From contig NZ_JAFFIX010000003.1 in the NCBI RefSeq assembly GCF_016916835.1, positions 124,001 to 188,000 on the forward strand: DNA of 64,000 bases, written 5' to 3'. The position numbers and the translations under genes were made by a program. Origin of the DNA: Actinacidiphila bryophytorum (GTDB lineage: Bacteria; Actinomycetota; Actinomycetes; Streptomycetales; Streptomycetaceae). How positions within the stretch are numbered: the first letter of the stretch is position 1; each line of letters opens with the position of its first letter. The notes under the pieces were generated by a model, which was not told where the DNA came from, made no database searches, and worked only from the letters and a program-made list of their open reading frames with translations. This document shows, piece by piece, positions 1-64,000 of this stretch.

Positions 1-1265
<1,265 letters not shown>

Positions 1266-1281
1266 CCCGCGCGCTGCACCG

Positions 1282-1326
1282 CACACGGCCCCGCCCACCG
1301 GTTTCCCCGGTGGGCGGGGCCGTGTG
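1282..1326 (+). terminator. Intrinsic terminator-like hairpin after rho
   Basis: A perfect 20-bp GC-rich stem (1282-1301 with 1307-1326) and a 5-nt loop start 17 nt after the rho stop. There is no U-tract, as is common in high-GC actinobacteria. Confidence 0.8.
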
Positions 1327-1542
1327 CATGCCACTTCGGGCATGAGCATATGATCGGTCGGCCGCAGGTGGGGGGGAATCCATCTCCGGGTCCGGCCCGA
1401 GTGTCGGGCGGCGCTTCACGCTGCCCCTGACCTGCCGCTCCCGTTGTGTCGTACCGCCGCTCCTGTGCGTGATCACTGCTGCCGCCCGCCGTGCGTCCAC
1501 CGCCGCGGGCGGCGGCTGACGTCTCAACGACAGGAGTCGTGG

Positions 1543-3348
1543 ATGTTCCCTGCCCGCAAGGGTGCCGGCCACCGGCGGCGACGGCGCGGTCCGGTCGCCA
1601 TCGGGGTGGCCGTGCTCGGTGCCGGCGCCGCCGGTGTGCTGCTGCTGTCGCCGGCCCACGCCGGCACCGTGCAGCCGCCGGTGCTCGGCACCGTCGCACA
1701 GCCCCCTGCACCCGCACCGGCCGCGCTCAGCGCCCGGATAGCGGGCGCGGTCAAGGCCGACAGCGGCCCGGCCCGCGCCCCGCTCGCCGCCTCGACGACC
1801 ACGAAGTCGTCGGGCACGGCAGGCACCACGGTCGACCCGAAGATCATCGGCGGAACGACGACGACGATCTCCACGGCGCCGTGGATGGCCCAGCTCTGGT
1901 ACTACGACGACAACGGCACCCCCGCGGACGAGACGGACGACACCGGCTTCTTCTGCGGCGGCACCGTGGTGTCCCCGACCAAGATCCTCACTGCCTCGCA
2001 CTGCGTGCACGGCTACGACTGGTTCCAGTTCGGCGCCGTCGTGACCGGCACCGACCAGCTGCCGACGACCAACGCGGACGACACCGCCAACCTGCACGGC
2101 GGCACCGCCACCGGCGTCCAGCGCCAGTGGAACCACCCGTCGTACAGCTCGGTGACCTACGACAACGACGTGGCCGTCCTCACCCTGAACCGGCCCGTCA
2201 CAGCCAAGCCGCTGCCGATCACCACGGCGGGCGACACGGCCTCGTACGGCGCCGGCACGGCCGCGACGCTCTACGGCTGGGGGCGGACGTCCTCGACCAC
2301 GCAGGACCTGGCGCAGACGCTGAAGAAGGCGTCGATGCCGATCGTGTCGAACGCCGCGTGCAGCAGTGCATGGGGCAGCGACTACGTGGCCGCCCACATG
2401 GTCTGCGCGGGCCCGCCGGCGTCCGGCAGCGACGCGGGCACCACGTCGGCCTGCAACGGCGACTCCGGCGGCCCGCTGGTCGTGGCCGGGCGGGTCGTCG
2501 GCGTGGTGTCCTGGGGCGTCCAGGACTGCGTCGAGAAGGGCGCCTACAGCGTCTTCAGCCGGGTCAGCGCCTTCGCGGGCGCGATCGACCCGCGGCTGGA
2601 CGACACCGACATCACCCACGACGGCAAGGCGGACCTGCTCGCGGTCACCCCGGCGGGCGCCACCTACTACTACGCCTCCAAGGGCACGACGGTGAACGGC
2701 CGGGTCGCCGACGGCAACCTCGCCGGCACCGGCATGATCCGGCAGACCGACCTCAACCGGGACGGCTTCCAGGACGTGCTGGCCCGCACCACCGACGGCC
2801 AGCTGTACTTCCTCAACGGCCAAGCCGGCACCAGCGACATCCGGCTCGGCGCCGGCTGGAACGCCATGCGCGCCCTGGTCGCCCCCGGCGACCTCAACGG
2901 CGACGGGCTGCCCGACCTGGTCGCCACCGACACCGGCGGCACCATGTGGTACTACCCCGGCAACGGGAACGGGACCGTCGGCGCCCGCCACTCGGTGGGC
3001 GGCGGCTGGAACATCTACAACGGCGTGATCTACGGCAAGGGTGACCTGAGCGGCGACGGACGTCCCGACCTCGTCGCCCGCGACAGCGCCGGTGTGATGT
3101 GGCTCTACAAGGGCAGCGGCTCGGCCACCAAGCCGTTCCAGACACGTACCCGGATCGGCGCGGGGTGGAACATCTACAACATCATCGCCACCGTCGGTGA
3201 CATCACCGGCGACGGGCACGCGGACCTGGTGGCCCGCGACAGCTCGGGCGTGCTGTGGCTGTACAAGGGCACGGGCTCGGCCACGGCGCCGCTGGCGGCG
3301 CGGACCGAGATCTGCGCCGGCTGGAACATCTACAACAAGCTGGGCTGA
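1543..3348 (+). CDS. Secreted trypsin-like serine protease with C-terminal FG-GAP/VCBS-type repeats
   Basis: Predicted extracellular S1-family endopeptidase of 601 aa. The ATG at 1543 is chosen because it follows an AGGAG-type site and starts a clear signal peptide: Arg-rich n-region (HRRRRR), hydrophobic core and AHA cleavage site near residue 40. The mature enzyme probably begins at IIGG (101-104), after a propeptide. The catalytic triad is visible: His153 (TASHC), Asp209 (DNDV) and Ser308 (CNGDSGGP). From about residue 350 there are four to five repeats built on DxNxDGxxD calcium-loop motifs (DLNGDGLPD, DLSGDGRPD, DITGDGHAD) and GAGWNIYN, probably a seven-bladed-propeller-like or substrate-binding tail. 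It stands alone between two hairpins, in a place where core genes are usually adjacent, so it looks accessory. Confidence 0.9.
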   Translation: MFPARKGAGHRRRRRGPVAIGVAVLGAGAAGVLLLSPAHAGTVQPPVLGTVAQPPAPAPAALSARIAGAVKADSGPARAPLAASTTTKSSGTAGTTVDPKIIGGTTTTISTAPWMAQLWYYDDNGTPADETDDTGFFCGGTVVSPTKILTASHCVHGYDWFQFGAVVTGTDQLPTTNADDTANLHGGTATGVQRQWNHPSYSSVTYDNDVAVLTLNRPVTAKPLPITTAGDTASYGAGTAATLYGWGRTSSTTQDLAQTLKKASMPIVSNAACSSAWGSDYVAAHMVCAGPPASGSDAGTTSACNGDSGGPLVVAGRVVGVVSWGVQDCVEKGAYSVFSRVSAFAGAIDPRLDDTDITHDGKADLLAVTPAGATYYYASKGTTVNGRVADGNLAGTGMIRQTDLNRDGFQDVLARTTDGQLYFLNGQAGTSDIRLGAGWNAMRALVAPGDLNGDGLPDLVATDTGGTMWYYPGNGNGTVGARHSVGGGWNIYNGVIYGKGDLSGDGRPDLVARDSAGVMWLYKGSGSATKPFQTRTRIGAGWNIYNIIATVGDITGDGHADLVARDSSGVLWLYKGTGSATAPLAARTEICAGWNIYNKLG

Positions 3349-3381
3349 GTCACCACTCGTCGCACAGCGTGAGATGAAATT

Positions 3382-3417
3382 CGTCCGCGTACCCCCTGAC
3401 CTGGGGGTACGCGGACG
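3382..3417 (+). terminator. Terminator-like hairpin after the protease
   Basis: Perfect 15-bp inverted repeat (3382-3396 with 3403-3417) and a 6-nt loop, 33 nt after the protease stop. Confidence 0.75.
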
Positions 3418-3470
3418 CGCCGGTTTTCCCCCGGATGCCGATCCCGTCGGGGGCGGCGCACGATGGAGGA

Positions 3471-4598
3471 ATGTCCGGCACAGGCGACCTCCAGCCGCCC
3501 GCCGGCGCCACCGCCCTCGAAGGCCCGCGGCGCCGGCGCCGCGGCCTGCGGATCACCGCATGGGTCGCCGCGGGCCTGGTCCTGGTGGGGGCGGGCGGGG
3601 CCGGCTACATCTACTTCCGGCTCAACGGCAACATCCACAGCGTCGACATCGACTCCGCGCTCGGCGCCGACCGCCCGGTCAAGCTCGGCAACGGTTCCAT
3701 GGACATCCTGGTGCTCGGCTCGGACTCCCGCTCCGGCGCCAACCGCGGGTACGGCCACGACAGCGGCACCGCCCGCTCGGACACCGCGATGATCGTGCAC
3801 CTGGCCAAGGGCCACAAGCGGGCCAGCGTCGTCAGCATCCCGCGCGACACCCTGATCAGCCGTCCGGCCTGCAAGAAGCCCGGCGGCGGCACCGCACCCG
3901 CGGTGCCGCAGGCGATGTTCAACAGCGCCTACGAGGTCGGCGGGCCGGTGTGCGCGGTCAAGACCGTTGAGGCGCTGACCGGGCTGCGGATGGACCACTA
4001 CGTCGAGGTCGACTTCACCGGCTTCAAGGACCTGGTCAACGCGCTCGGCGGGGTGCCGCTGACCACGACGTCGGCGATCGACGACACCAAGAGCCACCTG
4101 ACGCTGGCGGCCGGCACCCACACCCTCGACGGCGACCAGGCGCTCGGCCTGGTGCGCACCAGGCACGGCGTCGCGGACGGCAGCGACCTGGGCCGTATCC
4201 AGCTGCAGCAGGCGTTCCTGAAGGCCCTCATGGACCGGATCAGCGGCCTGGGGGTGCTCACCAGCCCCACCAAGCTGTTCTCCGTCGCCGACACCGCGAC
4301 CAGCGCGGTGACCACCGACACCGGCCTCGGCTCGGTCGGCAGGCTGATGGGCCTGGCGCAGAGCGTCCGCAACCTGAAGTCCGGGCACATCCACATGGTC
4401 ACCCTGCCCGTGCGGTACGCCCCCACCGACCGCAACCGGGTGGAGCCCATCGAGGCCAAGGCGCAGATGGTGTGGGCCGCGCTGCGCGCGGACAAGGCGA
4501 TACCGGCCGCAGCGGTGCAGGGATCTGCGGCCGACAAGGTGGACGCGGGCAAGGTCGTGCGGCCCTCCCCCTCCGCCACCCCGTCGAAGGGTCGCTGA
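3471..4598 (+). CDS. LCP (LytR-CpsA-Psr) family cell-wall ligase
   Basis: LCP enzymes transfer undecaprenyl-linked anionic glycopolymers (teichoic acid or teichulosonic acid type in actinomycetes) to peptidoglycan on the outer face of the membrane. The protein has a cytosolic basic N-terminus, one transmembrane helix (about residues 22-44) and an extracellular LCP domain with the family signatures DILVLGSDSR, RSDTAMIVH, SIPRDTLI, the Arg-rich pyrophosphate-binding stretch GLVRTRH and DLGRIQLQQAF. The C-terminus is short and Pro/Ser rich. The start is uncertain: ATG 3471 has GGAGG only one base upstream, and an in-frame ATG at 3435 would add 12 residues. It lies just upstream of rpmE, as in other streptomycetes. 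Confidence 0.9.
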   Translation: MSGTGDLQPPAGATALEGPRRRRRGLRITAWVAAGLVLVGAGGAGYIYFRLNGNIHSVDIDSALGADRPVKLGNGSMDILVLGSDSRSGANRGYGHDSGTARSDTAMIVHLAKGHKRASVVSIPRDTLISRPACKKPGGGTAPAVPQAMFNSAYEVGGPVCAVKTVEALTGLRMDHYVEVDFTGFKDLVNALGGVPLTTTSAIDDTKSHLTLAAGTHTLDGDQALGLVRTRHGVADGSDLGRIQLQQAFLKALMDRISGLGVLTSPTKLFSVADTATSAVTTDTGLGSVGRLMGLAQSVRNLKSGHIHMVTLPVRYAPTDRNRVEPIEAKAQMVWAALRADKAIPAAAVQGSAADKVDAGKVVRPSPSATPSKGR

Positions 4599-4653
4599 CC
4601 TGCGGGAACGCCGAACCGTTCGGGAGGGGAATTATCCCGTTCCCGACCTGGTT

Positions 4654-4682
4654 TTGGGAGATGCGGCCTGTGCTGGCAGACT
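4654..4682 (+). promoter_or_regulatory. Candidate rpmE promoter
   Basis: TTGGGA (4654-4659), a 17-bp spacer and CAGACT (4677-4682) form a fair housekeeping-sigma promoter about 73 nt before the rpmE start. Only sequence resemblance supports it. Confidence 0.4.
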
Positions 4683-4755
4683 GGTCCGCTGGCCCCGGTT
4701 CACGTGACGCAAACCCGCGGAGCGACCCGGCGCCCTCCCGAACCTAGGAGCACCC

Positions 4756-4980
4756 TTGAAGCGCGAGATCCACCCCGAGTACGTCGAGACCCAGGTCACC
4801 TGCACCTGTGGCGCCTCGTTCACCACCCGCAGCACCGAGAAGAGCGGCCAGATCCGCGCCGAAGTGTGCTCCGAGTGCCACCCGTTCTACACGGGCAAGC
4901 AGAAGATCCTCGACACCGGCGGCCGTGTGGCCCGCTTCGAGGCCCGCTTCGGCAAGGCCGCCGGGTCCGCGAAGAAGTAG
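4756..4980 (+). CDS. rpmE: 50S ribosomal protein L31, zinc-binding type
   Basis: Ribosomal protein L31 of 74 aa. It starts at TTG 4756, preceded by TAGGAG at 4745-4750; no ATG is available at the conserved N-terminus KREIHPEY. It has the full C+ set of cysteines (CTCG near residue 16 and CSEC near residue 37), so this is the zinc-containing form rather than the Zur-controlled cysteine-free paralog. It sits between the LCP gene and prfA, and a terminator-like hairpin separates it from prfA. Confidence 0.97.
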
Positions 4981-4990
4981 CGACCCGAGA

Positions 4991-5034
4991 GCGCCGGTTC
5001 CCGGTCGCCCCGCCCGGGGCGACCGGACCGGCGC
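4991..5034 (+). terminator. Terminator-like hairpin between rpmE and prfA
   Basis: Two stacked stems (4991-4998 with 5027-5034 and 5001-5011 with 5016-5026) with a 2-nt bulge and a 4-nt loop are followed by TTTGTC. It begins 11 nt after the rpmE stop and probably ends or attenuates the rpmE message before prfA. Confidence 0.8.
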
Positions 5035-5085
5035 TTTGTCGTCCCACCTACTTCCTTCCAGACTTCTTCCAGCTAGGGATTGATG

Positions 5086-6180
5086 ATGTTCGAGGCGGTC
5101 GAGGAACTGATCGGCGAGCACGCCGACCTCGAGAAGCAGCTTGCCGACCCCGCGGTGCACGCCGACCAGGCCAACGCCCGCAGGCTCAACAAGCGGTACG
5201 CGGAGCTGACCCCCATCGTCAGCACCTACCGGGCCTGGCGGCAGACCGGCGAGGACATCGAGACCGCGCGGGAACTCGGCGCCGACGACCCGGAGTTCGC
5301 CGCCGAGGTCAAGGAGCTGGACAAGGAGCGCGACGAGCTGACCGAGCGGCTGCGGCTGCTGCTGGTGCCGCGCGACCCCAGCGACGACAAGGACGTCATC
5401 CTGGAGGTCAAGGCGGGGGAGGGCGGCGAGGAGTCGGCCCTGTTCGCCGGCGACCTGCTGCGGATGTACCTGCGCTACGCCGAGCGCGTCGGCTGGAAGA
5501 CCGAGATCCTGGACGCCAACGAGTCCGACCTCGGCGGCTACAAGGACGTCCAGGTCGCCGTGAAGGCCCCTCCTTCCCGCGGGGGACAGACCACGAATCC
5601 GGGCCAAGGGGTGTGGGCCAGGCTCAAGTACGAGGGCGGCGTCCACCGGGTGCAGCGGGTGCCCGCGACCGAGTCCCAGGGGCGTATCCACACCTCGGCG
5701 GCCGGCGTGCTGGTCACCCCCGAGGCCGAGGACGTGGAGGTCGAGATCGGCCCGAACGACCTGCGCATCGACGTCTACCGCTCGTCGGGGCCCGGCGGCC
5801 AGTCCGTCAACACCACCGACTCCGCGGTCCGCATCACCCACCTGCCCACCGGTCTTGTCGTCTCCTGCCAGAACGAGAAGAGCCAGCTGCAGAACAAGGA
5901 GTCGGCGATGCGCATCCTGCGCTCCCGGCTGCTGGCCGCTGCCCAGGAGGAGGCCGAGCGCGAGGCGTCCGACGCCCGCCGCAGCCAGGTGCGCACCGTC
6001 GACCGCTCCGAGCGCATCCGCACCTACAACTTCCCGGAGAACCGCATCTCCGACCACCGCGTCGGCTTCAAGGCCTACAACCTCGACCAGGTGCTCGACG
6101 GCGACCTCGACGCGATGATCCAGGCCTGCGTGGACGCCGACTCCGCCGCCAAGCTGGCCGCGGCCGGCGACGCGAGCTGA
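5086..6180 (+). CDS. prfA: Peptide chain release factor 1
   Basis: RF1 recognises UAA/UAG stop codons and triggers peptide release. The protein is 364 aa from ATG 5086, which lies 6 nt after AGGGA; ATG 5083 and TTG 5080 are alternatives giving one or two more Met. Codon recognition uses the PAT tripeptide (193-195, within [10 protein letters not shown]) and catalysis uses GGQ (237-239, within [10 protein letters not shown]). There is a slightly longer than usual loop around residues 160-172 ([15 protein letters not shown]). prmC, which encodes the methylase of the GGQ glutamine, starts 11 nt downstream. Confidence 0.97.
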
Positions 6181-6191
6181 GGGGGCGGACG

Positions 6192-7037
6192 GTGAACCTG
6201 CTGCTCGCCGAGGTGGCCCAGGCCGCCCAGCGGCTCGCCGACGCCGGTGTGCCCTCGCCGCGGTTCGACGCGGAGGAGCTGGCCGCGTACGTCCACGGCG
6301 TCAAGCGCGGTGAGCTGCACAGCGTCGCCGACAGCGAGTTCGACGCCCGCTACTGGGAGGCCGTCGCCCGCCGCGAGGCCCGCGAACCGCTGCAGCACAT
6401 CACCGGCCGGGCCTTCTTCCGCTACCTCGAACTGCGGGTCGGCCCCGGGGTGTTCGTGCCGCGCCCGGAGACCGAGTCGGTCGTCGGCTGGGCGATAGAC
6501 GCGGTGCGGGCCATGGACGTCGCGGAACCGCTGATCGTCGACCTTTGCACGGGCTCCGGCGCCATCGCGCTCGCGCTGGCCCAGGAGGTGCCGCGCTCCA
6601 GGGTGCACGCCGTGGAGCTGTCGGAGGACGCGCTGGACTACGCCCGCGCCAACGTCGAGGGCAGCAAGGTCGACCTGCGCCAGGGCAACGCGCTGACCGC
6701 CTTCCCCGAACTCAACGGCCAGGTCGACCTGGTCATCTCCAACCCGCCCTACATCCCGCTCACCGAGTGGGAGCATGTGGCACCCGAGGCCCGCGACCAC
6801 GACCCGGAACTGGCACTCTTCTCCGGCGAGGACGGCCTCGACACCATCCGCGGCATCGAGCGCACCGCGCACCGGCTGCTGCGGCCCGGCGGGGTCGTCG
6901 TGGTGGAGCACGCCGACTCGCAGGGCGGTCAGGTGCCGTGGATCTTCAAGGAGGACGCGGGCTGGGCGGACGCGGCCGACCACCCCGATCTCAACAACCG
7001 CCCGCGCTTCACCTCGGCCCGCAAGGCCCTGCCGTGA
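6192..7037 (+). CDS. prmC: Release factor glutamine methyltransferase
   Basis: S-adenosylmethionine-dependent N5-glutamine methyltransferase that modifies the GGQ motif of RF1/RF2. It is 281 aa from GTG 6192. The N-terminal helical substrate-binding domain (about 1-80) is followed by a Rossmann domain with the SAM loop DLCTGSGAIALALA (117-130) and the catalytic NPPY motif (184-187). It is transcribed directly after prfA, its substrate gene. Confidence 0.96.
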   Translation: MNLLLAEVAQAAQRLADAGVPSPRFDAEELAAYVHGVKRGELHSVADSEFDARYWEAVARREAREPLQHITGRAFFRYLELRVGPGVFVPRPETESVVGWAIDAVRAMDVAEPLIVDLCTGSGAIALALAQEVPRSRVHAVELSEDALDYARANVEGSKVDLRQGNALTAFPELNGQVDLVISNPPYIPLTEWEHVAPEARDHDPELALFSGEDGLDTIRGIERTAHRLLRPGGVVVVEHADSQGGQVPWIFKEDAGWADAADHPDLNNRPRFTSARKALP

Positions 7038-7098
7038 CCAGGCAGGCCGACCGGGCGCAGGACCCGGCAGCAGCACAGCACTCTTCGGAGGTCATCTC

Positions 7099-7746
7099 AT
7101 GGCACGGCGATACGACTGCTCGGATGCGACCGACCGGGCGACCGGCCTGCGCGAGGCCACGTCGGCGATCAAGCGCGGCGAACTCGTCGTCCTGCCGACC
7201 GACACCGTCTACGGGATCGGCGCCGACGCCTTCGACGCCGAGGCCGTGGGCGACCTGCTGGAGGCCAAGGGCCGCGGGCGCAACATGCCCTCGCCGGTCC
7301 TGGTCGGCTCGCCCAACACCCTGCACGGCATCGTCACCGACTTCTCCGAGCAGGCCTGGGAGCTGGTCGACGCCTTCTGGCCGGGCGCGCTGACCCTGGT
7401 CACCAAGCACCAGCCCTCGCTCGCCTGGGACCTCGGCGACACCCGCGGCACCGTCGCGGTGCGCATGCCGCTGCACCCGGTCGCGATCGAACTGCTCACC
7501 GCCACAGGCCCGATGGCCGTCTCCAGCGCCAACCTCACCGGCATGCCCTCGCCGCAGGACTGCGACGCCGCCCAGGGCATGCTCGGCGACTCCGTCGCGG
7601 TCTACCTGGACGGCGGCCCCACCCCCGCCGCGACCCCCTCGTCGATCGTGGACGTCACCGGCAGGGTCCCGGTGCTGCTGCGGGCCGGGGCGATCAGCGC
7701 GGAGGAGCTGCGCAAGGTCGTACCCGACCTGGAGGAGCGCAGTTGA
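7099..7746 (+). CDS. L-threonylcarbamoyladenylate synthase (Sua5/YciO/YrdC family)
   Basis: Makes threonylcarbamoyl-AMP from threonine, bicarbonate and ATP for the t6A37 modification of ANN-decoding tRNAs. It is 215 aa from ATG 7099, with a good GGAGGT site at 7087-7092. The YrdC domain is complete: KRGELVVLPTDTVYGIG (25-41) contains the Lys/Arg/Thr nucleotide-binding residues, and the later PMAVSSANLTG and the STIVD-like SSIVDVTG segments are conserved. There is no C-terminal Sua5 domain, so this is the short TsaC-like form. Its stop overlaps the next start. Confidence 0.94.
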   Translation: MARRYDCSDATDRATGLREATSAIKRGELVVLPTDTVYGIGADAFDAEAVGDLLEAKGRGRNMPSPVLVGSPNTLHGIVTDFSEQAWELVDAFWPGALTLVTKHQPSLAWDLGDTRGTVAVRMPLHPVAIELLTATGPMAVSSANLTGMPSPQDCDAAQGMLGDSVAVYLDGGPTPAATPSSIVDVTGRVPVLLRAGAISAEELRKVVPDLEERS

Positions 7747-8417
7747 CCACGCCCGACGGGCGCGGCATACGGGGGCACACGCAGTACGTCCAGCGCGTCG
7801 TCCCTGGGGACAGCGGCGACGTCTTCCGCATCCTGCATGTCTGCACCGGCAACGTCTGCCGCTCGCCGATGGCCGAGCGGCTGACCCGGCACGGGCTGGC
7901 CCGGCGGCTCGGCCCTGGCGCGGCCGGCATGCTGGTCGAGTCGGCCGGCACCTGGGGCCACGAGGGCGCCCCGATGGAGGCCCATGCCGCAGCCGTGCTC
8001 ACCGAGTACGGCGCCGACCCCTCCGGCTTCACCGGCAGGGAACTGCTCGACGACCACGTCATCGACGCCGACCTGGTGCTCACCGCCACCCGCGACCACC
8101 GCCAGCAGGTCATCTCGATGGGCCACGCGGCGGGCCTGCGCACCTTCACGCTCAAGGAGTTCACCCGGCTGGTGCGGGCCATCGACACCACCACGCTGCC
8201 CGAGGGCAGCGTCACCGAGCGGGCCAGGGCGCTGGTGCGCGCCGCCGCCGCGCTGCGCGGCTGGCTGCTGGCCCCCAGCCCCGACGCCGACGAGGTCCAC
8301 GACCCCTACGGTGCCCCGCTGTCCTACTTCCGCAGCATCGGCGAGGAGATCCACACCGCGCTGGACCCGATGGTGACCGCGCTGACCGGCGTCGGCGCCG
8401 GTGTCAGGCCCTCCTGA
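7743..8417 (+). CDS. Low-molecular-weight protein-tyrosine-phosphatase family protein
   Basis: Cysteine-dependent phosphatase, 224 aa from TTG 7743, which overlaps the sua5 stop by 4 nt (translational coupling). The P-loop CX5R is Cys34-TGNVC-Arg40 followed by SPMAERL, and the general-acid loop is visible as HDPYG near the C-terminus. An extension of about 27 residues precedes the catalytic domain. The substrate is unknown; neighbours point to cell-wall polymer or translation-quality functions. In related genomes as I remember them, a glyA gene often follows here, but none is present. Confidence 0.87.
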   Translation: MTTPDGRGIRGHTQYVQRVVPGDSGDVFRILHVCTGNVCRSPMAERLTRHGLARRLGPGAAGMLVESAGTWGHEGAPMEAHAAAVLTEYGADPSGFTGRELLDDHVIDADLVLTATRDHRQQVISMGHAAGLRTFTLKEFTRLVRAIDTTTLPEGSVTERARALVRAAAALRGWLLAPSPDADEVHDPYGAPLSYFRSIGEEIHTALDPMVTALTGVGAGVRPS

Positions 8418-8599
8418 GAGCCGGGGTGCGGCGCTTCCGAGAACGGCCGCGGGCGGCTGCAACCGCGGCGGCCCTCCTGTGAGTCTTCCCCGGTGTTCGC
8501 CGTCCCGGCCCGGCCACCACTAGGGTGTGACGCTGTGAGGTACCACCCCCGGACGTGTGCGCAGCACCGCTACGCCCCCGAAACAGTCGGAGGCGGCTC

Positions 8600-9943
8600 G
8601 TGCGCGAGTATCTGCTGACCCTCTTCGTCGCTGCCGCGGTCACGTATCTGCTGACCGGTCCTGTGCGGAAGTTCGCCATCGCCGCCGGTGCGATGCCGCC
8701 CATCAGGGCACGTGACGTGCACCGCGAGCCCACCCCGCGGCTCGGCGGCATCGCGATGTTCGGCGGCCTGAGCGCGGGACTGCTGGTCGCGGCGCACCTG
8801 TCCAACATCGGCGACGTCTTCTCGGTGTCCAACGAGCCGCGCGCGCTGCTGTCCGGCGCCGGGCTGATCTGGCTGCTGGGTGTGCTGGACGACAAGTGGG
8901 GCGTGGACGCGCTGATCAAGCTCGGCGTGCAGATGATCGCCGCCGGCGTGATGGTGCTGCAGGGCCTCACCATCCTGTGGCTGCCGGTGCCGGGCATCGG
9001 CCCGGTCGCACTGACCCCGGTGCAGTCGACGCTGCTCACCGTCGCGCTGGTGGTGATCACCATCAACGCGGTGAACTTCGTGGACGGCCTGGACGGCCTC
9101 GCGGCCGGCATGGTGTGCATCGCCTCGGTCGCCTTCTTCATGTACGCCTACCGCATGTGGTACGGCTACGGCGTCGAGGCGGCAGCGCCCGCGACGCTGT
9201 TCAGCGCGATCCTGATCGGGATGTGCCTGGGCTTCCTGCCGCACAACATCCACCCGGCGCGGATCTTCATGGGCGACTCGGGCTCGATGCTGATCGGCCT
9301 GGTGCTGTCCTCGTGCGCGATCTCCATCACCGGGCAGGTCGACCCCGACGCGATCACCTCCTTCACCGGGTCCACCCGGGAGACCGTGCACTTCATGGTG
9401 CCGGTCTACATGCCGCTGCTGCTGCCGCTGACGATGATCGCGATCCCGGCCGCCGACCTGGTGCTCGCCGTGGTCCGCAGGACCTGGAAGGGCCAGTCGC
9501 CCTTCGCCGCCGACCGCGGCCACCTGCACCACCGGCTGCTGGAGATCGGGCACTCGCACAGCCGCGCGGTGCTGATCATGTACTTCTGGTGCGCGCTGTT
9601 CGCCTTCGCCGCGGTGGCCTTCTCGGTCAACTCCTCCAGCCTGTGGATCGTGCTGGTGATCGTCGCGCTCAGCGCGGTCGGCCTGGTCGTCCTGCTGCTG
9701 CCGCGCTTCAAGCCGGCCGCCCCCGACTGGGCGGAGTCCGTGGTGCCGCCGCGCTACCGGCGCCGCCGCCGGCGGCTGGCGGCCGGTGCCGCCGCGGCCG
9801 AGCGGGAGATGCGCTCGCCCGACCACCCCGCGCTGCACGGCTCGACCGCGATCGGCGACCGCCCCCGCCTGCAGGACCGCAGGTCGGACCGCCGCTCCGA
9901 GCGGCGGGGCGACCGCCGCAGCCCGGTCGACACCCGCAACTGA
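8600..9943 (+). CDS. MraY/WecA-family undecaprenyl-phosphate N-acetylhexosamine-1-phosphate transferase
   Basis: Polytopic membrane enzyme that transfers a sugar-1-phosphate from UDP-GlcNAc (probably) to a polyprenyl phosphate, the first step of cell-wall glycopolymer synthesis. It is 447 aa from GTG 8600, with GGAGG at 8589-8593. Family motifs are present: DVHREPTPRLGG, LGVLDDKWG, the catalytic NFVDGLDGLAAG, FMGDSGSMLIG and the cytosolic histidine loop DRGHLHHRLLEIGHSHS. About ten membrane helices are expected. The C-terminal tail of about 60 residues is cytosolic and very basic, ending in repeats such as DRRSDRRSERRGDRRS. Confidence 0.92.
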   Translation: MREYLLTLFVAAAVTYLLTGPVRKFAIAAGAMPPIRARDVHREPTPRLGGIAMFGGLSAGLLVAAHLSNIGDVFSVSNEPRALLSGAGLIWLLGVLDDKWGVDALIKLGVQMIAAGVMVLQGLTILWLPVPGIGPVALTPVQSTLLTVALVVITINAVNFVDGLDGLAAGMVCIASVAFFMYAYRMWYGYGVEAAAPATLFSAILIGMCLGFLPHNIHPARIFMGDSGSMLIGLVLSSCAISITGQVDPDAITSFTGSTRETVHFMVPVYMPLLLPLTMIAIPAADLVLAVVRRTWKGQSPFAADRGHLHHRLLEIGHSHSRAVLIMYFWCALFAFAAVAFSVNSSSLWIVLVIVALSAVGLVVLLLPRFKPAAPDWAESVVPPRYRRRRRRLAAGAAAAEREMRSPDHPALHGSTAIGDRPRLQDRRSDRRSERRGDRRSPVDTRN

Positions 9944-10065
9944 CCGCGGCCGGGAACACGTCGGGACCAACGGCGGGAACAAGTCGGGAAAAAAGGACGG
10001 CGTGTCGCGAGCACAACCTTGTGACAGGCAGCACACGTCCATGGTAAAGACCGCATCAAATACTT

Positions 10066-10081
10066 TGTGATACCGTTCACG
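10066..10081. promoter_or_regulatory. Crp-like palindrome upstream of atpI
   Basis: TGTGA-N6-TCACG (10066-10081) lies about 127 nt before atpI in an unusually AT-rich stretch (10020-10085). It matches the general Crp/Fnr-family layout with one outer mismatch. Confidence 0.4.
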
Positions 10082-10094
10082 AAAGCAGGGAAGG

Positions 10095-10126
10095 TGCCGA
10101 TAGACCGGTTGAGCGGTCTACCGGCA
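10095..10126 (+). promoter_or_regulatory. Hairpin in the leader or promoter region of the atp operon
   Basis: Inverted repeat of 13 bp with one mismatch (10095-10107 with 10114-10126, core TAGACCG/CGGTCTA) and a 6-nt loop, some 80 nt before atpI. It has no U-tract, so it is more likely an operator or leader structure than a terminator. Confidence 0.45.
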
Positions 10127-10207
10127 TGAGGCGCACCCTCGTTCCCTGACTACGCTCGTCTCCGACGACATCCGCTTGCCCCAACTCCCGCCGGAGGAGC
10201 CGTCACC

Positions 10208-10624
10208 ATGCAGCAGAACGACGCCCGAATCCTCAGGGGAGCCGCGCTGGTCGCCGCTCCCGTCGGAGTTGTCGCCACCGTTGTCAGCGCCGTACTCGCA
10301 GGCGAAAAAGGCCTCGTCGGCGGACTGGTGGCGATCGCCGTGGTCGCGGTCTTCTTCGCGTTCGGCTCCTGGGTGCTGATGACCATGACCGAGGACCGGC
10401 CGCAGATCGCCATGGCCGCCGGGATGCTGGTCTACGCCCTGCAGATCCTGATGATCGGCGTCTTCGTCGTGGTGTTCAAGGACACCACGCTCTTCAACGG
10501 CAAGGCCTTCGGCCTGTCCCTGCTGGCGACCGCGCTGTCGTGGGTCGGCGGCCAGGTCAAGCAGAGCCTCACCTCGCGGATGCTCTACGTCGACCCCGTC
10601 CCTTCCGCACCTCCGGCCGACTGA
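10208..10624 (+). CDS. atpI: AtpI-like membrane protein (ATP synthase protein I)
   Basis: Small integral membrane protein of 138 aa encoded just ahead of the F1Fo subunits; AtpI proteins are thought to help c-ring assembly or Mg2+ handling. ATG 10208 follows GGAGGAG at 10193-10199. Four hydrophobic segments are visible (about 12-32, 38-60, 70-92 and 100-118). Identification rests mainly on position and topology, since the family is weakly conserved. Confidence 0.85.
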   Translation: MQQNDARILRGAALVAAPVGVVATVVSAVLAGEKGLVGGLVAIAVVAVFFAFGSWVLMTMTEDRPQIAMAAGMLVYALQILMIGVFVVVFKDTTLFNGKAFGLSLLATALSWVGGQVKQSLTSRMLYVDPVPSAPPAD

Positions 10625-10922
10625 TGCGGGGTGCCAAGGGGCGGGTAAAGAGGCTGCAATTCCATCTGCTATCGTCCGGAATCGCATCTGGACGTGGAGG
10701 CCCCTCGCGCTTGAGGAAGGTGCTGCCCCCGCGCCCATCGGTGTACTCGGATCCGGAGCCGCGGACGCGGTGCGGAGCCCAGGTGCCCGGTCTTCGATGC
10801 GGGCTCCCAGCGGACCGTGGTGACTTCGCCACGCCTCGTCCGCCGTGCCGACCAGCGGCCTCACCAGCCGCGCTGACACACAAGGTTGCCGTTACTTATG
10901 CGTCACGACGAAGGAGTCACGG
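10625..10922. other. Intergenic region between atpI and atpB
   Basis: About 300 nt without a credible gene. It contains an A/T-richer patch (10640-10690) and may hold a second operon promoter, but I see no clear -35/-10 pair. The AAGGAGT at 10911-10917 is the atpB ribosome-binding site. Confidence 0.5.
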
Positions 10923-12063
<1,141 letters not shown>

Positions 12064-12105
12064 TTCCGGCACCCGACCAGCAGCCACTCGACGAAAGGTT
12101 CAGAC

Positions 12106-12675
12106 ATGATGACCTTCCTTGCGGAGGAGGGGGCGCAGAACCCGCTCATCCCCGACACCGCGGAACTGGTTATCGGCCTGCTCTGCTTCTTCATCGTCTT
12201 CGGCCTCCTCGGTAAGAAGCTCCTGCCGAACATCCAGAAGACCCTCGCGGAGCGCCACGACGCGATCGAGGGTGGCCTGGAGCGCGCGGAGAAGGCGCAG
12301 GCAGAGGCCAACCGCACGCTTGAGGAGTACAAGGCGCAGCTCGCCGAGGCCCGCCACGAGGCGGCCCGGATCACCGAGCAGGCCCGGGAGCAGGGTGCCG
12401 TGATCATCGCTGAGATGCGCGAGGAGGGCCAGCGCCAGCGGGACGCCATCGTCGCCGCGGGCCACGCCCAGATCGAGGCGGACCGCCGCCAGGTGACCGT
12501 CACGCTGCGCCAGGAGGTCGGCAGGATCGCCACCGACCTGGCGGGCAAGCTGGTCGGCGAGTCCCTGGAGGACAGCGCCCGGCAGAGCCGCACCATCGAC
12601 CGCTTCCTCGACAGCCTCGACGGCTCCGCCGACGCCGGCGCGGGCAACGGGGCGGGCGCCGGGGCGGCCCGGTGA
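12106..12675 (+). CDS. atpF: F1Fo ATP synthase subunit b
   Basis: Peripheral stalk subunit, 189 aa. It has one N-terminal membrane helix (about 19-38) followed by a long Glu/Arg/Ala-rich right-handed coiled coil that reaches up to F1 and the delta subunit. ATG 12106 lies 7 nt after AAAGG. The Gly/Ala-rich C-terminus overlaps the atpH start by 4 nt (GTGA). Confidence 0.96.
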   Translation: MMTFLAEEGAQNPLIPDTAELVIGLLCFFIVFGLLGKKLLPNIQKTLAERHDAIEGGLERAEKAQAEANRTLEEYKAQLAEARHEAARITEQAREQGAVIIAEMREEGQRQRDAIVAAGHAQIEADRRQVTVTLRQEVGRIATDLAGKLVGESLEDSARQSRTIDRFLDSLDGSADAGAGNGAGAGAAR

Positions 12676-13487
12676 ACGGCGCAAGCCGCGACGCACTCGG
12701 CGCCGCAAGGGAACGGCTGGACGCACTGACCGACAACGCGTCGGTCGACGCGACCAGGCTGGCCGACGAGCTGGCCGCCGTGACCGCACTGCTGCACCGC
12801 GAGTCCACGCTGCGCCGCGCCCTGACCGACCCGGCGCAGTCGGGCGAGTCCAAGGCCGCGCTGGCCCGCCGCCTGCTGGGCAGCCAGCTCGGCGCCGACA
12901 GCGTCGACCTGGTCAGCGGCATGGTCCGGGCGCGCTGGTCGCAGTCCCGCGATCTGGTGGACGCGCTGGAGGAGCTGGCCGACACCGCCGACCTCACCGC
13001 CGCCCAGCAGGACGGCACGCTGGACGAGGTCGAGGACGAGCTGTTCCGCTTCAGCCGTATCACCGCGGGCAGCAGCGAGCTGCGGGCCGCGCTCAGCGGC
13101 CGGGCCGGCGCCGGCGGTGCCAAGGCCGACCTGCTGCACACGCTGCTCGGCGGCCGCGCCAAACCGGTCACGGAACGGCTGGTCACCCGGCTGGTCACCG
13201 CGCCGCGAGGACGTAGCCTTGAGGGCGGGATCGAATCCCTGTCCAAGCTGGCCGCGGCCCGCCGCGGCCGGACGGTCGCAGAGGTGGTCTCGGCGATTCC
13301 GCTGAGCGAGACGCAGAAGCGTCGGCTCGGGGACGCCCTGGCCAGGATCTACGGCCGCCCGGTGCATCTGAACCTGGACGTGGACCCCGCGGTCCTCGGC
13401 GGGGTCCGGGTGCGGATCGGCGACGAGGTCATCAACGGCTCCATCGCGGACCGCCTCGACGAGGCGTCCCGCAGGATGGCCGGCTGA
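12672..13487 (+). CDS. atpH: F1Fo ATP synthase subunit delta
   Basis: Connects the peripheral stalk to the top of F1. It is 271 aa, the longer actinobacterial version (E. coli delta is about 177 aa), with an N-terminal extension before the OSCP domain. The conserved end includes LNLDVDPAVLGGVRVRIGDEVINGS. GTG 12672 overlaps the atpF stop, so translation is probably coupled. Confidence 0.95.
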   Translation: MNGASRDALGAARERLDALTDNASVDATRLADELAAVTALLHRESTLRRALTDPAQSGESKAALARRLLGSQLGADSVDLVSGMVRARWSQSRDLVDALEELADTADLTAAQQDGTLDEVEDELFRFSRITAGSSELRAALSGRAGAGGAKADLLHTLLGGRAKPVTERLVTRLVTAPRGRSLEGGIESLSKLAAARRGRTVAEVVSAIPLSETQKRRLGDALARIYGRPVHLNLDVDPAVLGGVRVRIGDEVINGSIADRLDEASRRMAG

Positions 13488-13624
13488 CGGCTCCGCCGCC
13501 GGCGGCACCGGCACAGGCACCACAGACAAGCATCAGACGAGCAACAGACAAGCACTGACGGCCCGCGTTGGGCCGACGCCCCCAAAGAAGACTTCGGGCC
13601 CAACAAGGAGAGCAGGGAACCCAG

Positions 13625-15196
13625 ATGGCGGAGCTCACGATCCGGCCGGAGGAGATCCGGGACGCGCTGGAGACGTTTGTCCAGTCGTACCAGCCGGACG
13701 CGGCCTCGCGCGAGGAGGTCGGGACGGTCAGCGTTGCCGGAGACGGCATCGCGAAGGTCGAGGGCCTGCCCTCGGCGATGGCGAACGAACTGCTGCGGTT
13801 CGAGGACGGGACCCTGGGTCTCGCGCTGAACCTGGAAGAGCGCGAGATCGGCGCGATCGTCCTCGGCGAGTTCAACGGCATCGAGGAAGGCCAGCCGGTG
13901 CACCGCACCGGTGAGGTGCTGTCGGTGGCGGTCGGCGAGGGCTACCTGGGCCGCGTCGTCGACCCGCTGGGCACCCCGATCGACGGCCTCGGCGAGATCG
14001 AGACCGACGGCCGCCGCGCCCTCGAACTGCAGGCCCCCACGGTCATGCAGCGCAAGTCGGTGCACGAGCCGATGCAGACCGGCCTGAAGGCCGTCGACTC
14101 CATGACCCCGATCGGCCGTGGCCAGCGCCAGCTGATCATCGGTGACCGGCAGACCGGCAAGTCGGCCCTGGCCATCGACACGATCATCAACCAGCGCGAC
14201 AACTGGCGCAGCGGCGACCCGAAGAAGCAGGTCCGCTGCATCTACGTCGCCATCGGCCAGAAGGGCTCCACCATCGCCGGCGTGCGCGCCGCGCTGGAGG
14301 AGGCCGGCGCGCTGGAGTACACGACCATCGTCGCCGCCCCGGCGTCCGACCCGGCCGGCTTCAAGTACCTGGCTCCCTACACCGGCTCGGCCATCGGCCA
14401 GCACTGGATGTACCAGGGCAAGCACGTCCTGATCGTCTTCGACGACCTGAGCAAGCAGGCCGACGCCTACCGCGCCGTCTCGCTGCTGCTGCGCCGCCCG
14501 CCGGGCCGCGAGGCCTACCCCGGCGACGTCTTCTACCTGCACTCCCGCCTGCTGGAGCGCTGCGCCAAGCTCTCCGACGACCTGGGCGCCGGCTCCATGA
14601 CCGGTCTGCCGATCGTGGAGACCAAGGCCAACGACGTGTCGGCGTTCATCCCGACCAACGTCATCTCCATCACCGACGGCCAGTGCTTCCTGGAGTCCGA
14701 CCTGTTCAACGCCGGCCAGCGCCCCGCGCTGAACGTCGGTATCTCGGTCTCCCGCGTCGGCGGCTCCGCGCAGATCAAGGCCATGAAGTCGGTCGCGGGC
14801 CGGCTGCGCGTGGACCTCGCCCAGTTCCGCGAGCTGGAGGCCTTCGCGGCCTTCGGCTCCGACCTGGACGCGGCCTCCAAGGCGCAGCTGGAGCGCGGTC
14901 AGCGCATGGTCGAGCTGCTCAAGCAGGGCCAGTACGCGCCGTACGCGATCGAGGACCAGGTCGTCTCCATCTGGGCCGGCACCACCGGCCAGCTGGACGA
15001 CGTCCCCGTCGAGGACGTGCGCCGCTTCGAGCGCGAGCTGCTGGACTACCTGCACCGCGAGAACAAGTCGCTGCTGACCGGCATCGTCGAGACCGGCAAG
15101 CTGGAGGACGGCACGATCGACGCGCTGACCTCCGCGGTCGCCGCGTTCAAGAAGCAGTTCGAGACGTCCTCCGGCGCGCTGCTGGTCGAGGGCTGA
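13625..15196 (+). CDS. atpA: F1Fo ATP synthase subunit alpha
   Basis: Non-catalytic nucleotide-binding subunit of F1, 523 aa. The N-terminal beta-barrel is followed by the P-loop GDRQTGKS (173-180) and the signature PAVNVGLSVSRVGG-like segment ([13 protein letters not shown], near 385-397). ATG 13625 is preceded by GGAGAG and a leader containing two copies of ACAGACAAGCA (near 13521 and 13546) of unknown meaning. Confidence 0.98.
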
Positions 15197-15200
15197 TCGC

Positions 15201-17578
<2,378 letters not shown>

Positions 17579-17589
17579 CGCAGGTCATG

Positions 17590-17626
17590 GCGTGAGGGGG
17601 GCAGTCGGTCTCTGCCCCCCTCACGC
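17590..17626 (+). terminator. Strong terminator-like hairpin between atpD and atpC
   Basis: Perfect 15-bp stem (17590-17604 with 17612-17626) with a 7-nt loop, followed closely by a T-rich stretch (17631-17646). It lies inside the operon, 11 nt after the atpD stop and 62 nt before the atpC start. Confidence 0.75.
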
Positions 17627-17688
17627 AGCCCTTATTCTTTGTCTTACGCACCTCCCTCACCCGGTGGGTGCCGACCCGAGGAGCCGTC

Positions 17689-18063
17689 TTGGCCGAAATT
17701 CACGTCGAGGTGGTGGCCGCGGACCGCAGCATCTGGTCCGGCGAGGCCGCCATGGTCATCGCCCGCACCCTGTCCGGTGACATCGGCATCATGCCGTCGC
17801 ACGAGCCGGTGCTCGGAGTGCTGCAGTCAGGTCCGGTGACGGTCCGCACCACCGAGGGCGGCACCGTCGTCGTCGCGGTGCACGGCGGTTTCCTCTCCTT
17901 CGCGGACAACAAGCTCTCGATTCTCGCCGAGATCGCCGAGCTTGCCGAGGAGATCGACGTCGCACGGGCCGAGCGGGCGCTGGAGCGCTCCAGGTCAGAG
18001 GCCGACGCGGCGGCCGAGCGCCGCGCGGAGGTCCGGCTCGCCGCCGCGGCGGGCGCGCACTGA
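17689..18063 (+). CDS. atpC: F1Fo ATP synthase subunit epsilon
   Basis: Rotor subunit and regulator of ATP hydrolysis, 124 aa from TTG 17689, with GAGGAG at 17678-17683. It has the N-terminal beta-sandwich (SGDIGIMPSHEPVLGVLQSG and VAVHGGFLSFADNKLSILA) and a C-terminal helical hairpin rich in Arg/Glu/Ala. An upstream in-frame GTG at 17668 is less well placed. Confidence 0.95.
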   Translation: MAEIHVEVVAADRSIWSGEAAMVIARTLSGDIGIMPSHEPVLGVLQSGPVTVRTTEGGTVVVAVHGGFLSFADNKLSILAEIAELAEEIDVARAERALERSRSEADAAAERRAEVRLAAAAGAH

Positions 18064-18226
18064 ACCACCCGCGGCGGAGCGCCGTCCAGCAGGACGGCGG
18101 TACCGCGGGAGCAGGACCACGGTGCCGCGGGCTGCCCTCAGGGGTGGTCCGCGGCACCGGCACAGCAGGAGCAGCACACACACGGTGCGCGGTACGGGCG
18201 GCGATGGGCCCCAGGAGAGGAGAGCG

Positions 18227-18679
18227 GTGGACGTGATCCTCTCGGTCGAGGCGATCGGCGCCGTCGTGGGCGCGGTCCTGCTGGCACTGTTCGTCCTCGG
18301 GCTGCGCCGCCGGCTCATCCAGCGCTCCGGCGGCACCTTCGACTGCAGCCTGCGGGTGGCCCCGCCGGAGGACACCGAGCCCAGCGGCAAGGGCTGGGTC
18401 TACGGGGTGGCCCGCTACAACGGCGACCGCGTCGAGTGGTTCCGGGTCTTCTCCTACGCCTTCCGGCCGCGCCGGGTGCTGGAGCGCCCCTCCATCGAGG
18501 TCGAGGGCCGCAGGGAGCCGCGCGGCACGGAGGAGCTGGCGCTGCTGTCCGACGCGGTCGTGCTCACCTGCGAGCACCGCGGGCTGCGGCTGGAGCTGGC
18601 GATGAGCGACGACGCGCTCACCGGTTTCCTCGCCTGGCTGGAGGCGGCCCCGCCCGGCCAGCGGGTCAACGTGGCCTGA
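18227..18679 (+). CDS. DUF2550 family membrane protein
   Basis: 150 aa from GTG 18227, with AGGAGAGG at 18212-18219. One N-terminal membrane helix (about 4-24) is followed by a soluble domain with many aromatic/Arg residues (GKGWVYGVARYNGDRVEWFRVFSY). Members of this family are regularly found right after the atp operon in actinobacteria; the function is unknown. Its distance from atpC (163 nt) allows a separate promoter. Confidence 0.85.
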   Translation: MDVILSVEAIGAVVGAVLLALFVLGLRRRLIQRSGGTFDCSLRVAPPEDTEPSGKGWVYGVARYNGDRVEWFRVFSYAFRPRRVLERPSIEVEGRREPRGTEELALLSDAVVLTCEHRGLRLELAMSDDALTGFLAWLEAAPPGQRVNVA

Positions 18680-18703
18680 GCGGTCCCCTCCCGCGCCCTG
18701 CCG

Positions 18704-19276
18704 TCAGCGGTTCTCGCCCGGCACCCACAGCACGTCGCCGCGGTCCTTGTTCGCCGTCCTCGCCAGGATGAACAGCAGGTCCGAGAGCCGGTTGAGATAC
18801 GTGGCCGTCAGCGGGTTCATGACGTCGCCGTGCTCGGCGAGCGCCGCCCACGTGGAGCGCTCGGCGCGGCGCACGACCGTACAGGCCTGGTGCAGCAGCG
18901 CCGCCCCCGCGGTGCCGCCGGGCAGGATGAAGCTGCGCAGCTTCTCCAGCCCTTCGAGGAAGCTGTCGCAGTCGGCCTCCAGGCGGTCCACGTAGGACTG
19001 CTCGACCCGCAGCGGGGGGTACTTCGGGTCGGGCACCACGGGGGTGGCCAGGTCCGCGCCCACGTCGAAGAGGTCGTTCTGCACGCGGACCAGGACGGCT
19101 GACACGTCCTCGGCCAGACCGCCGAGCGCCAGGGCGGCGCCGATGACCGCGTTGGCCTCGTTGGTGTCGGCGTACGCGGCGATCCTGGTGTCGGTCTTGG
19201 GCGTACGGCTCATGTCGCCGAGCGCGGTCGTGCCGTCGTCGCCGGTGCGGGTGTAGATGCGGGTGAGATTGACCAT
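18704..19276 (-). CDS. PduO-type corrinoid (cob(I)alamin) adenosyltransferase
   Basis: Transfers the 5'-deoxyadenosyl group of ATP to cob(I)alamin to make coenzyme B12, the cofactor of acyl-CoA mutases such as IcmA in this window. It is 190 aa and all-helical, with the ATP-binding N-terminus TRTGDDGTTALGD and the active-site region VVRRAERSTWAA with conserved Arg residues, ending LNRLSDLLFILAR. The ATG at 19276 has no Shine-Dalgarno site but a TACGCT box 7 nt upstream, suggesting a leaderless mRNA. Divergent from the 3-hydroxyacyl-CoA dehydrogenase gene. Confidence 0.94.
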   Translation of the reverse strand: MVNLTRIYTRTGDDGTTALGDMSRTPKTDTRIAAYADTNEANAVIGAALALGGLAEDVSAVLVRVQNDLFDVGADLATPVVPDPKYPPLRVEQSYVDRLEADCDSFLEGLEKLRSFILPGGTAGAALLHQACTVVRRAERSTWAALAEHGDVMNPLTATYLNRLSDLLFILARTANKDRGDVLWVPGENR

Positions 19277-19283
19277 GGCGTCG

Positions 19284-19289
19284 AGCGTA
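19284..19289 (-). promoter_or_regulatory. -10 box for a leaderless adenosyltransferase mRNA
   Basis: On the minus strand TACGCT is separated by 7 nt from the ATG at 19276, so transcription would start at or next to the A of the start codon. Confidence 0.5.
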
Positions 19290-19410
19290 GGGCCTGCACG
19301 GGCGGCCCGTTGCGACCAAGGACACACGGTGACGCGCCCGACATCATGCTGCGCCCGGTGGTGAACCGGCGTTAGGGTCCGGCCAGATACCCCAACGGAG
19401 AGGTGGAACC

Positions 19411-20259
19411 GTGGCGAAGAAGCTCGCCGTCGTAGGAGCCGGACTGATGGGCTCGGGCATCGCACAGGTGGCGGCCCAGGCGGGCTACGAGGTGGTGCTG
19501 CGCGACGTCACCGACGAGGCACTGGCCCGCGGGACCGACGGCATCAAGGCGTCCTACGACCGCTTCGTCGCCAAGGGCAAGCTCGAAGCGGCCGACGCGG
19601 AAGCGGCGTTGGCCAGGATCAGCACCACCACCGACCTGGACGCGGCGGCCGACGCCGACCTGGTGGTGGAGGCGGTCTTCGAGAAGATCGAGGTCAAGCA
19701 GGAGATCTTCCGCACCCTCGACCGCATCACAGGCCCCGGTACGGTGCTGGCGTCCAACACCTCGGCGATCCCGATCACCAAGATCGCCGCTGCCACCGAG
19801 CACCCCGAGCGGGTCGTCGGCACGCACTTCTTCTCGCCGGTGCCGATGATGCAGCTGTGCGAACTGGTCCGCGGCTACAAGACCAGTGACGACACGTTGG
19901 CCCGCGCGCGGGAGTTCGCCGAGAGCGTCGGCAAGACCTGCATCGTCGTCAACCGCGACGTGGCGGGCTTCGTCACCACCCGGCTGATCTCCGCGTTCGT
20001 CGTGGAGGCCGTCAAGCTCTACGAGTCCGGCGTCGCCTCGGCCGAGGACATCGACGTCGCGTGCAAGCTGGGCTTCGGCCACGCCATGGGGCCGCTGGCC
20101 ACCACCGACCTCACCGGCGTGGACATCCTGCTGCATGCCACCGGCAACATCTACGCCGAGTCGCAGGACGAGAAGTTCGCCCCGCCGGAGATCATGCGCC
20201 GCATGGTGGACGCGGGAGACCTGGGCCGCAAGAGCGGGCAGGGGTTCTACCCGTACTAA
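19411..20259 (+). CDS. 3-hydroxybutyryl-CoA dehydrogenase (3-hydroxyacyl-CoA dehydrogenase family)
   Basis: NAD(P)-dependent oxidation/reduction of 3-hydroxyacyl-CoA, 282 aa from GTG 19411 with GGAGAGG upstream. The Rossmann motif GAGLMGSG (9-16) is followed by the catalytic His-Glu pair in the segment GTHFFSPVPMMQLCELVRG, and the C-terminal dimerisation domain ends in GRKSGQGFYPY, typical of the family. The length matches single-domain bacterial enzymes. With the thiolase at 35400 it could serve acetoacetyl-CoA/butyryl-CoA formation. Confidence 0.95.
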   Translation: MAKKLAVVGAGLMGSGIAQVAAQAGYEVVLRDVTDEALARGTDGIKASYDRFVAKGKLEAADAEAALARISTTTDLDAAADADLVVEAVFEKIEVKQEIFRTLDRITGPGTVLASNTSAIPITKIAAATEHPERVVGTHFFSPVPMMQLCELVRGYKTSDDTLARAREFAESVGKTCIVVNRDVAGFVTTRLISAFVVEAVKLYESGVASAEDIDVACKLGFGHAMGPLATTDLTGVDILLHATGNIYAESQDEKFAPPEIMRRMVDAGDLGRKSGQGFYPY

Positions 20260-20391
20260 GCAACGTCACTCACAGGAGTGAATTCGGTATCGGTTCGCTC
20301 ACAGACGGCAACTTCTCTTTGCGACGGACCGTCAGTTGTGTGAAGACATACGGACGGGTGCCGCAATTCTTCGGGAGCTTCGGGAGCGACT

Positions 20392-20691
20392 ATGCACATC
20401 AGGGGCGACCATGCCGAGCTGGTCGTCGGGGGCCGCCTCGACGTCCGCAGCGCGGCGGACGCCCGTACGGCCCTGCACACCGCCGTCGACTCCGGCCGCG
20501 GCGACCTCGTACTGGACCTGACCGAGCTGGACTCGTGGGACGCGACAGGCCTCGGCGTGATCATGGGCGCCCACCGCAGGGCCGGCCGGGCCAACCGCCG
20601 GCTGGTCCTGCGCAACGTCCCGCCGCAGATGCAGCGGCTGCTGGTGGCCACCAGACTGCACCGCATCCTCGCGATCGAGGCCGAAAGGTGA
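20392..20691 (+). CDS. STAS-domain protein (anti-sigma factor antagonist-like)
   Basis: 99-aa single STAS domain. The conserved phosphorylation region reads DLTELDSWDATGLGVIMGAHRRA: the residue aligned with the usual phosphoserine is Thr, preceded by Ala, so regulation by an SpoIIAB-type kinase is possible but not certain. It may also be a non-phosphorylated STAS module. No kinase or sigma gene is adjacent. ATG 20392 follows GGGAGCG. Confidence 0.85.
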   Translation: MHIRGDHAELVVGGRLDVRSAADARTALHTAVDSGRGDLVLDLTELDSWDATGLGVIMGAHRRAGRANRRLVLRNVPPQMQRLLVATRLHRILAIEAER

Positions 20692-20781
20692 CGTAAAGGC
20701 TGCCGGGGACCCCTGCGCTTCATCACAGCGGCACATGCCCTTAGAGTGCCCCTGACGTGACCGCATATGGGGGCGTAGGAC

Positions 20782-23517
20782 ATGGACCAGCACAACGGCG
20801 AGCCCGGCGAGCGCCCAGGGCAGGACGAACCGTTCGACGCCTTCGGTGTCAGGAGCGGCGGCACCGGCGGCGGCACCGCCGACCGCGGCGCGCTGGTGCC
20901 CTACGAGCCGCCGCCCGCGCCCTTCGAGCCGGCCGCGCCCGCCGACAGCGCCTTCGCCGACTTCGCCGACTTCCCCGACTTCCCCGACGCCCGTGACCTC
21001 CGCGACGTCCCGGCCGACGCCGGCGCCTTCGACAGCACGCGCCCGGTCGAGCCCTCGCTCTTCGACGCCGCCGCCCCGCTGCCCAAGGCGATACGCCCGG
21101 CCCGCGAACCGCTGGAGCTGACCTCCGGCACCCCCAGCGGCGGCAGCGCCCGGGTGCGCCGCATCGTCACCCCCGACTACCTGCTCACCGTCAACCCGGT
21201 CGACGGCACCGAGGTCACCGTCTGCCCGCCCGAAGAGCGCAGGACCCCCGTACCGCGCACCCGCGCCGAGCGCACCGCCCACCTCGCGGCCCAGCGCCCC
21301 TCGCCGCCGCCGGGACCTCCCGCGCCCGAACTCCCGCTGCTGGAACGGGACGAGGAGCGCGAGCGGCTGATCCGGCTGCTGGCCCGCGGCCGCTCGGTCC
21401 GCGTCACGGGACCGTCGGGCGCCGGGCGCACCGCCCTGCTGGAGTCGGTCGCCAACGCCTGCGCCGACCTCGCCCCCGACGGTGTGCTGTGGCTCTCGGG
21501 CTACCGCCGCACCGTCGGCGACGTCCTGCACGCCCTCTACAGCGTCGTCTACGCCGGTGACGACTACCGCCCCAGCCGCACCGAGCTTCCCGCGCTGCTG
21601 CGCGAGACCGGCGCCGTCGTCGTGGTCGACGACCTCGAATTCGGCGGCACCGCCCTGGAGGAGCTGCTCGCCGCGGCCCCCGAGTGCGCCTTCCTGCTGG
21701 CCGCCACCCCCGACGTCGCCGCACCGCCCGCCGAGTCAATGGTCGAGGAGGTCTTCCTCTCCGGCCTGACCCGGGTCGCCTGCGTCGACCTGCTCACCCT
21801 CGCCGCGGGACGCCCCCTCGAAGAGGACGAGACCGCCTGGGCGGCCGACCTGTGGTTCGAGTCCGAAGGCCTGCCGCTGCGCTTCGTCCAGGCCGGCGCC
21901 CTGCTGCGGCAGCGGGACGCGCTGCGCTTCCCGCCCGAGCCCGACTGGGACGACTCGGTATGGGAGAACGGCACCCCCGCGGCCGGCCCCGCCGCGCCGC
22001 CCCCGGACCTGATACCCGACCTGACCGGCTTCGACGACCCCGCGGCGCCCGACCCCGCGGCCCCGCTGGAGATACCCCCGGTCATACCGCCGCCCGCACG
22101 GGTGCCCAGCGCCGACGTGCCGCTGCCCTCCCTCGCCGAGAGCGCCGCCCCCGCCGACCTGCTCGCCTCCCGGCTGAGCGAGTCCGCCCGCGAAGCGCTC
22201 GCCTTCGCCGTCGCCCTCGACGGCGAATGCCCGCACCCCTCGCACCTGCCCGCCCTGGTCGGTGACACCCACGGCGACGCCGCACTCGGCGAGATGACCG
22301 CGGTGGGCCTGGCCGTCCCGGTCGCCGCGCACTATCGGCTCGCCGCCGGCGTCACCCAGCAGCTCGCCGCCGCCTTCACCGCGGAGGGCGAGCTGAGCGA
22401 GGTCCAGGCGCACACCGCGGCCCTGCACTACGCCTGGTGGACAGGGCACCCCTCGGTCACCGCGGCCCGCGCCGCCGCCGAGTCCGAGGCGATCATCGCC
22501 GCCATGACCGCCTGCCGCGACAACGGCAACCCCACCGCCGCGGTGCTGCTGGCCCGCACGGTCGCGCCCGTCTTCGCCGCCGCCCTGCACTGGGGCGCCT
22601 GGGAGCGGGCGCTGCGGATCGGCCAGGAGGCCGCCCGACTGTCCGGCGAGGTCGCGGAAGAGGCCTACTTCCACCACGAGTTGGGTGTGCTGGCGCTCTG
22701 CAGCGGCACGATGGACCGGGCCAGGGCGGAACTGGAGGCGTCCATCGCGCTGCGCGGCGCCCTCGCCGACCGGCAGGGCACCGTGGTCGGCCGCCGCACC
22801 CTGGCGCTGGTGGACGACCTCGACCCGGCCGGGTCCCGGCTCGAACTCCCCCCGGCCGCCGCCGACTTCGACGCCACACCGGAAGCGCCCGCCGTCACCG
22901 CCCCGCTGGCCGTCATCCACCAGCGCCCGCCCGCCCACCACGCGCCCGAGCCCGGCCCCAAGCGGCTCGCCGTCGTCGGCACCCGCCGCAACATGGTCGC
23001 CGCCGGCACCGGTGTGCTGCTGGCCGCGGTGCTCGGCACGATCGTCACCCTGGGTGCCACGTCGGGCGGCGACGGCGACCAGAAGAACCAGGTCAAGCCG
23101 CTGGAGTCGTCCCAACAGGAGGCGACGGACGCCCCGTCCACGACCTCCCCCGAGACGACATCCCCGACAGGTACGACGTCGTCGCCGCCCGCGTCGGCGT
23201 CCGCCACCACGACGGGGACCCCGACCACGGCGTCCACGACCGGCGGTTCGACCGGCGCCACGTCCGCGCCTCCGCCGTCGACCTCGACGGGCGGTACGAG
23301 CCAGCCCCCGCCGCCGCCGAGCCACACGTCGGGGCACCCGACGCACACGACGACGAAGCCGCCGCCCTCGTCGCCCCCGCCCACGTCGACTTCGACGACT
23401 CCGGACACCCCGCCTCCGACGACGCCGCCCAGCTCGCCGCCAGAGGTCACCCAGTCCCAGACCGTCTCGGGTGCCCCCGACCTCACCGACACGGCGACGC
23501 CGACCGCGGCGCCGTGA
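20782..23517 (+). CDS. Large ATP-binding (STAND/AfsR-like) membrane-anchored protein
   Basis: 911 aa. An acidic, Pro/Ala/Asp-rich N-terminal third contains a conserved-looking segment RRIVTPDYLLTVNPVDGTEVT (about 130-150). An NB-ARC/AAA-like domain follows with P-loop GPSGAGRT (210-217) and Walker B VVVVDDLEF; the invariant P-loop Lys is Arg216. TPR-like helices lie around 560-690. A single membrane helix (about 742-762, LAVVGTRRN...VLLAAVLGTIVTLGA) is followed by a Thr/Ser/Pro-rich tail of about 130 residues, probably extracellular. It has no DNA-binding domain, so it is not a classical AfsR/SARP. Function unknown; perhaps a sensor or scaffold. Confidence 0.75.
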   Translation: MDQHNGEPGERPGQDEPFDAFGVRSGGTGGGTADRGALVPYEPPPAPFEPAAPADSAFADFADFPDFPDARDLRDVPADAGAFDSTRPVEPSLFDAAAPLPKAIRPAREPLELTSGTPSGGSARVRRIVTPDYLLTVNPVDGTEVTVCPPEERRTPVPRTRAERTAHLAAQRPSPPPGPPAPELPLLERDEERERLIRLLARGRSVRVTGPSGAGRTALLESVANACADLAPDGVLWLSGYRRTVGDVLHALYSVVYAGDDYRPSRTELPALLRETGAVVVVDDLEFGGTALEELLAAAPECAFLLAATPDVAAPPAESMVEEVFLSGLTRVACVDLLTLAAGRPLEEDETAWAADLWFESEGLPLRFVQAGALLRQRDALRFPPEPDWDDSVWENGTPAAGPAAPPPDLIPDLTGFDDPAAPDPAAPLEIPPVIPPPARVPSADVPLPSLAESAAPADLLASRLSESAREALAFAVALDGECPHPSHLPALVGDTHGDAALGEMTAVGLAVPVAAHYRLAAGVTQQLAAAFTAEGELSEVQAHTAALHYAWWTGHPSVTAARAAAESEAIIAAMTACRDNGNPTAAVLLARTVAPVFAAALHWGAWERALRIGQEAARLSGEVAEEAYFHHELGVLALCSGTMDRARAELEASIALRGALADRQGTVVGRRTLALVDDLDPAGSRLELPPAAADFDATPEAPAVTAPLAVIHQRPPAHHAPEPGPKRLAVVGTRRNMVAAGTGVLLAAVLGTIVTLGATSGGDGDQKNQVKPLESSQQEATDAPSTTSPETTSPTGTTSSPPASASATTTGTPTTASTTGGSTGATSAPPPSTSTGGTSQPPPPPSHTSGHPTHTTTKPPPSSPPPTSTSTTPDTPPPTTPPSSPPEVTQSQTVSGAPDLTDTATPTAAP

Positions 23518-23565
23518 GGTACGGCGCCGCGACCGGCGTGTGGGGGGAGGCGGTCAGGGTGTGGG

Positions 23566-24941
<1,376 letters not shown>

Positions 24942-24961
24942 CGGGTATCGAGGAGGAGGGG

Positions 24962-25624
24962 TCAGAAGAGCCGGAGCTTGTCGTCCTCGATGCCGCGCAT
25001 CGCGTCGTAGTCCAGGACGACGCAGTCGATACCGCGGTCGGTGGCCAGCACGCGCGCCTGCGGCTTGATCTCCTGGGCGGCGAACACGCCCCTCACGGGC
25101 GCCAGATGGGGGTCGCGGTTGAGCAGTTCGAGGTAGCGGGTGAGCTGCTCGACACCGTCGATGTCACCGCGGCGCTTCAGCTCGACGGCGACGGTGCCGC
25201 CGGAGGCGTCCCGGCACAGGATGTCGACCGGGCCGATGGCCGTGGGGTACTCGCGGCGGATCAGCGTCCAGCCCTCGCCGAGCACCTCCATGCGGTCGGC
25301 GAGCAGCTCCTGCAGATGCGCCTCGACGCCGTCCTTGATCAGGCCCGGGTCGACGCCGAGTTCGTGCGAGGAGTCGTGCAGGACCTCCTCTATGGTGATG
25401 ATCAGCTGCTCGCCCGCCTTGTTGACGACCGTCCAGACGCCGTCCTCACCCTCCTTGAGCGTGCACGGCGGGGACATCCAGTTGAGCGGTTTGTAGGCCC
25501 GGTCGTCGGCGTGCACCGACAGGCTCCCGTCGGCCTTGACCAGCAGCAGCCGGGTGGCGGACGGAAGGTGGGCGGACAGCCGGCCCGCGTAGTCGACGGA
25601 GCAGCGGGCGATCACAAGGCGCAT
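24962..25624 (-). CDS. nucS: Mismatch-specific endonuclease NucS/EndoMS
   Basis: Makes double-strand breaks at mismatches in the MutS/L-independent mismatch repair of actinobacteria. It is 220 aa: an N-terminal DNA-binding domain and a C-terminal RecB-like nuclease domain with catalytic Asp134 (GPVDIL), Glu148 and Lys150 ([17 protein letters not shown]). The ATG at 25624 lacks a Shine-Dalgarno site; a TAGCGT box ends 8 nt upstream, which suggests a leaderless transcript. The C-terminal DDKLRLF resembles the beta-clamp-interacting tail of the family. Confidence 0.96.
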
Positions 25625-25632
25625 GGTGGGCC

Positions 25633-25638
25633 ACGCTA
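25633..25638 (-). promoter_or_regulatory. -10 box for a probably leaderless nucS mRNA
   Basis: Minus-strand TAGCGT lies 8 nt before the nucS ATG, with no ribosome-binding site between them. Confidence 0.4.
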
Positions 25639-25874
25639 CTTCACCCGGTGTGCGGCACGCGATTCGGCCCGGGGTCTCCGGGACCGTACGAGTTCGGCCG
25701 ACTACCCCCCGGGACCGAAAATTGGCCGGTTGTGCGTGCTACCTCCTGGTGCGCTCAGCGTTCCAACCCTACGGTTGAAAGCCGGTGGCCGCCGCGCGGG
25801 GGATACGCGGTCGCGGCTGCCGGATCCCGTCCGTACGGCCCCGTGCGCCCACGGGGTCACCGAGAGGAGTACCC

Positions 25875-26267
25875 ATGTCGCTCGACGTCTCTCCGGCCCT
25901 CCTCGAACAGGCCGAGCGAGGCGAGGTCGACGAGCAGGAATTCGTCGACTGCGTCAGGACATCCCTCCCCTACGCGTGGGAGCTGATCAGCTCATTGGTG
26001 GCACAACTCAAGGTGGATGGGGGGAACTTCGCGGACAACCAGGTGCCGCCGCCCAGCGAGAAGGAGCGCGGCCAACTGCTCCGCGCGCTGGCGAGCGACG
26101 CGATACGCGGAGCGCTGCAGCGGCACTTCGGGGTGCGGCTGGCGTTCCAGAACTGCCACCGGGTGGCGGTCTTCCCGCTCGACCCGGCGGTCGGCGAGAG
26201 CTACGACAAGTTCACCTCGGTCAGGTCGCAAGTACTGAACCAGTCACCGGAGTTCAGGGACTGCTGA
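25875..26267 (+). CDS. Conserved hypothetical protein (SCO5389-like family)
   Basis: 130-aa soluble protein from ATG 25875, preceded by GAGAGGAG. It begins MSLDVSPALLEQAERGEVDEQEFVDCVRTSL and is mostly helical with no membrane segment. The sequence and position between nucS and the LLM oxidoreductase match a small family conserved in Streptomyces; its function is not known. It has two Cys near the C-terminus (FQNCHR and FRDC) but no recognised motif. The 250 nt upstream hold no other gene. Confidence 0.8.
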   Translation: MSLDVSPALLEQAERGEVDEQEFVDCVRTSLPYAWELISSLVAQLKVDGGNFADNQVPPPSEKERGQLLRALASDAIRGALQRHFGVRLAFQNCHRVAVFPLDPAVGESYDKFTSVRSQVLNQSPEFRDC

Positions 26268-26367
26268 CCCGTCGGCGGCCCCGTGGCGCAGCTGCGGGAG
26301 CGCAGTAGTCGATCAGTGGCGGCGCGCACAACGGGGCGTGCTCCCGTAACGGGCCATGCACATGTGT

Positions 26368-27396
26368 TCAGGCCAGTTCCGGGAGCACGTCACCGCCGAG
26401 ACGTGCGACGTTGTGCAGCGTCGCGTCGAGGTCGCCGGAGCCCTCGACCAGCAGCGCGAAGCGCGTGATGCCGGTCGCCCGGGCGGTCGCCGCGAGGCGG
26501 TCGGCGCACAGCCGCGGCGGCCCCACCGGGTGCAGCCCGCACAGCAGGTCGGTGTAGGCGTACGGGTCGCGCATCGCCCGCGCCCTGCCGTCGACCGTGC
26601 GGTGCGCGGCCAGGCCCTGCTGCAGCCAGCCCGGCATCGCCTTGCGCAGCGTCTCCACCGCGTCGGAGCGGGTGTCGGCGATCTGGACCACCCCGGCCGA
26701 CACGTGCCCGGCCGCCGCGACCACGTCGGGGGAGTGGCCCGCGGCCAGTGCGGTGCGCCGCCACAGCGCCACCATCCCCGCCTTGTCCTCGTCGCCGCAG
26801 TGCATGCCGAGCAGCATCGGCAGCGCCCGCTCCGCGGCCAGTCGCACGGTGCCGGGGGAGGTGCACGCCACGACCACCTGCGGCCCCTCACCGGCCGGCT
26901 CCAGCTCGTCGGGCCGCGGCACCACCGGCACCTCGGGAAAGGCGTAGCGCGGCCCCTGGCCGCCCACCGAGGGCTCCCGCAGCCAGCGGAGCAGCAGATC
27001 CAGCGACTCGGGGAAACCGTGCTCGTAGGCGGCCGTTCCGGCCCCGAAGACCGCCAGGTCCACCCACGGGCCGCCGCGTCCCACCCCGAGCGTGAAGCGG
27101 CCCCCCGAGGCCAGGTGCAGCAGTGCCGCCTGCTCGCCGAGCGCCACCGGGTGCGCGGTCGGCAGCACGCTCACCGCCGTTCCCACCCCGATCCGCCGGG
27201 TCCTGCCCAGCAGCACCCCCGCCAGCGTCACCGCCGAGGGGCACACGCCGTACGGCACGAAGTGGTGTTCGGCCAGCCACACCGTGTCAAGGCCCGCGGC
27301 CTCGGCCGCCTCCGCCGTCGATATCGCCCGGTGCAGCGGCTCGGCCTGGCCCTGACCGGGGAACTGAGCAGCGAGTACGAACGTCCCAACGCGCAT
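26368..27396 (-). CDS. LLM-class (F420-type) flavin-dependent oxidoreductase
   Basis: Luciferase-like monooxygenase fold, 342 aa from ATG 27396 (AGGGAG site). The N-terminus MRVGTFVLAAQFPGQ, the AEAAGLDTVWLAEHHF segment and LGVGRGGPW are typical of bacterial luciferase-like (LLM) TIM-barrel enzymes that use F420 or FMN. The substrate cannot be predicted. It converges on the SCO5389-like gene, with about 100 nt between the two stops. Confidence 0.88.
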   Translation of the reverse strand: MRVGTFVLAAQFPGQGQAEPLHRAISTAEAAEAAGLDTVWLAEHHFVPYGVCPSAVTLAGVLLGRTRRIGVGTAVSVLPTAHPVALGEQAALLHLASGGRFTLGVGRGGPWVDLAVFGAGTAAYEHGFPESLDLLLRWLREPSVGGQGPRYAFPEVPVVPRPDELEPAGEGPQVVVACTSPGTVRLAAERALPMLLGMHCGDEDKAGMVALWRRTALAAGHSPDVVAAAGHVSAGVVQIADTRSDAVETLRKAMPGWLQQGLAAHRTVDGRARAMRDPYAYTDLLCGLHPVGPPRLCADRLAATARATGITRFALLVEGSGDLDATLHNVARLGGDVLPELA

Positions 27397-27569
27397 CGCC
27401 CACTCCCTCCTTGCCGTGACTAACGCCTGGCACGTGCCAAAGGCACGGCCTTCTGCGGTGTTTTCATGATTTTCGGCCGTGGTGCGGCGGATGCGCCCGT
27501 TCGGGTACCCGGGGGTCCGGCGCGTACCCTGGATGCCGTCCGCGAAGCCAGCAGAGCGCGAGGTGTTCC

Positions 27570-27887
27570 GTGTCGCCGCGACGTAACCACCCGCACGGCG
27601 CCCATCGCCCGGCAGAACGCAGCCAGGAGTCCGGCGTCGGCGGCGCCGGCACCGAGGAGTGGCAGGGCGAGGAGTGGGTGGTGCGGCCCATCGCCGGCGC
27701 CGCGTCCGCCAAGCACTACCGCTGCCCGGGCTGCGACCAGGAGATCCCGCCCGGCGTCGGCCATGTCGTCGCCTGGCGCGAGTACGACGGCCTCGACGAC
27801 CGCAGGCACTGGCACCGCGCCTGCTGGAACGCCAAGGACCGCCGCACCAGCAAGGTGCAGCGGTCCCGTAACGCGCCGAGGTACTGA
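27570..27887 (+). CDS. Small zinc-ribbon protein
   Basis: 105 aa from GTG 27570. The second half carries a likely Zn site: CPGC (about 52-55), followed by His/Trp-rich HWHRACW with a further His and Cys. The N-terminus is polar and disordered. Streptomycete homologs are sometimes labelled ATP/GTP-binding, but no nucleotide-binding motif is present here. It ends 14 nt before a MITE-like repeat. Confidence 0.7.
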   Translation: MSPRRNHPHGAHRPAERSQESGVGGAGTEEWQGEEWVVRPIAGAASAKHYRCPGCDQEIPPGVGHVVAWREYDGLDDRRHWHRACWNAKDRRTSKVQRSRNAPRY

Positions 27888-27901
27888 AACCCCGCCCGCT
27901 G

Positions 27902-28081
27902 CCTAGGGCCTGTCTGACAAATCCCGTCTGCATGGCGGGGTCTGGCACGCACGCTGGCTGCGTTGTCGGTCGTCGGCGCAGCCCGCTGCGCTCTCCTTCC
28001 TCCGCCTTGCCATCGCACGCACCAGACCCCGCCATGCCCGCCCTATGGGCGGACGACGCTATTTGTCAGACAGGCCCTAGG
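27902..28081. mobile_element. MITE-like element with 21-bp terminal inverted repeats
   Basis: 180-bp element bounded by perfect 21-bp inverted repeats (27902-27922 with 28061-28081; ends carry GGGCCTGTCTGACAAAT). A second perfect 15-bp inverted repeat lies inside (27931-27945 with 28022-28036), so the RNA would fold into a long hairpin. CTAG tetramers at both ends (27903-27906 and 28077-28080) could be a target duplication. No coding capacity. The stop codon of the ABC permease lies within its right end. Confidence 0.75.
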
Positions 28082-28850
28082 CGTCGCGCTGCCTGAGCAC
28101 GACGTAGCCGCCGAGCAGCGCCGCCGCGACCCACACCGCCATGATCGCGATACCGCCCCACGGCCCGTACGACACGTGGTCGTCGGTGGACGGCACCACC
28201 TGCATGATCTTCTGGCCGGCCTGGTCGGGGAAGTAGTGCGCGACCTTCTTCACCTTCGGCACCGCCGACAGGATCGGCGAGACCAGGAAGAAGAACGGCA
28301 TCAGGATGCCCAGGCCCAGCATCGGGCTGCGCAGCATCGCCGCCGCGCCCACGCACAGCAGCACCAGCAGCGTCATGTACAGCCCCGCGCCGACGACCGC
28401 GCGCAGCACCCCCGGGTCGCCGATCTGCGCCTTGTGCGAGCCCAGCAGCGCCTGGCCCAGGAAGAAGACCACGAAGCTCGTCGCCATGCCGACCACCAGC
28501 GCCAGCACACCGGCCACCGCGACCTTGCTGGTGTAGAAGGCGCCCCGCTGCGGCACCGCGGCCAGCGACGTGCGGATCATGCCGGTGCTGTACTCGCTCG
28601 ACATCACCAGCACACCGAAGACGATCAGCGCCAACTGGCCCAGCGTCATGCCGAAGAAGGCGGTGTTGGTCGGGTCGAACGTCGCCTGGTCCTCGGTCGA
28701 CAGGTCGTCCCAGGTGTTGTTGAACACCAGGCAGATCACCGCGCCCAGGGCCACGGTCACGATGAAGGCGAGAGCGAGCGTCCAGATGGTCGAGCGGACC
28801 GACTTGATCTTCGTCCACTCCGACTGGAGGACGGCGGAAGGAGCAGCCAT
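28077..28850 (-). CDS. ABC transporter permease (ABC-2 type)
   Basis: 257-aa membrane protein with about six transmembrane helices, preceded by the N-terminal motif LQSEWTKIKSVRSTIW typical of ABC-2 permeases paired with CcmA-like ATPases. The ATG at 28850 is one nt after the ATPase stop, with GGAAGGAG upstream, so the two are co-translated. The TAG stop falls in the CTAG at the edge of the MITE-like repeat; the C-terminus (VLRQRDA) looks intact. Substrate unknown, probably an exporter. Confidence 0.9.
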   Translation of the reverse strand: MAAPSAVLQSEWTKIKSVRSTIWTLALAFIVTVALGAVICLVFNNTWDDLSTEDQATFDPTNTAFFGMTLGQLALIVFGVLVMSSEYSTGMIRTSLAAVPQRGAFYTSKVAVAGVLALVVGMATSFVVFFLGQALLGSHKAQIGDPGVLRAVVGAGLYMTLLVLLCVGAAAMLRSPMLGLGILMPFFFLVSPILSAVPKVKKVAHYFPDQAGQKIMQVVPSTDDHVSYGPWGGIAIMAVWVAAALLGGYVVLRQRDA

Positions 28851-28851
28851 G

Positions 28852-29925
28852 TCAACGCCCCTTTCCAGAGCCGGGGTTGCGCCACTGCGAGCCCCACTGC
28901 TGCCCGCCGGGCTGCTGCTGGGGCGGCTGCCCGGGCTGGGCGGGCGGCGCCGCGGGCGGCTGCTGCCACTGCTGCGCCCCCGGTGCGACCGGCATCGGCG
29001 GCGGGGCGCCGGGTGTCACCGCCCCGTGCGCGTGGTACTCGACCGACTCGGCGGTCAGCTGCATGAACGCTTCCTCCAACGACGCCCGCTGCGGGCTCAG
29101 TTCGTGCAGCACCAGCTGGTGCTGCGCGGCCAGCTCACCGAGCTGCGCGGCCTCGGTACCGGTGATCTCGAACGAGCCGTCGCCGGTCGTCACCACGGTG
29201 TGGCCCGCCGCCGTCAGCACGTCCTTGAACCGCTCGGGCTGCGGGGTGCGCACCCGCACGTAGCTGCGCGAGTTCTTCTCGATGAAGTCGGCCATCGAGG
29301 TGTCGGCCAGCAGCCGCCCCCGGCCGATCACGATCAGGTGCTCCGCGGTCAGCGCCATCTCGCTCATCAGGTGGCTGGAGACGAAGACCGTACGGCCCTG
29401 CGCGGCCAGCCCCTTCATGAGGTTGCGGATCCAGTGGATGCCCTCCGGGTCCAGGCCGTTGACCGGCTCGTCGAACATCAGGATCTCCGGGTCGCCGAGC
29501 AGCGCGGCCGCGATCCCCAGCCGCTGCCCCATGCCCAGCGAGAACCCCTTCGAGCGCTTGCGTGCCACCGCCGTCAGACCCACCGTCTCCAGCACCTCGC
29601 TGACCCGGTGGGCCGGGATGCGGTTGGACTGCGCGATGCACAGCAGATGGTTGTAGGCGGTGCGCCCGCCGTGGATCGCCTTGGCGTCCAGCAGCGCCCC
29701 GATGTGCTTGAGCGGCTCGCTGAGCTGCGCGTAGTGCCGGCCGTCGATACGGACATCGCCGCTGGTCGGGGTGTCGAGGCCGAGCAGCATCCGCATCGTG
29801 GTGGACTTGCCCGCGCCGTTCGGCCCGAGGAATCCGGTCACCACGCCGGGGCGCACGGTGAAGGTCAGATGGTCGACTGCGGTCTTGTCCCCGTACCGCT
29901 TGGTGAGCCCCTGCAACTCAATCAT
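28852..29925 (-). CDS. ABC transporter ATP-binding protein
   Basis: 357 aa from ATG 29925 (MIELQGLTKRYGDKTAV). Walker A is GPNGAGKST (about 33-41), the signature is FSLGMGQRLGIAAAL and Walker B is ILMFDEPVNGLDPEG. After the roughly 300-residue DrrA/CcmA-like part comes a tail of about 60 residues very rich in Pro, Gln and Gly (for example QQWQQPP and PGQPPQQQPGGQQW), which is unusual for an ATPase and may be a protein-binding or disordered segment. Partner of the permease at 28077-28850. Confidence 0.93.
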   Translation of the reverse strand: MIELQGLTKRYGDKTAVDHLTFTVRPGVVTGFLGPNGAGKSTTMRMLLGLDTPTSGDVRIDGRHYAQLSEPLKHIGALLDAKAIHGGRTAYNHLLCIAQSNRIPAHRVSEVLETVGLTAVARKRSKGFSLGMGQRLGIAAALLGDPEILMFDEPVNGLDPEGIHWIRNLMKGLAAQGRTVFVSSHLMSEMALTAEHLIVIGRGRLLADTSMADFIEKNSRSYVRVRTPQPERFKDVLTAAGHTVVTTGDGSFEITGTEAAQLGELAAQHQLVLHELSPQRASLEEAFMQLTAESVEYHAHGAVTPGAPPPMPVAPGAQQWQQPPAAPPAQPGQPPQQQPGGQQWGSQWRNPGSGKGR

Positions 29926-29948
29926 GGGGGCGAGGCTAGCAAGACACG

Positions 29949-29984
29949 GCGGAACCCCCGCACGCGAGCGTGCGAGGGTTCCGC
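29949..29984 (-). terminator. Hairpin downstream of filP
   Basis: Two-part stem (29949-29957 with 29976-29984 and 29959-29964 with 29969-29974, one mismatch between them) and a 4-nt loop. It lies 42 nt past the filP stop and just ahead of the ABC ATPase start. Confidence 0.6.
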
Positions 29985-30025
29985 AAAAACCGTCGGAACA
30001 GCGAGTTCCGCCCTGGCCTGTGGGG

Positions 30026-30961
30026 TCAGCGGGACTGCTGGGCCGGGACGCCGCGCGAGATCGGCTCGTCGTCGGTGGAGCCGGCCGCGGCGACCGCCGC
30101 ACCGGTCAGCGTGGCCAGCATCTCGCGGACGTTGGTCAGCTGGGCGTTGATGCTGTCGCGGCGGTTGGTGAGCGCCGCCAGCTCGCGCTCGGACTCGCTG
30201 CGGATCCGGTCGGCCTTGGCGTTCGCGTCCGCGACGATGTCCTCGGACTGGCGCTGCGCGGTCTCCACGGTCTGGCGGGCACGGCGCTCGGCGTCCGTAC
30301 GCAGCTTCTCCGCCTCCAGGCGCAGCTGCTCGGCACGGTGCTCGATCTCCGCCAGGCGCTTCTCCGCCTTCGCCTGACGCGACGCCAGGTCGCGCTCGGA
30401 CTGCTCGCGGCGCTTGGCCAGGTTCGTCTCGAAGTCCGCTGCGGCCTGGGCGGCCTTGGCGCGGGTCTCCTCGAAGAGCGCGTCGGCCTCCTCACGCTTG
30501 GCCTGGGCGTCCTTCTGGGCGTCGCTGCGCAGCTGCGTCGCGTCGCCCTTCGCCTTGTCGACGATCCTGGCGCCCTCGTCCTCGGCCTTGGCCTTGCGGT
30601 CCGAGGCGAAGGCCTCCGCGTCGTTGCGCACCTGGGCCGCGGCCGACTCGGCCAGCTCGCGGTGCTGCTCGGCGGCCCGACGGGCCTCCTCGCGCAGGTC
30701 CTTGGCCTCTTCCTCGGCCAGGCGGAGGATCTTCTCCACCCGGGCGCCGAGACCGGCGTAGGACGGCTCGGAGTCGTTCACCTGAGCCGCGGCGTTCTGG
30801 GTTTCGAGGTGCAGTTCCTCGATGCGCTTCTCCAGCGCGGTGATCCGGGTCAGTGCACTGTCACGGTCGGCGACGAGCTTGGTGATGCGGTCGTCCACCT
30901 GTCCGCGGTCGTATCCGCGACGCACGAGCTCGAAGCCGAAAGGGGAGGAAGTGTCGCTCAT
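30026..30961 (-). CDS. filP: FilP-like coiled-coil cytoskeletal protein
   Basis: 311 aa, almost wholly coiled coil and rich in Glu, Ala, Arg and Lys. The N-terminus MSDTSSPFGFELVRRGYDRGQVDDRI is the DivIVA-like membrane/tip-targeting segment. FilP forms intermediate-filament-like networks behind hyphal tips, gives hyphae stiffness and interacts with DivIVA and Scy. The length and immediate linkage to scy match S. coelicolor. The ATG at 30961 has GGGGAGG nearby upstream of the A/T-richer leader, and a TAGGAT -10-like box lies at 31010-31005 on this strand. Confidence 0.93.
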   Translation of the reverse strand: MSDTSSPFGFELVRRGYDRGQVDDRITKLVADRDSALTRITALEKRIEELHLETQNAAAQVNDSEPSYAGLGARVEKILRLAEEEAKDLREEARRAAEQHRELAESAAAQVRNDAEAFASDRKAKAEDEGARIVDKAKGDATQLRSDAQKDAQAKREEADALFEETRAKAAQAAADFETNLAKRREQSERDLASRQAKAEKRLAEIEHRAEQLRLEAEKLRTDAERRARQTVETAQRQSEDIVADANAKADRIRSESERELAALTNRRDSINAQLTNVREMLATLTGAAVAAAGSTDDEPISRGVPAQQSR

Positions 30962-31066
30962 GGGGTTCCTGTCGATGATTCAGACCGGTGAGGTGATAGA
31001 GGGAATCCTAGGGGGCTCAGCGGCGTGTCACCGAGCCATTGCGCATTCGGCATGGAGAATGTCCGC

Positions 31067-34000
31067 TCAATCGAGTGGAGCATCGTCGTTGCGCTTGCCA
31101 CCCGTGCGGGCGGAACCGGCAGCCGCTCCCGCCGAGACCGTACTCTTCGTCGATTTCGCTGCGCCACCCGGTGCTTCGAACGACTCCAGGGCCTCCAGCA
31201 CGTCCTGGACCCGGCCGATCTCCGCGTTGATGTCCTCGCGCCTGCGGACCAGGGTGTCCAGCTCCCGCCGGCCCTCGTTCACGATGCGCTCGGCCTCGGC
31301 CCGCGCCTCCCCCTTGACCCGTTCGGCCTCCCGCTCGGCCTCGGCCTTGTTCTGCTCGGCCTCCTTGAGCAGGCCCTCGACCTTCTTCACCGCGGCGATA
31401 CGGACCTTGCTCGCCTCGGACGTGGCGGTCGACTTGATCTCGGCGGCCTTCTGCTCCGCCTCCCGCAGCTGCTCGGTCGCTGCGGCCACCAGCTTGTCGA
31501 CCCGCTCGCCGACCACCCGCATCGCCTCCGCGGCCTCCTTGCGGGACCGGTCGTGCAGCGCCTCCACCTCGGACTCCACCCGGCGGCGCAGCTCGTCGGT
31601 GCGCTCCCTGATCGTGGTGGCGTCCCTGCGGGCCTCGCCGAGCAGCGTGTCGGCGTCCGTACGCGACCGCTCCACCAGGCCGTTGCCCTCCGCGGTGGCC
31701 TCGTTGACCAGCCGCTCGGCCTCCGCGCGGGCCGCGGCGACCATCGTGTCCGCCCGCTCCTCCGCGGCCTCGGCGACCCTGCGGGCCTCGGCCTGCGCCT
31801 TGCCGACCAGCTCGTCCGCCTGCTCCGCGGCCTCGCTGCGGCGCTTGTTGGCCGCCTCCCTGGCCTCGTCGAGGATCCGCTGCGAGGCGTTGCGCGACTC
31901 CTCCGCCTCCCGCTCCGCACTCTCCAGCGCCTCCCGGGACATCGCGCCGAGCCGGTCGGCCTCCTCGCGGGCCTTGCCGACCAGCTGGTCGGCCTGGTTC
32001 GCCGCGTCCGTGCGCATCCGGTTGGCGTCCTCGCGGGCCTCGGCCCGCAGCCGGTCGGCCTCCTCGATCGCCTCGGTGACCGTACGGTCGGCCAGCGACC
32101 TGGCGGCCTCCGCCTCCTCCTGCGCCTCGCTGCGCACCCGGGACGCGTCCTGCCCTGCGCGCTCCCGCTCGGAGTTGGCGTCCGCGTGCAGCCGGTCCGC
32201 CTCGCCCTGCGCCTCGCTGCGTACCCGCTCCGCCGCGTGCTCGGCCGCGGAACGCAGCCCGGCGATCTCCTGCTCCGCCTCCTGGTGCAGATGCGCCACC
32301 GAGTCCCGCACCTGCTGCGCGGTCGCCTCGGCCGCCGCCACCAGCTCGCCGGCCCGCTGCTCCGCCTCCGAGGCCAGCCGGTCAGCCTCCGCCGCCGCGT
32401 CCTCGACCCGCTTGCGGGCCGCCGCGAGCAGCTCCTCGCTCTCCCCGCGGGCCCGCGCCCGCTCCTGCTCGGCCTCCGCGCGCGCGGTCGCCAGGTGCTC
32501 CTCGGCCGCCCTGCGCCGCCTGGCCGCCTCCTCCTGGGCCGCGGCCAGCGCCTCGGCGGCCTCCACCCCGAGCCGCTCGGCCGCCGCCGACGCCTCGGCG
32601 CGCACCCGGTCGGCGGTCTCCTGCGCCTCGGCCTTGCGCTGCTCGGCCTCCGCGGCCGCCTCCGCCTGCACCCGCAGCGCGACGTTCTCGCCCTCCGCGC
32701 GGGTCTGCGCCGCATCGGCCGCCGCCTCGTCGCGCAGCCGTACGGCCTCGGCCTCGGCCTGCTCCTGCAGCGTACGGACCCGCTCGGCGGTCTCCTGGCG
32801 CAGCTGCTCGGCCTCGGCCGCCGCCTCCGACCTGATCCGGTCCGCCTCGGCCGAGGCGTCCCGCAGGCCCTGCTCGGCGGCCGTGACCCGGCTCTCGGCC
32901 TCCTCGCGCAGCCGGGCCAGGTCGACCTCGGCCTCCTCGCGCATGCGGGCCACTATCGTGCCGGCCTCGGCCCGCTGCTCGGCCGCGGCCTGCTCCGCGG
33001 CCTCCTTGACCGCGGCGCCCTGCCGCTCGGCCTCCGCCCGCAGCTCGTCGGCCTCGGCGCGGGCGCTGCGCAGCGCCTCCTCGGCCTTCGTGTTCAGCGC
33101 CGAGGCCCGCTCGACGGACTCGGTCCGCATCCGCTCGGCCTCGGCCGCCGCGCTCTGCCGCTGCTCGTCGCCGTCCGCCTTGGCCTTGGCGAGCAGCTCC
33201 TCGGCCTTGCTCGCGGCCTCCTCGATCTGCTGCACCGCCTCGCGGCGGGCCTCGCCGCGGATCCGCTCGCCCTCGGCGACCGCGTCGGCCCGCAGCTGCT
33301 CGGCCTCGCCGCGCAGCCGCCTGGCCTCCTCCTGCAGCTCGACGGTCCTGGCGCGGTACTCCTCGGTGTCGTCCTGTGCGGCGCCGCGCAGCTCCTGCGC
33401 CGAGGCCTCCGCCTCGCTGCGCAGCCGCTCGGCCTCCGCCTCCGCCTCCCGGCGGATCCGCTCGGCCTCCTCGCCCGCGCTCTTGGTGGTGGAGCGGGCG
33501 TCCTCCGAGGCCTTGGTCAGGATCTCCTCGGCCGAGCGGGCGGCCTGCGCCAGCTGGGCCGCGGCGTCCTCGGCCGCCGCGGCCCTGGCCGCCTCCTGCG
33601 CCTCGCTGCGGATCCGCTCGGCCTCGGCCCTGGCGTCGGCGACGGTCTGCTCGGCCTCCGCCTTGGCGGCCTCCGCCTCCTTGGTGGCCTCGTTGACCAT
33701 GCGGGCGATCTCGGCCCTGGCGGTGCGGGTGCGCTGCTCGTTCTCGGTCTCGGTGGCCGCCAGGCGCTTGGCGGCGCCCGCGGTGGCCTCCTCGCGCAGC
33801 CGCTCGGCCTCCGCGGTGGCGGTGCGCAGCGCCTCGTCGGCCTCGCGCATCCGCTCCTCGGCCAGCCGGGACAGCTCGGTGGCCCTGATCCTGGCGTCGT
33901 CGGACTCGCTGCGGGTGGAGGTGCGCAGCTGCTCGGCCTCTGTGGTGGCCTCCTGGGCCTGTGCGGACGCGGCGGTCAGCAGCCGCTCGGCGTCGGTGCG

Positions 34001-34663
34001 CGCCCTGCGCAGCAGCTGCTCGGCCTCGGCGCGGGCCGCCTGGGCGTCGGCGGTCAGCCGGTCCCTGGTCTGCTCGGCGACCCGGGTGGCCTCGGCGCGG
34101 GCGGCGGCGAGCGCCGCCTCGGACTCGGCCCTGGTCTCGTCCAGCAGCCGGCGGGCCTGGGACTCGCTGCGCGCCCGCAGCTGCTCGGCCCACGCCACGT
34201 TCTCGTTGACGTGCGTCTCGACGTTGGCCCTGCGCTCGGCCAGCTCCTCGTCCAGCTGGCGGCGCCTGGCGATGGCCTCGGCATGCCACTCGGCCTCGAA
34301 GCGCGACTGGTGCTCGGCCTGCTCCTGCAGCAGCCGCTGGGTCTGCGCCCTGGCCTCGCGCAGCTCGCGCTCGGCGTCGGCGCGCAGCTGGTCGGCCTGG
34401 ATCTGCGCATTGCGCAGCAGCTGGTCGGCCTGGTGCCCGATGTTGTCGTAGGCAGGGCGGGACGCCAGCATGCGCCGCGCCTCGTGCAGCTTGGCGCGCA
34501 GCACCTCGACCTGGTATCCGAGGTCGTCGGCGTGGTCGACGGCCTTGCCCCGCTCGGTACGAAGCCGGTCCATCTCGGCTTCGAGCTGAGAGAGGTGGTC
34601 GTCAGCCCGGTAGCTGTCGTTGCCCCGCACTCCGCGGTCCCATCGGTCTCCTGGCGTACTCAC
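31067..34663 (-). CDS. scy: Scy: polarisome organiser, giant coiled-coil protein
   Basis: 1198 aa of almost uninterrupted coiled coil (Ala, Glu and Arg dominate). After a short polar N-terminus comes a DivIVA-type segment (DHLSQLEAEMDRLRTERGKAVDHADDLGYQ), then the long repeat region in which heptads give way to 11-residue (hendecad) units and a longer period near 51 residues, for example the recurring RSEAEEEAERLR-like and AEQADELVGKA phrases. Scy assembles the tip-organising centre with DivIVA and FilP and sets the number of hyphal branches. The S. coelicolor protein is somewhat longer, so a few repeat units may be missing. GTG 34663 starts inside a hairpin; GTG 34630 (VRGNDSYRADD) aligns better with known starts and is a real alternative. 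Confidence 0.92.
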   Translation of the reverse strand: MSTPGDRWDRGVRGNDSYRADDHLSQLEAEMDRLRTERGKAVDHADDLGYQVEVLRAKLHEARRMLASRPAYDNIGHQADQLLRNAQIQADQLRADAERELREARAQTQRLLQEQAEHQSRFEAEWHAEAIARRRQLDEELAERRANVETHVNENVAWAEQLRARSESQARRLLDETRAESEAALAAARAEATRVAEQTRDRLTADAQAARAEAEQLLRRARTDAERLLTAASAQAQEATTEAEQLRTSTRSESDDARIRATELSRLAEERMREADEALRTATAEAERLREEATAGAAKRLAATETENEQRTRTARAEIARMVNEATKEAEAAKAEAEQTVADARAEAERIRSEAQEAARAAAAEDAAAQLAQAARSAEEILTKASEDARSTTKSAGEEAERIRREAEAEAERLRSEAEASAQELRGAAQDDTEEYRARTVELQEEARRLRGEAEQLRADAVAEGERIRGEARREAVQQIEEAASKAEELLAKAKADGDEQRQSAAAEAERMRTESVERASALNTKAEEALRSARAEADELRAEAERQGAAVKEAAEQAAAEQRAEAGTIVARMREEAEVDLARLREEAESRVTAAEQGLRDASAEADRIRSEAAAEAEQLRQETAERVRTLQEQAEAEAVRLRDEAAADAAQTRAEGENVALRVQAEAAAEAEQRKAEAQETADRVRAEASAAAERLGVEAAEALAAAQEEAARRRRAAEEHLATARAEAEQERARARGESEELLAAARKRVEDAAAEADRLASEAEQRAGELVAAAEATAQQVRDSVAHLHQEAEQEIAGLRSAAEHAAERVRSEAQGEADRLHADANSERERAGQDASRVRSEAQEEAEAARSLADRTVTEAIEEADRLRAEAREDANRMRTDAANQADQLVGKAREEADRLGAMSREALESAEREAEESRNASQRILDEAREAANKRRSEAAEQADELVGKAQAEARRVAEAAEERADTMVAAARAEAERLVNEATAEGNGLVERSRTDADTLLGEARRDATTIRERTDELRRRVESEVEALHDRSRKEAAEAMRVVGERVDKLVAAATEQLREAEQKAAEIKSTATSEASKVRIAAVKKVEGLLKEAEQNKAEAEREAERVKGEARAEAERIVNEGRRELDTLVRRREDINAEIGRVQDVLEALESFEAPGGAAKSTKSTVSAGAAAGSARTGGKRNDDAPLD

Positions 34664-34679
34664 CCGCCAACCGGGTGAG
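34659..34679. promoter_or_regulatory. Inverted repeat over the scy start
   Basis: CTCACCCG/CGGGTGAG (34659-34666 with 34672-34679) with a 5-nt loop spans the GTG at 34663. It could be an operator or a structure that affects start choice. Confidence 0.4.
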
Positions 34680-34810
34680 ATTCTCCGTGGGCGCTGTGTC
34701 CATCCAGGCCCATAAGAAGAATGGTGTCAGATCAACGGCGCGGAGCGGGAGCGTACCCAGAGCCCACCCCGGTCGGCCCGGTCACTCTACCGGGCAGGAC
34801 GGGGGTTGGG

Positions 34811-35260
34811 TCAGTGGTCCTGCGGGTCCTGACCGTGCGCAGCCGCGGCGGTCACGAGTTCCGTGAGCACTCCGTGACAGTCCTTGGGGTGCAGGAAGGT
34901 GATCCTGGAGCCCATGGACCCGTGCCGGGGCTCGTCGTAGAGCACCCGCACACCCTTGTCGCGGACGGCCTGGGAGTCAGCGTCGACGTCCGCGGTGCCG
35001 AAGGCGATGTGGTGGACGCCCTCGCCGTTCTTGGCCAGCCACTTGCCGACCGCGGAGTCCTCCCTGGTCGGCTCCAGCAGCTGCAGGTACGAGGCGCCGC
35101 CGTCGGAGGTCCCGTTGATCTTGAGCATGGCCTCCCGGACGCCCTGCTCCTCGTTGACCTCGCTGTGGAACACCTCGAAGCCGTACGTGGCACGGTAGAA
35201 GTCGACGGTCGCGTCGAGGTCGAAGCAGGCGATCCCGATGTGGTCGATACGCGTCAGCAT
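34811..35260 (-). CDS. mce: Methylmalonyl-CoA epimerase
   Basis: Interconverts (2R)- and (2S)-methylmalonyl-CoA, linking propionyl-CoA carboxylation to the B12-dependent mutase. It is 149 aa from ATG 35260, a vicinal-oxygen-chelate (glyoxalase) fold with two modules. Metal ligands are visible: His in DHIGIA, His in VHHIAFG and Glu in GVLTELV. It lies upstream of scy on the same strand and divergent from the thiolase gene. Confidence 0.94.
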   Translation of the reverse strand: MLTRIDHIGIACFDLDATVDFYRATYGFEVFHSEVNEEQGVREAMLKINGTSDGGASYLQLLEPTREDSAVGKWLAKNGEGVHHIAFGTADVDADSQAVRDKGVRVLYDEPRHGSMGSRITFLHPKDCHGVLTELVTAAAAHGQDPQDH

Positions 35261-35399
35261 GGACCCAGTGCACCCCAGCCCCCGGTGACTACGCAACGTG
35301 CGCGCCATCACACGTTCCGCCGGGTGACTCCGGATGTACCCGCCAGTACATTGACGCTAACCCTCGTTAACTCCTCTCTTCAGCCGAAGGGGCCGCACC

Positions 35400-36596
35400 A
35401 TGGGAAACACCACTCGATCGGTGATCGTCGCGGGCGCACGCACTCCGATGGGCAGACTGCTCGGCGGCCTGCGCGGCTTCTCCGGAGCCGACCTCGGCGG
35501 CTTCGCCATCAAGGCCGCCCTGGAGCGGGCCGGCATCAGCGGCGACCAGGTGCAGTACGTGATCATGGGCCAGGTGCTGCAGGCCGGCGCGGGCCAGATC
35601 CCCGCCCGCCAGGCCGCGGTCAAGGCCGGCATCCCCATGTCGGTGCCCGCCCTCACGGTGAACAAGGTGTGCCTGTCGGGCCTGGACGCCATCGCGCTGG
35701 CCGACCAGCTGATCCGGGCCGGCGAGTTCGACGTCGTGGTCGCCGGCGGCCAGGAGTCCATGACCAACGCCCCGCACCTGCTGCCCGGCTCCCGGGCCGG
35801 CTTCAAGTACGGCGCGATCGAGATGCTCGACTCGATGGCCCACGACGGCCTCACCGACGCCTACGAGAACATCGCGATGGGCGAGTCCACCGAGAAGCAC
35901 AACACCCGGCTCGGCATCGAGCGCGCCCCGCAGGACGAGTTCGGCGCCCTCTCCCACCAGCGGGCCGCCGCCGCCCAGAAGAACGGCGTCTTCGACGCCG
36001 AGATCACCCCCGTCGAGGTCGTCCAGCGCAAGGGCGAACCGGTCGTCGTCAGCAAGGACGAGGGCATCCGCCCGGAGACCACCGCCGAGTCCCTGGGCCG
36101 GCTGCGCCCCGCCTTCGCCGCCGAGGGCACGATCACCGCGGGCACCTCCTCGCAGATCTCCGACGGCGCCGCCGCGGTCGTCGTCATGAGCCGCGCCAAG
36201 GCCGAGGAGCTGGGCCTGACCTGGATCGCCGAGATCGGCGCCCACGGCAACGTGGCGGGCCCCGACAACTCGCTGCAGTCCCAGCCCTCCAACGCCATCG
36301 CCCACGCCCTGGGCAAGGAGGGCCTGACCGTCGCCGACCTGGACCTCATCGAGATCAACGAGGCCTTCGCCGCGGTCGCCGTGCAGTCCATGAAAGACCT
36401 CGGGGTGACACCTGAAAAGGTGAACGTGAACGGCGGCGCCATCGCGCTGGGCCACCCCATCGGCATGTCGGGAGCCCGTATCGTTCTCCACCTGGCCCTT
36501 GAGCTGGGCCGCCGCGGCGGCGGCACCGGTGCGGCCGCCCTGTGCGGGGGCGGCGGCCAGGGCGACGCCCTGATCCTGCACGTGCCGACCAACTGA
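35400..36596 (+). CDS. Acetyl-CoA C-acetyltransferase (thiolase)
   Basis: Condenses or cleaves acyl-CoA/acetyl-CoA units, 398 aa. The nucleophilic Cys91 is in [10 protein letters not shown], the His in [18 protein letters not shown] and the second Cys in [15 protein letters not shown] 35400 follows an AAGGGG-type site. meaB starts 28 nt after its stop, so these two are likely co-transcribed. With the dehydrogenase at 19411 it can provide acetoacetyl/3-hydroxybutyryl-CoA. Confidence 0.95.
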
Positions 36597-36624
36597 ATTC
36601 CCGATCGACGGAGGACATCGCGCG

Positions 36625-37581
36625 ATGGTGGACGTGGGGCAGCTGGTCGAGCAGGCCCGGGAGGGCAGGCCGCGGGCCGTCGCCCGGCTGATCTCGCTGG
36701 TCGAGGGGGCGTCCCCGCAGCTGCGCGAGGTGATGGCCGCGCTCGCACCGCTCACCGGCGGTGCGTACGTGGTCGGCCTCACCGGCTCGCCCGGCGTCGG
36801 CAAGTCCACCTCCACCTCGGCCCTGGTCAGCGCCTACCGCAAGGCGGGCCGCAGGGTCGGGGTGCTGGCCGTCGACCCGTCGTCGCCGTTCTCCGGCGGC
36901 GCCCTGCTCGGCGACCGGGTGCGCATGTCGGAGCACGCCTCCGACCCGGGCGTCTACATCCGCTCCATGGCCACCCGCGGCCACCTCGGCGGCCTCGCCT
37001 GGGCCGCACCGCAGGCCATCCGGGTGCTGGACGCGGCCGGCTGCGACGTGATCCTGGTCGAGACGGTCGGCGTCGGCCAGTCCGAGGTCGAGATCGCCGC
37101 GCAGGCCGACACCTGCGTGGTGCTGCTCGCCCCCGGCATGGGCGACGGCATCCAGGCCGCGAAGGCCGGCATCCTGGAGATCGGCGACGTCTACGTCGTC
37201 AACAAGGCCGACCGCGACGGCGCCGACGCCACCGCCCGCGAGCTGAACCACATGCTGGGCCTGGGGGAGTCGCGCGGCCCCGGCGACTGGCGCCCGCCGA
37301 TCGTCAAGACCGTGGCCGCCCGCGCCGAGGGCGTCGACGAGGTGGTCGAGGCCCTCGACAAGCACCGCGCCTGGATGGAGGAGCACTCCGTGCTGGCCAC
37401 CCGCCGCCGCACCCGGGCGGCCCGCGAGATCGAGACCATCGCGCTGACCGCGCTGCGCGCCCGTATCGGCACCCTGGCCGGCGACCAGCACCTGACGGCG
37501 CTGGCCTCCCGGGTCACCGACGGCACCCTCGACCCGTACGCGGCGGCCGACGAGCTGGTCGCGGGCCTGACGGGGGAGTGA
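36625..37581 (+). CDS. meaB: MeaB/ArgK-type G-protein chaperone of B12-dependent mutases
   Basis: GTPase that protects and reloads adenosylcobalamin-dependent methylmalonyl/isobutyryl-CoA mutases. It is 318 aa with P-loop GSPGVGKS (54-61), the Mg/switch region LAVDPSSPFSGGALLGDRVRM, DVILVETVGVGQSE and the guanine-specificity motif NKAD. The length is typical. Its possible client in this window is IcmA at 55910; no methylmalonyl-CoA mutase gene is present. Confidence 0.95.
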   Translation: MVDVGQLVEQAREGRPRAVARLISLVEGASPQLREVMAALAPLTGGAYVVGLTGSPGVGKSTSTSALVSAYRKAGRRVGVLAVDPSSPFSGGALLGDRVRMSEHASDPGVYIRSMATRGHLGGLAWAAPQAIRVLDAAGCDVILVETVGVGQSEVEIAAQADTCVVLLAPGMGDGIQAAKAGILEIGDVYVVNKADRDGADATARELNHMLGLGESRGPGDWRPPIVKTVAARAEGVDEVVEALDKHRAWMEEHSVLATRRRTRAAREIETIALTALRARIGTLAGDQHLTALASRVTDGTLDPYAAADELVAGLTGE

Positions 37582-37652
37582 AGGGCGGCATCGGCGGGCG
37601 GCGGCGGCAAATCGCGTGGCGGCCACGGGGCCGCACCCCGCAGCATGGGCGG

Positions 37653-38213
37653 ATGAGCGACCGACCCGCACGATGGACCAAGGCCACCGTCTACCCCGAC
37701 ATGTGGGCCGACCCCGACGACGACCCGCGCAACAGCGAAGGGAACAGCCCGGACGGCGAACTCGCCACGCTGCAGGACTTCCTGACCGGCTACCGGCTGA
37801 CCCTGCGGATGAAGTGCGAGGGCCTGGACGCCGGGCAGCTGGCCCGCCGCTCGGTGCCGCCGTCGACCATGTCGCTGCTCGGGCTGCTGCGGCACCTCGC
37901 CGAGGTCGAGCGGGACTGGCAGAACTGGATCACCGACGGCGACCCGCTGCCCGGCCTGTACGGCGGTGACGACGCGGACTTCGACGGCGCCGTCGCCGAC
38001 CAGGCGGTGGTGGACGCCGCCTACGCCGACCTGGAGCGGGAGCAGGCCGCGACCGACGCGGCACTCGCCGCCCACCCGGACCTCGGCGAGCGGGTGGGCA
38101 GGGACCAGGTCGCGGTGCGCGAGCTGATGGTCCACCGCATCGAGGAGTACGCCCGCCACTGCGGGCACGCCGACCTGCTGCGCGAGTGCGTCGACGGCCG
38201 GGTCGGCCAGTAG
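37653..38213 (+). CDS. DinB family protein (DUF664)
   Basis: 186-aa four-helix-bundle protein of the DinB/YfiT superfamily, many of which use mycothiol or bacillithiol or bind metal through three His. Candidate ligands are His in LLRHLAEVERDW and the pair in VHRIEEYARHCGHADLL. ATG 37653 has no strong ribosome-binding site; a CAGCAT box 6 nt upstream might mean a leaderless mRNA. Convergent with the monooxygenase gene; the substrate is unknown. Confidence 0.85.
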   Translation: MSDRPARWTKATVYPDMWADPDDDPRNSEGNSPDGELATLQDFLTGYRLTLRMKCEGLDAGQLARRSVPPSTMSLLGLLRHLAEVERDWQNWITDGDPLPGLYGGDDADFDGAVADQAVVDAAYADLEREQAATDAALAAHPDLGERVGRDQVAVRELMVHRIEEYARHCGHADLLRECVDGRVGQ

Positions 38214-38257
38214 CGCGGCGGCCCCGGGGTCCCGCCGTCGGGGCACCGCCCCCGCGG

Positions 38258-39436
38258 TCAGGCCAGGTCGTAGGGGCGGGACAGGCCGGACATCAGCCCC
38301 GCCAGCTGCTTGTTGGCCTCGGGGCCGCGCAGCAGCTCAGTGAGGAAGCGGCGCAGTTCGACCACGTCCGGGCCGGGGTCGGGGTGGGCGAGTGCGCGCT
38401 GCGCCTGCGTGATGTGCAGGGTCCAGGCGCCCACCGGGTGCCGCTCGGCGTGGTAGGTGTCGAGCAGGTCCTGCGGGGCGCCGCCGCGCAGCACCGCGGC
38501 CAGCTTCCCGCCGAGGCTGACCGCGTCCTGCACACCGAGGTTCAGGCCCTGCCCGCCGAAGGGCGGGTGGATGTGGGCGGCGTCGCCGGCGAAGAAGACG
38601 CCGCCCACCCGGTAGGCCTCGACCTGCCGGGTGGCGTCGCCGAAGCGTGAGGCGGATTCCATCGCGGCCAGCACGGTCTGCTCGCCGTAGACGACCCGCA
38701 GCGCGTGCGCGACCTCCTCGAACGTCACCGGCCTGCCCTTGTCCTGCCCTCCGTCGTCCGCGGTGCCGCCTGTGAAGCGGTAGCGGCCGCCGCCCAGCGG
38801 CGCCAGCATCACCCAGTGCCCGCCGGCCTCGCGGGTGAGGGTGCTGATGTGGCCGATGCCCGTCGGCACCAGGTCGGACACCGACGAGAGCGTCACGTCG
38901 GCCAGCACCGCGGTGAAGGTCCCGGTGCGGCCGGGGAAGGGCACGCCGAGCAGTTTCCGCACGGTGCTGTGGCCGCCGTCGCAGGCCGCCAGGTAGCGGG
39001 CGGCGAGCCGCCGGCCGCCCGCGGTCACGGTGACGCCGCCGCCCGCGTCCTGTTCGACCGCGGTCACCGGGGCGTCCCGCAGCACGGTGGCGCCCAGTGC
39101 GACGGCCCGCTCGGCCAGCACCTCCTCGACCTCCCACTGCGGGACGGCGAGCGTGTGCGGGTGGGCGGTGTCCCACACCGTGCAGTCCAGCGGCACGGGC
39201 AGCATCGCGAAGTGCCCGCCGGCCGCCTCGGTCGGCACGGCCCTGGCCCGCAGTGGCTCCAGCAGGCCGCGTTCCTCGAACAGCTCCTGGGTACGCGGCT
39301 GGAGCGCGCCCCCCTTGGTCTGCCGCAGCGGCTCCGGCAGCCGCTCGACCACCAGCGTCCCGACCCCGGCCTGCGCCAGCTCGCACGCCAGCGTCAGCCC
39401 GGTGGGTCCCGCGCCCGCCACGATCACGTCGGTCAT
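38258..39436 (-). CDS. FAD-dependent aromatic monooxygenase (PheA/TfdB family)
   Basis: Group A flavoprotein hydroxylase, 392 aa from ATG 39436 with GGAGGAG upstream. The N-terminal FAD-binding motif is VAGAGPTGLTLACELAQAG (GXGXXG), the DG fingerprint is CDGGHSTVRKLLG, and the second FAD motif is FFAGDAAHIHPPFGGQGLNLGVQDA. It ends soon after the FAD domain and lacks the C-terminal thioredoxin-like domain of about 150 residues found in longer relatives. Homologs act in polyketide tailoring or drug inactivation; the substrate cannot be told. Divergent from a TetR gene, which probably represses it. Confidence 0.9.
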   Translation of the reverse strand: MTDVIVAGAGPTGLTLACELAQAGVGTLVVERLPEPLRQTKGGALQPRTQELFEERGLLEPLRARAVPTEAAGGHFAMLPVPLDCTVWDTAHPHTLAVPQWEVEEVLAERAVALGATVLRDAPVTAVEQDAGGGVTVTAGGRRLAARYLAACDGGHSTVRKLLGVPFPGRTGTFTAVLADVTLSSVSDLVPTGIGHISTLTREAGGHWVMLAPLGGGRYRFTGGTADDGGQDKGRPVTFEEVAHALRVVYGEQTVLAAMESASRFGDATRQVEAYRVGGVFFAGDAAHIHPPFGGQGLNLGVQDAVSLGGKLAAVLRGGAPQDLLDTYHAERHPVGAWTLHITQAQRALAHPDPGPDVVELRRFLTELLRGPEANKQLAGLMSGLSRPYDLA

Positions 39437-39466
39437 CGTCCACTCCTCCGGCGCCGTAATCCTCGT

Positions 39467-39517
39467 CCGAGTGCAAAAGTACACCGGGTGCAAGAAAAAG
39501 CCGAGTGCAGGATTCCT
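39467..39517. promoter_or_regulatory. Three 17-bp direct repeats between the monooxygenase and tetR genes
   Basis: Three head-to-tail units starting at 39467, 39484 and 39501 share CCGRGTGCA followed by A/G-rich bases. They fill more than half of the 95-nt divergent intergenic region and end just before a TACGGT -10-like box (39520-39525). Likely binding sites of the TetR regulator or another activator. Confidence 0.65.
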
Positions 39518-39531
39518 GGTACGGTGACCGC

Positions 39532-40155
39532 ATGGCAGGGCTGCGGGAACGCAAGAAGGCACGCACGCACGCCGCCATCTCGGACGCGGCCATCGCGCTG
39601 TTCCTGGACCGCGGCTACGACCAGGTGTCGGTCGCGGAGGTCGCGGAGGCCGCCGAGGTCTCCAAACGGACGGTCTTCGCGTACTTCCCCGCCAAAGAGG
39701 ACCTGGTCGTCCACCGCTTCGCCGACCACGAGGCGGAACAGGCGCGCGTCGTACGCGGCAGGCCGCCCGGCACCGGCCCGCTCACCGCGCTGCGCGACCA
39801 CTTCCTGGCGGGCCTGCGCGACCGCGACCCGGTCACCGGGCTCAACGACGTGCCGCAGATCCTCGCGCTGACCCGCATGGTCCGGGAGACGCCGGCGCTG
39901 CGCACCCGGGCCGTCCGCTTCCAGGAGGGTGCGGGAAAAGCGCTCGCGCAGGCGCTGCGGGAGACCGCGGGAGTCCCCGAGCTGACCGCGCGGCTGGCCG
40001 CCACGCAGGTCGTCGCCGTCCACTGGCTGCTGTCGATGGACAACCACCGGGCGCTCGCCGACGGCCAGTCGGCCGACGACCGCTTCTCCGCCGCGCTCGC
40101 CGACGCGGACCACGCCTTCGCGGTGCTCGCGGAGGGCCTGGCCGGCTACCTGTAG
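39532..40155 (+). CDS. TetR family transcriptional regulator
   Basis: 207 aa. The N-terminal helix-turn-helix reads ISDAAIALFLDRGYDQVSVAEVAEAAEVSKRTVFAYFPAKEDLV (about 15-60), a standard TetR domain; the C-terminal ligand domain is not specific. ATG 39532 has TACGGT six nt upstream and no Shine-Dalgarno, consistent with a leaderless transcript. Divergent from the monooxygenase, its probable target. Its 3' end overlaps the convergent GDSL gene by 10 nt. Confidence 0.9.
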   Translation: MAGLRERKKARTHAAISDAAIALFLDRGYDQVSVAEVAEAAEVSKRTVFAYFPAKEDLVVHRFADHEAEQARVVRGRPPGTGPLTALRDHFLAGLRDRDPVTGLNDVPQILALTRMVRETPALRTRAVRFQEGAGKALAQALRETAGVPELTARLAATQVVAVHWLLSMDNHRALADGQSADDRFSAALADADHAFAVLAEGLAGYL

Positions 40156-40943
40156 GGCGCCGCCACCGGCAGCAGGTCGGGGCGCTTGGCCGTACGGCCG
40201 GTCCCGGAGGAGCGGCCGCGGGCGTGGCGGGCGACCCAGGGTGCCAGGAAGGCGGCGGCCCAGCGGGCCTCGGTGGCCAGGGTCAGCCGGGCGGCCGGGG
40301 TCGGGAAGGGCGTGTTCCAGGCGGGGCCGCCGTCGGGAAGGTGCAGGGCCTGCGCGACCGCGGCGGCGATACGCGCGTGGCCGACGGGCGAGGCGTGCAG
40401 CCGGTCGGCGCTCCACAGCCGCGGGTCGGTCGCGACCGGCTCGTGCTCGGTCTCCACGACGGTCACGCCGTGCCGGGCGGCGGCGGCGCGGACGGCCGCG
40501 TTGAGGGCGCGCACCCGGGGCCGCAGCGGACGGGTGAGCGGGGCGATCCGGCCGACGTCGGGAAAGGTCAGCGTCACCACGTGCGCACCGCCCGCGGTGA
40601 GCGCGGCGAACATCGCCTCCAGCTCCCCGGCCACCGCGCCCGCGTCGAAGCGCGGCCGCATCAGGTCGTTGACCCCCGCCACCACCGTCGCCAGGTCGGG
40701 ACGCAGCCCCAGGGCCGCCGCCAGCTGCTCGGCGCGCACCTGCCCCGCGAGCTTCCCCCGCACGGCCAGGTTCGCGTACTCCACGCCCGGGCTGACGCGG
40801 TCCAGCACCTCGGCGAAGCGGTCGGCCCACCCCCGCAGCCCGCCGGCGCCGTCCCCGTCCCCGACCCCTTCGGTCTGGCTGTCCCCGAGCGCGACATAGC
40901 GCCGGTAGGCCCGCACCTCCGCGGCGTCAGATCTGTTCTGCAT
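40146..40943 (-). CDS. SGNH/GDSL-family hydrolase
   Basis: 265-aa esterase/lipase-like protein without a signal peptide. Block I is ALGDSQTEG (catalytic Ser), block III is the GVNDL motif (Asn) and block V is SADRLHASPVGH (Asp and His). The substrate is unknown; cytosolic SGNH enzymes often deacylate small molecules. The ATG at 40943 lies inside the end of the PadR gene (17-nt overlap), so the two form an operon. Confidence 0.88.
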   Translation of the reverse strand: MQNRSDAAEVRAYRRYVALGDSQTEGVGDGDGAGGLRGWADRFAEVLDRVSPGVEYANLAVRGKLAGQVRAEQLAAALGLRPDLATVVAGVNDLMRPRFDAGAVAGELEAMFAALTAGGAHVVTLTFPDVGRIAPLTRPLRPRVRALNAAVRAAAARHGVTVVETEHEPVATDPRLWSADRLHASPVGHARIAAAVAQALHLPDGGPAWNTPFPTPAARLTLATEARWAAAFLAPWVARHARGRSSGTGRTAKRPDLLPVAAPYR

Positions 40944-41499
40944 GGGCTGCCTCCCGGGCGCGCAGGACGGACGCGGTGCCGGTGCACCACTCGCGGGTCT
41001 CGCGTTCGAGCGCCAGGCCGCGCAGGCACGTCAGGTACGGGCCGATGCGGGTGCCGTGGCGCAGGTAGTCGTCCTCGGCCTGGTCGCCGCGCAGCCGGGC
41101 GAGCAGCGCCTCGAAGGCGGCGATCCGCGTGGTGGCCGCTGCCGCCCGCTCGTCGAGCTGCCGGACCACGTGCCCGGCGCCGACGCGGTCCGCGGCCTGC
41201 ACCTTCACCAGCAGGTCGTCGCGGATGAAGGTCGGCTTCGGCTCGGCGGCGGCGAAGCGCTCCAGCTCCGCGACACCCGCGCCGGTCACGGTGAAGACCC
41301 GTTTGTTGGGGCGGCCGTGCTGGACGACCTCGCGCCCGGCGACCAGCCCCTCCTTCTCCAGCTTGGCCAGCTCCGTGTAGAGCTGCTGGGGCAGCGCGTG
41401 CCAGAAGTTGGCCACGCCCACGTCGAACGCCTTGGCCAGCTGGTAGCCGCTGAAGTCGCTGTCCAGCAGCGCCGCGAGCACGGCATGCCGCAGTGCCAT
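40927..41499 (-). CDS. PadR family transcriptional regulator
   Basis: 190 aa. The N-terminal winged helix (MALRHAVLAALLDSDFSGYQLAKAFDVGVANFWHALPQQLYTELAKLEKEG) is the PadR domain, with the wing HGRPNKRVFTVT, followed by a Vir_act_alpha_C-type helical dimerisation domain. The ATG at 41499 follows GGGAGAG. It probably controls itself and the downstream GDSL hydrolase through the GACTAG repeats about 45 nt upstream. Confidence 0.9.
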   Translation of the reverse strand: MALRHAVLAALLDSDFSGYQLAKAFDVGVANFWHALPQQLYTELAKLEKEGLVAGREVVQHGRPNKRVFTVTGAGVAELERFAAAEPKPTFIRDDLLVKVQAADRVGAGHVVRQLDERAAAATTRIAAFEALLARLRGDQAEDDYLRHGTRIGPYLTCLRGLALERETREWCTGTASVLRAREAAHAEQI

Positions 41500-41545
41500 C
41501 GCCGAGTCCCCCTCTCTCCCGTGGGCTCAGCATACTCAAAAAATT

Positions 41546-41567
41546 GACTAGTCGCGGATATGACTAG
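41546..41567. promoter_or_regulatory. Candidate PadR operator
   Basis: GACTAGTC (41546-41553, a perfect 8-bp palindrome) and a second half GACTAG (41562-41567), 16 bp apart, lie between padR and murJ in a locally AT-rich stretch. On the minus strand a TATGCT box lies between these sites and padR. Confidence 0.5.
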
Positions 41568-41580
41568 CGGACACTTCGGC

Positions 41581-43197
41581 TCACGACCGCGCCGGCTTCA
41601 GCCGCAGCCCCAGCGGCCGGGCCAGCGCCACCGCGGGCAGCACCAGCGCGACCCCGCCCAGCAGCAGGCCCGCCAGGTCGCCCGCGGGCGCCGTGCCGAA
41701 CCGCCCGGCGCAGTAGTGCGCGGCGGCCAGCGACAGCGCGGCGCCCGGCAGGAAAGCGGCCAGCAGCCGCACATGGTGCCCCAGCACCCGGGGCCGCCAG
41801 GCCAGCCGGCGCCGCAGCAGCGCCGACGTCGCGAGCAGCCCGGCGGTGCAGGCGACCGCGTAGCCGGCCGCCATGCCGGTGACCGCCCAGCGGGCCGGCA
41901 GCAGCGCGTAAGAGGCCGCGGCCAGCGACGCGTTGACGCCGGCGATCAGCACGTTGAGGAAGAAGGGGGTACGGGTGTCGCCCAGCGCGTAGAAGCCGCG
42001 GGCCAGCAGGTACTGGCCCGCGAAGGCCGGCAGGCCCAGCGCGAAGGCGGTGAGCATCCAGCCGATGGCGGCCGCGTCGGCGTCGGTGGTCGCGCCGTGC
42101 TGGAAGACGACGCCGGTGATCTGCGGTGCGAGGGTGACGAAGGCCAGCACGGCGGGCACCACGGCGGTACCCGACGCGTTCAGGCCGCGCGTCAGGTCCG
42201 CGCCGATCGACGCGTGGTCGCCGTCGGCCGCGGCCCTGCTCATCCGCGGCAGCAGCGCGGTGACCAGGGAGACGGTGACGATGCCCTGCGGGACGACCCA
42301 CAGGCTGTAGGCGTTGCTGTACGCGGCATAGCCGACGCCCGCGCGGTGCCCCGCGGCCAGCGCGTGCTGCCCCGCCGACGTCGACAGCCGGGTCACGACC
42401 CAGTACGCGGCCTGGTTGACCAGCACCAGCAGCAGCGTCCACACCGCGGCCCGCACCGGCTGCGTCAGCCCCGCACCGCGCCAGTCGAACCGCGGGTGCC
42501 AGCGGAATCCCGCCGCCCGCAGCGACGGCAGCAGCCCAAGGGCCTGCACCGCGATGCCCGCCGTGCTGCCCAGGCCCAGCACCATCGCGTCGCGGTCGTC
42601 GACACCGCCGCGCGCGGTGCCGAGGTAGAGGCCGAACACCGCGATGACGACGAGGTTGTTGAGCACCGGCGTCCACATCATCGCGCCGAACCGGTCGCGC
42701 GCCCCCAGCACCTGGCCCAGCAGCGTGAACACCCCGTAGCAGAGGATCTGCGGCAGGCAGTAGCGGGCCAGCGTCACCGTCAGGTCGCGCTGCCCGCCGC
42801 TGAAGTCCGGGGCGTACGCCGACACCAGCAGTGGCGCCGCCGCCACGGACACCGCGGTGACCAGCACCAGGCCGACCGCGCACAGCGTCAGCAGCCGGTC
42901 GGTGTACGCCCGTCCGCCGTCCGCGTGCTCCTTCGCCGCGCGCACCAGCTCCGGCACGAACACGGACTGGAGGGCGCCGCCGATCATCAGCGCGTAGATG
43001 ATGTTCGGCACGGTGTTGGCGACGCCGAAGGCGTCGCCGGTCGCTGCGGTGCCGACGGCTGCGGTGATCACCGCGAGCCGGGCGAATCCCGTCGCCCGGG
43101 ACACCAGCGACCCGGCGGCCATCAGGGTCCCGCTGCGCCGCAGCGACGGCTGCTTCGCGTGGGCGCGCCTGCCACTGCGTGGCGCGGCTGTCGTCAA
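41581..43197 (-). CDS. murJ: MurJ-family lipid II flippase
   Basis: Polytopic MATE-like/MVF membrane protein, 538 aa from TTG 43197 with GGAGAG 7 nt upstream; longer in-frame openings reach 43374 but lie in a repeat-rich region and have no good start. The N-terminal signature GSLVSRATGFARLAVI, the charged NTVPNIIYALMIGGALQSVFVPELV and about 14 hydrophobic segments fit MurJ. Streptomycetes usually have a longer MurJ with a kinase-like tail elsewhere, so this compact copy may be a second flippase, perhaps for a special lipid-linked substrate. The femX-like gene lies divergently upstream. Confidence 0.87.
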   Translation of the reverse strand: MTTAAPRSGRRAHAKQPSLRRSGTLMAAGSLVSRATGFARLAVITAAVGTAATGDAFGVANTVPNIIYALMIGGALQSVFVPELVRAAKEHADGGRAYTDRLLTLCAVGLVLVTAVSVAAAPLLVSAYAPDFSGGQRDLTVTLARYCLPQILCYGVFTLLGQVLGARDRFGAMMWTPVLNNLVVIAVFGLYLGTARGGVDDRDAMVLGLGSTAGIAVQALGLLPSLRAAGFRWHPRFDWRGAGLTQPVRAAVWTLLLVLVNQAAYWVVTRLSTSAGQHALAAGHRAGVGYAAYSNAYSLWVVPQGIVTVSLVTALLPRMSRAAADGDHASIGADLTRGLNASGTAVVPAVLAFVTLAPQITGVVFQHGATTDADAAAIGWMLTAFALGLPAFAGQYLLARGFYALGDTRTPFFLNVLIAGVNASLAAASYALLPARWAVTGMAAGYAVACTAGLLATSALLRRRLAWRPRVLGHHVRLLAAFLPGAALSLAAAHYCAGRFGTAPAGDLAGLLLGGVALVLPAVALARPLGLRLKPARS

Positions 43198-43582
43198 CGT
43201 TGTGCTCTCCGTTCTCTGCCACCTTCGCCAGGTGGGGTGCCACTTGCGGTGGCCCGCGCGCCTTCCCCCGGTGGGGGCTGGTCGCGCAGCTCCCCGCGCC
43301 CCTGAAAAACGCTCACCCTCTGCGGAAGAGGGCGCCGCATGCAAGCGCCCGCCTCTGCGGAGGAGGGCAACCATCAGGAGGCGCTGGGGGTACCCCCAGG
43401 CGAAGCTCTGGGGGCGGAACTGCGCGACAAGCCCCCACCGGGGCGCGGGTCGTCACCGGACGGAGGGGGCTGTTCGGTTCGGAGGCGGACCACCGGCCCG
43501 GATGTGGAGGGGGCGCCCCAGGGCGCAAGTGTGCCGTACGCGCGGCTGGGGCCGAAGCCCCGCGCGATGTCGGGAAAGTCTC
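43198..43582. repeat. Gene-free region with dispersed streptomycete repeats
   Basis: About 385 nt with no credible gene. Recognisable pieces are a 33-bp unit at 43301-43333 found identically at 51930-51962, a CGCAG-TCCCCGCGCCCC type unit just before it (near 43286-43302), and a GGGGGTACCCCC-type palindromic unit at 43384-43414 that resembles the one inside femX. Confidence 0.7.
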
Positions 43583-43610
43583 TGTCACATACCCGGAGGT
43601 ACACGCGTGT
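43583..43610 (+). promoter_or_regulatory. ECF-type promoter of the femX-like gene
   Basis: TGTCACA (43583-43589), exactly 16 bp, then CGTGT (43606-43610). The same two boxes with the same spacing precede the sigma-factor gene at 52116. The expected start point near 43617 leaves a leader of about 44 nt containing GGAGGA. Confidence 0.65.
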
Positions 43611-43660
43611 TACATGTGAGCGGGCCGCCCCGGACCGCCGCATACGCGGAGGACGACGCC

Positions 43661-44875
43661 TTGACGATGAGCACCCACCATCGCCCGCAGGCCCCGGCGG
43701 GACAGCGTAACGGCCCGCTGCTCCTCCAGCCGGTGACGGGCGGCGAGCACGCCGCCTTCCTGCGGCGCCCGGGCCCGTACACCGCGAGCTTCCTGCAGAC
43801 ACCGGCGTGGGCCAGGGTCAAGACGGGCTGGCGCTCGGAGACCCTGGGCTGGTTCGACGCGGACCAGCGCATGGTCGGCTCGGCGCTGGTCCTCTACCGC
43901 CGTCCTCCCGGCGTACGCCGCTTCTTCGCGTACCTGCCGGAAGGCCCCGGCGTGGACTGGGCGGACCCGCAACTGGAGCGCTGGCTCGACCCGTTGCTCG
44001 CGCACCTGGCGGGCACCGGCGCCTTCGCCGTACGGATGGGGCCGCCCCTGGCGTACCGCAGGTGGTCGGCACGGACGCTGAAGGACGCGGCGGGGCCGGG
44101 GCGCAGGGTCGGGGACGTGCTGCCCGACCTGGTGGAGCCGCTGGGCACCGCGGTCGCCGACCGGCTGCGCGAGTCGGGCTGGCGGCGCTGCGGGGAGGAC
44201 GGGCAGGGCGTGGGGGTACCTCCCAGGCGGATCTCCGGGGGAGCGCAGCCCCGGCTGCTGTTCGAGGTGCCGCTGGCCGGGCGCGGCCTGGACGACCTGT
44301 GGACGGGCCTGAACCAGGAGTGGCGCCGCAACATCAAGAAGGCCGCGAAGTCCGGTGTGTGGACCGGCGTCGAGGGGCCGCAGACGCTGCCGGCCTTCCA
44401 CGACCTGCTGCGGATCACCGAGCGCCGCGACGGCTTCGACCTGGGCCGCGGCCTGGACTACTACCAGCGGCAGTATGCCGAGCTGAACGCGGAGCGGCCC
44501 CGCAGCATGCGCCTGTACACCGCCCGCCACCAGGGCGAGCTGCTGGCCGCGCACACCCTGCTGACCGCGCCGGACGGCAACCGCGTCTGGTACCAGACGG
44601 GCGCGTCCGCCGACCACCGCCGCGAGGTGCGGCCGAGCAACGCCCTGCAGTGGCGGATGCTGTGCGACGCCCTGCTGGCGGGCGCCGCGGTCTACGACAT
44701 GCGCGGGGTCCCCGACGACCTGGACCCCGCGGCCCGCGCGCACGGGCTGCTGCGCTGGAAGCTCGGCACGGGCGGCGAGGCGGTGGAGACCGTGGGGGAG
44801 TGGGAACTGCCGCTCCAGGGCGCGGTGAACAAGGCCCTGCACCGGGCGATGCACACGTATCTGACCCGCCGCTGA
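43661..44875 (+). CDS. FemX/FemAB-like peptidoglycan branch aminoacyltransferase
   Basis: GNAT-fold enzyme that adds an amino acid from aminoacyl-tRNA to the peptide side chain of lipid II (Gly in streptomycetes). It is about 404 aa. TTG 43661 is best placed after GGAGGA (43648-43653); ATG 43667 is the alternative. Family motifs: SFLQTPAWARVKTGWRSE, VYRRPPGVRRFFAYLPEGP-like region, LNQEWRRNIKKAAKSG and a C-terminal DMRGVPDDLDP...LLRWKLGTGG. Around residues 184-197 the protein carries an in-frame insertion (GVGVPPRRISGG) encoded by a dispersed repeat. The promoter matches that of the SigE-family sigma factor. Confidence 0.87.
   Translation: MTMSTHHRPQAPAGQRNGPLLLQPVTGGEHAAFLRRPGPYTASFLQTPAWARVKTGWRSETLGWFDADQRMVGSALVLYRRPPGVRRFFAYLPEGPGVDWADPQLERWLDPLLAHLAGTGAFAVRMGPPLAYRRWSARTLKDAAGPGRRVGDVLPDLVEPLGTAVADRLRESGWRRCGEDGQGVGVPPRRISGGAQPRLLFEVPLAGRGLDDLWTGLNQEWRRNIKKAAKSGVWTGVEGPQTLPAFHDLLRITERRDGFDLGRGLDYYQRQYAELNAERPRSMRLYTARHQGELLAAHTLLTAPDGNRVWYQTGASADHRREVRPSNALQWRMLCDALLAGAAVYDMRGVPDDLDPAARAHGLLRWKLGTGGEAVETVGEWELPLQGAVNKALHRAMHTYLTRR
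44210..44243. repeat. Palindromic dispersed repeat inside the femX-like gene
   Basis: GGGGGTACCTCCC-type unit followed by AGGCGGATCT and CCGGGGGAG. It resembles the intergenic unit at 43384-43414 and is read through in frame as about 11 residues. Confidence 0.6.
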
Positions 44876-45007
44876 GCCCGCAGGACCGGTCGGAAGGCAG
44901 CCGGGCGCCGAGCCCGCGCAAGGGCGGCCGGGGGCCGGCGCGGCAGGAATGCGGCGTGCGCTGAGCCCGCGGGACCGGTCGGAAGGCAGCCGGGCGCCGA
45001 GCCCGCG
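44871..45007. repeat. Tandem duplication at the femX 3' end
   Basis: Two 48-bp copies with a single mismatch (44871-44918 and 44960-45007), 89 nt apart. The first contains the femX stop codon; the second is non-coding. Nothing else is visible between femX and the MFS gene. Confidence 0.75.
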
Positions 45008-45025
45008 GGAGCGCGCCGGTTGCGC

Positions 45026-46351
45026 TCAGGCCGCCAGTGCGGCCGGCACCGCGCGGGTGCGGCGCACCATCCGCAGGACCAGGACCACGCTCAGCGTGCC
45101 GCCGACCCCGGAGCCGGCGATGACGGCGTAGGGCGGCGCCCATTCGGCGAGGGCGCCGCCGACGGTGATGCCCAGGCCCTGCAGGGTCATCAGTCCCGCG
45201 CCGAGCAGCGACATGGCCTGCCCGCGCATCTGGTCGGGCACGTCGTCGACGAACCAGCGGTCCATGCCCAGCGCGTAGGCCGCGCACAGCCCGGTGAGCA
45301 CCAGCAGCACCAGGGCCAGCGGCAGCGACGGGTCGAGGGCGAAGAGGACCAGCGGCAGCAGCGAGACCGCGGCGAGCGGCAGCACGATACGGTCCCTGGC
45401 CGCGGGCGACAGCAGTGTCCCGGCCAGCACCTCGCTGACGGCGGTGCCCGCGGGCATCGCGGCGAGGAAGAGGCCGAAGCCGACCGTGCCGATCCCGGCG
45501 GCCTTGGCGAAGGGCGCCGCGAGGCCCTCGGCGACGATGAAGAACATCGGCGGCACCCACCACATCAGCAGCAGCGCCCTGATCCGCGGGTCGGCCATCA
45601 GCCGCCCGGCCGAGGCGATGGACTCGCGCATCAGCCGCCCGCTGCCGGTGGCGCGGGCCGGGCGGTCCGCGGTGCCCAGGCGCAGCAGCAGCGCGGACCC
45701 GGCGAAGGTGCACGCGGTCAGCAGCAGCGCGGAGCGCGGGGTGAGCCACACCAGGACCAGGCCGCCGAGGCCGAAGCCGGCGATCTGCGAGCCCTGGGCC
45801 ACGATCCGCACCAGGGAGCGGCCGAGCACGTAGCGCTCGCCCTCCAGGATGTCGGCCAGGCTCGCCGCCCTGGTGCCGGTGAACAGCGGGGCGATCAGTG
45901 AGACGGCGACCCGCAGCACGAACAGCAGCACCACGGGCGCCCCGGGTATCGCCATGGCGGCCACGCAGCCGCAGGAGAGCACGTCGCAGGACACCAGGAC
46001 CCGGCGGGAGGGGTAGCGGTCGGCGATGCCGGACAGCAGCAGGCCGCTGAGCGCGTAGGGCAGGTAGGTCAGTGCGAAGACCAGGGCTGACAGGACGGCG
46101 GAGCCGGTCTCGGCGAAGATCAGGACGGCGAGCGCGACCTCGGCGAGGACGCCGCCGAGCAGGGACAGCACGTGCGCGGCGAAGATCGGCCGGAATTCGC
46201 GGACGGAGAACACCGCGCCGTAACCGATGGTGCTTCCGCTGTCGGCGCCACCGGGGGTGGTGGTGGCGTTGTCCGCGTCCTTCACGTGCTCTTCTCCGGC
46301 CGGCGAAGCGTGGTTGACACCGCGTGGAGGGTGCTCGCTGTCCGTTGTCAT
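45026..46351 (-). CDS. MFS transporter
   Basis: 441-aa major facilitator with about 12 transmembrane helices and a cytosolic, polar N-terminus of about 40 residues. It has the loop 2-3 motif GIADRYPSRRVL (variant of GxxxDRxGRR) and loop 8-9 phrase MDRWFVDDVPDQMRGQAMSL, as in DHA3-type macrolide/drug exporters. The ATG at 46351 is 69 nt from the divergent ArsR-type gene, which probably represses it. Substrate unknown. Confidence 0.88.
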   Translation of the reverse strand: MTTDSEHPPRGVNHASPAGEEHVKDADNATTTPGGADSGSTIGYGAVFSVREFRPIFAAHVLSLLGGVLAEVALAVLIFAETGSAVLSALVFALTYLPYALSGLLLSGIADRYPSRRVLVSCDVLSCGCVAAMAIPGAPVVLLFVLRVAVSLIAPLFTGTRAASLADILEGERYVLGRSLVRIVAQGSQIAGFGLGGLVLVWLTPRSALLLTACTFAGSALLLRLGTADRPARATGSGRLMRESIASAGRLMADPRIRALLLMWWVPPMFFIVAEGLAAPFAKAAGIGTVGFGLFLAAMPAGTAVSEVLAGTLLSPAARDRIVLPLAAVSLLPLVLFALDPSLPLALVLLVLTGLCAAYALGMDRWFVDDVPDQMRGQAMSLLGAGLMTLQGLGITVGGALAEWAPPYAVIAGSGVGGTLSVVLVLRMVRRTRAVPAALAA

Positions 46352-46420
46352 GTCATCACCCTGGAGCCACAGGGACCCCACGTGTAGTCTTTCGCGTACA
46401 GCCGAATCTTGGGGGTCATG

Positions 46421-47407
46421 ATGTCGCTTCGCATGCGTTTTGCGGCTGAGGACCTGCTGAGGTGCCGTTTTGCCATATCCCCGCTGCGTGAGGCGCAGGG
46501 CGCGGTGCGCACCCTGTCCCGCCCCGACCGGCACGGCCACCACCTGCCGTGGCTGCGCCAGGTCAGGGCCGCGGCGGCCGGTCTCGACCTCGCCCCGCTG
46601 TGGCTGCTGGCCCCCGAGCACGGCTACGGCCCCGACTTTCTGCAGCCCATCCCCGAGGTGCCGCTGGCCGGTCTCGACGAGGAGCTGGACGTCGTCAGGT
46701 CCACCCCGCCGGAGGTCGCCAGGCTGCAGATCGCGGTTGCCCTCTCCCAGACCCCCGGCGCCGCCGACACCCGCAGGGGCCGCGCCATGCTGGCCGACCC
46801 CGCCGGGACCGTACGGCAGCTGGCGGGGCTGTACGAGCACGTGTGGGCCGCGCTGCTGGCCCCGCACTGGCCGCGGCTGCGCGCGGTCCTCGAAGCCGAC
46901 GTCGCCTACCACGCCCGGCGGCTCGCCGACGGCGGCATGCAGCGGCTGTTCACCGGGCTGCATCCGAAACTGCACTGGTCGGAGGGGGCGCTGACCACCG
47001 CGGGCGCCATGGGGCCGCTGCCCGAGCCCGGCGGGCGCGGCCTGGTGCTGGTGCCCAGCGTCTTCTTCTGGCCCGAGGCGGGCAGCGCCTTCGACCCGCC
47101 CTGGCAGCCGCTGGTGATCTACCCGGCGCGCGGCATCGGCGGCCTGTGGGCGCCTGGCGGCCCGACCGCGTCCGCGACCCTGGTGCGGCTGCTGGGCGCC
47201 AACCGGGCCGCGATCCTCAGCGGCCTCGACGCCCCCAGCACCACCACGGCACTGGCGCACCGGCATGTGATGGCGATGTCGTCGGTCTCCGCACACCTGG
47301 CGGTGCTGCGGGACGCAGGGTTGCTGACGTCCCGCCGCTACGGGCACCAGGTGCTCTACGAGCGCACCCCGCTGGGCATCGCCCTGGCCACCGGGGGGCC
47401 GCTGTGA
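46421..47407 (+). CDS. ArsR-type winged-helix regulator with long N-terminal domain
   Basis: 328 aa. Unlike small ArsR repressors, the winged helix is at the C-terminus (about 255-325: NRAAILSGLDAPSTTTALAHRHVMAMSSVSAHLAVLRDAGLLTSRRYGHQVLYERTPLG). The first 250 residues form the DUF5937-like N-terminal domain common in actinobacterial members. ATG 46421 lies 5 nt after GGGGG; ATG 46418 and TTG 46409 are alternatives. Divergent from the MFS gene; no metal-binding Cys motif is seen, so it may sense a small molecule. Confidence 0.87.
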   Translation: MSLRMRFAAEDLLRCRFAISPLREAQGAVRTLSRPDRHGHHLPWLRQVRAAAAGLDLAPLWLLAPEHGYGPDFLQPIPEVPLAGLDEELDVVRSTPPEVARLQIAVALSQTPGAADTRRGRAMLADPAGTVRQLAGLYEHVWAALLAPHWPRLRAVLEADVAYHARRLADGGMQRLFTGLHPKLHWSEGALTTAGAMGPLPEPGGRGLVLVPSVFFWPEAGSAFDPPWQPLVIYPARGIGGLWAPGGPTASATLVRLLGANRAAILSGLDAPSTTTALAHRHVMAMSSVSAHLAVLRDAGLLTSRRYGHQVLYERTPLGIALATGGPL

Positions 47408-47522
47408 GGCCCGCGGGCGGCGGCGCCCGCAGGACCGCCGCGGTCCGGTTGTAGTCCCTGCCCGCTCCGCACGTGACGCAACCGTGGCCCCTGTGCTACG
47501 GCAGGATGTCCGAAAACGGCCG

Positions 47523-47816
47523 TCAACCGGCCAGATACCGCTCCACGGTGGCCACCTTGGAGTCCAGGCCGTCCGTGACGCCGGGCCGCAGATCCGCCTT
47601 GAGGACCAGCGACACCCGCGGTGCCCGCTCCTCGACCGCGGCGACCGCCCGCTTGACCACGTCCATCACCTCGTCCCACTCGCCCTCGACCGAGGTGAAC
47701 ATCGCGTCCGTGCGGTTCGGCAGCCCGGACTCGCGCACCACCCGCACCGCGTCGGCGACGTATTCGCCGACGTCCTCGCCGACGCCCAGCGGTGTGACGG
47801 AGAAGGCGACGATCAT
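47523..47816 (-). CDS. MTH1187/YkoF-type thiamine-binding protein
   Basis: 97-aa protein of the UPF0045/MTH1187 family (ferredoxin-like fold), whose members bind thiamine or related ligands. The N-terminus [32 protein letters not shown] and [22 protein letters not shown] are characteristic. The ATG at 47816 overlaps the stop of the DUF3817 gene by 4 nt (ATGA), so these two are translationally coupled. Confidence 0.88.
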
Positions 47817-48157
47817 GCGCCGACCGCCTGCTGCGCCTCGGCGCGGGCGGCCACGACCGCGTCCTCGCACTCGCGGGCGAGCGTGCGCTCGGCGAAGAAG
47901 CCGCCGGTCGGCAGGACCGACAGCACGAACAGCAGCGCCGCCCGGCCGAAGCCCCAGCGGGCGCGGTTCCAGGCCAGCGCCCACAGCACGACGTATCCGA
48001 CGAACAGCACGCCGTGCACCATGCCCATCACCGGCACCGCGTTGAAGTCGGTGGTGCGCTTGAGCACCGAGCAGACCAGCAGCAGCAGGAAGGAGACCGC
48101 CTCCGGGGCGGAGATCAGGCGCAGCCTGCGCAGAGCGCCGGCGGTCTTCAGGTCCAC
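47813..48157 (-). CDS. DUF3817 family membrane protein
   Basis: 114 aa from GTG 48157. About three transmembrane helices (roughly 17-34, 41-62 and 70-90), with the family pattern [35 protein letters not shown] and [12 protein letters not shown]. Function unknown. A paralog lies at 55485-55826. The strong Crp-like palindrome at 48236-48255 is about 80 nt upstream. Confidence 0.88.
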
Positions 48158-48235
48158 GGGAAAACCTCACTGTCGATGCTGCCGGCACTGTCGGCCGGGG
48201 GGCGGTGCCCGACCCCGGGCGGGCCGGGACCGGAT

Positions 48236-48255
48236 CTTGTGAACGCGATCACAAG
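48236..48255. promoter_or_regulatory. Near-consensus Crp-type operator
   Basis: Perfect palindrome CTTGTGA-N6-TCACAAG. The TGTGA-N6-TCACA core is the classical Crp layout. It is in the 217-nt divergent region, 79 nt from the DUF3817 start and 119 nt from the DUF2127 start. Confidence 0.65.
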
Positions 48256-48374
48256 GATGCGTCCATTATCACCGGCCCGTATCGATGACCTGCCCCGGGG
48301 GTAGGAAACCGTCCGGCGGGCGATAGCGTCCATGTCCACGACATCTGTACGTACTCAACGGGGACCGGGACACG

Positions 48375-49190
48375 ATGAGCATCGACTGGGACCGCAGGCA
48401 CTGCGCCCGCAAGGGCCACATCACCTACGCGCCCGACGAGCTGCGGCTGCGCAGCCGGCTGCACGCGAGCACCGCCGTCGGCGAGGTGTGGCGCTGCCTG
48501 CGCTGCGGCGACTTCGTGCTGGGCGACCCGCACGGCACCGGCCCCGCCGACCGGGCACCGCTGGTGCCGCGCGGCCGGGCGCTGCGCGACCTGTTCATCC
48601 TGCGCTTCCTCGCGGTCGAGCGGATCCTGCGCGGACTGCTGATCGTGGTCGCCGCCTGGGCAGTGTGGAAGTTCAGCAACTCGCAGGACGCGGTGCGCAA
48701 GCTCTTCGAGGACGACCTCACCGCCTTCAAGCCGGTCGCCGACCACTTCCACTACGACCTGGACCACTCACCGGTCGTGGACACCATCCGCAAGACCTTC
48801 GACTACAAGAAGTCCACCCTGCAGATCGTCGCCGCGGCCCTGCTCGGCTACGCGCTGATCGAGATCATCGAGGGCTTCGGGCTGTGGTGGGCCAAGCGCT
48901 GGGCCGAGTACCTGACGGTCGTCGCCACCGCCGCCTTCCTCCCCCTTGAGGTCTACGAACTGACCGAGAAGGTCAGCTACTTCAAGATCGGCACCCTCGC
49001 GCTCAACGTGCTGGCCGTCCTCTACATCCTGCTCGGCAAGCGGCTGTTCGGCCTGCGCGGCGGGCACAAGGCCTTCGAGGCCGAGCGGCGCAGCGCCTCG
49101 CTCCTGGAGGTCAAGGAGGCGGCGGGCGAGAACGGCGAACCGCTCGAACCGCTGCCGGTACGCCCCCGCACCGCCGCCGACAGCAGCTGA
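48375..49190 (+). CDS. DUF2127 family membrane protein with N-terminal Cys-pair motif
   Basis: 271 aa from ATG 48375. The N-terminal soluble part (1-75) has a CLRCGD motif (near residue 41) and an earlier His/Cys in RRHCARKGH, resembling a small zinc site. About four transmembrane helices follow (for example ILRGLLIVVAAWAVW, TLQIVAAALLGYALIEIIEGFGLWW, VVATAAFLPLEVYEL and LALNVLAVLYILLG), then a charged tail. Three AIM24 genes follow with 0 to 3 nt gaps or overlap, so this is the first gene of a four-gene operon. Confidence 0.82.
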   Translation: MSIDWDRRHCARKGHITYAPDELRLRSRLHASTAVGEVWRCLRCGDFVLGDPHGTGPADRAPLVPRGRALRDLFILRFLAVERILRGLLIVVAAWAVWKFSNSQDAVRKLFEDDLTAFKPVADHFHYDLDHSPVVDTIRKTFDYKKSTLQIVAAALLGYALIEIIEGFGLWWAKRWAEYLTVVATAAFLPLEVYELTEKVSYFKIGTLALNVLAVLYILLGKRLFGLRGGHKAFEAERRSASLLEVKEAAGENGEPLEPLPVRPRTAADSS

Positions 49191-49193
49191 GCC

Positions 49194-49832
49194 ATGGCGA
49201 CCTTCCGGCTGCAGGGCACCCGGGTGCTGGCCGTCGACCTGGCAGGCGACGCGGTCAAGGCCAAGAAGGGCGCCATGGTCGCCTACGACGGCGAGATGAC
49301 GTTCAAGAAGATGACCGGCGGCGGCGAGGGCCTGCGCGGCCTGGTCACCCGGCGGATCACCGGCGAGGCCATGGCGGTGATGGAGGTCAAGGGCCACGGC
49401 ACCTGCTGGTTCGCCGACCGGGCCACCGAGATCAACCTGGTCGGGCTCACCGGCGACAAGCTGCACGTCGAGGCGAGCAACCTGCTGGTCACCGAGCCCT
49501 CGCTGCGCACCGGCACCACCTTCACCGGGCTGCGCGGCGCCTCCCAGGGCAACGGCCTGTTCACCACCACCGTCGAGGGCACGGGCCAGGCCGCGATCAT
49601 GTCCGACGGCCCCGCCATCGTGCTGCGGGTGACCGCCGGCACCCCGCTGGTGGTCGACCCCGGCGCCTACGTCGCCCACACCGGCAACCTCCGCCAGCAG
49701 CTGCGCTCCTCGGTCGGCCTGCGCACCCTGATCGGCGAGGGCTCGGGCGAGAGCTTCCAGATCCACTTCGAGGGCGAGGGCCTCGTCTACGTCCAGCCCA
49801 GCGAGCGCAACACGGTCGGGGGGCAGATCTAG
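49194..49832 (+). CDS. AIM24 family protein, copy 1
   Basis: 212 aa. AIM24/TerD-adjacent beta-rich domain (trimeric barrel-like, DUF124) with the recurring pattern AKKGAMVAYDGEMTFKKM, GTCWFADRATEINLVGLTGDKLHVEASNLLV and GEGLVYVQPSE. ATG 49194 is 3 nt after the upstream stop. Eukaryotic AIM24 is mitochondrial; the bacterial role is unknown. Confidence 0.88.
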   Translation: MATFRLQGTRVLAVDLAGDAVKAKKGAMVAYDGEMTFKKMTGGGEGLRGLVTRRITGEAMAVMEVKGHGTCWFADRATEINLVGLTGDKLHVEASNLLVTEPSLRTGTTFTGLRGASQGNGLFTTTVEGTGQAAIMSDGPAIVLRVTAGTPLVVDPGAYVAHTGNLRQQLRSSVGLRTLIGEGSGESFQIHFEGEGLVYVQPSERNTVGGQI

Positions 49833-50483
49833 GTGGGCTTCACCCGTATCAACTCCAAGCTGGTGGAGGCGCGCATCGTGCCCGGACAGCGGATGTTCAG
49901 CCAGCGCGGCGCCATGCTCGCCTACCGCGGCGCCGTCACCTTCACCCCCAGCATCGTCGGCGGGCAGGGCGGGGTCATGTCGATGATCGGCCGCCGGGTC
50001 GCCAACGAAGCGACCCCGCTGATGACCGTCGAGGGGGACGGCCTGGTGATGTTCGGCCACGGCGGCCACCACATCCACACCGTGGACCTCAGCGGCGAGA
50101 CCCTCTACGTCGAGGCCGACCGGCTGCTCGCCTTCGACGGCTCACTGGCCCAGGGCACCATGTTCATGGGCTCGCAGGGCGGTGTGATGGGCGTGATACG
50201 CGGCCAGGTCACCGGGCAGGGGCTGTTCACCACCACCTTGCAGGGCAAGGGCTCGGTCGCCGTCATGGCGCACGGCGGCGTCTTCGAACTCCCCATCACC
50301 CCCGGCCGCCCCGTCCACGTCGATCCGCAGGCCTACGTCGCCCACCGCGGCGACGTCCGCAACAAGCTCGCCACCGCCGTCGGCTGGCGCGAGATGGTCG
50401 GCCGCGGCTCCGGCGAGGCCTTCCAACTCGAACTCAGCGGCCAGGGCACGGTCTACGTACAGGCCTCGGAGGAGAAGCTGTGA
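49833..50483 (+). CDS. AIM24 family protein, copy 2
   Basis: 216 aa from GTG 49833, which directly follows the copy 1 stop. It has the same repeats: SQRGAMLAYRGAVTFTPS, GLVMFGHGGHHIHTVDLSGETLYVEADRLLAF and GQGTVYVQASEEKL. Its His-rich turn GHGGHHIH is not seen in the other copies. Confidence 0.88.
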   Translation: MGFTRINSKLVEARIVPGQRMFSQRGAMLAYRGAVTFTPSIVGGQGGVMSMIGRRVANEATPLMTVEGDGLVMFGHGGHHIHTVDLSGETLYVEADRLLAFDGSLAQGTMFMGSQGGVMGVIRGQVTGQGLFTTTLQGKGSVAVMAHGGVFELPITPGRPVHVDPQAYVAHRGDVRNKLATAVGWREMVGRGSGEAFQLELSGQGTVYVQASEEKL

Positions 50484-51196
50484 CCCACCCCGAAGGCCCG
50501 GTCGTCCACGACCCGTACACGCTGCCCGCAAACGACAACGTCAACCCGTACGCCTTCTGCGTCGACCTTGACGGCCAGTGGTTCCTGCAGAAGGGGAAGA
50601 TGATCGCCTACTACGGGCAGGTCGACTTCCACGCCATCGGCCACGGCCCGCTCGACCACCTCGTCGCCGCCAACTTCCACTCCCCGCTGCACGCCAGCGC
50701 CTGGGTCGTCGCCCAGGGCCGCGGCAAGATGCTGCTCGCCGACCGGGCCTACGACATCAACTCCTACGACCTGGACGACGGCAACCTCACCATCCGCTCC
50801 GGCAACCTGCTGGCATTCCAGCCGGGCCTGGCGCTCAAACAGTCGATCATCCCGGGCTTCCTCACCCTGATCGGCACGGGGAAGTTCGTCGCCGCCTCCA
50901 ACGGGGCCGTGCACTTCGTCGAGCCGCCGATCCGCGTCGACCCGCAGGCCCTCGTCGGCTGGGCCGACTGCCCCAGCCCCTGCCACCACTACGACCACGC
51001 CTACATGCGCGGCATCCTCGGCGGCATCAGGGCGCTCACCGGCATCGGCGGAGCCTCGGGTGAGGAGCACCAGTTCGAGTTCACCGGCGCGGGCCAGGTG
51101 CTGCTGCAGTCCACCGAGGAGCTGATGGCCGCGGCCGACACCGGCGGCGTCCCCGGCAGCGCCGGCCCCGGGGTGCCCGGCGCGGGCCTCGGCTGA
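50480..51196 (+). CDS. AIM24 family protein, copy 3 (divergent)
   Basis: 238 aa from GTG 50480, overlapping the copy 2 stop by 4 nt (GTGA). It is more divergent: a Pro/Asn-rich N-terminus, QKGKMIAYYGQVDF, GKMLLADRAYDINSYDLDDGNLTIRSGNLLAF, and a Cys/His cluster CPSPCHHYDH near residue 155 that could bind metal. The C-terminal 20 residues are Gly/Pro rich. Confidence 0.85.
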   Translation: MTHPEGPVVHDPYTLPANDNVNPYAFCVDLDGQWFLQKGKMIAYYGQVDFHAIGHGPLDHLVAANFHSPLHASAWVVAQGRGKMLLADRAYDINSYDLDDGNLTIRSGNLLAFQPGLALKQSIIPGFLTLIGTGKFVAASNGAVHFVEPPIRVDPQALVGWADCPSPCHHYDHAYMRGILGGIRALTGIGGASGEEHQFEFTGAGQVLLQSTEELMAAADTGGVPGSAGPGVPGAGLG

Positions 51197-51239
51197 CCCG
51201 CTGCGTACGGTGACCGCACCGCTACCCTGGCGATCATCC

Positions 51240-51264
51240 GGAATTCAACGGACGGTAGAATTCC
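51240..51264. promoter_or_regulatory. MarR operator overlapping the -10 box
   Basis: GGAATTC-N11-GAATTCC (51240-51246 with 51258-51264). The TAGAAT -10 box (51256-51261) lies in the right arm, with 7 nt to the ATG at 51269, so the mRNA is probably leaderless and autorepressed. Confidence 0.65.
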
Positions 51265-51268
51265 CGGT

Positions 51269-51751
51269 ATGACCACCGAGACCGCCGAAAGCGCCGCCAC
51301 CTGGCTCACCGAGGAGGAGCAGCGCGCCTGGCGCATTCACCTCGACGTCAGCCGGCTGCTCATGTACCAGCTGGAGCGCGACCTGCAGCCTTTCGGCCTG
51401 ACCAACAACGACTACGAGATCCTCGTCAACCTCTCGGAGGCCGAGGACCACCGGCTGCGGATGAGCGACCTGGCCAAGTCGACCCTGCAGTCCAAGAGCC
51501 GGCTCTCGCACCAGATCACCCGCATGGAAGCCGCGGGGCTCGTCCGCCGGGAGAACTGCGAGTCCGACCGGCGCGGGCTGTACGCGGTGCTCACCGAGCA
51601 GGGCTGGGACACGATGCGCCAGGTCGCCCCGCGCCATGTCGCCTCGGTGCGCGAGCACTTCATCGACCTCATCCCGGCCGCGGACCTGGCGGCCTACCGC
51701 CAGGCCCTCACGCCCGTCGCCACCCACCTCCGCGCCAACCGCGCCCGCTGA
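51269..51751 (+). CDS. MarR family transcriptional regulator
   Basis: 160 aa. Winged-helix core LTNNDYEILVNLSEAEDHRLRMSDLAKSTLQSKSRLSHQITRMEAAGLVRRENCESDRRGLYAVLTEQG (about 45-115). There is no Shine-Dalgarno; a TAGAAT box and palindrome sit immediately upstream. A single Cys lies in the wing (RENCESDRRG), the position where oxidation-sensing MarR proteins sometimes carry one, but sensing is unproven. It follows the AIM24 operon, but the palindrome suggests its own promoter. Confidence 0.9.
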   Translation: MTTETAESAATWLTEEEQRAWRIHLDVSRLLMYQLERDLQPFGLTNNDYEILVNLSEAEDHRLRMSDLAKSTLQSKSRLSHQITRMEAAGLVRRENCESDRRGLYAVLTEQGWDTMRQVAPRHVASVREHFIDLIPAADLAAYRQALTPVATHLRANRAR

Positions 51752-52065
51752 CCCGGGGGTACCCCCGGTCTGCCCCTCCTCCCCCCGGTGGGGGCTGTGC
51801 GCGCAGTTCCCCGCGCCCCTTCGGTGATTGCCCCTTGCGGTGGGCTTGCACCTTCGAGTGCGTGGGTGGCTGGGCGCGCAGTTCCCCGCGCCCCTCGAAA
51901 ACGTTCACCCTCGCAGGCAGAGGGCGCCGCCTGAAAAACGCTCACCCTCTGCGGAAGAGGGCACCCCCCAGGGGCGCGGAAAACTGCGCGGCCAGCCCGA
52001 TGCCGGGCGGCAGACGCGCGACGGCTGCAAGTGGCAGCCCGGAGGGCGCACCCTCGGAAGACACC
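51752..52065. repeat. Gene-free region with dispersed repeats
   Basis: About 314 nt without a gene. It contains two copies of a GCGCGCAGTTCCCCGCGCCCC-like unit in the same orientation (near 51799-51819 and 51874-51894), a 33-bp unit (51930-51962) identical to 43301-43333, and a related, degenerate copy just before it (near 51895-51925). Confidence 0.7.
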
Positions 52066-52093
52066 TGTCACAAAAGGCCGCGCCCCCGCGTGT
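52066..52093 (+). promoter_or_regulatory. ECF-type promoter of the sigma-factor gene
   Basis: TGTCACA (52066-52072), 16 bp, CGTGT (52089-52093), identical in boxes and spacing to 43583-43610. A transcript starting near 52100 would still include GGAGG (52102-52106) before ATG 52116. Suggests autoregulation. Confidence 0.65.
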
Positions 52094-52115
52094 AAGAAGC
52101 GGGAGGGCACCGTAC

Positions 52116-52676
52116 ATGAACCCGGAACCCGCGGAGCGCACCGCGGACTTCGACGAGTTTTACGCCGCCACGGCCAAACGCATGGTCGCCGTGGTCTTCG
52201 CCGTGACCGGCGACCTGGCGGAGGCGGAGGACGCCGTCCAGGAGGCATACGCGCGTGCCTGGGTGCGCTGGCCGGCGCTGACCGCCGAGGGCGACCCGAC
52301 CCCGTGGGTCAGGACGGTCGCGCTGCGACTGGCCGTGAGCACCTGGCGCAAGGCGCGCAACCGCATGCGCGCCCACTTCCGGCACGGGCCGCCCCCGGAC
52401 GCACCGGACCTGGCACCGGACCGCGTCGCGCTGGTCGCGGCGCTGCGGGGGCTGGGCGACGACCAGCGCACCGCCGTCGTGATGCACCATCTGCTCGACC
52501 TGCCGGTCGAGGAGATCGCCCGGGAGACCGGGGTGTCGCCCGCCGCGGTCAGGACCCGGCTGAGCCGCGGCCGCAAGGCGCTCGGCGCCCGGCTCAGGGA
52601 CGAACCCGAGCCCGCAGACCCCGAACCTGCCGCCTGCGCGCGGCGACTCACCGAAGAGGTGCCTTTCCATGGCTGA
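52116..52676 (+). CDS. SigE-family ECF RNA polymerase sigma factor
   Basis: 186 aa. Region 2 is FDEFYAATAKRMVAVVFAVTGDLAEAEDAVQEAYARAWVRW (about 12-52) and region 4 is DDQRTAVVMHHLLDLPVEEIARETGVSPAAVRTRLSRGRKALGARL (about 113-160). No C-terminal SnoaL extension, so it is not a classical ECF41 protein although the promoter resembles that type. It overlaps the downstream membrane-protein gene by 8 nt, a layout typical of sigma/anti-sigma pairs. Confidence 0.92.
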   Translation: MNPEPAERTADFDEFYAATAKRMVAVVFAVTGDLAEAEDAVQEAYARAWVRWPALTAEGDPTPWVRTVALRLAVSTWRKARNRMRAHFRHGPPPDAPDLAPDRVALVAALRGLGDDQRTAVVMHHLLDLPVEEIARETGVSPAAVRTRLSRGRKALGARLRDEPEPADPEPAACARRLTEEVPFHG

Positions 52677-53511
52677 CGAGCTGGACGACCGGCTCAGGGA
52701 CCTGGCCCGCGACACGGAACCCCTCGTCGTCCTCGCAGGACCGCAGGCCGTCCGTGCCCGCGGCGAGCGCCGCAGGGCGCGCCGCAGGGCCGCGGCCGCG
52801 GGAACTGCGGCGGTGCTCGCGCTCACCGTCGGCGGCTGGCAGCTGCTGCCCCGGCTGGAAGGCGGCGGCACCGGTACGGCGGCCCCGGCGGGCAGCGTCT
52901 CCGCGCTGCCGCCGGAGCCGCGGCCCAGCGCCCTGCAGGCGCAGCTGGCGGCGGCACTGCTGCCGGACACCGCGATGCCGTACGGCGTGAAGTGGCAGTG
53001 GACGGGCGTGACGCCGGAGAAGGCGTCGAAGTACCAGCCGCCCTGCCAGGCGGACCCGGTGGCACCACCGGACGCGGAGGCGATCCGTACGTACACCGCC
53101 CAGCGCACCTCCGCGGTCGCCACCTACCGGGTGCTCGCCTACGCCGACCCCGCCCTCGCCGCGGAGCAGACCCTCCTGCTGCGCCAGCTGATGCAGGTGC
53201 ACTGCGGGATGTCGCAGCCCGCGGGCACGCCCCCGACCGCCCCCGACGCTCCCTCCGCCGACGGCACATCCGGCTTCTGGGGGGCATCGAAGTCCTACCC
53301 CGGGGTAACGGCATGGGTGGAGTGCCGGGGCCGCTTTGTCGCCGTCCTGCTGGTGAACGCGCCGGGGGACCCGCAGACCCGCTACGAAGGCACCGGCGTC
53401 GACAAGTGCATCGCCCTGTCGCTGCACCGGCTGGCGCAGGGCTCGACCGCCGCCGACACGGAAGGCCCGCCCACCGCGTCCGGCGGCACCACCTTCTCCT
53501 ACTCCTGCTGA
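52669..53511 (+). CDS. Single-pass membrane protein, probable sigma-factor partner
   Basis: 280 aa from ATG 52669. The cytosolic N-terminus (MADELDDRLRDLARDTEPLV, about 1-40) is charged and short, a helix (about 43-58, AAAAGTAAVLALTVGGWQLL) spans the membrane, and the extracellular part carries four Cys (QPPCQAD, VHCGMSQ, VECRGRF, VDKCIAL) likely to form two disulfides. No zinc anti-sigma (HxxxCxxC) motif is visible. Overlap with the sigma gene suggests an anti-sigma or sensor role, but this is inferred from position. Confidence 0.75.
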   Translation: MADELDDRLRDLARDTEPLVVLAGPQAVRARGERRRARRRAAAAGTAAVLALTVGGWQLLPRLEGGGTGTAAPAGSVSALPPEPRPSALQAQLAAALLPDTAMPYGVKWQWTGVTPEKASKYQPPCQADPVAPPDAEAIRTYTAQRTSAVATYRVLAYADPALAAEQTLLLRQLMQVHCGMSQPAGTPPTAPDAPSADGTSGFWGASKSYPGVTAWVECRGRFVAVLLVNAPGDPQTRYEGTGVDKCIALSLHRLAQGSTAADTEGPPTASGGTTFSYSC

Positions 53512-53528
53512 CAAGGAAACGAACCGCC

Positions 53529-54794
53529 GTGCACCTCATACGCAGTTCCCGCCGTCCCCGCCCCCGGGCGCTCGCCCTGCCCGCCGTCCTGCTCGCGCTC
53601 GTGCTCGGCGCCACCGCGTGCGGCGGCCACGACAGCGCGGGCGGCGACTCCCCGCCCGGCAAGGACCGCGCGGGCGGCACCGCGACGACCGCGGCAGGCC
53701 CGCACGTCACGGTGACCCCGGCCGCGGGCAAGGACGGTGTCGCCCCCGGCGCCACGGTCAAGGTCACCGTGGCCGACGGCACCCTCGGCGCCGTGACCGT
53801 CACCCCCAAGGGCAAGGCGTCGGACGGCGTCGACCCCGTACCGGTGACCGGCACCCTCGACCCGGCGGCCGGCACCTGGACCTCGGACCGCACCATGACG
53901 CCCGGCACCTCCTACACCGTCACCGTCACCGCGGCCGGCGCGTCGGGAGGGAAGTCCACGACCACCAGCACCTTCACGACCGCAGCCGCGGCCGAGGTCA
54001 ACGGCGTCACCCCGACCCCGCTCAACAACGCCGTCGTCGGCGTCGGCCTGCCGGTCTCGCTGGCCTTCGACGTCCCCGTCACCGACCGGGCCGCCGTCGA
54101 GAAGGCGCTCACGCTGACCACCACCCCCGCGGTCAAGGGCAGTTGGGGCTGGCTCACCGACCCGCTGACCGGGGTCCAGCGGGTCGACTGGCGCCCCGAC
54201 GCCTACTGGCCGACCGGCACCCAGGTCACGCTGACGGCGAAGCTGAGCGGTATCGACACCGGCGGCGGGCGCTTCCTGCGCCGCGACATCCACGACACCT
54301 TCCGCATCGGCACCGCCCGCATCTCGTACGCCGACCTGGCCGCGCACACCCTGCGCGTCACCGAGAACGGCCGCACCGTGAAGACCTTCAAGATCTCCGC
54401 GGGCAGCGCCGACTTCCCCACCTGGAACGGGAAGATGGTCGTGATGACCAAGCAGTCCAAGGTCCGCATGACGTCGGCCTCGGTCGGCATCGCCACCGAC
54501 AAGGACGCCGCCGACTTCTACGACGAGGACGTCAACAACGCGGTGCGCATCACCTCCTCGGGCACTTTCGTGCACGCGGCACCCTGGAACGACCGGTGGA
54601 TGGGCAAGCAGAACAAGAGCCACGGCTGCATCGGGATGAGCGACCCCGACGCGAAGTGGTTCTTCGACCGGGCCACCCGCGGCGACCTGGTCATCGCCTC
54701 CGGGTCGAGCCGGGCCGTGGTCGACAAGGGCAACGGGTACGGCGACTGGAACCTCGGCGCCGACCAGTGGCACGCGCTGAGCGCTCTCGCCTGA
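53529..54794 (+). CDS. L,D-transpeptidase lipoprotein with Ig-like domains
   Basis: 421 aa from GTG 53529. A lipoprotein signal ends at Cys31 (LGATAC, a slightly weak lipobox). Two Ig-like domains (about 60-155 and 155-265, as in mycobacterial LdtMt2) precede the YkuD domain with catalytic Cys367 in SHGC (364-367) and the upstream His in FVHAAPWN. It makes 3-3 cross-links in peptidoglycan or attaches proteins. It starts 17 nt after the membrane partner gene, so it shares the sigma-factor operon. Confidence 0.92.
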   Translation: MHLIRSSRRPRPRALALPAVLLALVLGATACGGHDSAGGDSPPGKDRAGGTATTAAGPHVTVTPAAGKDGVAPGATVKVTVADGTLGAVTVTPKGKASDGVDPVPVTGTLDPAAGTWTSDRTMTPGTSYTVTVTAAGASGGKSTTTSTFTTAAAAEVNGVTPTPLNNAVVGVGLPVSLAFDVPVTDRAAVEKALTLTTTPAVKGSWGWLTDPLTGVQRVDWRPDAYWPTGTQVTLTAKLSGIDTGGGRFLRRDIHDTFRIGTARISYADLAAHTLRVTENGRTVKTFKISAGSADFPTWNGKMVVMTKQSKVRMTSASVGIATDKDAADFYDEDVNNAVRITSSGTFVHAAPWNDRWMGKQNKSHGCIGMSDPDAKWFFDRATRGDLVIASGSSRAVVDKGNGYGDWNLGADQWHALSALA

Positions 54795-54827
54795 CGAGAC
54801 ACCTGGTCCCGAAATGTGACCGGCGGG

Positions 54828-54833
54828 TAGGCT
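54828..54833 (+). promoter_or_regulatory. -10 box for a leaderless marR mRNA
   Basis: TAGGCT followed by 7 nt and GTG 54841; no Shine-Dalgarno site. Confidence 0.45.
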
Positions 54834-54840
54834 CGGGGCC

Positions 54841-55350
54841 GTGTCAAAGCCCCTGAGCCTGCCCTTCGACCCCATCGCCCGCGCCGACGAACTGTGGAGC
54901 CGGCGCTGGGGCGGCGTCCCGTCGATGGGCGCGATCACCTCGATCATGCGCGCCCAGCAGATCCTGCTCGGCCAGGTGGACGCGGTCGTCAAGCCGTACG
55001 GGCTGACCTTCGCGCGCTACGAGGCGCTGGTGCTGCTCACCTTCTCCAAGGCCGGCGAGCTGCCGATGTCCAAGATCGGCGAGCGCCTGATGGTGCACCC
55101 CACCTCGGTCACCAACACCGTGGACCGGCTGGTCGCGGCCGGCCTGGTCGACAAGCGCCCCAACCCCAACGACGGCCGCGGCACCCTGGCCTCGATCACG
55201 GACAAGGGCCGCGAGATCGTCGAGTCCGCCACCCGCGACCTGATGGCGATGGACTTCGGCCTGGGCGTCTACGACGCCGAGGAGTGCGCCGAGATCTTCG
55301 CGCTGCTGCGGCCGCTGCGGATAGCGGCGGGGGACTTCACGGAGGGCTGA
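54841..55350 (+). CDS. MarR family transcriptional regulator
   Basis: 169 aa from GTG 54841. Winged helix: LTFARYEALVLLTFSKAGELPMSKIGERLMVHPTSVTNTVDRLVAAGLVDKRPNPNDGRGTLASITDKG (about 55-125). It belongs to the MarR group whose genes lie next to acyl-CoA mutase genes in streptomycetes. A DUF3817 gene and icmA follow; these are plausible targets. Confidence 0.9.
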   Translation: MSKPLSLPFDPIARADELWSRRWGGVPSMGAITSIMRAQQILLGQVDAVVKPYGLTFARYEALVLLTFSKAGELPMSKIGERLMVHPTSVTNTVDRLVAAGLVDKRPNPNDGRGTLASITDKGREIVESATRDLMAMDFGLGVYDAEECAEIFALLRPLRIAAGDFTEG

Positions 55351-55471
55351 CGCCCGAGCTCCCGGAGTGGCCGGCCGAGGTACGAGGCCGTCCGCGGAGG
55401 GTGCGAGCAGGAAGACCGACAGACAGGCGGCGAGGGGCAGGGGTGAAATCCGGGGCCGGAAACGTACCGGT

Positions 55472-55477
55472 TAGGCT
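55472..55477 (+). promoter_or_regulatory. -10 box for a leaderless DUF3817 mRNA
   Basis: TAGGCT followed by 7 nt and ATG 55485, the same arrangement as in front of the preceding marR gene. Confidence 0.5.
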
Positions 55478-55484
55478 GCTTGCC

Positions 55485-55826
55485 ATGAAACACAGCGTGC
55501 TGACCCGGTACCGGGTGATGGCCTATGTGACCGGTGTCCTGCTGGTCGCGCTCACCCTCGCCGTCATCGGCAAGTACGTCCTCGACATCAGCGGCGCGGG
55601 CACCGCCACCACGGTGATCGGCTTCGCCCACGGCTGGCTGTACGTCGTCTACCTCGTCTTCGCCTTCGACCTGTGCTCCAAGGCGAAGTGGCCGCTCGGC
55701 CGGATGGCCTGGGTGCTGCTCGCCGGCACCGTTCCCACGGCGGCGTTCTTCGTGGAGCGCCGGGTCACCCGGGAGCTGTCCGGCAAGGTCGTGGCGCGCG
55801 AGCCCGCGGAAGCGGTCAGCGCCTAG
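55485..55826 (+). CDS. DUF3817 family membrane protein (second copy)
   Basis: 113 aa with three membrane helices: VMAYVTGVLLVALTLAVIG, VIGFAHGWLYVVYLVFAFDL and MAWVLLAGTVPTAAFF. It has the same FVERR end as the paralog at 47813-48157 (FFAERTL) and probably the same unknown function. A terminator-like hairpin follows. Confidence 0.88.
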   Translation: MKHSVLTRYRVMAYVTGVLLVALTLAVIGKYVLDISGAGTATTVIGFAHGWLYVVYLVFAFDLCSKAKWPLGRMAWVLLAGTVPTAAFFVERRVTRELSGKVVAREPAEAVSA

Positions 55827-55840
55827 CCAGGCCCGCAGAA

Positions 55841-55867
55841 CACGGCTCACCCGGATGGTGAGCCGTG
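55841..55867 (+). terminator. Terminator-like hairpin after the DUF3817 gene
   Basis: Perfect 11-bp stem (55841-55851 with 55857-55867) and a 5-nt loop, 14 nt after the stop. Confidence 0.7.
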
Positions 55868-55878
55868 CCGCATCGACA

Positions 55879-55900
55879 TTTACTTGGACGTCCTAGTAAA
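55879..55900. promoter_or_regulatory. Palindromic operator just upstream of icmA
   Basis: 22-bp palindrome with TTTACT/AGTAAA ends around GGACGTCC; only the pair at positions 7 and 16 mismatches. It ends 9 nt before the icmA ATG and would block initiation if bound. Confidence 0.65.
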
Positions 55901-55909
55901 TTCGAAGGT

Positions 55910-57610
55910 ATGGACGCTTCCGGGATCGAGACAGGCCGCCAGCGCTGGCAGGCACGGTACGACGCAGCCCGACGGCGGGACGCGGACTTCAGCACACTGT
56001 CCGGCGACCCGGTGGAGCCGGTCTACGGGCCACCGCCCGGCACCGACGTGCCCGGCTTCGAGCGGATCGGCTGGCCGGGCGAGTACCCCTTCACCCGCGG
56101 CCTGCACGCGACCGGCTACCGCGGCAGGACCTGGACGATCCGGCAGTTCGCCGGGTTCGGCAACGCCGAGCAGACCAACGAGCGCTACCGCACCATCCTG
56201 GCCAACGGCGGCGGCGGGCTGTCCGTCGCCTTCGACATGCCCACCCTCATGGGCCGCGACTCCGACGACCCCCGCTCGCTCGGCGAGGTCGGGCACTGCG
56301 GGGTCGCCATCGACTCGGCCGCCGACATGGAGGTCCTCTTCCGCGGCATCCCGCTGGGCGACGTCACCACCTCCATGACCATCTCGGGACCCGCCGTCCC
56401 GGTCTTCTGCATGTACCTGGTCGCCGCCGAGCGGCAGGGCGTCGACCCCGCCGTGCTCAACGGCACCCTCCAGACGGACATCTTCAAGGAGTACATCGCC
56501 CAGAAGGAGTGGCTCTTCGAGCCCGCGCCGCACCTGCGGCTGATCGGCGACCTGATGGAGCACTGCGCCTCGTCGATCCCGGCCTACAAGCCGCTGTCGG
56601 TCTCCGGCTACCACATCCGCGAGGCGGGGGCCACGGCCGCGCAGGAGCTGGCGTACACGCTGGCCGACGGCTTCGGCTACGTGGAGCTGGGCCTGAGCCG
56701 CGGCCTGGACGTCAACGCCTTCGCGCCGGGCCTGTCCTTCTTCTTCGACGCGCACCTGGACTTCTTCGAGGAGATCGCCAAATTCCGCGCCGCCCGCCGG
56801 ATCTGGGCGCGCTGGATGCGCGACGTCTACGGCGCCACCGCCGACAAGGCGCAGTGGCTGCGCTTCCACACCCAGACCGCGGGTGTGTCGCTGACGGCGC
56901 AGCAGCCGTACAACAACGTGGTGCGCACCGCCGTGGAGGCGCTGTCCGCGGTGCTCGGCGGCACCAACTCGCTGCACACCAACGCGCTGGACGAGACGCT
57001 GGCCCTGCCCAGCGAGCAGGCCGCCGAGATCGCCCTGCGCACCCAGCAGGTGCTGATGGAGGAGACCGGTGTGGCCAACGTCGCCGACCCGCTCGGCGGC
57101 TCCTGGTACGTCGAGGCGCTGACCGACCGGATCGAGCAGGACGCCGAGAAGATCTTCGACAAGATCAAGGAGCTGGGCGCCCGCGCCGTACCCAGCGGCG
57201 AGCACCCCGTCGGCCCGATCACCTCCGGCATCCTGCGCGGCATCGAGGACGGCTACTTCACCGGGGAGATCGCCGAGTCCGCGTTCCAGTACCAGCGCGC
57301 CCTGGAGAAGGGCGACAAGCGGGTCGTCGGCGTCAACTGCCACCACGGCTCGGTCACCGGCGACCTGGAGATCCTGCGGGTGGGCCACGAGGTCGAGCGC
57401 GACCAGGTGCAGCTGCTGGCCGCCCGCCGCCGGGGCAGGGACGAGGCGGCGGTACGCAGCGGCCTCGACGCGATGCTGGCCGCGGCCCGCTCCGGCGGCA
57501 ACATGATCGCGCCGATGCTGGACGCGGTACGCGCCGAGGCCACCCTGGGTGAGATCTGCGGCGTTCTGCGCGACGAATGGGGCACATATACCGAGCCCGC
57601 CCGCTTCTGA
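55910..57610 (+). CDS. icmA: Isobutyryl-CoA mutase large subunit
   Basis: Adenosylcobalamin-dependent isomerisation of isobutyryl-CoA and n-butyryl-CoA, important for valine catabolism and butyrate-derived polyketide precursors. Exactly 566 aa, the known IcmA length; it consists only of the substrate-binding TIM barrel and lacks the B12-binding domain, which IcmB supplies in trans. Diagnostic residues are those of ICM, not methylmalonyl-CoA mutase: Phe80 (WTIRQFAGFG; Tyr in MCM) and Gln198 (EYIAQKE; Arg in MCM). No icmB is present in the window. Preceded by a palindromic operator. Confidence 0.95.
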   Translation: MDASGIETGRQRWQARYDAARRRDADFSTLSGDPVEPVYGPPPGTDVPGFERIGWPGEYPFTRGLHATGYRGRTWTIRQFAGFGNAEQTNERYRTILANGGGGLSVAFDMPTLMGRDSDDPRSLGEVGHCGVAIDSAADMEVLFRGIPLGDVTTSMTISGPAVPVFCMYLVAAERQGVDPAVLNGTLQTDIFKEYIAQKEWLFEPAPHLRLIGDLMEHCASSIPAYKPLSVSGYHIREAGATAAQELAYTLADGFGYVELGLSRGLDVNAFAPGLSFFFDAHLDFFEEIAKFRAARRIWARWMRDVYGATADKAQWLRFHTQTAGVSLTAQQPYNNVVRTAVEALSAVLGGTNSLHTNALDETLALPSEQAAEIALRTQQVLMEETGVANVADPLGGSWYVEALTDRIEQDAEKIFDKIKELGARAVPSGEHPVGPITSGILRGIEDGYFTGEIAESAFQYQRALEKGDKRVVGVNCHHGSVTGDLEILRVGHEVERDQVQLLAARRRGRDEAAVRSGLDAMLAAARSGGNMIAPMLDAVRAEATLGEICGVLRDEWGTYTEPARF

Positions 57611-57723
57611 GCGCTCTGAGCGCCCTCCCCGTCCCTACGTCCGCCCCGTCCGGCGCTGACCTGGCCCTGGCTCCGCTCGGTAGATTCGTCGCCGACCGAC
57701 CCGCTCTCCAGGAAAGGACGTGT

Positions 57724-57954
57724 GTGGCCCTCGAAGCGACCGTCGGCGACGACGGGATGGTCTACATCAGGGAGACAGAGCAGCCGGACGTGGTGGCCGT
57801 GACCACCGCGGCGAAATGGGAGGCGTTCGTCAAGGGCGTCCTGGCGGGGGAGTTCGACCACTTCGCAGCCGAGGTGGCCGAGGCGGCCGGGACGGCTGGT
57901 GTGGCCGGAGGGGAGGCCGCCGCCAGGACCTGTGGTGCGGCTCACAGGTCCTGA
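57724..57954 (+). CDS. Small DUF397-like protein
   Basis: 76 aa from GTG 57724, preceded by AGGAAAGGA (57710-57719). The middle VYIRETEQPDVVAVTTAAKWEAFVKGVLAGEFDHF resembles the DUF397 family, abundant in streptomycetes and often paired with helix-turn-helix regulators, though no such gene is adjacent. An Ala/Gly-rich tail follows. A TAGATT -10-like box lies at 57681-57686. The 3' end overlaps the convergent TetR gene by 13 nt. Confidence 0.65.
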   Translation: MALEATVGDDGMVYIRETEQPDVVAVTTAAKWEAFVKGVLAGEFDHFAAEVAEAAGTAGVAGGEAAARTCGAAHRS

Positions 57955-58586
57955 GCGGTGTGCAGGCCGGCGAGACCGACGACGAGGAGCACGGCGAGCC
58001 GGCCCGCCCACTCCTCGTCGACCGGCTCCGAGCTGACCATGACCCGGTGCACCACGGCGCCGGCGACCACATCGAAGATCAGGTTGTCCCTGTCGGGTCC
58101 CGCCGCGGCGTCCGCCGCGCCGTCCTCCGGCGGGATCTCGCCGCGCTCCTGCGCACGCTTCCTGCCCAGCACCACCAGGTGCTTCTGCCGGTCCACGATC
58201 GCCTCGCGGATCCGCACCCGCAGCGCGTCGTCGTGCGCGGCCTCGGCGATCACCGCCATCAGCGCGGTCCTGGTCTCCGGGCGGTTGAGCAGCTCCGCGA
58301 AGCGCAGCACCACCCCGCGGATGTCGGCCTCAAGGCTGCCCAGGTCCGGCAGGTCGAGCTGCTCCTCGAACAGCGCGGCCATCGCGTCGACCACCAGCTC
58401 GTTCTTGCCCGCCCAGCGCCGGTAGAGGGTGGTCTTGGCCACGCCGGCGCGGGCCGCGACGTCGCCGAGGGTGAGCCGGCCCCAGCCCTGCTCCGCCAGC
58501 GCAATCCTGGTGGCCGCGAGGATCGCACGGTCGGCGTCGGCACTTCGCGGGCGTCCGGTGCGTTTGGTGGTGGGGGAGGAGCACAT
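57942..58586 (-). CDS. TetR family transcriptional regulator
   Basis: 214 aa from ATG 58586. HTH: ILAATRIALAEQGWGRLTLGDVAARAGVAKTTLYRRWAGKNELV (about 20-63), with a TetR_C_16-like ligand domain. The N-terminus TKRTGRPRSADADRA is typical. A TATGGT box lies 7 nt before the ATG and overlaps a 12-bp palindrome, so the mRNA is probably leaderless and autoregulated. An in-frame ATG at 58598 lies within the promoter and is less likely. Confidence 0.9.
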   Translation of the reverse strand: MCSSPTTKRTGRPRSADADRAILAATRIALAEQGWGRLTLGDVAARAGVAKTTLYRRWAGKNELVVDAMAALFEEQLDLPDLGSLEADIRGVVLRFAELLNRPETRTALMAVIAEAAHDDALRVRIREAIVDRQKHLVVLGRKRAQERGEIPPEDGAADAAAGPDRDNLIFDVVAGAVVHRVMVSSEPVDEEWAGRLAVLLVVGLAGLHTAQDL

Positions 58587-58593
58587 AGGCCGG

Positions 58594-58609
58594 ACCATAC
58601 CGGCCGGTA
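58594..58609 (-). promoter_or_regulatory. Leaderless promoter and palindrome of the TetR gene
   Basis: Minus-strand TATGGT (58599-58594) is 7 nt before the ATG at 58586. The perfect palindrome TACCGGCCGGTA (58598-58609) overlaps it. Confidence 0.55.
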
Positions 58610-58668
58610 GGTAGCGTGACGAGTGAGCGGTATCACAGCGCGTGCCGCCGCGACTCCGCCGCAGGCCC

Positions 58669-58695
58669 AGTTACGCTACGGGTCGTAGCGAAACT
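58669..58695. promoter_or_regulatory. 27-bp near-perfect palindrome between tetR and the co-chaperone gene
   Basis: Arms of 12 bp with one mismatch around the centre GGT; the inner arms are CGCTACG and CGTAGCG and the outer ends AGTT/AACT. It is the most symmetric element in this 288-nt divergent region and a likely TetR-type operator. Confidence 0.6.
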
Positions 58696-58874
58696 TGATG
58701 CCGCAGCGGAAGCCGGTGCGGCACCCGGCGACAACCACACCGGTACGGATGGGGATCCGTGCCACGCAAGCGCACCGCCCGTGCGGGTGGTCGGCGTCCC
58801 GCAAACCGGCGGGTAGGCCGGCCCCGATCCGGGGTCTGTACACGTTCGGGTCCCGGAGGGGGGAGGATTGCACC

Positions 58875-59849
58875 ATGCAGCCACGGAACATGTCCATGAG
58901 CGGCGTGGTCGACCTCGCCGCGGTGAAGGCGGCCGGTGAGGCCAAGGCGAAGGCCGAGCAGGCCAGGGCGCAGCGGCAGGACGCCGGCGCCGACGCCCCC
59001 GCCGCTTCCCCGCTCGTCATCGAGGTGACCGAGGCGACCTTCGAGAGCGACGTCCTGCAGCGCTCCGCCGAGGTCCCGGTCGTCATCAGCTTCTGGGCCG
59101 ACCAGGCCGAGCAGAGCAAGCAGCTCAACGCGGTGCTGGAACGGCTCGCCGGTGAATACCGCGGCCGCTTCGTCCTGGCCACCGCCGAGGTGTACGCCAA
59201 CCAGCTGCTCTTCCAGCAGTTCGGCGTGCAGGGCGTGCCCGCGGTCTTCGCGGTGCTGGCCGGGCAGGCGATGCCGCTCTTCCAGGGCCTGGCTCCCGAG
59301 GACCAGGTCACGGAGGTCCTCGACCAGCTCATCGCGGTCGCCGAGCAGCGCTTCGGCATCGTCGGCCAGGAGGTCGACCCGGGCACCGCCCCCGCCCAGC
59401 CGCAGGAGCCCGCCCCGCCGCGCCCGGCCACCCCGCAGGAGCTGGCGCTGACCGCCGCGCACGACGCACTCGACGCCGGCGACCTGTCCGGCGCCATCCG
59501 CGCCTACCGCAACGTGCTGGCCGACGAGCCGGCCAACGCCGAGGCCAAGCTGGGCCTGGCGCAGGCCCAGCTGCTCGACCGGGTCCAGGGCGTGGACCCG
59601 CAGGCGGCGCGCACCGCGGCGGCCGACGCTCCCGGTGACGTGCAGGCGCAACTCACCGCGGCCGACCTCGACCTGGTCGGCGGTCATGTCGAGGACGCCT
59701 TCGGCCGGCTGGTGGACACCGTCCGCCGCACCTTCGGCGACGAGCGCGACACCGTACGGGTGCGGCTGCTCGAACTGTTCGAGGTCATCGGCCCTGACGA
59801 CCCCCGCGTGGTGGCCGCGCGCACCGCCCTGGCGAGGGTGCTGTTCTGA
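58875..59849 (+). CDS. Thioredoxin-like/TPR co-chaperone (YbbN/CnoX family)
   Basis: 324 aa from ATG 58875 with GGAGG upstream. The N-terminal 45 residues are Ala/Lys-rich, then a thioredoxin fold (about 47-155) whose active site reads W74-ADQAEQ instead of WCGPC, so no redox cysteines remain. A Pro-rich linker leads to TPR-like helices (about 190-324, LTAAHDALDAGDLSGAIRAYRNVLADEPANAEAKLGLAQAQL). CnoX-type proteins hold unfolded clients and pass them to GroEL/DnaK. Divergent from a TetR gene. Confidence 0.9.
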   Translation: MQPRNMSMSGVVDLAAVKAAGEAKAKAEQARAQRQDAGADAPAASPLVIEVTEATFESDVLQRSAEVPVVISFWADQAEQSKQLNAVLERLAGEYRGRFVLATAEVYANQLLFQQFGVQGVPAVFAVLAGQAMPLFQGLAPEDQVTEVLDQLIAVAEQRFGIVGQEVDPGTAPAQPQEPAPPRPATPQELALTAAHDALDAGDLSGAIRAYRNVLADEPANAEAKLGLAQAQLLDRVQGVDPQAARTAAADAPGDVQAQLTAADLDLVGGHVEDAFGRLVDTVRRTFGDERDTVRVRLLELFEVIGPDDPRVVAARTALARVLF

Positions 59850-59895
59850 CGGCGAGGCGGCTCCCGCTGCCCCGTTGCGCAGAGATTTAGCGATA

Positions 59896-59938
59896 CGGCG
59901 ACCGCTCTTTATCAAACCGTGACAATGGGCGGTCGCCG
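59896..59938 (+). terminator. Terminator-like inverted repeat after the co-chaperone gene
   Basis: Perfect 10-bp arms (59896-59905 with 59929-59938) with a 23-nt A/T-rich loop, 46 nt after the stop. Confidence 0.5.
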
Positions 59939-60485
59939 TCACCCCGGGTGATGTGACGGCCCTGATTTGCCGTCCGATGGTCATATATGCCGGACTTCAC
60001 CACCCATGTTTTTGCTACCAGGAGTGAGATCACTCCCCGTGGCGATCTTCCCTGCGGCACTCATCCGTTACTCGCTGGTAATGAGCCCCTTGTGTGCGGG
60101 CCGCGAATGGACCACGATCGGCCAAGCTCGGTCCGTAGCCAGTCCCCGGCAGCCAGTCGGCGCCCTGGCCCACGGGTCCCCGCCGAGCGGGAGTGCGCGG
60201 CAACCGCCGCGTCTCCGGGACAGGGGGGTCTCCGTCCAGCGGATGGAACCGGATGGAGCCTGTCCAGCAGGTTGCGCGAGAGCGTGGCCAGTGGTTGTCG
60301 CTCGGGGGTGATCGCCGACGTCTCGGACACCGCCGTCCGGACTCCGCAGGGGCCCGCAGGGCTCCCTCCCGGAGGGACGGCCTCGCCCGACCCGGCGCTC
60401 TCCTTCCCGAGGACGTAGCACTTCTCCCATCCCAGGCCAGGACCCGAACTCCCGGCCGGAGATGTACGTCCGAGAAGGAGGAAAC
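59939..60485. other. Long gene-free leader before the DUF6230 operon
   Basis: About 550 nt with no convincing gene on either strand. It has an AT-rich start (59955-60020, with CATATAT at 59982-59988), then a short symmetric element AGTGA-GA-TCACT (60023-60034) inside GGAGTGA/TCACTCC arms, then GC-rich sequence. Possibly a long 5' UTR or a small RNA; I see no known riboswitch fold. Confidence 0.5.
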
Positions 60486-61109
60486 ATGGAATCGCTCGTT
60501 CGTGGCGGTACCAGATGGCGCCGGTTCGCCGTCGTCATGGTGCCGAGCGTTGCGGCCACCGCCGCGATAGGCGTGGCGCTGGCTCAGGGCGCGCTCGCCG
60601 CGTCGTTCAGTGTGTCGGGCCAGCAGTTCAAGGTGACCGCGGAGACTCTCGACGGTCACGGGTTCGAGCAGTACGGCGCCCTGGACGTGCCCAGCGGCAA
60701 GGGTCCCGTGCCGGTCGCGGTGTCGGCGTTCACCGACGCCACCATCACCGGTCTGTGCCAGTCGGTCGTCATCCCGACGCCGATCGGCGATGTGACGCTC
60801 AAGCTGAAGGCCGGCAACAACGGCAAGAAGGTCAAGGCGACCAACCTTTACATCGACCTCGACCAGCTTGACGCCAACGCCACGTTCTACGGCATCAACA
60901 TCGGTGTCGCCGCCGGCTCCAGCACCAAGGGCCCGGGGATCGACAACAAGAAGACCACCGACCCGGGCTCCTTCGCCCAGGAGGCGGACCGCGCGTACCT
61001 CACCAATGTCCAGCAGACGGCGTGGGGCACCAGCGCGGGCACGTTCAAGCTCTCCGGCCTGAGCCTGCGCCTGCACATGGGCTCCGGCAAGGACGTCGAG
61101 TGCTACTAG
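60486..61109 (+). CDS. DUF6230 family secreted/membrane-associated protein
   Basis: 207 aa from ATG 60486 with AAGGAGGAAAC upstream. The N-terminal helix (about 15-37, FAVVMVPSVAATAAIGVALAQGALA) could be a signal peptide or anchor; the rest is a beta-rich domain (ASFSVSGQQFKVTAETLDGHGFEQYGALD) ending in a C-terminal Cys-Tyr. Homologs are often called cholesterol esterase in databases, but no Ser-hydrolase motif is present, so I do not use that name. First gene of a three-gene cluster with DUF6114 and a secreted protein. Confidence 0.85.
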   Translation: MESLVRGGTRWRRFAVVMVPSVAATAAIGVALAQGALAASFSVSGQQFKVTAETLDGHGFEQYGALDVPSGKGPVPVAVSAFTDATITGLCQSVVIPTPIGDVTLKLKAGNNGKKVKATNLYIDLDQLDANATFYGINIGVAAGSSTKGPGIDNKKTTDPGSFAQEADRAYLTNVQQTAWGTSAGTFKLSGLSLRLHMGSGKDVECY

Positions 61110-61126
61110 GCACGGTCTGAGTCGCT

Positions 61127-61159
61127 CTGGGCGAGCCGCGCGGGGCGCGGCTCGCCCAG
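61127..61159 (+). terminator. Hairpin between the DUF6230 and DUF6114 genes
   Basis: Perfect 14-bp stem (61127-61140 with 61146-61159) and a 5-nt loop, 17 nt after the DUF6230 stop. It may lower expression of the two following genes. Confidence 0.7.
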
Positions 61160-61206
61160 GCCCCGGCCAATCTTTTCTGTACCGCCAGTTCCAGGGAGCT
61201 GTTTCC

Positions 61207-61809
61207 ATGAGCGCCGAGTCGACAGGGCTGACCGCCCACCTGAGCCGCGGCCGTATCGCCTTCCGGCACTGGCGTTGGCAGCGTCCGTTCTGGGCGGGGC
61301 TGCTGACCGTTCTGTCGGGGATCCCGATCGGGTACCTGCCGTACAACAACGTGACGTTCGGTCAGCTGACCGTGCGGATGGCCACCACCGCAGGCGCCGG
61401 CGCCCTGATCATCGGCGTGCTGCTGGTCGTGCTCGGCCTGACCATGTGGTTCCAGTCCGCCGTACGGGTCTTCGCCGGCGTCGCGACCATCCTGCTCGGC
61501 CTGGTGTCGATCCCCGTGGCCAACTTCGGCGGGATCGTCATCGGCTTCCTGCTGGCGCTGTTCGGCGGTGCGCTCAGCGTCGCCTGGGCGCCCGGCACCC
61601 CGGTGCCCGACGAGCCGGGTGAGAAGGCGGAGCTGCCCGACGGCGGCCCGCACCCCGAGGGCGACGCCGCGGACCCTGACGCGACCGCCCCCACCGTGCC
61701 CGCGCCCGCGCTTCCCGCGGACCCGTTCACACAGCCCGAGCCGGTGCACGCCGGTGCGCGGGCCGACGAAGAGACCACCGAGGAGAACGGGAGGCACCGT
61801 GCTGGGTGA
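61207..61809 (+). CDS. DUF6114 family membrane protein
   Basis: 200 aa from ATG 61207. Three to four transmembrane helices occupy residues about 25-135 (for example FWAGLLTVLSGIPIGYLPY, AGAGALIIGVLLVVLGLTMWF and VFAGVATILLGLVSIPVANFGGIVIGFLLALFGGALS), followed by an acidic, Pro/Ala-rich cytosolic or extracellular tail. Function unknown. It overlaps the next gene by 11 nt. Confidence 0.85.
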   Translation: MSAESTGLTAHLSRGRIAFRHWRWQRPFWAGLLTVLSGIPIGYLPYNNVTFGQLTVRMATTAGAGALIIGVLLVVLGLTMWFQSAVRVFAGVATILLGLVSIPVANFGGIVIGFLLALFGGALSVAWAPGTPVPDEPGEKAELPDGGPHPEGDAADPDATAPTVPAPALPADPFTQPEPVHAGARADEETTEENGRHRAG

Positions 61810-63097
61810 CGAGGCTCAGCCGGCCGGCAGCGACGGGCAGGGCAGGACGGCGTCAGGACCGCGGCACGCGGCCCCGCGCAAGTCCCTGCTGACCAAGCTC
61901 CACATGCCCGCGGGCAAGGCGGTGGCGCTCGCCGCCATGCCGACCGCGGTGCTGATGGGCATGGGCTTCACCCCGCACCTGGCGCAGGCCGACGAGCTGC
62001 CCAAGAGCCCGTTCAAGCCGGGCCCCTGCGTGACGCAGCCGGACACCCCGACGCCGTCCGCGACGGACAAGGCCACGACCGCGGACAAGGCCAAGACGGC
62101 CGGTAAGACCGCGGCCGGGCCGAAGCCCGACCCGGCGGCGAGCCCGAGCGCGACGCCGAAGCCGTCCAGCTCCCCGGCCGCGCCCAAGCCGTCGACGTCG
62201 CCGAGCCCGGCCGCCACCAAGCCGGCCACCCAGGCGCAGCCGCAGACGGCCCCGAGCGCGACGCCGAGCCCGAGCCCGACCAAGTCCACCAACCCGCTCG
62301 ACCCGCTGGGCCTGGGCGACCTCCTGGGCGGCCTGCTGGGCGTGGGCGGCTCGTCGGGTTCGACGTCTTCTGGTTCCTCCACGCCGAGCCCCGCGCCGAC
62401 CACCACGGCCCCTACGCCCGCCCCGACGACCACCACCGCGCCCAAGGCGGACGACCCGGTGAAGTCGACGGTCGACGGCGTGACCAAGACGGTCAAGGAC
62501 ACGGTCAAGGGCACCACGGACGCCGCCAAGGACACGGTCAAGGACACCGCGAAGAAGGCCACGAAGTCGGCCGAGGACGCGGCCACCCCCGCCGACGGCC
62601 AGCAGGGGTACCCCTGCCCGACCACCGACGCGCAGGCCCTCGCGGACGCCAAGACCGAGCAGGGCATACCCCTGCTGCCGGACACCCCGTGGACCCTGAA
62701 GTCCTCGCTGCTGACCCTCTACGGCCTCAAGTACGACGGCATCGTGCAGGTCAAGACGCACAACGGCACGATCAAGGACGTCCTGAAGTTCACCGCCACC
62801 GGCGTGGACATCGGCGACCTCCACCAGATCGTGGACGGCCCGAACGGCAGCAAGACCCACGTCACCGCCCGCTCCGGCTCGACCTCCACGATCCGCAACG
62901 GCACGGTGACCATGTACACCGAGTCCCTGAGCGGCAACCTCCTCGGCGTCGTCCCGATCACCTTCACCCCGAAGTTCCCCCCGCCCGTCACCGTCCCGGT
63001 GCTCTTCTTCACCGACGTGACAGTGATCCAGGCCGCCCAGTTCGGCGGCGACCTCACCGTCCCCGGTATGAAGGTCCTCCCGGGCCAGTCCTCCTGA
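61799..63097 (+). CDS. Secreted Pro/Thr/Ser-rich protein of the DUF6230/DUF6114 cluster
   Basis: 432 aa from GTG 61799 with GGAGG upstream. A long basic n-region precedes the hydrophobic core (AVALAAMPTAVLMGMGF, about 38-55) and an AQA/DEL-type cleavage site near 62. The middle 150 residues are a Ser/Thr/Pro/Ala linker with Lys-rich helical repeats (TVKDTVKGTTDAAKDTVKDT). The C-terminal domain (about 270-432, YPCPTTDAQ onward) is beta-rich and resembles the DUF6230 domain in style. Probably a cell-wall or extracellular partner of the two upstream proteins. Confidence 0.8.
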   Translation: MLGDEAQPAGSDGQGRTASGPRHAAPRKSLLTKLHMPAGKAVALAAMPTAVLMGMGFTPHLAQADELPKSPFKPGPCVTQPDTPTPSATDKATTADKAKTAGKTAAGPKPDPAASPSATPKPSSSPAAPKPSTSPSPAATKPATQAQPQTAPSATPSPSPTKSTNPLDPLGLGDLLGGLLGVGGSSGSTSSGSSTPSPAPTTTAPTPAPTTTTAPKADDPVKSTVDGVTKTVKDTVKGTTDAAKDTVKDTAKKATKSAEDAATPADGQQGYPCPTTDAQALADAKTEQGIPLLPDTPWTLKSSLLTLYGLKYDGIVQVKTHNGTIKDVLKFTATGVDIGDLHQIVDGPNGSKTHVTARSGSTSTIRNGTVTMYTESLSGNLLGVVPITFTPKFPPPVTVPVLFFTDVTVIQAAQFGGDLTVPGMKVLPGQSS

Positions 63098-63112
63098 CCC
63101 ACCTGGCCCACA

Positions 63113-63152
63113 CGAAGGCGCCCGCCCCCTTGTCGGGGGGCGGGCGCCTTCG
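63113..63152. terminator. Bidirectional terminator between the secreted-protein gene and pyk
   Basis: Perfect 17-bp stem (63113-63129 with 63136-63152) and a 6-nt loop, between two convergent genes (stops at 63097 and 63171). Confidence 0.85.
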
Positions 63153-63170
63153 CTTGCGGTGCCGACCGGG

Positions 63171-64000
63171 TCAGGCGCCCAGGTGGTGGACGCGGACGAG
63201 GTTGGTCGTGCCGGGGACGCCGGGAGGGGAGCCGGCGGTGATGATCACCGTGTCGCCGGTCGTGTAGTCGGAGAGCTTCAGCATCTCGCGGTCCACGATC
63301 TTGACCATGTCGTCGGTGTTGTCGACGTGCTCGACCACGAAGGCCTCGACGCCCCAGGTCAGGGCGAGCTGGTTGCGGGTGGCCGGGTCGGTGGTGAAGG
63401 CCACCACGGGCTCGGGGACGCGGTAGCGGGCCAGGCGGCGGGCGGTGTCGCCGGACTTGGTGAAGGCCACCAGGGTCTTGGCGTCGAGGAAGTCGGCGAG
63501 TTCGGCCGCTGCGCGGGCGACGGCGCCGCCCTGGGTGCGCGGCTTCTTGCCGGGGGCCAGCGGCTGCAGGCCGCGGCACAGCAGCTCCTCCTCGGCGGCC
63601 TCGACGATGCGGGCCATCGTCTTGACCGTCTCGACGGGATACTTGCCTACCGAGGACTCCGCGGACAGCATGACCGCGTCGGCGCCGTCCAGGATCGCGT
63701 TGGCCACGTCGGAGGCCTCGGCGCGGGTGGGCCGGGAGTTGGTGATCATCGACTCCATCATCTGGGTCGCCACGATCACCGGCTTGGCATTGCGCCGGCA
63801 CAGCTCGACCAGCCGCTTCTGCACGACCGGCACCTGCTCCAGCGGGTACTCGACGGCGAGGTCGCCGCGGGCCACCATCACGGCGTCGAACGCCATGACG
63901 ACGTCCTCCATGTTGCGCACCGCCTGCGGCTTCTCGACCTTGGCGATGACCGGGACCCGGCGGCCCTCCTCGTCCATCACCCGGTGGACGTCGCGTACGT
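63171..64000 (-). CDS. pyk: Pyruvate kinase (3' part; start lies beyond the window)
   Basis: Converts phosphoenolpyruvate and ADP to pyruvate and ATP. About 276 C-terminal residues are visible and the frame is open to the window edge. Motifs: [11 protein letters not shown] (catalytic Lys), [21 protein letters not shown] (Mg and substrate loop), [14 protein letters not shown] and [33 protein letters not shown], followed by the C-terminal domain that ends in [11 protein letters not shown]. Confidence 0.97.

Follow-up and report, generated by a model that had tools for sequence, protein, structure and literature searches.

A SigE-family ECF sigma factor encoded in the 64,000-nucleotide stretch of Actinacidiphila bryophytorum DNA analysed here (the window) probably governs a self-activating regulon of two promoters, one in front of its own operon and the other in front of an accessory femX gene 8.5 kb away. 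The relevant features of the window are listed below.

41581 to ~43197, minus strand: MurJ (lipid II flippase) paralog (PF03023, 8e-91, 305 bits, over the cut-off)
43571-43582, plus strand: 12-nt element CGGGAAAGTCTC (CGG-GAANNTCTC), from the column information of 19 femX promoters
43583-43610, plus strand: predicted ECF-type promoter of femX, TGTCACATACCCGGAGGTACACGCGTGT, with -35 TGTCACA (43583-43589), a 16-nt spacer and -10 CGTGT (43606-43610)
43667-44875, plus strand: accessory FemX, a FemAB-family aminoacyl transferase of 402 aa (PF02388, 1.2e-30)
52066-52093, plus strand: predicted ECF-type promoter of the sigma operon, TGTCACAAAAGGCCGCGCCCCCGCGTGT, with -35 TGTCACA (52066-52072), a 16-nt spacer and -10 CGTGT (52089-52093)
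52116-52676, plus strand: SigE-family ECF sigma factor of 186 aa (TIGR02983; PF04542, PF08281)
52669-53511, plus strand: membrane partner of 280 aa, candidate anti-sigma factor (ortholog alignment, AlphaFold2 model)
53529-54794, plus strand: L,D-transpeptidase (LDT) lipoprotein (PF17964, Big_10; PF03734, YkuD)

An earlier note on this DNA had reported two promoter-like sites with identical boxes and spacing, and no third copy. Both sites are exactly as it described them, with a 16-nt spacer at each. A scan of the whole genome (8,050,835 bases in 96 contigs) for TGTCACA-N16-CGTGT returned just these two matches, both on the plus strand, with none on the opposite strand and none for the reversed-pattern control, so that the claim of no third copy extends to the entire genome. 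Dinucleotide shuffles give an expectation of 0.01 matches per 64 kb, and two copies were seen in 0 of 100 shuffles. Transcription is predicted to start at ~43615-43619 from the femX promoter and at ~52097-52101 from the sigma promoter, leaving the latter with a leader of ~15-20 nt. It should be mentioned that a TTG at 43661 is an alternative femX start with better ribosome-site spacing. The CGG-GAANNTCTC element, which is nearly invariant and abuts the femX -35 on its 5' side, is absent from the sigma promoter.

Orthologs for comparison were drawn from named genomes, 35 genomes of the genus and 26 more distant genomes. Comparing the upstream regions of orthologous sigma genes, as the earlier note had proposed, supported its reading: NGT[C/A]AC-N17-CGTG precedes 23 of the 26 sigma genes (counting two remnants, in G031 and G009, described below) and 19 of the 21 accessory femX genes. 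The spacing is constant across all sigma and femX promoters that carry the motif, and its chance rate, estimated by resampling these regions with a Markov model, is ~0.3% per region. The GT, AC and CGTG columns are invariant in both promoter sets while the spacers vary, and GT..AC and CGTG are the best-conserved columns of the sigma promoter. The -10 is CGTG in all 42 sigma and femX promoters; at four more distant sigma genes TGTCAC is replaced by TGTAAC or GGTAAC. The motif is missing at both genes in albogriseolus and roseicoloratus and is found at femX only in coelicoflavus, and the three motif-less sigma genes of these species sit directly behind murJ coding sequence. None of seven sigma paralogs of ~50% identity carries the motif. 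Of nine housekeeping-type femX genes, eight likewise lack it and one has a CGTC-type match 261 nt upstream.

The genes behind the two promoters also keep company. In clade A, to which the window belongs together with its neighbours, the sigma operon lies ~7-10 kb from the divergent murJ-femX pair; the five genes are contiguous in clade B (G003, G004, G011, G016, G032 and the named relative H39-S7), in the order femX<-P murJ-> P-sigma-mem-ldt, with ldt undetected in the stretch read for G032. The divergent linkage of murJ to femX recurs in nearly all relatives. Among the 35 genomes of the genus, 15 have both the sigma gene and the accessory femX, six have femX only, two sigma only and 12 neither (Fisher P = 0.0016, uncorrected for kinship). 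The motif precedes the sigma gene even where femX is absent, as in G021, G029, L007, L008, L010 and L011. In G001 and G013, femX and murJ stand in tandem and are linked to an LDT gene, and both genomes lack the sigma gene as well as the motif; the enzyme module is therefore older or wider than the present switch. It is noted that murJ, the contiguous five-gene order and the relatives that lost the sigma gene were all missing from the earlier note.

The size of the regulon was evaluated with pattern searches against reversed-pattern controls. TGTCAC-N16-S-CGTG matches 30 times in five genomes that carry the sigma gene; ten of these matches are sigma/femX sites, and the other 20 compare with 21 in the control. 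A stricter pattern gave 39 matches in 61 genomes, 18 of them at sigma or femX genes, with 17 in the control. In neither search did a third promoter with the same -35 and spacing appear beyond the control counts. Since the surplus matches equal the control count, the detectable regulon consists of two promoters. Two candidates for a third member were rejected. The first, found in five clade-B genomes (TGTCACACGG...GGCGTGT), is intergenic and faces the 3' end of an opposite-strand gene, with no gene downstream. The second (TGTCACCCGTGGGGG...CGTGT) occurs in four genomes, and the three copies examined lie within a coding-like frame with GC3 of ~0.91. Separately, a 27-mer near a chaplin-like gene is identical in G000 and G012, and was not found in G006, G008 or G003 at the same stringency.

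In the circuit that we propose, the SigE-family sigma factor (52116-52676) with RNA polymerase would read TGTCAC[A/C]-N16-CGTG promoters, and we infer that it transcribes from both sites directly. One promoter would drive the sigma factor, the membrane partner and the L,D-transpeptidase, and the other the distant accessory femX. The membrane partner would most likely hold the sigma factor inactive at the membrane through a short conserved cytosolic segment while its outer domain, which is PknH-like, responds to a signal from the cell envelope. Once released, the sigma factor would amplify its own synthesis and bring forth an LdtMt2-like 3-3 cross-linking enzyme together with the Fem enzyme, which would attach a branching amino acid to lipid II. 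The MurJ paralog would belong to the module by linkage, with no motif copy of its own found for murJ. The earlier reading of a compact cell-wall regulon, with the sigma factor activating both femX and the operon in which it is itself encoded, is strengthened by the conservation of the motif at both genes with fixed spacing, by its absence at the paralogs and by the lack of a third member above chance. The anti-sigma role, the envelope signal and the chemistry performed by the Fem enzyme are put forward as predictions, and we are less sure of the anti-sigma role and of the exact chemistry than of the regulatory core.

Autoregulation from the sigma factor's own promoter is typical of anti-sigma systems, and the autoregulation predicted here fits such a system. 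The membrane-partner gene overlaps the sigma gene by 8 nt in the same direction, and overlaps or abuts it in most orthologs. The protein has a conserved cytosolic N-terminus of ~40 residues, one predicted transmembrane helix and a PknH-like outer domain. Its cytosolic segment DDRLRDLARDTEPLVVLAG...RRRGERRRARRR is kept in distant orthologs, even where the outer domain diverges, and is a candidate for the sigma-binding part. An AlphaFold2 model built from 20 sequences (pLDDT 79, pTM 0.66) places a short helix at the N-terminus, together with a long membrane helix and the outer domain. Pfam gives no domain in the window's protein and weak PknH_C matches in orthologs. The top PDB fold match of the outer domain is PknH (PDB code: 4esq; probability 0.99, E 1.7e-3, TM-scores 0.25/0.33) and covers this domain only. 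Given the low TM-score and the E value, the kinship with PknH is only probable: the predicted outer-domain fold is like that of the PknH sensor domain, but the membrane partner of the module comes without a kinase. We regard it as somewhat probable that the membrane partner is an anti-sigma factor.

It is possible, though rather less probable, that the sigma factor drives both promoters but is itself controlled through its own transcription, the membrane protein being a target or another kind of sensor. Neither Pfam nor NCBIfam finds an anti-sigma domain in the membrane partner, and its small cytosolic part also speaks for such control, for which the transcriptionally regulated SigE (by CseBC) and SigQ (ECF39) of S. 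coelicolor offer precedents (PMC8999054). The gene overlap, the conserved cytosolic segment and the autoregulation argue against it, however, and an unsystematic look beside the module noticed no two-component genes. Transcriptional control is compatible with the regulatory core of a local sigma factor and two promoters.

The third gene of the operon is the L,D-transpeptidase gene, which starts 17 nt after the membrane-partner gene and was assigned to the same operon. The product (P0005) retains the YkuD catalytic motif SHGC and matches LdtMt2 of Mycobacterium tuberculosis over its full length (6e-61). The two are alike as Ig-like plus YkuD lipoproteins with SHGC, whereas the window's enzyme is encoded within a sigma-factor operon.

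The identity of the sigma factor bears on who reads the promoters. TGTCACA-N16-CGTC is the described ECF41 promoter, and its -35 has been called ECF41-specific (PMC3426412). The sigma and femX promoters have this -35 and a spacer within 16 ± 1 nt, but their -10 is CGTG and not CGTC, so that the resemblance to ECF41 promoters pointed out earlier holds for the -35 and the 16-nt spacer and fails at the -10. Six ECF41-type promoters of the window genome (C5, C19, two on C1, C20, L112) all read CGTC, and the L112 site precedes an epimerase gene. With CGTG in all 42 sigma/femX promoters and CGTC in these six ECF41-type ones, the two systems would therefore share a -35 and be separated by one -10 base, and the two promoter sets are presumably kept apart inside the cell.

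Judged by its domains, the window's sigma factor is a SigE-family protein, not an ECF41 one. It scores 152.7 bits against TIGR02983 (cut-off 141.55), consists of sigma2 and sigma4 only and ends ~25 residues after sigma4. The absence of the ECF41 C-terminal extension, already claimed in the earlier note, was thus confirmed: there is no SnoaL-like extension in the 186 aa, and the YVGxWLP linker motif is lacking as well. Nor is there a COE neighbour (carboxymuconolactone decarboxylase, oxidoreductase, epimerase), the adjacent genes encoding the membrane protein and the L,D-transpeptidase. SigJ (PDB code: 5xe7) is the top match among solved structures. In the module's sigma factor and most orthologs the recognition helix of sigma4 has the sequence AAVRTRLSR; it is xAVRQL-like in several ECF41s and GTVKxxL in the motif-less paralogs, and these differences are suggestive only. 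Compared to the ECF41 group (B. licheniformis Ecf41, R. sphaeroides and M. tuberculosis SigJ), the module would share, besides the -35 and the spacer, autoregulation and a tiny regulon, both of them predicted here (PMC3426412). It differs in its -10, its membrane partner and its cell-wall targets, as well as in the missing extension, linker and COE neighbour.

It is improbable, in our estimate, that both promoters are read mainly by an ECF41-type (SigJ-like) sigma factor, leaving the local one with other targets or none. The -35 is the ECF41 signature (PMC3426412), and the ECF41-type sigma factors of the window genome, at least eight of them above the cut-off of the SigJ family and others under it, use the same -35. 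A further observation in favour comes from G031 and G009, two sister species with a third-position difference of ~0.12. In both, deletions have removed the greater part of the sigma gene along with the N-terminal half of the membrane partner, and both promoters, femX, murJ and ldt are retained intact. Between the two genomes the promoter boxes show 0 changes in 24 positions and the spacers 8 in 32 (Fisher P = 0.008). The sigma losses may be recent, or another sigma factor, perhaps an ECF41, may read the promoters there. The deletion endpoints differ, and the losses were probably independent and perhaps recent. In G021, where femX and murJ are lost, a femX-type promoter remains with no gene behind it; promoters can therefore outlive their partners. 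For these two reasons the losses in G031 and G009 were not accepted as proof of another sigma factor. Against an ECF41 reader also stand the fourth -10 base, the COE genes that are the known ECF41 targets (PMC3426412), and the fact that the motif travels with the sigma clade, femX or no femX.

It is extremely improbable that the pair arose by chance or represents some repeated element other than a promoter, for although looser versions of the pattern arise by chance several times per genome, the expectation for the full pattern is about zero, and the ortholog alignment contradicts the idea with in-register conservation at orthologous genes in ~20 species whose spacers and flanks diverge.

With transcription by the local sigma factor as the preferred reading, the module can be set beside the sigma factor whose name its family, TIGR02983, bears. 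S. coelicolor SigE (ECF39) also has L,D-transpeptidases among its targets, but it uses AAC ... TC promoters, has many targets and is under CseBC two-component control (PMC6767563). The promoters of the module read GTCAC/CGTG instead of the ECF39 AAC/TC, and its predicted regulon is a dedicated one of two promoters that includes an accessory FemX.

This accessory FemX scores 54.9 against the NCBIfam FemX equivalog, far under the cut-off of 500, and the second femX of the window genome (C88) is the housekeeping copy. In a maximum-likelihood tree the accessory proteins form a supported clade of their own, apart from both housekeeping FemX and VanK, which rules out that the accessory FemX is a VanK; on this phylogeny it is a third Fem lineage beside the two. 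VanK of the Streptomyces van cluster is likewise a second Fem enzyme under inducible control beside the housekeeping FemX, and sets a precedent for a second Fem enzyme being needed once lipid II changes (PMC4790382). It belongs to a different clade, however, with ~50% identity, and the window's femX lies outside any vanHAX cluster. In G032 a VanK gene and the accessory femX happen to adjoin. The start codon of murJ, which diverges from femX, is uncertain, and the window genome has two further full MurJ-type genes.

As a tentative and rather speculative proposal, the five-gene set of MurJ, FemX, sigma factor, PknH-like sensor and LDT could be an inducible side route of peptidoglycan synthesis with its own dedicated enzymes. 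The accessory Fem enzyme would branch an altered lipid II that the housekeeping FemX refuses, much as VanK acts on D-Ala-D-Lac precursors, the flippase would export it, the LDT would make 3-3 cross-links, and the ECF sigma factor would switch the whole by means of the ECF41 -35 and a -10 that differs by one base. A literature search, largely of open-access papers, found no description of a sigma factor with this gene set. ECF sigma factors with envelope targets are a known kind; the gene composition and the promoter combination appear to be new.

To our knowledge, targets have yet to be assigned to most ECF sigma factors of Streptomyces. In the present case the sequence yields a complete and testable circuit, with two promoters only, both of which lead to peptidoglycan enzymes. 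A sigma factor outside ECF41 whose promoters carry the ECF41 -35 box, with a single -10 base dividing the promoter sets within one genome, would make a neat case for the study of promoter orthogonality. Which stems the accessory FemX accepts (D-Ala-D-Ala, D-Lac or truncated ones) matters for understanding wall remodelling by actinomycetes under stress.

Two features of the window flank or follow the accessory FemAB-family gene femX:

43571-43582, CGGGAAAGTCTC, directly 5' of the femX -35 box and almost unchanging across femX promoters
49194-51196, three successive ORFs, alike in size and sequence, between femX and the sigma operon

The CGGGAAAGTCTC element could be an operator, or a portion of the promoter of the divergent lipid II flippase paralog murJ. 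It is missing from the sigma promoters. In the congeneric genome G021, a relic of a femX-type promoter is retained together with the upstream element (L180:7347, minus strand), although both femX and murJ have been lost. The three ORFs appear AIM24-like, as judged by eye.

The genome containing the window also carries ECF41-type promoters, TGTCAC[A/G]-N16-CGTCC, in three stretches:

L087, upstream of C1:625961, where an ECF41 sigma factor is encoded
L088 and L112, each preceding an NAD-dependent epimerase-like gene

The sigma gene has been eroded in G031 and G009 by deletions with differing endpoints (L173, L174); in G009 a sigma N-terminus of 31 aa now runs in frame into the membrane protein's sensor domain, behind a still intact promoter. 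The sigma/murJ/femX module of G032 (L266, G032:C119:60001-78000) adjoins a van cluster that includes a VanK-like gene and vanX, the sole such case noticed. A 27-mer, TGTCACGGTGCGGGCATACGGCCCGTG, identical between G000:C2:199044 (L091) and G012:C54:36210, precedes a chaplin-like gene by about 50 nt and may be a further ECF promoter.

Follow-up and report, generated by a model that had tools for sequence, protein, structure and literature searches.

A conserved AIM24 gene trio of actinobacteria, linked to Ter genes outside Streptomycetaceae and occasionally adjoined by a DUF2127 gene

In the genome of Actinacidiphila bryophytorum, a gene for a DUF2127 membrane protein is followed by three tandem genes for AIM24 proteins, and this arrangement raises the question of which of the four genes belong together and what their products might do. 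The locus was analyzed within a window, namely the whole stretch of 64,000 nucleotides, in which the four genes and their flanking genes were assigned as follows.

47813 to 48157, minus strand: DUF3817 protein, divergent, upstream (PF12823, E 1.3e-24)
48375 to 49190, plus strand: DUF2127 membrane protein, 271 aa (PF09900, E 2.6e-42, 144.9 bits)
49194 to 49832, plus strand: AIM24 copy 1 (c1), 212 aa (PF01987, E 5.4e-37, 127.9 bits)
49833 to 50483, plus strand: AIM24 copy 2 (c2), 216 aa (PF01987, E 1.5e-35, 123.2 bits)
50480 to 51196, plus strand: AIM24 copy 3 (c3), 238 aa (PF01987, E 2.8e-11, 43.9 bits)
51269 to 51751, plus strand: MarR-family regulator, 72 nt 3' of c3 (PF12802, E 1.8e-13)

All four proteins scored above the Pfam gathering scores of 25.7 bits for AIM24 and 24.3 bits for DUF2127, and the labels of MeaB, mutase and DUF3817 were likewise confirmed by Pfam on the window genes. 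The coordinates and the gaps of 3, 0 and -4 nt given by the first-pass annotation were reproduced: DUF2127 precedes c1 by 3 nt, c2 starts directly after the stop codon of c1, and c3, which has a GTG start, overlaps the stop of c2 by 4 nt. This spacing suggests that DUF2127 and the three AIM24 genes may be co-expressed. The reported divergence of the copies also held, since sequence identity was 43% between c1 and c2 and 34% between c1 and c3 and each copy formed its own well-supported group across families, and the window sequences did contain the Cys motif in DUF2127, the GHGGHHIH turn in c2 and the CPSPCHHYDH segment in c3. The count of three AIM24 copies was correct at this locus but not genome-wide, where the total was seven, comprising one singleton, the c1-c2-c3 trio and a second, TerD-linked trio; TerD was matched 16 times in this genome, and DUF2127 was encoded once. 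Among named sequences, c3 was closest to those of Actinacidiphila strains (up to 95% identity). As to a phage or defence origin, the four proteins were compared with PHROGs and PADLOC at E 0.01, and nothing matched.

An AlphaFold2 model in which c1 and c2 were joined into a single read-through chain (16 rows) recovered the AIM24 fold, with Foldseek matches to 1PG6 (3.3e-9) and 1YOX (1.0e-6); its domains were not confidently placed (pTM 0.48, mean pLDDT 68.3). In fold and Pfam family, the window proteins thus resemble the AIM24/TIGR00266 family, which includes 1YOX, 1PG6, yeast Aim24 and plant PAWH1/2. They differ from it, however, in that they constitute a hetero-set whereas the family is represented by a single gene, and in that they fall short of the TIGR00266 equivalog cut-off of 96.6 bits, with 53.4 bits for c1, 34.8 bits for c2 and no match for c3. 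According to the passage cited from a 2019 paper, the physiological function of bacterial AIM24 proteins was wholly unknown (PMC6677890).

The conserved actinobacterial unit at this locus is the AIM24 trio, without DUF2127, and the trio is real, well conserved and functionally placeable. Among the matches listed, the best 80 were taken as named loci, a set biased to near relatives and belonging nearly entirely to Streptomyces, Actinacidiphila or their kin; all 80 of these carried the complete trio, and in 76 of the 80 each of the c1-c2 and c2-c3 junctions measured -4 to +2 nt. The same interval was observed in 20 Streptomycetaceae regions, picked for contrast and not randomly, at 19/20 c1-c2 junctions and 19/19 c2-c3 junctions, one region ending within the trio. 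In a survey of the class (197 genomes), a strong c3 match (>300 bits) was obtained in 26 genomes, namely all 16 Streptomycetaceae and 10 others. The trio locus was inspected in nine of these 10, and the order c1-c2-c3 was kept in 9/9 loci from four other families. A survey of the phylum (296 genomes) further identified the trio in two genomes from outside the class, again with the order kept (2/2). The order was therefore constant in 11/11 inspected loci outside Streptomycetaceae, although these are not 11 independent cases because only five families are represented. Two irregular loci were observed: in one of the genomes outside the class, two tandem c3 genes make the trio a quartet (L139:8673-9919), and in one Streptomycetaceae region c3 is matched by two segments that overlap but differ in frame, as a frameshift or an assembly error would produce (L038:4555-5240).

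The loci outside Streptomycetaceae, the picked Streptomycetaceae regions and singleton AIM24 loci were compared with the same probes. Outside Streptomycetaceae, Ter genes were detected near the trio in 9 of the 11 loci (L117, L118, L119, L120, L121, L123, L124, L139 and L140), lying some 12-17 kb off, on L142, in the case of L119 and consisting of a single TerD gene in L120; the searched stretches of L116 and L122, including L141 and L144, contained no Ter gene. Pfam identified TerD, DUF475/TerC, StiP, PRTase_2, TRSP, PELOTA_1 and C-C_Bond_Lyase neighbors at L117, L118, L120, L121, L123 and L124, while the Ter neighbors of L119, L139 and L140 were named by tblastn alone. In a plasmid collection, 20 records had a c3 match, and in the three that were inspected (57-58% identity), all from Mycobacteriales (Mycolicibacterium alvei, Tsukamurella tyrosinosolvens and Nocardia farcinica), the trio was located inside a ter cluster. 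Ter genes were found at none of the 80 named loci among the matches listed (flanks of at most 10 kb, shorter in some), at none of the 20 picked Streptomycetaceae regions and at none of nine singleton AIM24 loci. In the present genome, no ter cluster stands beside the trio, and the genome's own ter cluster (C1:566000-585000, L147) is without AIM24; a Ter role here is thus carried over from relatives. The statement that no function is known for this gene set holds as to experiment; the gene context, however, points to the Ter stress system. In L117, L118 and L119, which belong to one family, a redox/signaling module adjoins the trio, consisting of a response-regulator-thioredoxin-reductase-like fusion, a cyclic-nucleotide-binding HATPase protein and a UBP-type zinc finger.

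In 2012, Anantharaman, Iyer and Aravind reportedly described stress-response gene clusters of the Ter (tellurium) type that include AIM24 proteins. That AIM24 is linked to ter genes has thus already been published, as stated in the passage cited here (PMC5822837, citing Anantharaman et al. 2012). Compared with those clusters, the trio of the relatives is similar in lying beside TerD, DUF475/TerC, StiP, PRTase_2/TRSP/PELOTA and C-C lyase genes, whereas it differs in that its AIM24 genes belong to three distinct subfamilies, with a fixed order and tight spacing, and in that the Streptomycetaceae loci were seen without adjoining ter genes; the 2012 paper may already describe the trio. Among the matches listed in a literature search, no paper on AIM24 trios of actinobacteria was recognized by its title or the opening of its abstract.

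On these grounds, we consider it more likely than not that a 1:1:1 AIM24 hetero-oligomer is a unit of the Ter system, a cytoplasmic scaffold by which TerD-type proteins are tethered to the inner membrane face. The products of c1, c2 and c3 would assemble together, most likely as a flat-faced ring of three AIM24 subunits, and would be made in step through translational coupling. A hetero-oligomer is proposed because the constant order, tight coupling and old 1:1:1 orthology fit it, and a 1:1:1 ring because, in the passage cited (PMC6677890), another group modeled a flat-faced AIM24 homotrimer on the same crystal templates, 1PG6 and 1YOX. The earlier proposal of a hetero-oligomer associated with the membrane protein is thereby kept for the AIM24 trio, but not for DUF2127. 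The scaffold would presumably serve the Ter stress response in Streptomycetaceae as well. An ordered, tightly spaced and Ter-tied trio offers a concrete, testable assembly for bacterial AIM24 proteins.

An alternative is that DUF2127 joins the three AIM24 proteins in a single membrane complex encoded by one operon. This would agree with the 3-nt gap between DUF2127 and c1 in this genome, with the presence of DUF2127 in all 10 genomes of the window's genus in a family survey, and with the gap of 0-6 nt in 11 of the 12 named loci among the matches listed at which DUF2127 adjoins the trio. DUF2127 is, however, an occasional neighbor of the trio and not a fixed partner, and in relatives the AIM24 copies are usually found apart from the membrane protein: among the matches listed, the trio had no DUF2127 beside it in 64 of the 80 named loci (12 adjoining, 4 unscored), and DUF2127 was present in 9/20 picked Streptomycetaceae regions, at -1 to +108 nt, and missing from 11/20. 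It occurred in 0/11 trio stretches outside Streptomycetaceae, three of those genomes carrying it elsewhere. In the class survey, 53/197 genomes contained DUF2127, and it coincided with a strong c3 match in 8, against 7.0 expected (Fisher p 0.64; the genomes are not independent). Within these eight the two were adjacent only in the present genome, being separated by approximately 22-27 kb in three other Streptomycetaceae and placed on different contigs in four. Furthermore, 5 of 16 DUF2127 regions outside Streptomycetaceae (L230, L231, L232, L234 and L239) had meaB and/or methylmalonyl-CoA mutase beside DUF2127 and no AIM24, the trio of one of these five genomes (G241) lying on another contig; the other 11 regions had neither meaB nor mutase. 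Because co-occurrence is at the chance level and DUF2127 stands by meaB/mutase without AIM24, its adjacency to the trio looks secondary. The invariant motif of DUF2127 is also retained away from AIM24: in a chosen subset of 37 aligned proteins, a further one having been omitted for a residue that could not be read, C10, G14, H15, C41 and C44 (C-x3-G-H ... C-L-R-C) were invariant in 37/37, linked to AIM24 or not. Taken together, the four-protein complex appears quite unlikely; tight spacing in one genome is a poor proof of a complex, and the first gene of the supposed operon is an occasional neighbor.

It could also be argued that the trio of Streptomycetaceae has taken a new job in the meaB/mutase neighborhood under MarR, untied from the Ter system. 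Among the matches listed, the trio stretch of the 80 named loci contained MarR in 80/80, DUF3817 in 79/80 and meaB in 72/80, with the lack of Ter genes described above. Such retention may nevertheless be mere synteny, c1-c3 are still clean 1:1:1 orthologs of the ter-linked trio, and 3 of the 20 picked regions (L052, L053 and L054) carried the trio but neither meaB nor this MarR. MarR was missing from these three and from L047, which meets a contig end; the meaB/MarR neighborhood is therefore not universal in Streptomycetaceae, as L052-L054 lack both, and we regard a change of function as rather unlikely. The reading of c2 and c3 as metal-binding subunits, through the His-rich turn and the Cys/His cluster, draws on the constancy of the latter within Streptomycetaceae, where C164, C168, H169, H170 and D172 of c3 were invariant in 14/14 aligned sequences and, among the matches listed, 78 of 79 matched named-locus stretches read WADCPSPCHHYDH and one WADTPSPCHHYDH. 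In 19 wider c3 sequences, C164 and H170 were each still present in 84%, but C168 in 47% and H169 in 68%, C168 being kept in 2/10 rows from other families, and H76, H79, H80 and H82 of c2 were kept in 39, 33, 67 and 44% of 18 sequences, respectively. The constant core of c3 was GWADxPxP plus D172. Because the c3 cluster and the c2 turn vary in the wider alignments, they are not read as family-wide metal sites; metal binding as the role of these subunits is thus most improbable, whereas the c3 cluster, which holds within Streptomycetaceae, may represent a lineage-specific metal site.

Returning to the Ter scaffold, its extension to the present locus would run as follows. At the majority of the Streptomycetaceae loci covered, the trio lies apart from ter genes, in the meaB/mutase neighborhood with MarR behind it, having probably moved into a neighborhood where, in other genomes, DUF2127 independently resides. 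The juxtaposition of the two in some lineages, including this one, would then have followed, in an order of events that we infer. The DUF2127 protein itself has an N-terminal Cys/His segment resembling a zinc ribbon, followed by three strongly hydrophobic regions according to hydropathy. In its model (pLDDT 81.6), a small N-terminal domain precedes a mainly helical remainder, and the Foldseek search for fold relatives gave no usable PDB relative (best E 0.092). In one locus, the intact DUF2127 gene has a second, fragmentary copy nearby, broken into several pieces (L230:5326-5741).

The history of the copies was assessed in a 73-row tree from which the canonical singleton AIM24 of this genome was left out. 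In this tree c1 (97/87), c2 (100/95) and c3 (100/100) each formed a single group, as did each gene of the TerD-linked trio, with three rows from two families. When the singleton, which has a very long branch, was included, the c2 sequences no longer grouped together (2 changes; 26% of bootstrap trees). The second trio of this genome, on contig C30 (L145), resembles the first in having three tandem AIM24 genes, and its counterparts were found in L132 and L133; it differs in that its first member is fused to TerD (shown by Pfam for the genome's own copy and by tblastn within one frame for L132 and L133) and in that none of its genes pairs with c1 or c2. Grouping of c1 or c2 with any TerD-linked trio gene was rejected in six AU tests (p 5.7e-5 to 0.005), most pairs having been chosen after the trees were seen, whereas grouping of c3, which is on a long branch, with two of these genes was not rejected (p 0.27 and 0.22; two tried). 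Given the rejected c1 and c2 pairings, the two trios do not appear to stem from a single, simple triplication, at any rate where c1 and c2 are concerned.

Finally, the C-terminal end of c3 was compared. A conserved tail of the RRFGL type was present in 68 of the 80 named loci (L148-L227) among the matches listed, and the window c3 (end near 51193) is without it. With a hand-set pattern, tailless c3 was commoner where DUF2127 adjoins (13/21) than in the others (7/78); once phylogeny was considered, with four independent pairs on supported branches, the difference was not significant (sign test, median p 1). A broader scenario, in which obligate three-gene AIM24 rings arose at least twice in actinobacteria as a membrane-face Ter scaffold and the c3 tail of Streptomycetaceae is a docking tail replaceable by a captured DUF2127, is put forward as very doubtful. 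Apart from these genes, the window contains two DUF3817 genes (47813-48157, minus strand, and 55467-55826, plus strand) and two MarR genes (51269-51751 and 54841-55350), an arrangement suggestive of a duplicated MarR-DUF3817 pair.
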